Assembly: GCA_945906965.1 (NCBI GenBank)
Contig: CAMDRP010000019.1
Span: 1 to 37,752, forward strand
Source of the DNA: Opitutus sp. GAS368
GTDB lineage: Bacteria; Verrucomicrobiota; Verrucomicrobiia; Opitutales; Opitutaceae
Length of the DNA stretch: 37,752 nt
Reading direction: 5' to 3'
Positions 1 through 37,752 of the stretch are shown one piece after another; the stretch's first letter is position 1, and each line of letters opens with the position of its first letter. Made by a program: the position numbers and the translations under genes. A model generated the notes under the pieces. The model had not been told where the DNA came from, ran no database searches, and saw only the letters and a program-made list of their open reading frames with translations.

Positions 1-194
1 AAGAGGTGACCGAGTAACGCTTGATCGTCATTTGTGGCGGCGCCGATGCGCGGCAGGGCTTTTTTTGGGATGATGAGCAGGTGGACCGGCGCTTGGGGCT
101 GGATGTCGTGTAGGACGATGCAGAGTTCGTCCTCGTGCTCGATTTTGGCAGGAATTTCGCGGGCGATGATGCGCTCGAAAAGGGTCTTGGACAT
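1..194 (-). CDS. HIT family protein, N-terminal part (cut by window edge)
   Basis: The reading frame starts at the ATG whose complement is 192-194 and runs off the left edge. The visible ~64 residues begin MSKTLFERIIAREIPAKI and contain LHDIQPQAPVHLLIIPKKA, the typical N-terminal half of bacterial HIT (histidine triad) nucleotide hydrolases of the HinT/Hit group. Those enzymes cleave nucleoside phosphoramidates and related nucleotides in the cytoplasm. The catalytic HxHxH triad lies beyond the edge, so activity cannot be judged. The gene follows the 167-residue unknown gene by 79 nt on the same strand and is probably the last visible member of the trpG-nrdR operon. Confidence 0.85.
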   Translation of the reverse strand, partial: MSKTLFERIIAREIPAKIEHEDELCIVLHDIQPQAPVHLLIIPKKALPRIGAATNDDQALLGHL

Positions 195-273
195 GTGCGG
201 AGGTTGGCGGCGCAATCGGCGGATGACACGGCAGAATTTTGAGCCTCGCGGTGGTTTTGGTCGCCCGAGCGGC

Positions 274-777
274 CTAGATGAACAGCAGGTGTAAATCGGC
301 AGTGCGGGCGGTGCGGGCGGCGGTGAGTTCGCGGATGAAGGCGAGGGCTTCGGTGTAATCGCGTTGGCGGCGGGGCGTAGCACGCAGAGCAGGCGGTAGC
401 AGAGCGGGACGGAGGTTGGTTACGAGCAACGTGGACTCGCGGAAGGTGGCGAGTTGCTTCAGGCCGGTCATGATGCCGGCGCGCGTAAAAAGCGGTGTAG
501 CGGCGTGCGGGGTGGCGGCGGCATCCCAGTGGAAAAAGCCGTGTTGGGGGAGATCCGCGAAGCGTCGAGCGAGGAGGGTGGCCGCGGCGGCGTTGAAGGC
601 GTCGTCAAAGGTCGCGGCAAATTCGGGGTGCGCGGCGGTCTGGGTTTCGAGTTCGCCGAGACTGAAGGTGATGGCGGTCTTGATCTGCTCGGCGAGGTAG
701 AGGTCGCGGCCGGTGACGTGCGCGAAGAGCTCGTTAATGAAGTGCAGGCGACGGAGGTCGTCGCGGGAGCGCTTCAT
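274..777 (-). CDS. Hypothetical protein, 167 aa, in nrdR operon
   Basis: I do not recognise a family. The protein begins MKRSRDDLRRLHFINELF and is mostly helical in character, Ala- and Leu-rich, with no signal peptide, membrane segment or cysteine cluster. It is likely a soluble cytoplasmic protein. The start is supported by a four-base ATGA overlap with the end of nrdR (774-777), which suggests translational coupling. The gene sits between nrdR and a HIT hydrolase, so a nucleotide-related role is possible, but that rests on position only. The frame is open over its full length with the codon bias of its neighbours, which argues that it is real. Confidence 0.75.
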   Translation of the reverse strand: MKRSRDDLRRLHFINELFAHVTGRDLYLAEQIKTAITFSLGELETQTAAHPEFAATFDDAFNAAAATLLARRFADLPQHGFFHWDAAATPHAATPLFTRAGIMTGLKQLATFRESTLLVTNLRPALLPPALRATPRRQRDYTEALAFIRELTAARTARTADLHLLFI

Positions 778-1232
778 TTCTGCGGTTTGTCGAGGCTGCT
801 GATCTCGTCGACGAATTCAGTGACGTCGCGAAATTCTTTGTAAACGCTGGCGAAGCGGACGTAGGCGACTTGGTCAATGTTGCGGAGGCGTTGCATGACT
901 CCGTGGCCGAGGGCGTGTGAAGGTATTTCAGTGTCGAATTGGGCTTCGACGGAATCCATCACGTCCTCGACGAGCATGGCAATTTGTTCGAGGTCAACGG
1001 GACGTTTGTGGCAAGCGGCGCGGACGGCGCGGACGAGTTTCTCGCGGTCGAATTCTTCGCGGCGGCCATCACGTTTAATAACGACGACGCCGTCACGCAA
1101 GACGGCTTCGGTTGTGCTGTAACGGTGGCCGCATTCGAGACATTCGCGGCGGCGGCGAATGGTGGAGCCTTCCTTGCTGATGCGAGAATCGATGACCTTG
1201 TCCTCGATGGAGGTGCATTTGGGGCAGCGCAT
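774..1232 (-). CDS. nrdR: Transcriptional repressor NrdR
   Basis: This is a 152-residue protein matching NrdR in length and layout. An N-terminal zinc ribbon has Cys3, Cys6, Cys31 and Cys34 (MRCPKC ... ECLECG), followed by an ATP-cone domain from about residue 49 (VVVIKRDGRREEFDREKL). In the known family, NrdR senses ATP/dATP through the cone and represses ribonucleotide reductase operons by binding NrdR boxes. No ribonucleotide reductase gene is in this window, so its targets are elsewhere. The ATG lies 2 nt after the trpG stop, so the two genes are almost certainly co-transcribed. All four zinc ligands are present. Confidence 0.95.
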   Translation of the reverse strand: MRCPKCTSIEDKVIDSRISKEGSTIRRRRECLECGHRYSTTEAVLRDGVVVIKRDGRREEFDREKLVRAVRAACHKRPVDLEQIAMLVEDVMDSVEAQFDTEIPSHALGHGVMQRLRNIDQVAYVRFASVYKEFRDVTEFVDEISSLDKPQK

Positions 1233-1234
1233 GG

Positions 1235-1801
1235 TCAGGAGAGTGACAGAAAGTTTTTCAAAATGTTCATTCCGCCTTCGGTCGCGATGGACTCGGGGTG
1301 GAATTGGACGCCCCAGATCGGGAGCGTGCGATGGCGAAGGCCCATGACCTCGCCCTCGGCGGTCTCGGCGGTGATCTCGAGGGCGGCGGGAAACGTGGCG
1401 CGCTCGACGAGCAGCGAGTGGTAGCGCGTGGCGGCGAAGCCTTGGGGCATGCCGTGGAAAACGTCGGTGTTTTTATGCAGGATCGGCGAGGTCTTACCGT
1501 GCATGAGGCGGCTCGCGCGGACGACGTGGCCGCCGTAAAAATGGCCGATAGATTGGTGGCCGAGGCAGACGCCGAGGATGGGCTTCACACCAGCGAAAGC
1601 CTGGATCATGTCGAGCGAGACACCAGCTTCGGCGGGCGAGCAAGGGCCGGGCGAAATGAGGATGCGATCGGGGTTGAGCGCGAGGGCTTCGGCCGGGGTG
1701 ATCTGATCGTTGCGAAACACGCGTTGGGTCACGCCCAGCTGGCCAAAGTATTGGACCAAGTTGAAGGTGAAGGAGTCGTAGTTGTCGATGACGAGGAGCA
1801 C
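1235..1801 (-). CDS. trpG: Anthranilate / aminodeoxychorismate synthase glutaminase subunit
   Basis: This is a class I glutamine amidotransferase of 188 residues from a GTG start. It supplies ammonia from glutamine to a chorismate-using partner (TrpE or PabB), neither of which is in the window, so it could be TrpG, PabA or a shared subunit. Visible motifs are [12 protein letters not shown] at the N-terminus, the ISPGPCSP loop, the nucleophile elbow GVCLGHQ (Cys79) and the C-terminal VQFHPES bearing the His and Glu of the triad. The GTG at 1801-1799 was chosen because homologues start at [10 protein letters not shown]. An in-frame ATG at 1873 would add 24 low-complexity residues and would overlap the tgt start codon. 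A perfect small hairpin lies directly before the GTG. Confidence 0.92.
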
Positions 1802-1819
1802 AGTAGTCGAGTGACTACT
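1802..1819 (-). promoter_or_regulatory. Hairpin abutting the trpG start codon
   Basis: A perfect 7-bp inverted repeat (AGTAGTC, 4-nt loop, GACTACT) lies directly before the proposed GTG start of trpG. A GAGG that could act as ribosome-binding site sits on its far side, about 19 nt from the GTG in linear sequence but next to it if the hairpin folds. This may affect translation initiation. It could also be a protein-binding site in the 70-bp divergent trpG/tgt promoter region. The function is inferred. Confidence 0.35.
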
Positions 1820-1871
1820 ACCTCGTGGATTGACAGCGGGGTCAAGCGCGCGGGTAGGGTGGGGCGCTGCC

Positions 1872-3017
1872 ATGCCCGATCATTTCCAGTTGTTAAAGAC
1901 CGATACCGTCACTGCTGCCCGCCGGGGTCGCTTGCGCACGCGGCACGGCACAATCGAGACGCCGATCTTTATGCCGGTCGGCACGCAGGGTACGGTGAAA
2001 TCGCTCACGCCGGTGCATTTGCGCGAGATCGGTTCGCAGATCATCCTCGGTAACACTTATCACCTCAATCTGCGCCCGACCTCGGAGTTGATCCACGAGC
2101 TCGGTGGGTTGCACAAATTCATGGGCTGGGACGGTCCGATTCTCACGGACAGTGGCGGATTTCAGGTGTTTTCGTTGGCGAAGTTGCGCGACATCCGGGA
2201 AGACGGCGTGGCATTTCAGTCGCACTTGGACGGTAAGAAACTTTTCCTTGGACCCAAAGAGGTCATGGGGATTCAGCAAAACCTAGGCAGTGATATCGCG
2301 ATGGTGATCGACGAGTGTCCGCCTTGGCCGTGCGAACGCGACGCGTGTGCGCAGGCGGTGGCGCGAAGCTATCGTTGGGCGCAGCAATGTAAACAAATCG
2401 CCACGGATAACGGTTTTCTCGGCGCGGGTCACCATGTGTTCGCGATCGTGCAGGGTTCCACGTTTGACGATTTGCGGCGTGAGGCGGCGGAGTCTTTGGC
2501 CGCGCTGGATTTTCCCGGCTACGCCGTGGGCGGCGTGAGCGTGGGCGAACCCGAACCGGAAATGCTCAAACAGGTCGGGGCGACGACGCCGTTCATGCCG
2601 GCGGATAAACCACGCTACACGATGGGCCTCGGTACGCCGCCGCAGTTGTTGAAGATGGTCGCGCTCGGCGTGGATATGTTTGACTGCGTGCTACCGAGCC
2701 GCGTCGCGCGCAACGGCCTCGTGTTCACGCCTGATGGCCCCATCAACTTGAAGAACGAAAAATACCGCAACGATCCGCGGCCTATCGTCGAAGGTTTGGA
2801 CAATTACACCTGCCGGAATTTCTCCCGCGCGTACCTGCGCCATCTTACAGTCGCGGGCGAAATCTTGGCTTCGACGCTGTGCACGCTGCACAATTTGCAT
2901 TTTTACCTCGATCTCATGGCGCAGGCGCGGGCGCATATCGAAGCGGGTGATTACGCGACGTGGTACCTCGGTTGGGTGGCCCGCTACGAAGCGGGGGCGG
3001 CGGCGCGGGTGGCCTAA
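1872..3017 (+). CDS. tgt: tRNA-guanine transglycosylase (queuosine pathway)
   Basis: This 381-residue protein swaps guanine-34 for preQ1 in tRNAs with GUN anticodons, a step in queuosine synthesis. The (beta/alpha)8 fold motifs are clear: GTQGTVKSL near the N-terminus, the active-site [12 protein letters not shown] with the base-binding Asp, the [11 protein letters not shown] segment, and MFDCVLPSR with the nucleophilic Asp. The start [11 protein letters not shown] was chosen over an upstream in-frame ATG at 1830 that would add 14 residues and invade the trpG leader. The zinc site is odd: the family CxCxxC reads LxNxxC here (Leu309, Asn311, Cys314), while His340 is kept at the usual spacing. 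It is divergent from trpG. No other queuosine gene is nearby. Confidence 0.96.
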
Positions 3018-3052
3018 GCTCCGCTCTCGCCTTACACGCGGAGCTGGTTTTG
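3017..3052 (+). terminator. Possible terminator after tgt
   Basis: An inverted repeat AGCTCCGC / GCGGAGCT (3017-3024 and 3038-3045) with a 13-nt loop is followed by GGTTTTG. The stem begins on the last base of the tgt stop codon. The U-run is short, so termination may be partial and allow read-through into the next gene 36 nt further on. Confidence 0.45.
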
Positions 3053-3080
3053 CTTGGGCTTAGAAATCCCTCCTTTTCCC

Positions 3081-4007
3081 ATGCGTATTCTCGTCACCGG
3101 CGGCGCCGGCTTTCTTGGTTCCCATCTTTGCGATCGGCTCATCGCCGAAGGCCATGAGGTGACGGTCATCGATAATCTCTTTACCGGCCGAAAGCAGAAC
3201 ATCGCGCATCTGCTCGAGCATCCGCGTTTCGAATTCGTGCGTCACGACGTGATCGATCCGTTTAAGTTTGAGGTCGACCAGATCTACAATCTCGCCTGTC
3301 CCGCCTCGCCGCCGCACTACCAGTATAATCCGATCAAGACGATCAAGACCTCGATCCTCGGCTCGATCAATTGCCTCGGTCTCGCCAAGCGCGTAAAGGC
3401 CCGCGTGTTTCAGGCCAGCACAAGCGAAGTTTACGGCGACCCGCACGTTCACCCTCAGCCCGAAAGCTACTGGGGTAACGTTAATCCGATCGGCAAACGC
3501 TCTTGCTACGACGAGGGCAAACGCTGCGCCGAGACGCTTTTTTTCGACTACCACCGCGAACACAAAGTCGATATCCGCGTCGTCCGCATTTTTAATACTT
3601 ATGGCCCGCGCATGCACGAGTCAGACGGACGCGTCGTCTCCAATTTCATCGTGCAGGCCCTGCGCGGCGAAGACATCACGATTTACGGCGACGGCTCGCA
3701 GACGCGCTCGTTTTGCTACGTGGATGATTTGATCGAGGGCTGGCTCCGTTTGATGGCGCAGACCGAAACGGTTGGTCCGATGAATCTCGGTAACCCCAGC
3801 GAGTTCACGATGCTCCAACTCGCCGAGCTCACGCTCAAACTCGTCGGCGGCAAATCGAAGATCGTGCACAAGCCGCTCCCCTCCGACGACCCCAAGCAGC
3901 GCCGGCCCGACATTACGCTCGCCCAAAAAGTCCTCAAGTGGGAGCCCAAGGTGCCGCTCGAAGAAGGCCTCCAACGCACCATCGCCTACTTCAAACCGCG
4001 GGTTTGA
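3081..4007 (+). CDS. UDP-glucuronic acid decarboxylase (UDP-xylose synthase)
   Basis: This is an extended short-chain dehydrogenase of 308 residues. It should convert UDP-glucuronate to UDP-xylose with bound NAD+, feeding xylose into cell-surface polysaccharide. Evidence: the Rossmann motif TGGAGFLG (residues 6-13), the UXS-type stretch [22 protein letters not shown], the catalytic pair Tyr143/Lys147 in SCYDEGKR, the R-I-F-N-T-Y-G-P motif and a later [15 protein letters not shown]. These features fit UXS better than dTDP-glucose dehydratase or UDP-glucose epimerase. The ATG at 3081 starts directly at the Rossmann strand; the longer in-frame start at 3054 adds nine residues without homologous character. 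It follows tgt by 63 nt. Confidence 0.93.
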
Positions 4008-4045
4008 TTGAGATCGAAGGTGAGTGGCGCGTCCTAGTTGTCGGC

Positions 4046-4095
4046 TGATCCCGCCGGTGTTTTTGCACGCGGGGAGCGGGATCATTTCTTCATTT
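4046..4095 (+). terminator. Possible terminator between the decarboxylase gene and secA
   Basis: A 9-bp perfect inverted repeat (TGATCCCGC 4046-4054, GCGGGATCA 4076-4084) with a 21-nt loop is followed by the T-rich TTTCTTCATTT. It fits an intrinsic terminator of moderate quality ahead of secA, though the loop is long and the T-run is broken. A regulatory hairpin in the secA leader is an alternative. Confidence 0.45.
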
Positions 4096-4133
4096 GCCAA
4101 GCTCATGGCTCGGACTAGGCTTACTTCCCCTTC

Positions 4134-7130
4134 ATGCTATCGTTTCTCTTTAAACGTTTCTCTGGCCGTCATTATCGTAAGTTTCTCGAAAAAAGCCGCC
4201 CCATCGTCGCGCGCATAAACGAGCTTGAGCTGAGCTACCAAGCCCTCACCGACGAGCAACTCCGCGCCAAGACCGACGAGTTCCGCGCTCGTATCGCCGC
4301 CGCCGCCGACAAACGCGTAGCGCTCGAGGCGATTCTGCCCGAGGCTTTCGCCACCGTCAAAAGCGCCGCCCGCCGCCTCAGTGGCCGCAAGGTCATCGTC
4401 TGCGATCACGAGCTCACTTGGGACATGGTCCACTTCGATGTGCAGCTCATCGGCGGCATGGCGATTCACGAAGGCAAGATCGCTGAAATGGCCACCGGCG
4501 AAGGCAAAACCCTCGTTTCCACGCTCCCGCTATATCTCAACGCCCTAACCGCGCGCAACACCCAGCTCGTCACCGTCAACGATTACCTCGCCCGGCGCGA
4601 TTCCGAGTGGATGGGCCACCTTTACAACTTCCTCGGCATCTCCGTGGGCTGCATCCAGCAACAAATGTCGCCCAACCTCCGGCGCGAGATGTATGGCCGC
4701 GACATCACTTACGGCACCGCCAGCGAATTCGGTTTCGATTACCTCCGCGATAATGGCATGGCCACGCGCAAAGAAGACCAGGTTCAGCGCGACTATTGGT
4801 TCTGTATTGTGGACGAAATCGATTCCATTCTCGTCGACGAAGCACGCACGCCGCTCATCATTTCCGGCCCGGCACCGATCGAACGTGAACAACCGTTCAC
4901 GCGCATCAAGCCGCCCATCGACCGGCTGGTTAACGACCAGACCCGCCTCTGTAATCGCTTCGTTTCGGATGCGATGGCCCTCCTTGAAAAACCCGCGCCC
5001 ACCCCTGAGGAACGCGATACCGCCGCCCGCAAGATGCTGCAGGTGAAAATGGGTAACCCCAACAACAAGCAGCTCCTCCGCCTCTTGGAGACGCCCGAGT
5101 GGCGCAAGCTCCTCGATAAAGTCGAAACGGACCTCAATTCCGACCTCAACAAAGAAGAGCTCTACCGCCTCAAGGAAGACCTCCTCTACGTCGTCGACGA
5201 GCGCCAGCATCAAGCCGACCTCACCGAAATTGGCCGCAAGCAACTTCGCCCCGAAAATGCCGACGCGTTCGTCTTGCCCGACCTCGCGACGGAATTTTCC
5301 GACATCGAGAAAGACACCGCCTCGACCCCCGAGCAACGCGAAGCCAAGAAGCTCGCCGCGCAGAACCACTATGCCGAAATCTCTGAGGAGATTCACGCTA
5401 TTTCCCAGCTCCTCCGCGCCTATTCCCTCTACGAGCGCGACGTCGAATACGTCGTCCAAGAAGGCAAGGTCATGATCGTTGATGAAAATACTGGTCGCGT
5501 CATGCCCGGTCGCCGTTGGTCCGACGGACTTCACCAAGCCGTCGAGGCCAAGGAAGGCGTCATGATCGAGCGCGAGACGCGCACCTACGCGACGATCACG
5601 ATTCAAAATTACTTCCGCATGTATGAGAAACTCGCGGGCATGACCGGCACCGCCGAGACCGAAGCTACCGAGTTCCAAGACATCTACCGCCTCGCCGTCC
5701 AAGTCATCCCGACGAACCGCCCGTGCATTCGCGTGGATCGCAACGACTCCATATTTAAAACCCGGCGCGATAAGTTTAACGCCGTCGTCAAAGAAATCGA
5801 AGCCGCCAACAAGCGCGGCCAGCCCGTGCTCGTCGGTACGGTTAGCGTCGAATCTTCCGAGGTGCTTTCCCGCATGTTGAAACGCGCCGGCGTCATTCAC
5901 GCCGTCCTCAACGCCAAATTCCACCAGCAAGAAGCCGAGATCGTCTCCCGCGCGGGCCAACGCAGTGCCGTCACCATCGCCACCAACATGGCCGGCCGCG
6001 GTACCGACATTAAGCTCGGTGAAGGCGTCCGCGAACTCGGCGGCCTCATGGTCATCGGCACCGAGCGCCATCAATCCCGCCGCATCGACCGCCAGCTGCG
6101 CGGTCGTTGCTCGCGTCAGGGCGACCCCGGTCTCACGAAGTTTTTCCTTTCGCTCGAAGACGAGCTGATGCGCCTTTTCCTTCAAGGTAATCTGGCCTCG
6201 CGCCTCATGGAAGGCTCGATGAAAGAAGGTGAAGAGCTCGAGCATCCGTGGCTCAACCGCTCGATCGAAAGCGCGCAGAAAAAAGTCGAGCAACAGAATT
6301 TCTCCGTCCGCAAACGCCTGTTGCAATACGACGACGTGCTCAACCAGCAGCGCGAAGTCATCTACGGTATTCGCAACTCAGCCATCCATACCGAGCGCCC
6401 TAAAGAGATCATCTTTGAGCAAGTCGGCGAAGAAATCATCTCGCGTCTCGCGGTCGCTGGTTTCGGTGAAAAAGGCGGCGCTACGGTCTCCGGCATCGAA
6501 AGCCTCGTCGGTTGGCTCAACACCCATTTCCCGATTAGCGTCAGTGCCACCGAACTCACAGGCAACGATCCCGAGGTGCTCAGCGCCAAGCTCGTCGAAC
6601 GCGTGAAGCAAGCCTACGCGGTCAAAGAATCCGTCGAGGTGCCCGATGCGCTTGGAGCGCTCGAGCGCTACGTTGTTATTAACGCCATCGATCACCACTG
6701 GCAGGAACATCTCACCGAGATGGAAAATCTCCGCCAGTCCGTCGGCCTGCGTAGCTACGGCCAGAAAGACCCGCTCGTGGAATACAAGAGCGAGGCCTAT
6801 AAATATTTCGAGGAGCTGATGACCAACGTGCGGCTCCAGATTTGCACCGGACTTTTCCGGAGCGCCTCCAACATCGAGAGTTTTGAAAACATGCTCTCGC
6901 TTCTGAGTCGCACCGCCCGCGCGGTCGGCCCCGCCGATGCGCCCGCGACGCCACGCTTGGAGACGAGCACGACCGTTACCGGCGGCGGCACCTCCGAAGG
7001 CGCCCCGGAGGCGGCGCCCGAGATCCAGTTGCCCAAAGTCACGATCCGCCGCGAGACGCCGAAAGTCGGCCGCAACGATCCGTGCCCCTGCGGCAGCGGG
7101 AAAAAGTTCAAAGCCTGTCACGGCGCGTGA
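4134..7130 (+). CDS. secA: Protein translocase ATPase SecA
   Basis: SecA is the ATP-driven motor that pushes preproteins through SecYEG at the inner membrane. This copy has 998 residues, about 100 more than the Escherichia coli protein. Visible parts in order: Walker A GEGKT (residues 122-126), [12 protein letters not shown], the DEID ... VDEARTPLI segment near residue 230, [19 protein letters not shown], the motif VI region [14 protein letters not shown], the helical scaffold/wing region, and a C-terminal SEC-C zinc motif [14 protein letters not shown] (about 984-997) that binds SecB or ribosomes. The extra length lies mostly at about 240-430, around the preprotein cross-linking domain, as in Bacteroidetes-like SecA. 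The stop overlaps the lnt start. Confidence 0.98.
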
Positions 7131-8767
7131 GTCCGGCTGAGTCAACGAGCGAGCTCGATCCGTACGCGTCCCAACCCTCGTTTTGGCGCAATCAGGCGGA
7201 GTACGTGACGGCGGTGATCGTCTTCGTCTTCACCGTGGCGCTCACGGTGTTGGCGTTTCCGCCCCACTCGACGCCAGAGCTCGCCTACGCTTGCCTCGTG
7301 CCCGGTTTATTATGGGCCTATCGCCGACCGCGGTTTAAACTTTATGCCGCCACGATGTTGGCCGCGCAGGCGCTGGCGTGGACGATTTTGCTCGGTTGGC
7401 TCCACCACGTGACGTGGGCGGGACTTTTTTTGCTCGGGCCGTTTATCGGCGCGTGGGTGGGCGCATGGTTCCTCGCGGCATGGTGGGCGTTGCCGCGTGT
7501 GATCGGACGCAAGACGCCCTTGCGTTTGATGGTGTTACTCGGGCTCGCGGGCTTGTGGTGCATTAACGAGTGGCTGCGGACGTTTGTGCTCGGTGGTTTT
7601 CCGTGGCTGCCACTCGCGGCGAGCCAATGGGAACGCGTGAGCGTACTGCAGCTCGCGGCTTACACGGGGCAGGGCGGGGTGTCGTTCGTGCTCGTCGCCA
7701 TGAACCTTGGTTTCGCCGCTTATTCGCACCGGTTGTTTTGCGAGGGCGTCTCAGGCCTTAATAAGCGCAGTCAGGAATTTTTTCTCGCGGTTTTTTTGCT
7801 CTTTGTGGCGTTAAGTGTGCACGTGCAGGAGACGTTTAATCGTGCGCCGTATTACACGACTCTGGGGCGAGTGGCGTTCGTGCAACCTTACGTTTCGCAA
7901 GAGGTGAAATGGGATCCGACGAAGGCGCCGGGCATCATCGCGACGCTCGAAAAAACCACCCTCGCCGCAGCGGCGACCAAGCCCGATCTCATGCTTTGGC
8001 CCGAGGCCGTGACGCCTTGGGCCGTGCGCGGTGATTCCAACGTTAAAGACTTCACGGAGTCTTTGGTGAAGCGCGCGGAGACTTCCTTGTTGCTGGGCTC
8101 CATTGCGATTGAGGATCTAGGTCGGCCCGAGGAGCGTTGGTTCAATGGAGCTTTTCTGGTGACGCCGGAGGCTGGGTTACAGTCGACCTACTACGCAAAA
8201 CGTAAACTCGTCCCGTTTGGTGAATTTGTGCCGTTTCGTCCGGTCTTGGGCTGGCTCAAGAAATTTGTGCCGATCGGTGATGATTTCGCGCGCGGTACGG
8301 AGGCCTCTTCGTTGCTGGTGCCCATGCGGGGTGAGTCAGTCGCTTTTGGGGCGTTGATTTGTTACGAGGATATTTTCCCCTCGCTGGCGCGGGCGAGCGT
8401 TCTGTCGGGCGCAGATGTGCTGACGGTTGTCACCAATAACGGTTGGTTCGGCGAAGGCGGCGCGACGTATCAACACGCGGCGCATTCGGTTTTGCGCGCG
8501 GTGGAAAATCGCCGCCCGGTGCTACGCTGTGGCAATGGGGGTTGGAGCGGTTGGATCGACGAATTTGGCAACGCGCGTTTCACGATGCGCGAGGATGACG
8601 GAAATATTTATTTCCGTGGCGCCCAAGTTGCTACGATCGCGCGCGACTCCCGCTGGATTGGGCGCACGAGTTTTTATACGAGGCACGGAGATTGGTTTGT
8701 AGTGCTGAGTTTGGCGCTGGCGGCGGCGGCTTATCTCAGTGGACGGCGCGAAAACCCGGTCCTTTAG
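7127..8767 (+). CDS. lnt: Apolipoprotein N-acyltransferase
   Basis: Lnt adds the third acyl chain to the N-terminal cysteine of lipoproteins at the periplasmic face of the inner membrane. The 546-residue protein has a multi-helix membrane half (about residues 20-250) followed by a nitrilase-type domain. The catalytic triad is visible: Glu293 in LWPEAVTPW, Lys358 in [12 protein letters not shown] and Cys412 in [10 protein letters not shown]. Another membrane helix closes the protein near residue 525. A GTG at 7127 whose TG is shared with the secA TGA stop is the natural coupled start; an in-frame upstream start at 7082 lies inside the secA zinc motif. The gene should be expressed with secA. 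A hairpin overlaps its stop codon. Confidence 0.95.
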
Positions 8768-8774
8768 GGCCGGG
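8755..8774 (+). repeat. Hairpin at lnt stop codon, first copy of a short repeat
   Basis: CCCGGTCC / GGGCCGGG form an 8-bp stem (one G-U pair) with loop TTTA, overlapping the lnt stop. No T-run follows on the plus strand, while on the minus strand the stem is followed by TTTT. A closely similar sequence (about 17 of 21 positions, both preceded by AAAA) occurs at 9058-9078. The shape and the TTTA/TTCA loops recall the terminal hairpins of IS200/IS605-type elements and REP/PATE sequences. That assignment is an inference. Confidence 0.4.
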
Positions 8775-9057
8775 ATGAAGTGCCGCCCTTCTTGATTTTT
8801 GAGCTCAAGCCAAAAAAAACGACACTGCAGCCTCCACGATTCGCGTCTGAAATAATTCCTAGGGCCGCGCAAAAAAAATGGCGACGATCCTTTAAGCCTT
8901 TCGTTTCGCCCTCGAGCCGACCAGAGCTCAGGACGCCGCTTTGCGGGCCTGGGTTCCTTCCTTATGTTTCCTGTGGAACTAGCTGCTTGCGCAGCGCAGC
9001 GATGCGAACCGCCTCTAAATGCGTCCCCCTGCTTCGCAGTCGTGTTGCTTAAGAAAA
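8775..9057. other. Gene-free stretch between the two hairpins
   Basis: About 280 bases with no recognisable gene. Short open frames exist (for example 8780-9052) but have no ribosome-binding site or protein-like composition. The stretch holds several small GC palindromes (around GCTTGCGCAGCGCAGC near 8983). It could be the decayed interior of a non-autonomous mobile element. Confidence 0.4.
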
Positions 9058-9078
9058 TCCCGGCCGTTCAGGGCCGAG
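9058..9078 (+). repeat. Second copy of the short hairpin repeat
   Basis: The sequence CCGGCCGTTCAGGGCCGAGA resembles the hairpin at 8755-8774 with four differences, and keeps a 5-bp stem CGGCC/GGCCG around GTTCAG. It sits at the 5' edge of the TonB-receptor remnant, so the pair brackets the gene-free stretch. Confidence 0.35.
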
Positions 9079-9297
9079 AAGAGGTTAAGACTCGGGTGAT
9101 TACTTCACCGATCTCTGGGTTTCTTAGTCCCGGAAGGTTTTAGCAACAAGATCGGCTGGAAACTGCTTTTCAACGTGAACAACGCCACCGAGAACGTCCT
9201 TCTCATGCCGATCCAAGTTAATTTCGGCGGCACGCCTTGGGCCTTCCGCATCATCGACTCGCGCCAATTCATCCTCACGTCGACGTTCAACTTCTAA
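9078..9297 (+). pseudogene. 3' remnant of a TonB-dependent receptor gene
   Basis: Only the last ~70 codons survive. The final frame reads FLVPEGFSNKIGWKLLFNV, then an Asn-rich turn, TPWAFRIIDSRQ and the terminal strand FILTSTFNF followed by TAA. This ends in an aromatic residue, as outer-membrane beta barrels do for BamA recognition. It matches the C-termini of the large TonB-dependent receptors of Opitutaceae. Upstream, EEVKTR, GDYFTDL and FLVPEG lie in three different frames, so there are at least two small indels, and a TGA at 9097-9099 interrupts the final frame. The rest of the receptor (normally 800 or more residues) is missing. There is no start codon or ribosome-binding site. The receptor's own terminator still follows. 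Confidence 0.75.
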
Positions 9298-9325
9298 TCG
9301 CGGCCTAATCCGCGTTACCCTTTGG

Positions 9326-9351
9326 CTCCCTCGTCTGAGGGAGTTTTTTTT
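9326..9351 (+). terminator. Intrinsic terminator of the lost TonB receptor
   Basis: A perfect 7-bp stem CTCCCTC / GAGGGAG with a 4-nt GTCT loop (9326-9343) is followed by eight Ts. This is a textbook intrinsic terminator 28 nt after the remnant stop codon. It may now insulate the isomerase gene from lnt read-through. Confidence 0.85.
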
Positions 9352-9363
9352 GACCTGCCGAGC

Positions 9364-9382
9364 TGTGCCTGAATCCGGCACA
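9364..9382. promoter_or_regulatory. Small inverted repeat upstream of the isomerase gene
   Basis: TGTGCC and GGCACA are separated by 7 nt (9364-9369, 9377-9382), about 105 nt before the isomerase start. It could be an operator for a sugar-responsive regulator; no regulator gene is adjacent. The evidence is the symmetry alone. Confidence 0.2.
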
Positions 9383-9487
9383 ATCATTTTCGCCCCATGG
9401 CTTGAGTCTCACCTCGTACTGCTTGTTCGGGAATGATCACCGGCTTTTCGCCTGACAACCTCGCGGCAGGCTCTGAGATTTTCCCCG

Positions 9488-10687
9488 ATGTCTCCCCAAC
9501 TTCTTCGCCGCGCCGTCGAGGCGCTTTCCACATTCAAGATTGAGACGCCCTCTTGGGGCTTCGCCGATACGGGTACGCGCTTCGGGAAATTTTTCCAAGA
9601 CGCCGCCGCGATCGATATGAACGATAAGCTCGCCGATGCCGGTCATGTGCACGCGCTCACGGGTTGCTGCCCGACGGTGGCCGCGCACGTACTCTGGGAT
9701 TTCAAGGCCGGCGAAGACCCGAAGGCGGTGGTCAAACTCGCGCGCAAACACGGCGTGAAGATCGGCTCCATCAACCCAAACCTTTTCCAAGATCAGTGCT
9801 ACAAATGGGGCGCGTTTGCCAATAACGACGCCGCCATCCGCGCGCGGGCCGTGGCGCATTGCGTCGAATCGGCGAAGATCATGCAGGCCGTGGGCAGCGA
9901 GTACCTTTCGCTCTGGTTTGCCGAAGGCACGAGCTATCCCGGCCAAGACAATATTCGCGCCCGCAAGGCGTTTTTTGAACAGAGCCTCAAAGAGCTGCAC
10001 AAGAGCATCGGCCCGAAGCAGACGATGCTCGTGGAGTATAAACCATTTGAGCCCGCCTTCTACGCGACTGACATCGCCGATTGGGGCATGGCCTACATCC
10101 TCGCCAAAAAAGCCGGCCCGCGCGCCAAGGTGCTCGTCGATACCGGCCACCATTACGTCGCGCAAAATATCGAGCAGATCGTCGCTTGGCTCCTCGATGA
10201 AGACATGCTCGGCGGTTTCCATTTCAACGACCGCCGCTACGCCGACGACGATCTCACGCTGGGTTCCATCGACCCGTATCAGGTCTTCCGCATTTTCCAC
10301 GAGATTCACACCTTTGCCGCCGAGCGCGGTCGCCAGCCGAAGATCGCCTACATGATCGACCAGTCGCACAACGAAAAACCCAAGATCGAAGCGACGATCC
10401 AGACTGTGGTCATGGCGCAGGAACTCTACGCCAAGGCCGCCCTCGTCGATCACCTCGCCCTCCGCCGGGCCCAGGCCGCCAACAACGTCGTCGACGCCGA
10501 ACTCGTCTTGAAAAAAGCCTTCTTCACCGACGTCTCACCCGCGCTCGCCGCTTGGCGAAAAGCTAACAAACTCCCCGCGGATCCGCTCGCGGAACACCGT
10601 CGCACGGGCTACGCCCGCACGGCTGCGGTTGAGCGTAAACGCCGCCGCGCCGCTCTCGGGATCGGCCAGACTGGCAGTTACGCCTGA
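9488..10687 (+). CDS. L-rhamnose isomerase (Pseudomonas stutzeri RhaI type)
   Basis: This TIM-barrel aldose-ketose isomerase of 399 residues is likely to convert L-rhamnose to L-rhamnulose and may accept other aldoses. The metal and substrate residues of the P. stutzeri enzyme are matched at a constant offset of 36: Glu183 (VEYKPFEP), Asp218 and His221 (VDTGHH), His245 (GFHFNDRR) and Asp291 (YMIDQSH). The AD-DD-L segment near residue 252 would carry further metal ligands. The C-terminus is Arg-rich (VERKRRRAA). No rhamnulose kinase, aldolase, dehydrogenase or transporter is adjacent, so the gene is an orphan here. The spacer before it shows only a weak ribosome-binding site. A strong terminator follows. 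Confidence 0.88.
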   Translation: MSPQLLRRAVEALSTFKIETPSWGFADTGTRFGKFFQDAAAIDMNDKLADAGHVHALTGCCPTVAAHVLWDFKAGEDPKAVVKLARKHGVKIGSINPNLFQDQCYKWGAFANNDAAIRARAVAHCVESAKIMQAVGSEYLSLWFAEGTSYPGQDNIRARKAFFEQSLKELHKSIGPKQTMLVEYKPFEPAFYATDIADWGMAYILAKKAGPRAKVLVDTGHHYVAQNIEQIVAWLLDEDMLGGFHFNDRRYADDDLTLGSIDPYQVFRIFHEIHTFAAERGRQPKIAYMIDQSHNEKPKIEATIQTVVMAQELYAKAALVDHLALRRAQAANNVVDAELVLKKAFFTDVSPALAAWRKANKLPADPLAEHRRTGYARTAAVERKRRRAALGIGQTGSYA

Positions 10688-10722
10688 GCCGACGCGCCGA
10701 AGATTTTCCGGTTTCCCCTTTG

Positions 10723-10762
10723 CCCGCCGTCCGCCCTTAGGGCGCGGCGGGTTTTGATTTTT
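10723..10762 (+). terminator. Intrinsic terminator after the isomerase gene
   Basis: CCCGCCG / CGGCGGG (10723-10729, 10745-10751) form the base of a stem extended by CGCCC/GGGCG around a TTA loop, with a small bulge. TTTTGATTTTT follows. It separates the isomerase gene from the next gene. Confidence 0.85.
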
Positions 10763-10833
10763 CAGCGTAAAAATGCGTGCACTCGGCGCACAGGCCGCGC
10801 TAGCTCGTGCTCGTCTCTCAACCCCTTTTACCT

Positions 10834-11646
10834 ATGAGCACGCCTTCTTATTGCCTCACGCCTGTACAACAGAAATTTTACGCCGACAACGGTTACCTCC
10901 TCGGCCTGCCGCCGATTTTCTCCCGCGCGGAGATGGACCGCATCAACGCCGAGTTGCCCAACATCCTCGCGTTGCTCGAAACCGGTGAGACATCGAAAGA
11001 CATCCGCGAATGGCACGAGGCCAGTACCTACCTGTACGAAATCGCGATGCACCCGCGGATCCTTGATCTCGTTGAAGGCATTCTTGGAAAAAATTTCTAC
11101 ATGTGGGCGAGCAGCTTTTTCATCAAGGAGCCGCACACGAATTCCACCGTGGGCTGGCATCAAGACGCGTATTACTGGCCGATGACGCCTCACAACTCCG
11201 TCACCGTCTGGCTCGCGTTTGACGACGTCGATGAAGTTAACGGCGGCATGAAATTGCTCCCTGGCTCACACCGTGGCGGGATCATCAAGCACAAGAAATC
11301 ACTCACGACGTCCTCGGTGCTTACGCTCGAACTCGCCGATGGTTCCGATTTCAGCGCCGACAACGCCATCCAGTTCCGCCTTAAAGCCGGCGAATGTTCG
11401 CTGCACGACGACCGCGCCATTCACGGCTCACCCGCCAATCCAAGTGACCGCCGTCGCGCTGGCCTCACCGTCCGCTACTCGGGTACCAACGTCAAAAACG
11501 ACCTCGCGGTGAACCCGAATTTCAAAACCTATCTCTGCCGCGGCGTGGACGAGTTTCGCCACAATCCCGTCGGCGTGCCTCCGACCACGCGTTACGGTCG
11601 CCCGAGTTTCAAGGCCGTGAGTAACGAAGAAGCCGGAAAAGTCTAA
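10834..11646 (+). CDS. Phytanoyl-CoA dioxygenase (PhyH) family protein
   Basis: This is a 270-residue Fe(II)/2-oxoglutarate-dependent oxygenase of the PhyH family. The iron ligands are visible: His109 and Asp111 in GWHQDAYYW and the distal His197 in AIHGSPAN. The downstream Arg-rich stretch (SDRRRAGLTVRY) would bind 2-oxoglutarate. WLAFDDVDEVNGGMKLLPGSH is the usual core strand-loop, followed by the LHDDRAIH segment. The substrate cannot be told from sequence; members hydroxylate lipids, amino acids, sugars or natural products. The start MSTPSYCLTP was preferred to an ATG-like start at 10807 because the shorter form begins close to the conserved core. It is convergent with the VOC gene, 19 nt apart. 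Confidence 0.9.
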   Translation: MSTPSYCLTPVQQKFYADNGYLLGLPPIFSRAEMDRINAELPNILALLETGETSKDIREWHEASTYLYEIAMHPRILDLVEGILGKNFYMWASSFFIKEPHTNSTVGWHQDAYYWPMTPHNSVTVWLAFDDVDEVNGGMKLLPGSHRGGIIKHKKSLTTSSVLTLELADGSDFSADNAIQFRLKAGECSLHDDRAIHGSPANPSDRRRAGLTVRYSGTNVKNDLAVNPNFKTYLCRGVDEFRHNPVGVPPTTRYGRPSFKAVSNEEAGKV

Positions 11647-11665
11647 GCCGCACTTATTCAGCTGT

Positions 11666-12055
11666 TTAGAAACCTGGAAACGGTTTCGCGCGTTGGCAGA
11701 GTTGGAGCGGGATGCCCCACGGGTCGCGCAACATGATGAGCAGGGAGCCATCGGGCTGCGGTTCTTCGAGGAAGAGCTTCGCGCCGGCGGCTTCGAGACG
11801 CGCGCGGTCGGCGCGGGCGTCGGTCGTATAGAGTGCGAAATGAAAACACAGTGGATGCGCGGCGGCGTAATCGGGAATGGCGGCGCCGGGGTTGTGATAA
11901 ATTTCAACGGTCACGCGGCCCGTGTCATCGGCGAGAAAGTGTGTGAAAGGCGCGTCTTCGCGGCGGCGCGCGATGTGAAAGCCCGCGTGACTGACGTACC
12001 AAGCGGCCATGGCGCGGGGATCGGGCACGTTCAGGGCGAAGTGTTCGAATTTCAT
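11666..12055 (-). CDS. VOC superfamily (glyoxalase/bleomycin-resistance-like) protein
   Basis: This 129-residue protein with one vicinal-oxygen-chelate fold begins MKFEHFALNVPDPRAMAAWY, typical of the first beta-alpha-beta module. Possible metal ligands are His5, Glu51 in VTVEIYHNP, His72 in FHFALYTTD and the C-terminal DPWGIPLQL strand. Family members include glyoxalases, dioxygenases and antibiotic-binding proteins. The substrate cannot be assigned. It is the last gene of the minus-strand block, 27 nt after tspO and probably co-transcribed with it. Confidence 0.88.
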   Translation of the reverse strand: MKFEHFALNVPDPRAMAAWYVSHAGFHIARRREDAPFTHFLADDTGRVTVEIYHNPGAAIPDYAAAHPLCFHFALYTTDARADRARLEAAGAKLFLEEPQPDGSLLIMLRDPWGIPLQLCQRAKPFPGF

Positions 12056-12082
12056 AAAATTAAAAACGCGTTTGGGCGGTAA

Positions 12083-12550
12083 TCAGTTGAGGCGCCAAAT
12101 CGTGAAGTTGAGCCACGAGGCGAAGGTGACCCAACCAAGGTACGGCGCCCAAAGTAGCGCGGCCAAGCGATCGAGGCGGATGAGGCGTAATTGCAGCGCG
12201 ATGAGCAGGCTCCAGAACACGACGATTTCCATGAGCGCCGCGCCCGGGTTGTGCGCGCCGAAGAACAACAACGACCAGACGACGTTGAGGAAAAGTTGCG
12301 CGAACCAGAGCACGATGGTTGAACCCGCGCCCGATTCAGTGCGACGCAACCAGACCCGCCACACGGCGATCGCCATGAATAAATAGAGCATCGACCACAC
12401 GGGCGCGAAGACCCAGTTCGGCGGATTCCACGACGGTTTTGCAATCGTGGGATACCACGTGGTGACGCTTGCCGTCGTCGCGAGCGCGCCGATGGCGGAG
12501 GCGGCAAAAGCGACGACGATGAACAGGGTGAGGGCGAGCCAGCGATTCAC
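12083..12550 (-). CDS. tspO: TspO/MBR family tryptophan-rich sensory protein
   Basis: This 155-residue membrane protein has five predicted transmembrane helices. Diagnostic stretches are TTWYPTIAKPSWNPPNWVFAP around helix 1-2, the WSMLYLFMAIAVWRVW helix, QLFLNVVWSLLFF and the last helix ending FASWLNFTIWRLN. The family binds porphyrins and other tetrapyrroles and has been linked to stress or oxygen-dependent regulation in bacteria; the exact role varies. It lies between argD and the VOC gene with short gaps (48 and 27 nt), so co-transcription is likely, without an obvious functional link. Confidence 0.94.
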   Translation of the reverse strand: MNRWLALTLFIVVAFAASAIGALATTASVTTWYPTIAKPSWNPPNWVFAPVWSMLYLFMAIAVWRVWLRRTESGAGSTIVLWFAQLFLNVVWSLLFFGAHNPGAALMEIVVFWSLLIALQLRLIRLDRLAALLWAPYLGWVTFASWLNFTIWRLN

Positions 12551-12598
12551 GGCGCTAGTGAAACGACGCTGGTGAAACTTGCAATCTTCGCCAGCACC

Positions 12599-13819
12599 TT
12601 AGACGACCGCGCTGAAGACCTCGCGCAAGATTTTCACGGCAGCCGCGAGTTCGTCGGCGGTGGCGGTGAGCGGCGGGAGGAGGCGAATGACGTTCCCACC
12701 GGCCATGGGCGCGAGTAGGCCGTGCTCGCGGAGCGCGGCGACGGTGGGCGCGGGATCGGAGGTTAGTTGCAGACCGACGAGATAGCCCTGACCGCGGAAG
12801 GTGGTGAGACGCGCGGGGAAATCGGCGACGAGTTGGCGGAGCGCGGCGTGCCATGGCTCGCTCCGCGTGCGCACCGTGGTCAGGAGGTCTTCGGATTCGA
12901 TGACATCAAGTACGGCGAGCGCGGCGGCGCAGGCGAGGGGCGTGCCGCCGAAGGTTGTGCCGTGGTTACCGGGTTTAAACAGTTCGGCGTGGCGGTCGCG
13001 GACCCAAATCGCGCCGATGGGAAAACCGCCCCCGAGGCCCTTGGCCATGCCAATGGCGTCGGGCGTGACGCCCGCGTGTTCGAAGGCGAAAAAATGCCCG
13101 GAGCGGCCGATCCCACTTTGTACCTCGTCGAGGATGAGCAGCAGGTGGTGCTGGTCGCAGAGCGAGCGCAGGCCACGGAGGAAATCGGGTGTGCAGACGT
13201 TGATGCCGCCTTCGCCTTGAATCGTCTCGACGAAGATAGCGGCAGTTTGTTCGTCGATAAGTGCGGCGAAGGATTCGAGATTATTGAGTTCACCGAACGC
13301 GAAACCGGGTACAAGTGGACGGAATCCTTTTTGGATTTTTTCCTGCGGAGTAGCGCTCATGCCGCCGTAGGTGCGGCCGTGAAAAGCATTTTTGGCGCAG
13401 ATGATTTTCGGGCATTTACCCTCTTCGCCACTCTTGGCGATGCCGTGGAGCCGGGCGAGTTTGATCAGGGCTTCATTAGACTCGGCACCGCTGTTGCAGA
13501 AGAAAACGCGGCCGGGACCGGCGTAGCCGACGAGACGTTGCGCGAGTTGGCCTTGATTGGGATGACGGAACAGATTGCTGACGTGGATGAGCGTGGCGGC
13601 TTGAGCCTGCACGGCGGCGACCCAGCGTGGGTGGCAATGACCAAGGGCGTTGACCGCGATGCCGGTGGTGAAATCCAAGTAGCGACGGCCGACATCGTCC
13701 CAGACGTAGGCGCCTTCGCCGCGAACTAAGTTCACGGCCGGACGTCCGTAGTTTTTCATCACATACGCGTCGTAGAGAGCGGCGGTGTCGGCGGACGAAA
13801 CGGTGGCGGAAGAATTCAT
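12599..13819 (-). CDS. argD: Acetylornithine/ornithine-type aminotransferase (class III)
   Basis: This 406-residue PLP enzyme most likely converts N-acetylglutamate semialdehyde to N-acetylornithine in arginine synthesis, and may also serve lysine synthesis. Seen: GEGAYVWDDVGRRYLDFTTG at the N-terminus, ALGHCHP, FCNSGAESNEALIKLAR (phosphate binding), AFHGRTYG, the LDEVQSGIGRSG segment with the PLP-contacting Asp, the Schiff-base Lys in AMAKGLGGGFPIGA, and GTTFGGTPLACAAA. These are the ArgD/OAT signatures; succinylornithine or ornithine aminotransferase cannot be excluded. No other arginine gene is adjacent. It lies 78 nt downstream of recQ and 48 nt ahead of tspO. Confidence 0.9.
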   Translation of the reverse strand: MNSSATVSSADTAALYDAYVMKNYGRPAVNLVRGEGAYVWDDVGRRYLDFTTGIAVNALGHCHPRWVAAVQAQAATLIHVSNLFRHPNQGQLAQRLVGYAGPGRVFFCNSGAESNEALIKLARLHGIAKSGEEGKCPKIICAKNAFHGRTYGGMSATPQEKIQKGFRPLVPGFAFGELNNLESFAALIDEQTAAIFVETIQGEGGINVCTPDFLRGLRSLCDQHHLLLILDEVQSGIGRSGHFFAFEHAGVTPDAIGMAKGLGGGFPIGAIWVRDRHAELFKPGNHGTTFGGTPLACAAALAVLDVIESEDLLTTVRTRSEPWHAALRQLVADFPARLTTFRGQGYLVGLQLTSDPAPTVAALREHGLLAPMAGGNVIRLLPPLTATADELAAAVKILREVFSAVV

Positions 13820-13897
13820 GGCGGCTGGATGTACTAAAACAGATCGGGCGGCGCGGGCAAGTGTGCGCGTGGCTGGTGCGCGTAAAAACGACGCGCC

Positions 13898-15727
13898 TCA
13901 GTCGAAGCTTTGGCGGGAGTTGCTGCGAAGAAAGTCGGCGATGGCGGTGGTGAAGATATCGCCGAATTCATCCCGTTTCTTTTCGCCGATGCCGGGAATG
14001 CCTTCGAGGGCGGCTAGCGTTTGCGGATATTCGCGGGCGAGGGCGCGGAGGGTGTTGTCGCCAAAAACAATGTAGGCCGGGACCTTGCGCTCGTCGGCGA
14101 GTTTCTTGCGGAGCGCGCGGAGACGTTCGAATAGAATTTCGTCGCAAGCGATGTCGCCCTCGCGGCGGGTGGCGACGCGGCGGGATTTGGGCGTGTCGAT
14201 GGGTTTGGTGAGCGTAATGGGCGTGCGGGTACGTAGAATCTCGCGTCCGGATTCGGTGAGCTCGATCGTGGCGTATTCGCCGGGGCTGATGCCGAGGTAG
14301 CCGAGGCGCAGGAGCTCGCGGCCGATGCTGCCCCACTGGGAGCGGGTAAGCTCGTGGCCGATGCCGTAGGTCGTAAGCTGGTCGTGGCCCCAGCGCGTGA
14401 TTTTTTCGGTCTTCGCGCCGGTGAGGACCTCGATGACGTGGTTCATGCCGGTGCCGAAGCGGGAATTTTGTTGGATGCGGTAGACGCAGGAGAGGAATTT
14501 TTGGGCCACGATCGTCCCGTCAAAACTCTCACGTGGTTCGGAGCAGTTGTCACAGGCGCCGCAATTATCGAGCGGGAAGGTTTCGCCGAAATATTGGAGT
14601 AACTCGACGCGGCGGCAGCCCGCGCTTTCGGCGTAGTGCACGATTTGGCGGAGTTGGGTGCGGGCGATGGCGCGTTCTTGTTCGCCGGTGATCTCGTCGA
14701 GAAAGTGGGTTTGTTTGGCGATGTCGCCGGCGCTGAAGAGCAGCAAGCAGTCGCCCGGGAGACCGTCGCGACCGGCGCGACCCGTTTCTTGGTAATAGCC
14801 CTCGATGTTTTTGGGCAGGTCGTGGTGGATGACCCAGCGCACATTGGGTTTGTTGATGCCCATGCCGAAGGCGATTGTGGCGCAGATGATGCGCGTGTCG
14901 TCGCGGAGAAACATTTCCTGGTTGCGGGCGCGTTCCTCGGCGGCGAGGCCGGCGTGATACGGGCGCGCGAGGAAGCCGCGGCCCGCGAGGGCATCGGCGA
15001 CGCGCTCGGCGGTGGCGCGGCTCGCGCAATAGATGATGCCGCTCTCGTGTTCGCGCTTGCGGACGAAATCGATGATCTGTTTCGCGGGTTCGTCTTTGGG
15101 GACGACGCGGTAAGTGAGATTTGGGCGGTTGAAGCTCGCGACAAACGTCTGCGGGTCCCGGAGCTTCAGGTGCGTGATGATGTCTTCGCGGACGCGACCC
15201 GTGGCGGTGGCGGTGAGCGCCATCATGGGCACGTCGGGTAACGTCGTACGGAGTTTCGCGAGTTGGCGGTATTCGGGGCGGAAGTCGTGGCCCCACTCCG
15301 AGACGCAATGCGCTTCGTCGATGGCAATCGCGGTGACGTTCCACGCTTTGAGATTTTCAACCCAGCCCTCGAGCATGAGCCGCTCCGGAGCGACGTAGAG
15401 CAATTTGTATTCGCCGCCGTGCAGGCCGCGAAGTCGCGCGCGCGCTTCTTCGGCGCTGAGCGTGGAATTGAGAAACGTGGCGGCCACGCCGCTGGCTTGG
15501 AGGGCGTCGACTTGGTCCTTCATCAACGCGATGAGCGGCGAGACCACGACCGTCAGGCCCGGACGGGCGAGCGCGGGCAATTGAAAACACAGGGATTTGC
15601 CGCCGCCGGTGGGGAGCAGCGCGAAGACATCTTCGCCGACGAGGTTGGCCTCGATGATTTCACGCTGCAGCGGCCGGAACGTGGAGTAGCCGAACGTGGA
15701 CTTGAGGAGCTGCGGGAGCGTGGGCAC
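13898..15727 (-). CDS. recQ: ATP-dependent DNA helicase RecQ
   Basis: This 3'-5' helicase of recombination and fork repair has about 609 residues. Visible in order: motif 0 FGYSTFRPLQREII, Walker A LLPTGGGKSLCF, motif II IDEAHCVSEWGHDFRPEY, motif III ALTATAT, motif IV-VI regions (GIIYCASRATAE, ATIAFGMGINKPNVRWVIH, YYQETGRAGRDG), a zinc-binding RQC region with CRRVELLQYFGE and NCGACDNC, a winged helix, and a C-terminal HRDC domain ending near residue 600. The frame is open from a TTG at 15781. I chose the GTG at 15727 because family members begin a few residues before the LLKSTFGY segment; neither start has a clear ribosome-binding site. Confidence 0.95.
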   Translation of the reverse strand: MPTLPQLLKSTFGYSTFRPLQREIIEANLVGEDVFALLPTGGGKSLCFQLPALARPGLTVVVSPLIALMKDQVDALQASGVAATFLNSTLSAEEARARLRGLHGGEYKLLYVAPERLMLEGWVENLKAWNVTAIAIDEAHCVSEWGHDFRPEYRQLAKLRTTLPDVPMMALTATATGRVREDIITHLKLRDPQTFVASFNRPNLTYRVVPKDEPAKQIIDFVRKREHESGIIYCASRATAERVADALAGRGFLARPYHAGLAAEERARNQEMFLRDDTRIICATIAFGMGINKPNVRWVIHHDLPKNIEGYYQETGRAGRDGLPGDCLLLFSAGDIAKQTHFLDEITGEQERAIARTQLRQIVHYAESAGCRRVELLQYFGETFPLDNCGACDNCSEPRESFDGTIVAQKFLSCVYRIQQNSRFGTGMNHVIEVLTGAKTEKITRWGHDQLTTYGIGHELTRSQWGSIGRELLRLGYLGISPGEYATIELTESGREILRTRTPITLTKPIDTPKSRRVATRREGDIACDEILFERLRALRKKLADERKVPAYIVFGDNTLRALAREYPQTLAALEGIPGIGEKKRDEFGDIFTTAIADFLRSNSRQSFD

Positions 15728-15848
15728 GGCGTGATTCAATAGGAGCGGAAAGCGTAAGAGGCTTCGCCCCGTTGAGCGCAAGGGGCAATCACGGCGCGCG
15801 ATCGCGGCGTGCCATAGACGGGCGGGGGCGCAGGCGGTGGGGCCTGCG

Positions 15849-18641
15849 TTATTCTTTGCGCATGGGCCCGACGGGAACGGGCGCAGGCGCAGGCGCGGGC
15901 AGGGTGGAAGGCGAAGACGGCGCGGCCAGTTTGCGCAAGAAATTGGTGGGGCCCATGACGAAGCTCCACGCCGGATTTTCCAGGCTGCCGTTGAGTTTCA
16001 CTTCGAAGACGTTGGAAAAAGGCGTGAGGGCCGCACCGACCAGGCTTTTTATGAAAAGGCTGCTTTCCTGGAACGGATAGATCTTGGCTTTGAAATCGAG
16101 GCTGCGGGCCTCGAGCGCGTAACTGCCGCTGCCGACGATGGCGGAGTTGGAGCCAGTGAGTCCAACGTCAGAAAATTCGAGTAAGGGGCCGTTGATTTTG
16201 AAGTTGGCGCGGACGGCGTTAAAACGGAGCGAAGTGAAACTAAAAAGCTCGGAGAGCAGGCCGAGGAGTTTGATTTCGCCGAGCGAAGCCCCGTCGAGGG
16301 TGGCGCTGCCCTCGCCGTGATAACTGTAGGGATCTGCGCTGGCGCCCTCCGCGGAGAGGGCGACGGAGATGCGGACGTTGGATTTTTCTGCGAGGAAGCG
16401 GTTGGGTGCGGGCGGGGGCGTTTTTTTTCGCCGGGCGGCGTAATTTTCGAGGATACTGATGGCGCGGCCGAGGCTGGCGTCTTTGAGCGCGTAATCGAAA
16501 CCGACGCGGCGTTGGGCGCCGGGGCCGGAGACCTTGGCACGACCGGTGGCCGTGCCGCCCGCGAAGTCGAGGTCGAGGCGGTCGAGTGTGAGCGTATCGT
16601 CGCGGAGGGTACCGTTGAAGGCGAGGCGTTCGACGGGGAAATCATGGAAGCGAAACTCGGTGTTGGTCTCGGCGTTGAGATCGATGGATTGGTGCGCGCC
16701 GGTGGGCGAGTTGGCGCTGTCGATGCGGCCAGAAATCCGTAGCGTGGGCGGCGAGGTGAACGTGAAGGGCTCGAGAATGTCGCGGGCCGCGGCGCCGAAG
16801 ATTTTTTCGCCGAGGCTGAGGTCGATGGCGTTGCTCATGAAGGCAAAATCAAAGTGGTGCCAATTGAGGGTGCGGGGATCGAGGGCGCGGGTGAAGGTGC
16901 CTCTCACCGAACCGGGTCCTTCGTTGGCGTAGAGTTCTAGAGCGTCGAGAAAGTGCGGCCGGATGAAGAGGCGGGTGCGGACGTAGTCGAAGTGGGCGCC
17001 GCGCAGCACGGCGGAGTCGGCTTGGGCGGCGACGATGACGCGAGATTCGCCACCGCTGTTGCGGCCCCAGCGACCGGCGACTTCGACGTTGGCCGGAGGT
17101 GGTGCGCTGGGGAATTCGAAAGTTTTAAAGAAATCGGGCCACCATTGAGTAAACCAGCCAGAGATGTCGATCGGGCGGAGTTGGCCGGCGAGCAGGAAGC
17201 GGTAATGGTGGGTGGCGGGGTTGTGTTCGTAGGAGCCGCGGGCGTAGTTTGGACCGATTCGAGCGAAGACTTCAGGGGCTAACCAACGGGCGGGCGTGAG
17301 TTCGAGCACGGTGCGGGCGTCGGTGATAGGGACGCGGTAGGCGTTGATAATCGGAATCGCGAGCCGGGCTTGGAGCTTTTCCCATTTCCAGCCGGGGCCA
17401 AAGCGGGCGTGCGCGTCACTGAGGGTAACGGGCTCAGGGAAATCGATCCAGCGCGTGATGCGATGGCCGATACGCTCACTGATGAGATGGAGTAGCCCGT
17501 CATCGAAGCGGGCGTTGAAATCGACCTCAGCGGTCTGGGCGTTGAGATCAACGTGAGCGCGGGCGGCGAGGGGGAGGCCGGCCACGCGGGTGTTGAGCTC
17601 GGCCACAACGCGCGGGAGCGGTTGCGGGGTGAGACGCAGCGAAGGCGCGTGCAAGGTGACGCCGGCGGCGGTGATCTCAGCGGCAGACAGTTCGAGGTCG
17701 ATGGGGCTGGCGGTGAAGGTGGCTGGTTGGAACTGAGCGCGCACGAGGGCTTGGAGGCGCGTGGCGGTCGTCTGGTTGGTAGGGGCGGCGAGATCCTCGG
17801 AGGTAACGTGGAGGACGGCCGTGATTGGTTGCGCGGCGCTCAGGGGCAGGCGTGTGGTGGCGGTGATGGGGCCGGTGGTGAGTGCGGGCGTCGTGAGATT
17901 GAGGCTCTGGGCGCGGAGGGTGAAATCGGCGAGGGCTGGGCCGGAGCCGTTTGGGGTGAGCACGACCTCGAGCGTGGGGTGATCGAGTTGACTGAGTGGC
18001 GCGGCGATGGCGCCGAGGCCACGGGCGATGGCGGAAAAATTTTTGGCGAGGTAGGCGGGGACCGGGAGCGGGGCCTCGGCGTCGTGGCGTTGGGGAGGCA
18101 GGGGGAGCGTGCCGTGAGCGCTGACGCGGAGGGCGCCGAGTTCGAAGGTGAGGTGCGGGATAACGAGAGTTTTGGCGGTAGGGAAAAGCGTGGTGTCGAG
18201 ATTGCGCACCAGTTCCTCGGAGCGGCCCGAGGGTGAGAGCATTGCGGGGAGTAGCAGGGTGACGCCGGTGGCGTGAAGCTCGAGTTCTTCGGCGCGGCCG
18301 ATAAGGAGGGCCCAGGGGTCGAGACGCACGTAGAGCGCGCGGGCGGTGAAAATCGGATCGGGGTAGGCGGGAAGGTGGCAGACGACCTCCTCGATGAGGA
18401 GTCGGCCCGAGGGATCGAAGGTGGTGCGGCCGAAGGTGGTGCTCACGCCCGAGGCGGCGAGGCGCGTCTCGATGGCGCGCAGGAGCGGCCGTGGAAGCTC
18501 AAGTTCGCTGCTGGTGAGGATGTGGATTTGAAAGCCAAGGCCGACAAACAGCAGCAGCCAGAGCGTCCAGCAACTGAGCGTGAGCAAGGCTTGCGCGCAG
18601 AGGCGCGTGGCTTGCCAGCAAGGTTGGAAGAGACGGTGCAT
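15849..18641 (-). CDS. AsmA-like envelope protein, 930 aa
   Basis: This is a large protein with one N-terminal membrane segment (about residues 20-45, LTLSCWTLWLLLFVGLGF) and an otherwise periplasmic, beta-rich body. The C-terminal ~150 residues carry the AsmA/YhdP-like pattern: LLGLLSELFSFTSLRFN, DVGLTGSNSAIVGSGSY, LDFKAKIYPF and FEVKLNGSLENPAWSF. AsmA-like proteins of the TamB/YhdP group are thought to form grooves that carry lipids between the membranes. It is the last of five tightly spaced genes headed by an ABC transporter (45 nt after the DUF4340 gene). Substrate transfer by this protein is inference from the family. Confidence 0.8.
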   Translation of the reverse strand: MHRLFQPCWQATRLCAQALLTLSCWTLWLLLFVGLGFQIHILTSSELELPRPLLRAIETRLAASGVSTTFGRTTFDPSGRLLIEEVVCHLPAYPDPIFTARALYVRLDPWALLIGRAEELELHATGVTLLLPAMLSPSGRSEELVRNLDTTLFPTAKTLVIPHLTFELGALRVSAHGTLPLPPQRHDAEAPLPVPAYLAKNFSAIARGLGAIAAPLSQLDHPTLEVVLTPNGSGPALADFTLRAQSLNLTTPALTTGPITATTRLPLSAAQPITAVLHVTSEDLAAPTNQTTATRLQALVRAQFQPATFTASPIDLELSAAEITAAGVTLHAPSLRLTPQPLPRVVAELNTRVAGLPLAARAHVDLNAQTAEVDFNARFDDGLLHLISERIGHRITRWIDFPEPVTLSDAHARFGPGWKWEKLQARLAIPIINAYRVPITDARTVLELTPARWLAPEVFARIGPNYARGSYEHNPATHHYRFLLAGQLRPIDISGWFTQWWPDFFKTFEFPSAPPPANVEVAGRWGRNSGGESRVIVAAQADSAVLRGAHFDYVRTRLFIRPHFLDALELYANEGPGSVRGTFTRALDPRTLNWHHFDFAFMSNAIDLSLGEKIFGAAARDILEPFTFTSPPTLRISGRIDSANSPTGAHQSIDLNAETNTEFRFHDFPVERLAFNGTLRDDTLTLDRLDLDFAGGTATGRAKVSGPGAQRRVGFDYALKDASLGRAISILENYAARRKKTPPPAPNRFLAEKSNVRISVALSAEGASADPYSYHGEGSATLDGASLGEIKLLGLLSELFSFTSLRFNAVRANFKINGPLLEFSDVGLTGSNSAIVGSGSYALEARSLDFKAKIYPFQESSLFIKSLVGAALTPFSNVFEVKLNGSLENPAWSFVMGPTNFLRKLAAPSSPSTLPAPAPAPVPVGPMRKE

Positions 18642-18686
18642 CGAGAGCGGAAAGGACGGCGGGCGTTTGCGACGCGGCGGGTAGGC

Positions 18687-20678
18687 TTATTTTTTAACGG
18701 CCGCAGGAGCCAGCGCGGGGCCAGGATCAGCGCGGTAGGTGAGTGACCAAAGCGCGTCGACGACCAATTGTTCGAGTTCGAACACGGCGTTGAATTCTTG
18801 GGAGCCGGCGAGCTGTTGGGTGCCGCCGAAACGCTCGGAAAGGAGCAAGGTGGTGACGGGCGCGGGGGCACCGACGGCGGCGCCGGGGAGGGCGAGCGTG
18901 GCGTCGAGCCGGTAGCGCCAGGGGCGGTCTTCGCCCAGAAGGAGGACTTTATCGGTGAAGCCGTCTTGCGGGAATTGTTTCGCGCGCAAGGTCCGCAGGG
19001 AGGTGACGAGGGTGGTGAGCGCGGGCGCTTGCGGGGCGGTGGCGGGGGGGCGGCCGGCGTCGTCGAGGGTGACTTCGAAGACGGATTGGTTGGTGGTCAG
19101 ATCGGTTAGACGAAGCGTGGTGAGGCGGGCGCCGGAGGGGAGTTCGCGCAGGAGGCGTTCGCGCCAGGCGGCGGCGGTCGTGGGCGTCTCTAGGCGGAGG
19201 ATGTCGGGGTTAACAGCGTAAATGAAGGCGGCGCCCAGCAGACGGGCATAGGCGAAGTTGTCGCGTTGGCTGGCGAGGCCGAGTTGGAGGGTGAGGGTGT
19301 TGGGCGTGTTGTTGCCGGCGGCGGATGGGTTGGGGGCGGGCAATCTGTTTAGCGTGAGGGTGACTTCGCGTTCGGGTCGGGCGAAGCCCCAGTTTTCGAG
19401 GTCGGCGGCGGTGGGGGCGTCGCTGGTGAAAGTTTGCGCAGCGAGGAGATTGAGTTGTTCCAGGAGACGTTGGACGGCGGCGCGATCGGCGGGGAGGGTC
19501 TGCGGGGCAGTGTCGCCGGCGTCGCGGCGGATGATTTGCCAAGGGGCGGCTTCGGCGGAGTTGGCGGGGGCTTCAAGCCGTTGAAGGGTGAGGGTGGGTT
19601 GGCCGGCGGTGTTGGGGGCACGTAGGGTGATTGCGGTAACGGCGGCGGGGTCGAAATCGAGGACGCGTTTTTCGCGGAGGCGTTCCTGGGCTTGGTCGAG
19701 GGTGTCCTTGAGGGATTGAGGGCCGGTGGGCAGGGCGACGGTGAAGAGCGCGGCGCGGCCTTCGATCTGAGCGTAGTAATCGGTGGTGACGGCGGTGGTT
19801 TTGGTGGAGGAAGTGGATGTGAGGGGTGGGGATGTTGGGACGGGTGTGCCGAGGAGGAGGGTTTCGCGGCGGTTGTTGCCCTCGATGGTGATCCGGTAGG
19901 TGGGGGCGGCGGAGGGTAGCGTGGCGGGCGGGGTATCAGTGACGAAGGTCTTGGCGCGGAGGGCGCCGAGTTCGTTGAGGGCGCGCTCGGTGTCGTCTTT
20001 GCTGGCGCGGGCAACGATCGGAGTATCAAAGGTCCAACGCGGCGAGGCGGGTTCGCGGTGGAGGGCGACGCGCGTGGTGCTCTGGATGCGGAGCGTGCGC
20101 GCTTCGAACACGGGAATGGTGATCAGAGAGTCGGCGCGAAGTTGGTCGATGGGCAACGCGAGGCTGTCAGCGAGGGCGCGGCGCACGACGTGGATGCGTT
20201 TGGCGTCAGGGGAAAGGAGATACAGGCGGTTACCGATTTTGGTGGTGTCGCCAAGAATTAGCTGGGTGGTGGTGGCGCCGGGGGTGTTACCGAAGGCGAC
20301 GGTAACTTTGGGCTTTTCGAGATCGATGCCGTAATCAGCGAGGGATTGGCCGTTGGTTTTGAGGTCGGCGACCGCGAAGGAGGTTTCGTGCTCGAGGACT
20401 TGGAGCTCGTTGATGATACGGGAGACGGCGGTGGGGTTGGCGGGCCATTCGAGCGGTTGGGCGAGTTGCCAGGTTTCGCCGGCGCGGTTGAGCGTGTAGA
20501 GGACGCCGGCGGGGTTGCGCACGGTGAGGGAGCGGATGTCGGCGGCTTCGGGGCCAAGGACGCGGCGGCGGGCCTCGAGGGAGGCGCGCTCGGTCCGCCA
20601 GTTGCGCTCGAATTTAAAAATGAAAAAGAACAGAGCGACGTTCAGGAAGAGGAGGACGAGCGTGACTTTGGTGCGCAT
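18687..20678 (-). CDS. DUF4340 protein with two copies of the domain
   Basis: This is a 663-residue protein anchored by an N-terminal membrane helix (residues 5-23, VTLVLLFLNVALFFFIF) with the rest predicted outside the cytoplasm. DUF4340 character is seen twice: residues ~47-135 (IRSLTVRNPAG ... WQLAQPLEWPANPTAVSRI ... KPKVTVAFG) and again from about residue 345 (AVTAITLRAPN ... LPADRAAVQRLLEQLNLL ... WGFARPEREVTLTL). DUF4340 proteins commonly follow Gld-type ABC transporter genes, as here: the GldG-like gene lies 36 nt upstream. The molecular role is unknown. A structural periplasmic partner of the transporter is likely. Confidence 0.85.
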   Translation of the reverse strand: MRTKVTLVLLFLNVALFFFIFKFERNWRTERASLEARRRVLGPEAADIRSLTVRNPAGVLYTLNRAGETWQLAQPLEWPANPTAVSRIINELQVLEHETSFAVADLKTNGQSLADYGIDLEKPKVTVAFGNTPGATTTQLILGDTTKIGNRLYLLSPDAKRIHVVRRALADSLALPIDQLRADSLITIPVFEARTLRIQSTTRVALHREPASPRWTFDTPIVARASKDDTERALNELGALRAKTFVTDTPPATLPSAAPTYRITIEGNNRRETLLLGTPVPTSPPLTSTSSTKTTAVTTDYYAQIEGRAALFTVALPTGPQSLKDTLDQAQERLREKRVLDFDPAAVTAITLRAPNTAGQPTLTLQRLEAPANSAEAAPWQIIRRDAGDTAPQTLPADRAAVQRLLEQLNLLAAQTFTSDAPTAADLENWGFARPEREVTLTLNRLPAPNPSAAGNNTPNTLTLQLGLASQRDNFAYARLLGAAFIYAVNPDILRLETPTTAAAWRERLLRELPSGARLTTLRLTDLTTNQSVFEVTLDDAGRPPATAPQAPALTTLVTSLRTLRAKQFPQDGFTDKVLLLGEDRPWRYRLDATLALPGAAVGAPAPVTTLLLSERFGGTQQLAGSQEFNAVFELEQLVVDALWSLTYRADPGPALAPAAVKK

Positions 20679-20714
20679 CGAAAAAAAAGAGGAGGCGGGC
20701 GAGGAAGAGGCGGA

Positions 20715-22208
20715 TCAGTGGCGGCGGGTCCAATAAACGGCGAGGCCGAGGAGGGCGGCTAGGCCGGGGAGGGCGAAGAGGAGGGCGTAGCGGAGTTTGG
20801 CGAGGTCGCCGGCGCTAAGGGAGAGTTGGAAGCGCTCGATGGGGCGGGCGGGGATGTTGAGTTGGGTGTCGCGGTCGACAGTCCAATTCACGGCGTTGAG
20901 GAAGACGCTTTGGTTGCCGACGTTGGCGATGCGGGCGTTGGCGATGAGGTCGCCGCTGCCGAAGACGACGAGACGTCCGCCGCGGACACTGAAGTTGAGG
21001 CCTTCGCGCACGGCGACGCGCTCGGCGGCAGTGATGACGCCGAGACGGTCTTTGGGTTCCATGCCGGGGAGTGGGCGAATGTCGACGCCGGGGTCGTAGC
21101 GGGGGATGACGCGGTCGCGGTAGCCTCGTTCGCCCCAAGCGGTTTTAGAACTGGCGGCGAGGGTAAGCGTGGTGAGGCCGCCGCCGAGCGAGCGGCCGGG
21201 ATCGGGGCGGACGCTGCGGGTGGCACCGAAGCGAAGCGCGACGCCGAAATTAAGAAGCGTTTGGGTGATCGGGTGCGGTTGGAAGGCGCCGATGATGAGT
21301 TCGCCGTCTTCGGTGATGTTTTCGGCGCCGGTGTCGTAGATGATGTCGTCGTCGACCAACGTGCCCCAATCCAGGAGGAGTTCCTCGAGACCGTGTTTGG
21401 TGCCAGGGGCGAGGAAGAGTAAGAGGCGACCGGCGGAATTGGAAAGATAGTGGCGGAGGAGTTCTTGTTCCTTGGCGCTGAAAGGGGCTTGGGGGGCGAC
21501 GGCGATGAGGAGGGCGGTTTTTTCGGGGACTTGGCGGGCGACAGTGAGGTCGAGCGATTCAACGTCAAAGTTACGGATGCGAAGTTGTTCGCGCACAAGG
21601 GAGAGGCCGCGGTTGGCGTCGGTGTCTTCGGGACGGAGTTCGCCGTGGCCGGCGAGGAAGTAGATTTTTTTGCGCTCGGGGCTGGAGACGTCGAGCAGAC
21701 GGGCGGTGAGTTCTTTCTCGCCGAGGAAGGCGGTGCGGACGGGTTTGCCGTCTTTGTCGCGGGTGATGCGGTAGAGATCGTCAACGGCGAGGGCGGTGCG
21801 TTGATCGCCGGCGAGCAGGAGAATCACGTCGGGCTGGTCGAGGCCGAGGGGCTCGGCTTCGCGGCGGTTTTGGTAGATGTCGAGGTAGTCGATTTTGATG
21901 GCCCCGTTGGGATTGGCCTCGGTGGCGAGACGGTATTCTTGAAGCAGGCCGCGCAGCTCGGGGTTGGGCGTGTCGGCGTTGAGGGTGACGACGATGCGGA
22001 CGGGGCGCGGGAGATTTTTAAGGTAGGAGAGCGTCTCGGGCGAGAGGGAGAAACGGCGGTCGTTGGTGAGATCTTTGCGCCATTCGGGGTGGTTGCGCGC
22101 GAGGTAATTGAGGCCGCCGAAAAGCGTGAGCACGAGGAAGGCCTGGAGCACGAGGTTGAGCGTGCGGAGCCAGCGGACGGCGCGAAAACTTTGGAGCGGT
22201 GAAGGCAT
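20715..22208 (-). CDS. GldG-like ABC transporter auxiliary protein
   Basis: This 497-residue protein is of the ABC-type uncharacterized transport family related to GldG. It has a membrane helix near residues 16-36, a large extracytoplasmic part, and a second helix near the C-terminus (about 470-490, YALLFALPGLAALLGLAVYW). Typical stretches are FSLSPETLSYLKNLPRPVRI, KKIYFLAGHGE and the GRLLLFLAPG segment, which belongs to a GATase-like fold. In Flavobacterium, GldA/F/G form an ABC complex needed for gliding; here it belongs to the more general form found in non-gliding bacteria. The start is 4 nt after the permease stop, which implies translational coupling. Confidence 0.88.
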   Translation of the reverse strand: MPSPLQSFRAVRWLRTLNLVLQAFLVLTLFGGLNYLARNHPEWRKDLTNDRRFSLSPETLSYLKNLPRPVRIVVTLNADTPNPELRGLLQEYRLATEANPNGAIKIDYLDIYQNRREAEPLGLDQPDVILLLAGDQRTALAVDDLYRITRDKDGKPVRTAFLGEKELTARLLDVSSPERKKIYFLAGHGELRPEDTDANRGLSLVREQLRIRNFDVESLDLTVARQVPEKTALLIAVAPQAPFSAKEQELLRHYLSNSAGRLLLFLAPGTKHGLEELLLDWGTLVDDDIIYDTGAENITEDGELIIGAFQPHPITQTLLNFGVALRFGATRSVRPDPGRSLGGGLTTLTLAASSKTAWGERGYRDRVIPRYDPGVDIRPLPGMEPKDRLGVITAAERVAVREGLNFSVRGGRLVVFGSGDLIANARIANVGNQSVFLNAVNWTVDRDTQLNIPARPIERFQLSLSAGDLAKLRYALLFALPGLAALLGLAVYWTRRH

Positions 22209-22212
22209 CGGC

Positions 22213-22974
22213 TCAGGCGTGGATCTGTTTCGCTTCGACGCTGAGGATGCTGAAAATCAGCGCGAGGGCGGTGCCGCTAAAATAAAAAAGGACGTGGCGC
22301 GCATCGATCACGCCGCGGGTGAAGTCTTCGTAGTGGGCAAAAATCTGGGCGTAATCCACGGCGGCTTTCGCGGGCGCGAGTATATCGCGGTTGAGGAAAC
22401 TCGCTTCACCGAGCCAACGCACGCCGACGATCAGGCCGGCTAGCATGACGAAGCAGAGAATGCCGGCGACGGCTTGGTTGCGCGAAAGCGAGCTGGCAAA
22501 GACGCCGATGGCGACGAAGAGCAGGCCGGACACGGCGATGAAGACGTAGCCACCGATCAACGGAGCGCTGTCGATCAGGCGCGGGTCGCTGGAGAAACGT
22601 TTTAAGATGTAGAAAAATCCGCCGGTCGCACCCCAGAGCGAAAGATACAGCGCATAGGCGGCGGTGTATTTACCCAGGACCACTTCGGTCGTGGTGACGG
22701 GCGTCGTGAGGAGCGTCTCGATGGTGCCGAGGCGGCGTTCTTCGGCGAGGCACTTCATCGTGAGCAACGGCACCATGAAGAAAACCGGGAGCCAAAACAG
22801 TTGGAAGAACACGTGCGCCGGCGAGACGTCCTGTGGGGCTTTGGTGTAGTTTTCCAAAATGCCCGTGAAGATGAAGCCCATGAAAAACAGAAACGCCGTG
22901 CCGGCGATGTAGGTGCTCGGGCTGACGAGCAACATCCGCAATTCGTGGCTGAGCAGCGTGAGAAAATGTTTCAT
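22213..22974 (-). CDS. ABC transporter permease, GldF-like
   Basis: This 253-residue ABC-2-type permease has about six membrane helices. The first helix (YIAGTAFLFFMGFIFTGI) and the coupling-helix region LAEERRLGTIETLLTTPVT are characteristic of GldF-like permeases. It would form the membrane channel or flippase part of the complex with the ATPase encoded just upstream (11-nt gap) and the GldG-like protein just downstream. The ATG at 22974 (MKHFLTLLSHELRMLL) was chosen over an upstream in-frame start that adds 21 Arg-rich residues overlapping the ATPase gene. The transported substrate is unknown. Confidence 0.92.
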   Translation of the reverse strand: MKHFLTLLSHELRMLLVSPSTYIAGTAFLFFMGFIFTGILENYTKAPQDVSPAHVFFQLFWLPVFFMVPLLTMKCLAEERRLGTIETLLTTPVTTTEVVLGKYTAAYALYLSLWGATGGFFYILKRFSSDPRLIDSAPLIGGYVFIAVSGLLFVAIGVFASSLSRNQAVAGILCFVMLAGLIVGVRWLGEASFLNRDILAPAKAAVDYAQIFAHYEDFTRGVIDARHVLFYFSGTALALIFSILSVEAKQIHA

Positions 22975-22985
22975 GGGCGATCGAC

Positions 22986-23993
22986 TCAGGTGGCGGGTCC
23001 CGCGGGTGTGGCCACGGGGGCGAGCTTGGCGTCCCAACTGCGCCGCGTGGCGGCGAGGAAAACGTCTTCGAGGGTGGGCTGGGCACGGCTGAGCGCGCGG
23101 ACGCGGAAACCGTGCGTGATCAAACTTTGCAGCAAAGGTTCGCCGAGTTCATCGGTGCGCTCGGTGGAAAGGGCGAGAGTCACAAAGCCCGTGGCGTCGG
23201 GCTCGCTGGTGGCGGTGATTTTTAAGGTCGGCTCGACAGCAGTGAGGCGCGTGGGCAGCGCGTCGAGGGAGCCGGCGGTGATGAGTTGGTAAGTGGTGCG
23301 GCCGAGAACTTCGCGGCGCAGATCGGCCGGTGAGCCTTGGGCGACGACGCGGCCGCGGTTGATGATGAGCACGCGGTCACACGTCATCTCGATCTCGGGC
23401 AAAATGTGCGAGGAAATGATCACCGTCATGCGACCACGCAGGCCGGCGATGAGGTCGCGCACGATCAGAATCTGGTGCGGATCGAGGCCGATCGTGGGCT
23501 CGTCCATGATGATCACGGGCGGTTCGGCGAGGATGGCTTCGGCGATGCCGACGCGTTGGCGGTAGCCTTTGGAAAGTTGGCCGATGATTTTGTGGCGGAC
23601 GCGTTTCAGATCGCAGAGTTCGAGGACTTCGTCGATGCGCGGGCTGAGTTTGCGGCGGGGGATTTCTTTCAGGCGACCGCGGAAATAGAGGTATTCGCTG
23701 ACGCGCATATCCTCGGGCAGCGGGTTATTTTCCGGCATGTAGCCGATCAGGCGTTTGACGGCGTCGGGCTCGGTGGCGACGGAGTGGCCGCAGATGCGGA
23801 CCGTGCCCGAGTTAGCCGGCAAGTAGCCGGTGAGGATGCGCATCGTGGTGGACTTGCCGGCGCCATTGGGCCCGAGGAAGCCGATGATCTCGCCTCGAGC
23901 GACGGTGAAGCTCAGGTCGGCGACCGCAGTCATACCCGCGTAAGTTTTTACGAGGTGGTCGACTTCGATGGCGGGTGTGGGCGGCGCGGACAT
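22986..23993 (-). CDS. ABC transporter ATP-binding protein, GldA-like
   Basis: This is a 335-residue ATPase subunit on the cytoplasmic face. It has Walker A GPNGAGKST (41-49), signature LSKGYRQRVG (140-149), Walker B VIIMDEPTIGLD (about 160-170) and the switch His in ISSHILPEIE. The ~100-residue C-terminal extension after the nucleotide-binding domain is usual for GldA/CcmA-like ATPases. The start at 23993 (MSAPPTPAIEVDHLV) is where the domain begins. The frame stays open upstream to 24392, but that stretch is antisense-like sequence inside birA. First gene of the five-gene ABC-AsmA cluster; birA ends 70 nt upstream. Confidence 0.94.
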   Translation of the reverse strand: MSAPPTPAIEVDHLVKTYAGMTAVADLSFTVARGEIIGFLGPNGAGKSTTMRILTGYLPANSGTVRICGHSVATEPDAVKRLIGYMPENNPLPEDMRVSEYLYFRGRLKEIPRRKLSPRIDEVLELCDLKRVRHKIIGQLSKGYRQRVGIAEAILAEPPVIIMDEPTIGLDPHQILIVRDLIAGLRGRMTVIISSHILPEIEMTCDRVLIINRGRVVAQGSPADLRREVLGRTTYQLITAGSLDALPTRLTAVEPTLKITATSEPDATGFVTLALSTERTDELGEPLLQSLITHGFRVRALSRAQPTLEDVFLAATRRSWDAKLAPVATPAGPAT

Positions 23994-24063
23994 GACGGCG
24001 AGAGGCGAGCGTAGAGGCGGAAAGATGGAGAGCAGAGCGGTTTGCGGGCGCGAGGGCGAGCGG

Positions 24064-25059
24064 TTAGATGGACTTTGGTTTCTCCAACGTGACCTCGCCG
24101 GCGCGGAAACGTTGCGTGCGTCCGCGAGAATTTTTGAGCAGCAGCGCGCCGTCGTCGTCGACGCCGATGACGGTGCCAGGATGGCGGGCGCTGCCTTCGA
24201 GAACGGTGACGTGCTGACCGCGCAGGACATCGAAGCGGTGCCAGAGATCGGCGAAGGTTTTGACGTGGTCGCCGTCGAGGAAACGTTGGTAAGCGAGCAA
24301 GACCCGCCCGATGACCGCGGCGGTGAAGCGGTTGAAATCGACGGGCGAGCCGATGAGTTCGGCGAGGGACACGGCGCGTTGGCCGAGGTCACCGGGCCAC
24401 GTTGAGGCCGGGCTGTTGAGGTTGAGGCCGAGACCGAAGACGAGATCGCGGATTTGGTCGGCGTCGATGCGGGCTTCGGTCAGGAGACCGCCGGCTTTGC
24501 GGCCGTCGAAGAGCAGATCGTTGGGCCATTTCAGGCCGGGCTTAAGCGGCGTGGCGTTGGCGATGAGTTCGCAGAGGTTAAGGCCCATCCACAGCGTGAA
24601 CGGCGTCATGCGGGCCGGTTCGATCTGCGGGCGAAAGGCGAAGGAGATATAAAGGTTGCCGTTGGCGGGACTGTGCCAAGGGCGACCGAGGCGGCCGCGG
24701 GCTTTGGTCTGGCGACGGGCGATGATGGCAAACGGCTCGGGCCGGCCGGCGGCGAGTTGGCGCGCGGCTTCGTCGTTGGTGCTATCGATTTCGTCGAGAA
24801 CGGTGAGTGAAAAACCGCGCGGGCGGATTTTTAATTGGGTTTCGATGAGCGCGGCGTGCGGCTGGGGCGGCGGCGCGAGGAGGCGATAACCTTGGGAGCG
24901 TTGCGATTCGAGGTCGAAGCCGGCGGCGCGCAGTTTCTCAAAATATTGCCACACGGCCACGCGACTGACACCGAGTTTTTTCGCGAGCTCGCCTCCGGAG
25001 ACCCAACTCGTCGGATGCGCGAGCAAGGCGCGGATGACGGTGTGTTCGGGGGTCGGCAT
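24064..25059 (-). CDS. birA: Biotin--protein ligase / biotin operon repressor
   Basis: The 331-residue bifunctional form attaches biotin to carboxyl-carrier proteins through biotinyl-AMP and can repress biotin genes. The N-terminal winged helix-turn-helix (about 1-60) shows SGGELAKKLGVSRVAVWQYF. The ligase core has DEIDSTNDEA, the biotin/ATP loop KARGRLGRPWHSP (the first Gly of the usual GRGRxGR is Ala), KWPNDLLFDGRKAGGLLTE and GLGLNLN, followed by the C-terminal SH3-like domain ending VTLEKPKSI. The ATG at 25059 starts at MPTPEHTVIRAL. The longer open frame to 25578 is non-coding in character. Divergent from the 100-residue gene at 25126. Confidence 0.95.
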   Translation of the reverse strand: MPTPEHTVIRALLAHPTSWVSGGELAKKLGVSRVAVWQYFEKLRAAGFDLESQRSQGYRLLAPPPQPHAALIETQLKIRPRGFSLTVLDEIDSTNDEAARQLAAGRPEPFAIIARRQTKARGRLGRPWHSPANGNLYISFAFRPQIEPARMTPFTLWMGLNLCELIANATPLKPGLKWPNDLLFDGRKAGGLLTEARIDADQIRDLVFGLGLNLNSPASTWPGDLGQRAVSLAELIGSPVDFNRFTAAVIGRVLLAYQRFLDGDHVKTFADLWHRFDVLRGQHVTVLEGSARHPGTVIGVDDDGALLLKNSRGRTQRFRAGEVTLEKPKSI

Positions 25060-25125
25060 GAAGCGGCGGCGTGGTGTTAAGAGAGAAGGTTGAAAAGGCG
25101 GCGGCCGGGGCGCAAGGTGGCACGC

Positions 25126-25428
25126 ATGACTTTTGCAGAATTTAATCAGTCGGTCGCGGGCGGAGCCACGGTGCCGCCGGCGGGTTTGAGCGGGGCGGCG
25201 GTGGCGTTGTGGCACGATGCGCGCGGGGATTGGGACGCGGCGCACGACGCGGCGCAGGCCGATAAAAGCAAAGCCGGCTCGTGGGTGCACGCGTACCTCC
25301 ACCGCAAAGAAGGCGACGCGGCCAACGCGGGCTACTGGTACTCGCTCGCGGGTCGGCGGATGCCGGCGGACGGCGTCACGCTGGCGGCGGAGTGGGAACA
25401 GATCGCGCGGGCGCTGGTGAGCGTGTGA
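25126..25428 (+). CDS. Small conserved hypothetical protein, 100 aa
   Basis: This 100-residue soluble protein has the pattern LWHDARGDWDAAHD ... SWVHAYLHRKEGDAANAGYWY ... AGRRMP. The same tetratricopeptide-like helix pair (D-W-x-x-A-H; W-x-H-A-Y-L-H-R-x-E-G-D-x-x-N-A-x-Y-W-Y) is found in a small uncharacterised family in many Gram-negative bacteria. No function is known to me. A good AAGGTGG ribosome-binding site 5 nt before the ATG at 25126 decides the start. It is divergent from birA and convergent with the secreted-protein gene. Confidence 0.8.
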   Translation: MTFAEFNQSVAGGATVPPAGLSGAAVALWHDARGDWDAAHDAAQADKSKAGSWVHAYLHRKEGDAANAGYWYSLAGRRMPADGVTLAAEWEQIARALVSV

Positions 25429-25465
25429 GCGGCGCGTCGGGGCGAAGCAAAAGCGATGAACGGGT

Positions 25466-26113
25466 TTAACGTTTTTTCGTCCAGCCGTAATCGTCGGTGC
25501 GCATCGTCGTGGCTTGGACGTCGCGCTTGATGTAGGCGCCTGCGGCTTGGTCGCGGGCGCTGACCATACCGGCGGCATCGTTGAGCTCGCCGATGGTTTT
25601 GAGTCGTTCGTCTTCGGCGTATTGGGCGAGGGCGCGTTGTTCTTGATTCTGGCCGAAGAGCGGGATCGTGAAACGGTTGAGCGCGCGGCTGGCTTCGGTG
25701 CCGTATTTCTTCATGGCGATGGCGGCCATACCGGCCTGCGTGTTGATGTCGCGCTCGCGGAAGACCGGTGGCTTGGCCTCGCGCACGACGTAATCGGGCA
25801 GGCGAATGATGCCATTTTTCGGTTTATCAATTTCGCGCAGATCGGGCTGCTCCTCGATGGGCTTGGGCGGCGGCGCAGGTTTCGGGGGACTGTATTTGGG
25901 CATCGCGGCGGCGAGGGAGGCGGCGACGTCCGAGGAGATAGCGCGATCGCGTTTACGGACGGGCTGAGTCGGCGTGATCGACGACGTGGTGAGCGGCGTC
26001 GAAGCGGCGGTTTCGGCGGGAGCAGAATTAGTCTGCGCTGCGCCTACGGCGGGCAGGGTGGCCAAGCTAAGGACGACGAGGAGGCGGCGGGCGAGAGCGG
26101 GTCGACGTTTCAT
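25466..26113 (-). CDS. Secreted hypothetical protein, 215 aa
   Basis: The N-terminus MKRRPALARRLLVVLSLATLPAVGAAQ is a clear Sec signal peptide with cleavage expected after VGA-A (about residue 25). It is followed by a Thr/Ser/Pro-rich stretch, a Pro/Lys-rich segment (PKYSPPKPAPPPKP), the strand-like IIRLPDYVVREAKPPVF and a charged helical C-terminal half (ERDINTQAGMAAIAMKKYGTE). There are no cysteines. It is a likely periplasmic or outer-membrane-associated protein. No family is recognised. It lies downstream of proA on the same strand, 132 nt away, and convergent with the 100-residue gene. Confidence 0.72.
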   Translation of the reverse strand: MKRRPALARRLLVVLSLATLPAVGAAQTNSAPAETAASTPLTTSSITPTQPVRKRDRAISSDVAASLAAAMPKYSPPKPAPPPKPIEEQPDLREIDKPKNGIIRLPDYVVREAKPPVFRERDINTQAGMAAIAMKKYGTEASRALNRFTIPLFGQNQEQRALAQYAEDERLKTIGELNDAAGMVSARDQAAGAYIKRDVQATTMRTDDYGWTKKR

Positions 26114-26245
26114 GGCAGGGATGGAAAAGGAAAAAAGGCGACGGTTCCGGCAATGCTGAACAAAAAACCCTGGTACGAAAGCAGCGGGAGATCAAGTGCC
26201 CTCGCACGGTTATTAAACCTGCCGTTCGCTCGGCATTAGGCGATA

Positions 26246-27520
26246 TTAGTCCCGCACTTGCCCCGTGCCTTCGACGAGGAATTTGTACGTGCAAAGTTCG
26301 CGCAGGCCCATGGGGCCGCGGGCGTGGAGGCGGTCGGTGCTGATGCCGATCTCGGCGCCGTAGCCAAATTCAAAACCATCAGTGAAGCGCGTGCTCGCGT
26401 TCCAATAAACCGTCGCGCTGTCCACGGTGGCGAGGAAATGGCGCGCAGCAGTTTCGTCGGCCGTGATGATTGCGTCGCTGTGTTGGGAACTGTCGCGGTT
26501 GATCGTCGTGATGGCGTTATCGAGGGAATCGACGACGCGGACGGCGATGATGTAATCGAGGAATTCAGTCGTGTAATCGGCGGACGTCGCGGGCGTCGTT
26601 GCGATCTGCGCGCGGGCGAGAATCGCAGTGCTGGCGGCGTCGCAGCGGAGTTGGACCTTGTGCGCGAGGAGCGCGCGCGCGACGGCGGGGAGAAAGGTTT
26701 CCGCGACGCGGGCGTGGACGAGAAGTTGTTCGGCGGCGTTGCAGGCGCTGGGGCGGGAGGCTTTGGCGTTGACGGCGATCGCCTCGGCCATGGCAAGGTC
26801 GGCGGCGGCATCGACGTAGATGAAGCACACGCCCTGGAAATGTTTGATGACGGGAATCGTGGAATTTTCCGCGACGAAGCGGATGAGGCTCTCGCCGCCA
26901 CGGGGAATCAGACAATGCACCAGCTTATCGAGCTTGAGGAGCACGTTAAGCGCGGCGCGGTCGGTGGTCGGGATGAGTTGAACGGCGTCGGAGGGAAGGC
27001 GCGCAGCGATGAGCGCGGCGGTGATGAGCGCGGCGAGGGCGGTGTTGGTGTGGAAACACTCTTTGCCGCCGCGGAGGATGGCGGCGTTGCCGGATTTCAG
27101 GCAGAGGACGGCGCAGTCGATGGTGACGTTCGGGCGCGCCTCGTAGATGATGCCGATGACGCCGATGGGCACGCGGACTTTGCGGATGCGCAGGCCGTTG
27201 GGTCGCGTGGTTTCTTCCAAAAGATCGCCGACGGGATCGGGCAGTGCGATGACGGCGCGGACGGAGGCGGCGAGTTGCGTGAGGCGGGTGGGTGTGAGCG
27301 TGAGACGGTCGCGGGCGGCGACGGAGAGGGCGGCGGCTTCCGGTGAGGCGAGGTCTTGGGCGTTGGCGGCGAGGAGCGCGGGGTGGGCGCCGTCGATAAG
27401 CTCTGCGAGTTGGGCTAGGGCGGCGTTTTTCGCGGCGGTGGGCGTGGTCGCAAGCACGAGCGACGCAGCGCGGGCGCGTTGGGCGAGGGCGGTGACGAGA
27501 CTCGTAAGATCGGCGGTCAT
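26246..27520 (-). CDS. proA: Gamma-glutamyl phosphate reductase
   Basis: ProA reduces gamma-glutamyl phosphate with NADPH to glutamate semialdehyde in proline synthesis. The 424 residues fit the family. Landmarks: RPNGLRIRKVRVPIGVIGII, YEARPNVTIDCAVLCLKSGN, AILRGGKE, the catalytic Cys in ASRPSACNAAEQLLVH, the RFTDGFEFGYGAEIGIST segment and the GPMGLRELCTYK C-terminus. The ATG at 27520 (MTADLTSLV) is preceded at 11 nt by AAGG. In-frame starts further up (to 27628) give a Ser-rich extension without homology. No proB is nearby. The upstream spacer contains an AT-rich inverted repeat that may be its promoter region. Confidence 0.95.
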   Translation of the reverse strand: MTADLTSLVTALAQRARAASLVLATTPTAAKNAALAQLAELIDGAHPALLAANAQDLASPEAAALSVAARDRLTLTPTRLTQLAASVRAVIALPDPVGDLLEETTRPNGLRIRKVRVPIGVIGIIYEARPNVTIDCAVLCLKSGNAAILRGGKECFHTNTALAALITAALIAARLPSDAVQLIPTTDRAALNVLLKLDKLVHCLIPRGGESLIRFVAENSTIPVIKHFQGVCFIYVDAAADLAMAEAIAVNAKASRPSACNAAEQLLVHARVAETFLPAVARALLAHKVQLRCDAASTAILARAQIATTPATSADYTTEFLDYIIAVRVVDSLDNAITTINRDSSQHSDAIITADETAARHFLATVDSATVYWNASTRFTDGFEFGYGAEIGISTDRLHARGPMGLRELCTYKFLVEGTGQVRD

Positions 27521-27643
27521 TTTTGATAATACCTTGTCGATCTGGCGTGCGGAAGACACGGAAAAACTCATCAGTCTTAACTGGACTACATTCGGACATT
27601 GGGCCGTCAATTCGATGCAACTGAGCATCCGAGCCCTGCTTTA

Positions 27644-27687
27644 TTAAAGCTTTAAATGCCGAATAAATTATATCATATTTTCGGCAT
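27644..27687 (-). promoter_or_regulatory. AT-rich inverted repeat and -10-like box upstream of proA
   Basis: The arms ATGCCGAA (27656-27663) and TTCGGCAT (27680-27687) enclose 16 nt that hold, on the minus strand, an exact TATAAT (complement 27667-27672). A 12-bp palindrome TTAAAGCTTTAA (27644-27655) adjoins it. No good -35 is visible. It could be an operator-covered promoter for proA or a weak terminator of the kinase gene upstream. Confidence 0.35.
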
Positions 27688-27728
27688 CTTACCTATGAAA
27701 AAGGCTCATGGAGTACTACGGAAGTCGA

Positions 27729-27744
27729 TTGAGCAAAGGCTCAA
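27729..27744. other. Short hairpin downstream of the kinase gene
   Basis: TTGAGC / GCTCAA form a perfect 6-bp stem with a 4-nt loop (AAAG on the plus strand), 42 nt downstream of the kinase stop codon. No T-run follows on the minus strand, so it is at best a transcript-end-stabilising structure. Confidence 0.25.
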
Positions 27745-27785
27745 GATTAAGACGGGCAACTGGGCTGGGTTAAGGCGTTGATATA

Positions 27786-28787
27786 TTATTTAGTCGCGAG
27801 CGCGGTGGCGCGGGCGCGGACGGCGGGCCAGTGGGATTCGGGAATGGCCGGGCCGATGTGTTGGACGCATTCGGCGCCGAGCACGGAGCCGAGGGCACCC
27901 GCGGCGGCGAGGTTCCAGCCGCGTAGGTAGCCGTAAAGAAATCCAGCGGCCCACGAGTCGCCGGCGCCGGTCGTGTCTATAGCTTGGGCCACGCGGACGG
28001 GCTCGATGCGGTGTAGCTCGGAGCCGCGGGCAATCCACGCGCCGTCTTTACCCATTTTCACGGCGGCGATGCCGCCGTGGCTGGCGAGGCGGCGGGCGAG
28101 TTCGTCGTAGGCGGGGGTTTTGGTTTCGTAAAGGGCGTGGATCTCGTCTTCGTTGGCGAACACGACGTGGACGCCGGCGTCGATCTGGCGTTTGATCCAG
28201 TCGCGCGCGACGTTGACGACTTCGAAGGAGGCGAGGTCGATGCTGATCGTGCAACCGGCGGCGCGGGCGGAATCGACGACGGCGGTCGCGAGGGCGGGGT
28301 TGAACATCAGGTAGCCTTCGATGTGGGCGTGGCGGCTATCGGCGAAATCGACGGGGCTGATTTCTTCGGGCGCGAGGGTCATCGCGGCGCCGAGGCAGGT
28401 GCGCATGGTGCGCTGGCTGTCGGGGGTGATGAGGGAGAGGCAACGGGCGTTGGGGAGCGGAGCGCGTTTGAAACGGGAGCCGTCGACGCCGTGCTCGAGC
28501 ATGTTTTGGTGATAGGTGTCGGCGGTCTCGTCGGAGCCGATTTTACCGAGGTAGCGGGTGCGCAGGCCGAGGCGGGCGGCGGCGACGGTGGTGTTGGCGG
28601 CGGAGCCGCCGGGGGCGCGGACAGGGCTGGCGTGGAGTTGGGTGACGAGGCGGTGCATCTCGTCGGCGTCGACGAGGACCATGCCGCCTTTTTCGCCGCG
28701 GACGTGTTGGGCGAGAAAATCGTCGGAAACGCGGGCGAGCAGATCCATGATGGGGTTACCGGCGCCGATGAGATCGTAGGAGTGCAT
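27786..28787 (-). CDS. PfkB-family carbohydrate/adenosine kinase
   Basis: This 333-residue ribokinase-fold enzyme opens with SYDLIGAGNPIMDLLARV, followed by the substrate-binding GGSAANTTVAAARLG and GKIGSDETAD of the PfkB family, and the C-terminal DTTGAGDSWAAGFLYG with the catalytic Asp and anion hole. The overall pattern (PNARCLSLITPDSQRTMRT, IEGYLMF, FANEDEIHALY) resembles the bacterial adenosine-kinase-like subgroup that uses adenosine or a related nucleoside. Ribokinase or fructokinase activity cannot be excluded. It is flanked by proA (265 nt downstream, same strand) and the small conserved gene upstream (58-nt gap). Confidence 0.88.
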   Translation of the reverse strand: MHSYDLIGAGNPIMDLLARVSDDFLAQHVRGEKGGMVLVDADEMHRLVTQLHASPVRAPGGSAANTTVAAARLGLRTRYLGKIGSDETADTYHQNMLEHGVDGSRFKRAPLPNARCLSLITPDSQRTMRTCLGAAMTLAPEEISPVDFADSRHAHIEGYLMFNPALATAVVDSARAAGCTISIDLASFEVVNVARDWIKRQIDAGVHVVFANEDEIHALYETKTPAYDELARRLASHGGIAAVKMGKDGAWIARGSELHRIEPVRVAQAIDTTGAGDSWAAGFLYGYLRGWNLAAAGALGSVLGAECVQHIGPAIPESHWPAVRARATALATK

Positions 28788-28845
28788 TTTTATTAGGAAG
28801 ACGTTTAAGGTGTTAGTTTTGAATAATGTAGAAAAGGAAACCGAC

Positions 28846-29229
28846 TCAGGCGGAGACGATGAGGTTGGTGGCCAAAATGGGCTCGTCGTCGATTTCGATG
28901 ATCAACGAGTAATCGCCGGGTTGGGGGAACGTGAGGTTACGGATCTCGTTGATCAGATTGATGCGGTCGAGGGGGCTGTTGGCTTCGAAGGGGCGCTCGA
29001 TGAGGGGTTGGACTTGGGTGGAGTCTAGGCCCATAGAGATGCGCATCTTGTGCTGGCCAGGGGAGCAATCGGTGAGCGTCATGAACCAGACCATAAACGG
29101 GTGGGTGACGGGAAAGTGGTGGGCCTTGATGTTGGAGAAGACGCCTAAAATGGTGTGTTTACCAGAGCCGGGGTCGAGGTGGACACCGTCGCAGGTGAGC
29201 CAACAGAGCAGCTGGGGCTTGGATTGCAT
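28846..29229 (-). CDS. Small conserved protein (DUF6941-like), 127 aa
   Basis: This 127-residue protein reads like a single beta-sandwich: LLCWLTCDGVHLDPGSGKHT, ILGVFSNIKAHHFPVTHPF, VWFMTLTDCSPGQHKM, NEIRNLTFPQPGDYSLIIEI and LATNLIVSA. The order (CD-x-x-x-D-x-x-x-GK-x-T-I-L-G-x-F ... FP ... LTD ... FP-x-PG-x-Y) matches a family seen in planctomycetes and verrucomicrobia that I believe is DUF6941; the number is from memory. No function is known. The ATG at 29229 (MQSKPQLLCW) is used; an upstream start at 29322 adds 31 Arg/Pro-rich residues and would overlap the divergent gene. Confidence 0.75.
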   Translation of the reverse strand: MQSKPQLLCWLTCDGVHLDPGSGKHTILGVFSNIKAHHFPVTHPFMVWFMTLTDCSPGQHKMRISMGLDSTQVQPLIERPFEANSPLDRINLINEIRNLTFPQPGDYSLIIEIDDEPILATNLIVSA

Positions 29230-29309
29230 GGGGCGGAGTTGGGCGGCGGGGGCGGGACGGGGCAAATCATTTTGCTGGCGGCGGCGGGCGGGGCGGGCGA
29301 GTAACAGGT

Positions 29310-29516
29310 ATGGTGTTTGCACTGCAAAAAGTCTCGCCGACGGTGGTGGAGTCGCTGGCGGATTATCCGCCGTGGTTGGTGGTGGCGTGCGCGACGATCG
29401 TGGCGGCGGGGTTGATATGGCTTTTGGTCAAGGCGCTCAAATGGGCGCTTTGGGTGCTTTTGATCGTGGTTTTGGTGGTGGGCGCGGCTTTGGCGGTAAA
29501 GTTAGGGCTAGGATAA
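29310..29516 (+). CDS. Small membrane protein, 68 aa
   Basis: This 68-residue protein has two hydrophobic segments: about residues 22-40 (PWLVVACATIVAAGLIWLL) and 45-66 (ALWVLLIVVLVVGAALAVK), joined by a short basic turn. It probably sits in the inner membrane as a hairpin. No family is recognised. It lies 58 nt upstream of pyrG on the same strand and diverges from the DUF6941-like gene. Its small size leaves some chance that it is not a gene, but the hydrophobic layout is typical of a real membrane peptide. Confidence 0.6.
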   Translation: MVFALQKVSPTVVESLADYPPWLVVACATIVAAGLIWLLVKALKWALWVLLIVVLVVGAALAVKLGLG

Positions 29517-29565
29517 TGCGTCGCGGGAGAGCTTTTGCTTGCGCGCAGCGAAGGCGGGCGTTTAA

Positions 29566-31251
<1,686 letters not shown>

Positions 31252-31255
31252 TTCT

Positions 31256-32050
31256 GTGCTCTACGATCCCTCGAAGTTGTTGATCATCGCTGGACCGTGT
31301 TCGCTTGAGAACGAGGGCGTGTGTCGTGCGGTCGCCGAGTCGCTCGTGCGCATCAACCGCGAGCTGCCCGCGCTGAAAATCATCTTTAAGGGCTCCTTCG
31401 ACAAAGCCAACCGCACTTCGCTCGGCGGCGCGCGCGGCACGGGCATCAACGAGGGCTTGAAACTCCTCGCGTTGATCAAGCGCGACTATGGGTTTCCCGT
31501 TTTGACTGACATCCACGAAAGCGCGCAGGTCGCGCAGGTCGCCGCGGTGTGCGAGGTCGTGCAGATCCCGGCGTTTCTGTGCCGGCAGACGGATTTGTTG
31601 CTCGCGGCGGCTGCGACGGGCCGGACGGTCAACGTCAAGAAAGGCCAGTTTCTCTCGCCGCAGGAAATGGTGCACGTCACCGGCAAACTCCGCGAAGGCG
31701 CCGCCCAAGAAATCTGGCAGACCGAGCGCGGCACGACTTTCGGTTATCAAAACCTCGTTGTGGATATGCGTTCGTTTTCCATCATGCGCCAAAACGGTTA
31801 TCCCACCGTCTTCGACGCCACGCACTCGGTGCAACTCCCCGGCGCCGGCGGCGGCAAGAGCAGCGGCCAACGCGAATTCGTTGCGCCCCTCGCCAAGGCG
31901 GCACTCGCCGCGGGCGCGGACGGACTATTCATCGAGACGCATCCCGATCCGGCCAACGCGATCAGCGACGGTCCCAACATGATCGCCCTCGTCGACTTGC
32001 CCAAGCTCCTGGCGCAGTGTCTGGCCGTGTGGCAGACCGTGCGGGCCTAA
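31256..32050 (+). CDS. kdsA: 3-deoxy-8-phosphooctulonate synthase (KDO 8-P synthase)
   Basis: KdsA condenses phosphoenolpyruvate with arabinose 5-phosphate to KDO-8-phosphate for lipopolysaccharide. The 264 residues show [75 protein letters not shown] and [18 protein letters not shown], the standard active-site loops. The start is a GTG at 31256, 4 nt after the pyrG stop. Its presence implies an LPS-bearing outer membrane. It is followed by a 78-nt gap to the lipoyl-protein gene. Confidence 0.96.
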
Positions 32051-32112
32051 AATCGAGCCTGCGCGCCCCCGTGCGCTCCCTTGACCAAGTCCGGGGCGGC
32101 GCCACACTCAGT

Positions 32113-32118
32113 TATAAT
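32113..32118 (+). promoter_or_regulatory. -10-like TATAAT box close to the lipoyl-protein start
   Basis: An exact TATAAT ends 10 nt before the ATG at 32129, so transcription from it would give a nearly leaderless mRNA. The only -35-like hexamer, TTGACC at 32081, is 26 nt away, which is too far for a standard spacer. Weak evidence. Confidence 0.25.
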
Positions 32119-32128
32119 TAAATCCCTG

Positions 32129-32596
32129 ATGGCTACCTTTATCATCGACGTTCCCGTGCCCTCCATGGGCGCGACCGTGAGCGAACTTATCGTCGTATCC
32201 CTCAAAACCAAACCCGGCGAGCGTGTGGCTAAAGGCCAGAAGATCGCGGAGTTGGAGAGCGATAAATCCATCTTCGAATACGAGGCCCCCGCCGACGGCA
32301 CCGTGCTCGCACTGCCGGTGAAACCGGGCGAAGTGCTGCAATCAGGCGCGCTGTTTCTCAAATTAGAAACCGAGGATGCCAGCCTGCGTCACCTTGAGTC
32401 CAAGACCGGTGCGGCGCTCGTGGCTCCGACGGCGGCTAAATCTGCAGCTGAGCTCATCTGGACGCCCCGCGCCACCAAACTCGCCCAAGAAGCTGGACTC
32501 GATCCAGCGACACTCACCGATATCGAGGCGACCGGCCCCGGTGGTCGCGTCTCGGGCGATGATGTCGCCCGCTTGCTGGCGCGGCGTCAGGTCTAA
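32129..32596 (+). CDS. Lipoyl-domain / E3-binding-domain protein without E2 catalytic domain
   Basis: This 155-residue protein is laid out like the N-terminal third of a 2-oxoacid dehydrogenase E2. A lipoyl domain (1-80: VPSMGATVSELIVVS ... ESDKSIFEYEAP) carries Lys46 as the expected lipoylation site. A short linker (about 85-108) follows, then a peripheral-subunit (E3/E1) binding domain (109-152: TPRATKLAQEAGLDP ... GPGGRVSGDDVARLL). The ~230-residue acyltransferase domain is absent, and the natural stop is followed by a KAS III gene 24 nt later. It could be an X-protein-like carrier or deliver acyl groups to that KAS III. The start ATG at 32129 (MATFIIDVPVPSMG) is clear; an upstream TTG at 32081 is rejected. 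Confidence 0.9.
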   Translation: MATFIIDVPVPSMGATVSELIVVSLKTKPGERVAKGQKIAELESDKSIFEYEAPADGTVLALPVKPGEVLQSGALFLKLETEDASLRHLESKTGAALVAPTAAKSAAELIWTPRATKLAQEAGLDPATLTDIEATGPGGRVSGDDVARLLARRQV

Positions 32597-32620
32597 TTTT
32601 CAGCTTAAAATTTCCCTCGA

Positions 32621-33616
32621 TTGAACTCTCAAGCAACGGTCTGCATCGCCGGCGTCGGACACGCGGCCCCCGCCAAAATCCGCGCCAATAGTGAAATTCT
32701 GAAAGCCTTCCCCGATCGCACGGAAGAAGAGATTGTCCGGCTCACAGGCATCCGCGAGCGCCGCTACGCCGCCGACGATGAGAGCGCGACCGACCTCGCC
32801 GTGATCGCGGTGCAAAACGCGCTCGCGCAAGCCGGCATGAAGGCGGAGCAGATGGATGGCATCATCATGGCCACGCTCATTCCCGATCAACCGGTGCCGG
32901 CGATGGCGAGTGATCTCGCGCGGCGACTGGGGATTCCGCGCGTGTTGGCGTTTGATTTGAACGCCGCGTGTTCGGGTTGGTTGTATGCGCTCGAGGTCGG
33001 GCGATCGTTTATCATTTCAGGCACCGCAAAGAACGTGATCGTGGTGACAGCGGAGTTGTTGTCGCGGATTACTAATCCGCAGGATCACGAGACGGCGTTT
33101 CTTTTCGGCGACGGCGCCGGCGCGGCGATTTTGACCGCGGGCGCGGGCGGGCATCGCTTGCATCGCATGGGCTTGGGCGGCGACGCGGAGCAATTTGAGG
33201 CGATCCAGCGCAAGGGCGGTGGCGCCCGGATGCCGTGGCCTGTGGCGGCCGATGGCCACGCGGAACATTTTTACCTCCAGATGAACGGCACCTCGGTGTT
33301 CAAGCACGCGGTGGTTGGCTTCGCGGAGCAGATCGAGCAGACGCTTGCACGGGAAAACCTAAAGCCCGAGGACATCGCCTGGGTCGTGCCGCATCAGGCT
33401 AACGAGCGCATTTTAAAAGCCGTGAGCAAGCGCGTGGGGATACCGTACGAAAAATTCGTGATGACCATTTCCAAGTACGGCAACACGAGCGCGGCCAGCG
33501 TCTCGATGGCGCTGGGCTGGGCGGCTGAAGAAGGGATTTTCGCGGAGGGCGACCGGATTATTTTTTGTAGCGTTGGCGCTGGGCTGACGTTTGCCGGCGG
33601 TTTGTTGGAGTGGTGA
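32621..33616 (+). CDS. 3-oxoacyl-ACP synthase III family protein (KAS III)
   Basis: This 331-residue condensing enzyme is like FabH, which joins an acyl-CoA starter to malonyl-ACP. The Cys-His-Asn triad is present: Cys117 (NAACSGWLYA), His258 (VPHQANERI) and Asn288 (KYGNTSAAS). Also seen are the N-terminal GVGHAAP, the TGIRERRYA segment, the GDGAGAAIL loop and the terminal GAGLTFAGGLLEW. The only plausible start is TTG at 32621, suggesting low translation or coupling to the lipoyl gene that ends 24 nt upstream. No acpP, fabD or fabG is adjacent, unlike housekeeping fabH, so a special starter unit supplied from the neighbouring lipoyl protein is plausible. Confidence 0.9.
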   Translation: MNSQATVCIAGVGHAAPAKIRANSEILKAFPDRTEEEIVRLTGIRERRYAADDESATDLAVIAVQNALAQAGMKAEQMDGIIMATLIPDQPVPAMASDLARRLGIPRVLAFDLNAACSGWLYALEVGRSFIISGTAKNVIVVTAELLSRITNPQDHETAFLFGDGAGAAILTAGAGGHRLHRMGLGGDAEQFEAIQRKGGGARMPWPVAADGHAEHFYLQMNGTSVFKHAVVGFAEQIEQTLARENLKPEDIAWVVPHQANERILKAVSKRVGIPYEKFVMTISKYGNTSAASVSMALGWAAEEGIFAEGDRIIFCSVGAGLTFAGGLLEW

Positions 33617-33661
33617 GCGCGCTCTAAGGTTGCGCTGCGCGAGACCGTCTGAGGTAGGCGC

Positions 33662-33692
33662 AAAAAAAGGCCGCCGGAAGATCCGGCGGCCT
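33662..33692 (-). terminator. Strong intrinsic terminator of the M14 peptidase gene
   Basis: A perfect 11-bp stem AGGCCGCCGGA / TCCGGCGGCCT with a 3-nt loop (33668-33692) is followed on the minus strand by seven Ts (plus-strand As at 33662-33668). It lies 30 nt past the peptidase stop. It may also slow read-through from the convergent KAS III gene. Confidence 0.88.
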
Positions 33693-33721
33693 CGATGCCA
33701 AGGATGGTGACCTGGGAGTGA

Positions 33722-36556
33722 TTACAACTTCGTCGGCGCCGCGGCACCGAGGTAGAGGCCGTTGAAGAATAGCTTGAACGTGCTGTGTGGCGTGGCGCGG
33801 AACGTGGCTTCAAAGCCGATCATCACGAGCTTGCCTTGGCCGATGGAGGCTTGGGTGGCGAGTTCGCCGCCGTAGAGCAAATCTTGGCCGACCGCCCAAC
33901 CGCTGTAGAGCGGCTGCTTGCTTTCAAACCAAGCGACCTTGCTGGCCTTCACCATGGAGCCGGCGGGACGACTGAAGACCGGGCTGGTGTCGAAGAACAC
34001 GTACCCTTGCTCCGGCATACCGAAGGCGAGCGGATCTTGGTTATTGAAGTTCACATTCAGCACGGAGCCGGGGATGTAGAACTTCTCGGGGGGTAAGGGG
34101 ACGTCTTTGCCGTCGGCGCCTTTTTCCACGAGGTGGTTTTTGACGGGCAGGCCCATCGCTTCGCCGATGCTGGCGGAGGCGCCGAGTGCTAGGACGGTGC
34201 CACCGGCCTCGACGAAGGTCTTCAGCGCGGGCACGCTCTTGGCGCTGGTGACGGTGCCGAGCATGGAGCGGAATTCTTCCGGGATGCTCTCCGGCGAAGG
34301 ACCCGCGGCGCGGGCGTAACCGCGACCGCCGCGGCCTTCGGCGTAGGTGCCGCTGGGGAACGCGATCACATCGAAACTCGACTTGAGGTTGCCGGCATCG
34401 AGCACCTGCGGGAACACGACTTCGAAGTTGAATTCGTATTGCTCAAGCATCCAGCGCGTCCAGCCGGAGGGCATCGAACCGCCGTAGGTATCGACGAGGC
34501 CGATGCGGATGGGTTTAAGTTTGTAGGCTTCGCCGGTGGGTTTGGCGGCGACGGCGTAGGCTGGCACGCCGAGTTCCTGGGCGGCTTTTTCGAGGATCGG
34601 GAGGACGGCGGGCGCGGCGGGAATCCAGAGTGTGCCGGTGCCGAGTTTTTGACCGGCGACGGTTTGCTCAGCGGCGAGCCAGTAAACGGCCGCGTTGGCC
34701 TTGAGGAGACGGTTGGTGATGATGATGGCGTCGTTCATCTTGTGGCTCACGAGGTAACCGGCGGCGTTGGCGACGCTGGTGACGGTGGCGGGCGACGGTT
34801 TCTCGGTTTTAAACGCGAGCTTAGTGAACGGGCCGTCGAAGCCTTCCATGACGCGGTCGAAGTTCACGCCCATCTGAGTTGCGAGCGTCCAGCCGGTGAT
34901 GTCGTAGGGGCGCTTCGGCGGGCCGCCGGGATAGGCGAAGTCCATCGGGTGATCTTGCGCTTCAAACATGTCGAGCACGGCAGGGCGGAAGGCCTGAGCG
35001 GTCTTCACGACGTAGGAGCCGATGGGATAGTTTTTACCCGCGACGGTGAAGGCGGCAGTCGCTTTGTGGACATCGACGCCGTGTTTGAGGAGCACGTTGA
35101 TGAATTTAACGGCGGTGGCGAAATCATCCTGGCCGGCCGAGATGATGTAGCCGCGCGGATCGCGGTAAGCCGGATCGTTGAGGACTTTTTCGTAGAGCTC
35201 GCTCGGTAGGGAAGGCACGTTTAAGCGGCTGTCGCTGGCGGCGGCGCGAAGGCCGCGACCGGCGGCGGGGGCATCGTCGGGGGCGGCGGCTTTGGCGGCC
35301 TCGTTGAGGGCGTTGATGCGCTTGGGGGTGATGGTCCAGGAATCTTTGCTGCCGCGCTCGATGGAGCGTTTGCCCATGCCGTAGATATTAAAGAGCAGGG
35401 TCTCGCGGTTGCGGGAGGCGTAGTCCATGACGGCGCGTTCGACTTCAATCATGTAGTCGATGGATTGGCGGTAGTGCCAGACTTGGGGCTTGAGGGGGAG
35501 GGGCCAGTCGCCGGTGGGTAGTTGTTTCTCGGCGATGAGCGGCACGGCCATCGGCGTGGGGTTACCGATGATTTCGGTGAGCAGGCCGATCTGATTGTGG
35601 AAATACGTGGCGGTGCGCATGCCGCCGTTCCACCAGGTGGAGTAGGGGGCGGCGGAGCGCATGGCGGAGCCGCCCATGCCTTTAGAGATGAGGCGGGCGT
35701 GCATCGCGGCGCCGACTTGCTCGATGCCGATCGGGATCATGGCATCGAACACATAGTTGAACGGATCGCGGAAGGGCGGGATAAAGATGACCTGACCGGC
35801 GGGACCGGTCTGGTGCACGTTGTGCATGATCTGCGGATTCCACTCGATGAAAAGGACGCGGTTTTGATTCGTCGTCTCGGGCATATTCATCGTGATCGAG
35901 TCGCGGTTGTTATCGTGACCGATGTATTTGTGGTAAAGGCGCGGGAGTGTCTGGAAAGTGCGCTTGGTGACGTCTTCTTCGCGCATGTACCAGTTGGCCA
36001 CGAGCTCGACGCCATCGGGATTTGGGATGGCCATCAGCAAGATCACGTCGTTGAGGAAACGCAGGGTTTCCGCATCGGTGCGGCTGGACATTTGGTAAAC
36101 CATCTCGGCGAGCGATTGAGAGTTCACCGTCTCCGTGGCGTGGAGGCCGCCGTCGATCCAGACGATGGCTTTGCCTTCTTCGGCGAGTTTCTTCGCTTCG
36201 TCGTCGGTGAGGCCCTCGGCGCGGGAGAGGCGCACGGAGATGTTGCGGTAGTATTCGAGTTTCTTGTGATTCTCGGGCGAGGTGATGATCGCCATGTATT
36301 GGGGGCGACCTTCGGCGGTGTTGCCGATGCTGACGACCTTCAGGCGATCACTCTCGGTCTCCCACTTTTTCAAGAGCGCGGAGATCTGCGTGTAGTTGGC
36401 CATCTTGTAATCCTCGCCAATGGTGAACCCGATGAGGTCCTTGGCCGGCGTGATTTTGTTGGGTGCGGGCGCCGCGATGAGCGCGGTGGCCGTGATGAGA
36501 ATCAGTCCCAGTTGTTTGAGACCGAAGTGACGTAGCGTCAGTCGGGTGTTATTCAT
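33722..36556 (-). CDS. Secreted M14-family zinc metallopeptidase, 944 aa
   Basis: A signal peptide (LKQLGLILITATALIAAPA, residues ~14-31) precedes a carboxypeptidase-like domain. Zinc ligands are His139 and Glu142 (GGLHATET) with His248 (MHNVHQTGPAG), and the catalytic Glu is probably Glu328 (IGLLTEIIG). ANPDG-like AIPNPDGVEL (residues 176-185) fits the M14 fold. The rest is a middle domain and a C-terminal class-I-glutaminase-like segment (IRIGLVDTYGGSMPSGWTRW, FDVIAFPSGTYAEG, FVEAGGTVLALG) as in other long bacterial M14 proteins. It is likely exported to degrade peptides. The ATG at 36556 is used; an upstream start at 36625 adds 23 residues before the signal peptide. A terminator follows. 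Confidence 0.92.
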   Translation of the reverse strand: MNNTRLTLRHFGLKQLGLILITATALIAAPAPNKITPAKDLIGFTIGEDYKMANYTQISALLKKWETESDRLKVVSIGNTAEGRPQYMAIITSPENHKKLEYYRNISVRLSRAEGLTDDEAKKLAEEGKAIVWIDGGLHATETVNSQSLAEMVYQMSSRTDAETLRFLNDVILLMAIPNPDGVELVANWYMREEDVTKRTFQTLPRLYHKYIGHDNNRDSITMNMPETTNQNRVLFIEWNPQIMHNVHQTGPAGQVIFIPPFRDPFNYVFDAMIPIGIEQVGAAMHARLISKGMGGSAMRSAAPYSTWWNGGMRTATYFHNQIGLLTEIIGNPTPMAVPLIAEKQLPTGDWPLPLKPQVWHYRQSIDYMIEVERAVMDYASRNRETLLFNIYGMGKRSIERGSKDSWTITPKRINALNEAAKAAAPDDAPAAGRGLRAAASDSRLNVPSLPSELYEKVLNDPAYRDPRGYIISAGQDDFATAVKFINVLLKHGVDVHKATAAFTVAGKNYPIGSYVVKTAQAFRPAVLDMFEAQDHPMDFAYPGGPPKRPYDITGWTLATQMGVNFDRVMEGFDGPFTKLAFKTEKPSPATVTSVANAAGYLVSHKMNDAIIITNRLLKANAAVYWLAAEQTVAGQKLGTGTLWIPAAPAVLPILEKAAQELGVPAYAVAAKPTGEAYKLKPIRIGLVDTYGGSMPSGWTRWMLEQYEFNFEVVFPQVLDAGNLKSSFDVIAFPSGTYAEGRGGRGYARAAGPSPESIPEEFRSMLGTVTSAKSVPALKTFVEAGGTVLALGASASIGEAMGLPVKNHLVEKGADGKDVPLPPEKFYIPGSVLNVNFNNQDPLAFGMPEQGYVFFDTSPVFSRPAGSMVKASKVAWFESKQPLYSGWAVGQDLLYGGELATQASIGQGKLVMIGFEATFRATPHSTFKLFFNGLYLGAAAPTKL

Positions 36557-36874
36557 AAGAGAATGGATGTTTGCGGAAAGGGGTGAGGCGGAGAAATTAA
36601 CTCTGAAAAGTACTCGCGCACACAATCCGGAAACGTTGCGCGCGCATGATTACATGAAGCGCTTAGAATTAAATTAACCTAGGCGTGGCGCATTTGAGGA
36701 CAAGGATCGCGCTTTAGCAGGACGTATGCCGCTGCGGAAAGATGGCTTTGCATCAATTATAAAGCCTCTCGGTCTTTGGTATCCGCCTTGCTGAGCTTGA
36801 TTAAGAGGCGAGGGCGTGACGTTTTGTGTTCGCTCGCGTCTTCGTCTGCATTCCCGTTTTTTCTATTTGAACCC
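36557..36874. other. Divergent intergenic region between peptidase and moxR
   Basis: These 318 bases hold no gene I can support. They should carry the two divergent promoters. One near-perfect inverted repeat is visible, CGCTTAG (36660-36666) and CTAGGCG (36679-36685) around an AT-rich 12-nt core, about 105 nt from the peptidase start. It could be an operator. A TATAAA near 36760 has no matching -35. Confidence 0.4.
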
Positions 36875-37752
36875 ATGATCACCGGTCCCATCTGGTCGCA
36901 AAAACTCCGCGTCGAAATCGCCAAAGCCGTCTTGGGCAACGAGCACGTCATCGAGCGCTTGCTCGTCGCGCTCCTCGCCAATGGCCACATTCTCCTCGAG
37001 GGCATGCCGGGTCTCGCGAAAACCTTACTCATTAAATCCCTCGGCTCCGCCCTCGGTGTGCACTGTGACCGCATCCAGTTCACGCCCGATCTACTACCGA
37101 GCGACGTCGTCGGTACGATGATCTTCCAGCCTAACACCGGTGAGTTCACCGCGCACCGTGGCCCGATCTTCGCTAATCTTGTCCTCGCCGACGAAATCAA
37201 CCGCGCCCCCGCCAAGGTTCAAAGCGCGCTCCTTGAGGCCATGCAGGAGAAACAGGTCACCATCGGTGGCAAAACCCACGCTCTGCCTAAACCGTTTTTC
37301 GTGATGGCGACCCAGAATCCTGTAGAACAAGAAGGCACCTACGCGCTCCCCGAGGCGCAGATGGATCGTTTCATTTTCAAACTCCTCGTCGATTATCCCT
37401 CGGCCGAAGAAGAGACGATTTTGATGGAGCGTTGGGGCCAAGTTACCCAGCAGCCCGAGCTCGTCGCCGTCTCAAGCGGTGAAGAATTGCTCGAGCTGCG
37501 CAAGGCGGTCGACCGCATCTACGTTTCGCCCGAGATCAAAGCCTACATACTCAACCTCGTTCGCGCTACGCGCGCCCTCGCGGTGCCGTTGGCTGATGGT
37601 TCACGCACGCTCAATTTTGGCGCATCGCCGCGCGCCTGTCTCGCCCTTTATCAAGCCAGTCGCGCGCTCGCGTGGTTGCGTGGACAAGATCACGTCTCGC
37701 CCGATCTCGTCCAGGACGTGTTCCCCGATGCTCTGCGGCACCGCGTGAATCT
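36875..37752 (+). CDS. MoxR-family AAA+ ATPase (3' end beyond the window)
   Basis: The open frame of 292 codons runs off the right edge. It is a MoxR-type AAA+ ATPase, a chaperone-like family that works with VWA-domain and DUF58 proteins, often in envelope stress or respiratory-complex assembly. Motifs: Walker A GMPGLAKT (43-50), FTPDLLPSDVVG, the MoxR insert FTAHRGPIFANLVLADEINR with the Walker B Asp-Glu, APAKVQSALLEAMQE, sensor 1 ATQNPVEQEGTY and ALPEAQMDRF. The C-terminal lid includes FGASPRACLAL with the sensor 2 Arg. The usual DUF58 and VWA partner genes would be expected just downstream. Confidence 0.95.
   Translation, partial: MITGPIWSQKLRVEIAKAVLGNEHVIERLLVALLANGHILLEGMPGLAKTLLIKSLGSALGVHCDRIQFTPDLLPSDVVGTMIFQPNTGEFTAHRGPIFANLVLADEINRAPAKVQSALLEAMQEKQVTIGGKTHALPKPFFVMATQNPVEQEGTYALPEAQMDRFIFKLLVDYPSAEEETILMERWGQVTQQPELVAVSSGEELLELRKAVDRIYVSPEIKAYILNLVRATRALAVPLADGSRTLNFGASPRACLALYQASRALAWLRGQDHVSPDLVQDVFPDALRHRVN

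Follow-up and report, generated by a model that had tools for sequence, protein, structure and literature searches.

The window considered in this work, that is, the whole stretch of DNA analyzed, comprises 37,752 nt of Opitutus sp. GAS368 (Opitutaceae; assembly GCA_945906965.1, contig CAMDRP010000019.1), and all its features described below are on the forward strand. An open reading frame at positions 32129–32596 codes for a protein of 155 aa in which Pfam matches revealed a lipoyl domain (PF00364, Biotin_lipoyl, residues 7–78, positions 32147–32362; 53.1 bits, cut-off 22.1) and a peripheral-subunit-binding domain (PSBD; PF02817, E3_binding, residues 112–146, positions 32462–32566; 34.3 bits, cut-off 23.7). 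The candidate lipoyl-lysine, Lys46 (codon 32264–32266), lies within an ELESDKS motif. Neither the 2-oxoacid_dh acyltransferase domain (PF00198) nor an E2-like inner domain, as in protein X, was matched in this protein by the Pfam scan. Its assignment as a glycine cleavage H protein (GcvH) was rejected, PF01597 reaching only 19.7 bits vs. a cut-off of 22.2. The stop of the lipoyl gene is separated by 24 nt from the TTG start of a gene (32621–33616) coding for a KAS III of 331 aa (KS3), which presented the triad Cys117, His258, and Asn288 and passed the cut-offs of the NCBIfam models NF006829 (332 bits, cut-off 249) and TIGR00747 fabH (307 bits, cut-off 292). All these data confirmed the original prediction as regards a lipoyl and PSBD protein without acyltransferase domain followed by a KAS III whose triad is intact. 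The prediction had also placed the pair away from housekeeping fab genes, and no fab gene adjoining it was recognized by eye among the open reading frames of positions 26000–37752. A plsX-fabH pair (by eye) was found elsewhere in the genome of the window, on contig C111, which ruled out the lipoyl-KS3 pair as the housekeeping FabH. Two more KAS III-like genes of this genome (L003 and L004, on contigs C24 and C9) gave 69.8 and 30 bits.

Upstream of the pair, genes for CTP synthase (pyrG, 29575–31251) and Kdo-8-phosphate synthase (kdsA, 31256–32050) were recognized by eye. Of 20 regions analyzed around the gene, 19 contained KS3, 16 pyrG, and 12 kdsA, and both upstream genes also accompanied the lipoyl gene in all 13 loci where it stands alone, always in the order kdsA-lipoyl gene. 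The lipoyl and KAS III genes of the window are in one frame and two in-frame TAA codons lie between them (32594–32596 and 32606–32608); in sister genera this stretch is read through as a single chain. The shared frame and the two TAA codons are thus consistent with a split fusion gene.

A search of 57 related genomes with the 155-aa protein yielded 30 loci, 12 of which (L033–L044) coded for one-chain proteins with the lipoyl domain at the N-terminus and the KAS III at the C-terminus; two further one-chain fusions were L067 and L068. A profile of 14 fusions was used to search a phylum sample of 387 genomes, scoring up to three candidates per genome. Values above 650 bits were obtained in 20 of the 36 genomes of the same family, 15 of these 20 displaying a single open frame, and the best match in the remaining genomes of the sample did not exceed 303 bits, thus defining two clearly separate groups. 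Among the best 80 loci of a genome scan, 23 of 41 named Opitutia loci were one-chain fusions, two Pelagicoccus isolates among them; fusion counts from the three sets overlap. A shared frame for the lipoyl and KAS III parts was seen in 11 of 28 split loci. The pair looked for by the original prediction in other genomes was therefore conserved, and fused in many relatives; chance adjacency was ruled out by the occurrence of one-chain fusions in many genera. Since the fused form occupied deep branches of a midpoint-rooted pyrG tree (29 of 34 loci given, with one long row, G043), the pair of the window was read as a split fusion. One genome (G334) carried two fused genes, on contigs C34 and C66 (874.6 and 723.9 bits), and two metagenome-assembled genomes titled Akkermansia muciniphila (L185 and L188) carried a fusion of the Opitutaceae type, the record names being possibly wrong.

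Three E1 loci over the cut-off and two E2s were found in the genome of the window. In one of these loci, PDH-type alpha and beta genes stand beside a complete E2; in another, a SucA-like E1 is accompanied by a SucB-like E2 and an E3; the third, on contig C181, is an alpha-beta fusion of 680 aa without E2 (hereafter the orphan E1), followed by kdsC-like and lptC-like genes (by eye). As this contig has only 3,504 bases, little of the locus is visible; the order orphan E1, kdsC-like, lptC-like was kept in 7 out of 7 other genomes. Both halves of the system were linked to Kdo/lipopolysaccharide genes (L261–L267, L054, and positions 31256–32050 of the window), the orphan E1 by its kdsC- and lptC-like neighbors and the lipoyl gene by the frequent proximity of kdsA. 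Presence of the lipoyl protein and of the E1, judged by us from widely separated bit scores, coincided in the 42 good genomes among the 57 relatives (completeness of 90% or more and contamination of 5% or less): 25 of them had the two proteins, 17 had neither, and no discordant genome was observed. In the 15 genomes below that line, the E1 appeared without the lipoyl protein in four (G004, G008, G023, and G026). Similarly, in the phylum sample both proteins were found in 34 of the 36 genomes of the window's family and neither in the other two. The E1 and the fusion were on one contig in G024, G334, and G355 (around 12, 16, and 18 kb between them, respectively), and the 20 regions scanned around the pair in the window's family gave no E1 match. 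Further E1 genes were present in several genomes. Among solved structures, the alpha half of the orphan E1 gave its top score against a branched-chain E1 alpha and the beta half was closest to a PDH E1 beta; the protein reached no cut-off of the NCBIfam models.

Lipoyl-KAS III proteins were also found in other phyla. Among the best 80 loci, at least 11 from Planctomycetota, Fibrobacterota, and Sumerlaeota presented a one-frame lipoyl-KAS III of around 440 aa (14 distant loci were examined, of which L212, L217, and L218 were not fusions; L215 and L216 are near copies, and the other 25 loci matched in the KAS III part only). In 10 of these 11 distant fusions an E1 gene was directly upstream on the same strand, and the 11th begins at the contig edge. 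The upstream E1s were 37–43% identical to the orphan E1 and were confirmed as one open frame in 5 of the 10 loci. Pfam found lipoyl and KAS III domains and no PSBD match in 5 out of 5 distant fusions scanned, and PF00198 was absent from all seven fusions scanned. The distant lipoyl motif was SAK instead of SDK.

Phylogenetic trees gave matching groupings for both partners. In the KAS III tree (14 of 41 further KS3, 11 of 33 further FabH, all 11 distant, and 15 other KAS III rows), a branch with 100/99 support separated 26 lipoyl-linked rows from 28 rows of FabH and other KAS III, so that the KAS III does not group with the plsX-linked FabH. In the E1 tree, eight orphan E1s and 10 operon E1s formed one group with 100/99 support, separated from 20 other E1s; a long-branch warning affected L286 and L292, rows outside the orphan and operon groups. 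Thus, the E1 genes that the original prediction had pointed to as possible neighbors stand next to the distant fusions and group with the orphan E1 of the window's genome. The nearest other E1s came from a family of the same class (f23), which we take to be possibly Akkermansiaceae; an E2 of the usual kind comes after them, found next to the E1 in L295 and L296 and scanned for domains in L296. Because these E1 relatives precede an ordinary E2, the KAS III stands in the position of the E2.

Residues contacting CoA in Escherichia coli FabH include T28, W32, R36, and R151 (PMC4606726). None of W32, R36, and R151 was kept in any of 42 KS3 rows, where the three positions were occupied by E/A/D, L/V/I/T, and H/Y/K/P, respectively, whereas all three were kept in 34 out of 34 FabH rows; the position of T28 was R, K, or M in the family's KAS III proteins. 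Rows are distinct sequences and not genomes, with the window genome's own KS3 and own FabH counted twice each, and a row was considered FabH when it matched better the own plsX-linked FabH, hits with stops or short spans being removed. F304 was replaced by V in the 42 KS3 rows and was F in 33 of 34 FabH rows. In the KAS III of the window, E37 and L41 (counted by hand) take the places of W32 and R36. In contrast with these changes, the Cys-His-Asn triad and the ACP-patch residues K214 and R249 were kept in all 42 KS3 and 34 FabH rows. Judging from the alignment, KAS III proteins from the family of the window have lost the CoA-holding residues and kept the triad and the ACP patch. All 11 distant fusions presented Y at W32, V at R36, R at K214, and V at F304, and eight of them R/K at R151; the change of their CoA site is therefore only partial, given the Y at W32 and the R/K kept at R151. 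In a predicted model of the fusion L168 (30 rows, mean pLDDT 81.8), lipoyl, PSBD, and KAS III regions were joined by low-confidence linkers, and the modeled KAS III matched the FabH structures 4ryb and 1hn9 (E. coli) with target-normalized TM-scores of 0.94 to 0.95.

Fourteen genomes had the lipoyl protein and the E1 but no KS3 orthologue. This state requires at least three changes on the pyrG tree, so the lipoyl protein and the E1 should have another acceptor there. Two genomes scored as KS3-negative, G227 and G215, contained other, weaker KAS III-like genes (192 and 136 bits, respectively). Of the 13 loci with a lone lipoyl gene, five were inspected by eye, and no neighbor replacing KS3 was recognized in them; a FabG-like reductase gene (by eye) comes after the lipoyl gene of one genome without KS3 (G388, L250, positions 5402–6247). 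All 32 family genomes surveyed had at least two E2 matches each, and 13 of these genomes had an E2 match in the same long frame as an E1 match (PF00676 and PF00198), corresponding to an E1-lipoyl-E2 chain in 2 out of 2 cases scanned for domains; in G021 this protein is one of only two E2s. Nine of the 14 genomes without KS3 were surveyed: seven had the single-chain E1-E2 and two of genus g50 (G388 and G397) did not. Two of 20 KS3-containing genomes carried the single-chain E1-E2, vs. 11 of 13 lacking KS3 (Fisher P = 2.6e-5, kinship ignored, in 33 genomes picked by us).

Fatty acid profiles were considered in relation to these genes. Lacunisphaera limnophila contains 48.6% of iso-C15:0 as reported in PMC5303756, and branched acids are also described in PMC10288369 for Coraliomargarita, which is outside Opitutaceae. 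In the genome of L. limnophila (G320), the lipoyl protein, the orphan E1, and KS3 were not found, and one single-chain E1-E2 was present. These two cases indicated that the lipoyl, KS3, and E1 genes are not required for branched acids in general. Among the strains of the order with data in PMC12193912, anteiso-C15:0 was a major acid in seven of eight, some of them outside Opitutaceae; no measured profile was matched to a genome carrying the pair.

E2 proteins carry the acyl group on a lipoyl-lysine and hand it over to CoA through their catalytic domain, and FabH uses acyl-CoA as substrate. By sequence, the domains, the fusions, the adjacency of the E1 in three phyla, the matching groupings of E1 and KAS III, and the loss of CoA residues are all observed, and we consider that a hand-over from E1 to the lipoyl arm, then to the KAS III and to malonyl-ACP, is probably their best explanation. 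The split lipoyl-PSBD-KAS III protein would take the place of the E2 in a 2-oxoacid dehydrogenase complex, as the original prediction had proposed for the KAS III and the genome comparison supports. The orphan E1 would decarboxylate a 2-oxoacid and reductively acylate Lys46; the active-site cysteine of the KAS III would then take the acyl group straight from the dihydrolipoyl arm and condense it with malonyl-ACP, so that a fatty acid, or possibly an acyl chain of lipid A, would be started without free acyl-CoA. The E3, recruited by the PSBD, would reoxidize the lipoyl arm. The transfer reaction, the E3 step, and the lipoylation of Lys46 are what we infer from these data. A branched-chain 2-oxoacid seems the somewhat favored substrate, and the neighboring kdsA, kdsC, and lptC genes leave room for a role in lipid A. 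Several observations weigh against the hand-over: the 14 genomes without KS3, the branched acids of L. limnophila in spite of the missing genes, the partial change of the CoA site and the SAK motif in the distant fusions, the position of the E1 away from the pair in the window's family, the further E1 genes of several genomes, and the PDH-like beta half of the orphan E1. In a broader sense, it appears likely that these proteins form a class of 2-oxoacid dehydrogenase complexes in at least four bacterial phyla, with a KAS III instead of the E2 acyltransferase, in which oxidative decarboxylation would be joined to the first C–C bond of fatty acid synthesis in a CoA-free manner.

The same lipoyl and PSBD domains are those of protein X, the E3-binding protein of PDH complexes, and the 155-aa protein could likewise tether KS3 to an ordinary complex, KS3 then using acyl-CoA made by the normal E2. 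The PSBD is a docking domain, and a complete E2 elsewhere in the genome, which the original prediction had counted against itself if the protein behaved only as an X-protein, does exist twice, beside the PDH-type and the SucA-like E1. Nevertheless, G043, a genome of another family that is 96% complete, has the E1 and the fusion and no PF00198 match, which disfavors a mere X-protein; moreover, protein X differs in its E2-like inner domain, the CoA-holding residues are gone in all 42 KS3 rows, an E1 without E2 co-occurs with the protein and adjoins the fusion in other phyla, and the distant fusions scanned gave no PSBD match. Taken together, these data make tethering to an ordinary complex improbable.

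A direct hand-over could also operate with another product, acetyl from pyruvate or another acyl group priming a special chain such as the 3-hydroxy acyl of lipid A. The position of kdsA near the pair and near the lone lipoyl gene, and of kdsC- and lptC-like genes by the E1 in the window's genome and the seven others, would fit such a product, but these Kdo/lipid A neighbors may be incidental and the alpha half of the E1 is nearest to a branched-chain E1 alpha among solved structures. In addition, the complementary distribution of KS3 and the single-chain E1-E2, whose own substrate is likewise putative, suggests a supply of primers in bulk, and we regard this variant as possible but rather doubtful. 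On the other hand, the lipoyl protein and the E1 might serve a different acceptor, for instance the E2 domain of another complex, with KS3 as an opportunistic addition. The 14 genomes keeping both proteins without KS3, and the three or more changes that the pyrG tree requires, point in that direction; the fused state on deep branches of the midpoint-rooted pyrG tree and the E1-lipoyl-KAS III trio found together in three other phyla argue against it, and KS3 as an opportunistic addition seems quite unlikely. Transfer of the acyl group from the lipoyl arm to the KAS III remains the preferred reading. If true, a fatty acid would be started without CoA by two textbook machines joined in one protein, including a KAS III in which the donor site is altered; this could explain the priming of branched fatty acids in family members without the single-chain E1-E2 and would provide a compact module to produce branched chains.

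No lipoyl-KAS III system was found in the CC0, CC BY, and CC BY-SA literature searched, and one may still be published. The KAS III of the window resembles FabH in its fold, triad, K214/R249 ACP patch, and fabH model score, and differs from it in the W32, R36, R151, and F304 positions, in its lipoyl partner or fusion, and in its separate side of the tree. With the E2 of 2-oxoacid dehydrogenases the system shares the lipoyl domain and PSBD, an E1 partner, and, as regards the distant loci, a gene placed after that of the E1, but it presents a KAS III instead of a 2-oxoacid_dh match. In the synthesis of naphthyridinomycin and quinocarcin, NapB/NapD and QncN/QncL pass a lipoyl-borne C2 unit to an acyl carrier without CoA, as proposed here for an acyl unit; their acceptor is an ACP, vs. 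the cysteine of the KAS III in the pair of the window. The single-chain E1-lipoyl-E2 of L. limnophila and G072 and the E1 alpha, E1 beta, and E2 of f23 also have the E1 fused with or beside the lipoyl domain, and differ in ending in an ordinary acyltransferase, presumably making acyl-CoA. The L. limnophila protein (L275) contains E1 alpha, E1 beta, lipoyl, and E2 in one chain of 1042 aa, with no PSBD match, and a chain of 1051 aa in G027 (L294, contig C14) comprises E1 alpha, E1 beta, and lipoyl parts with no E2 match.
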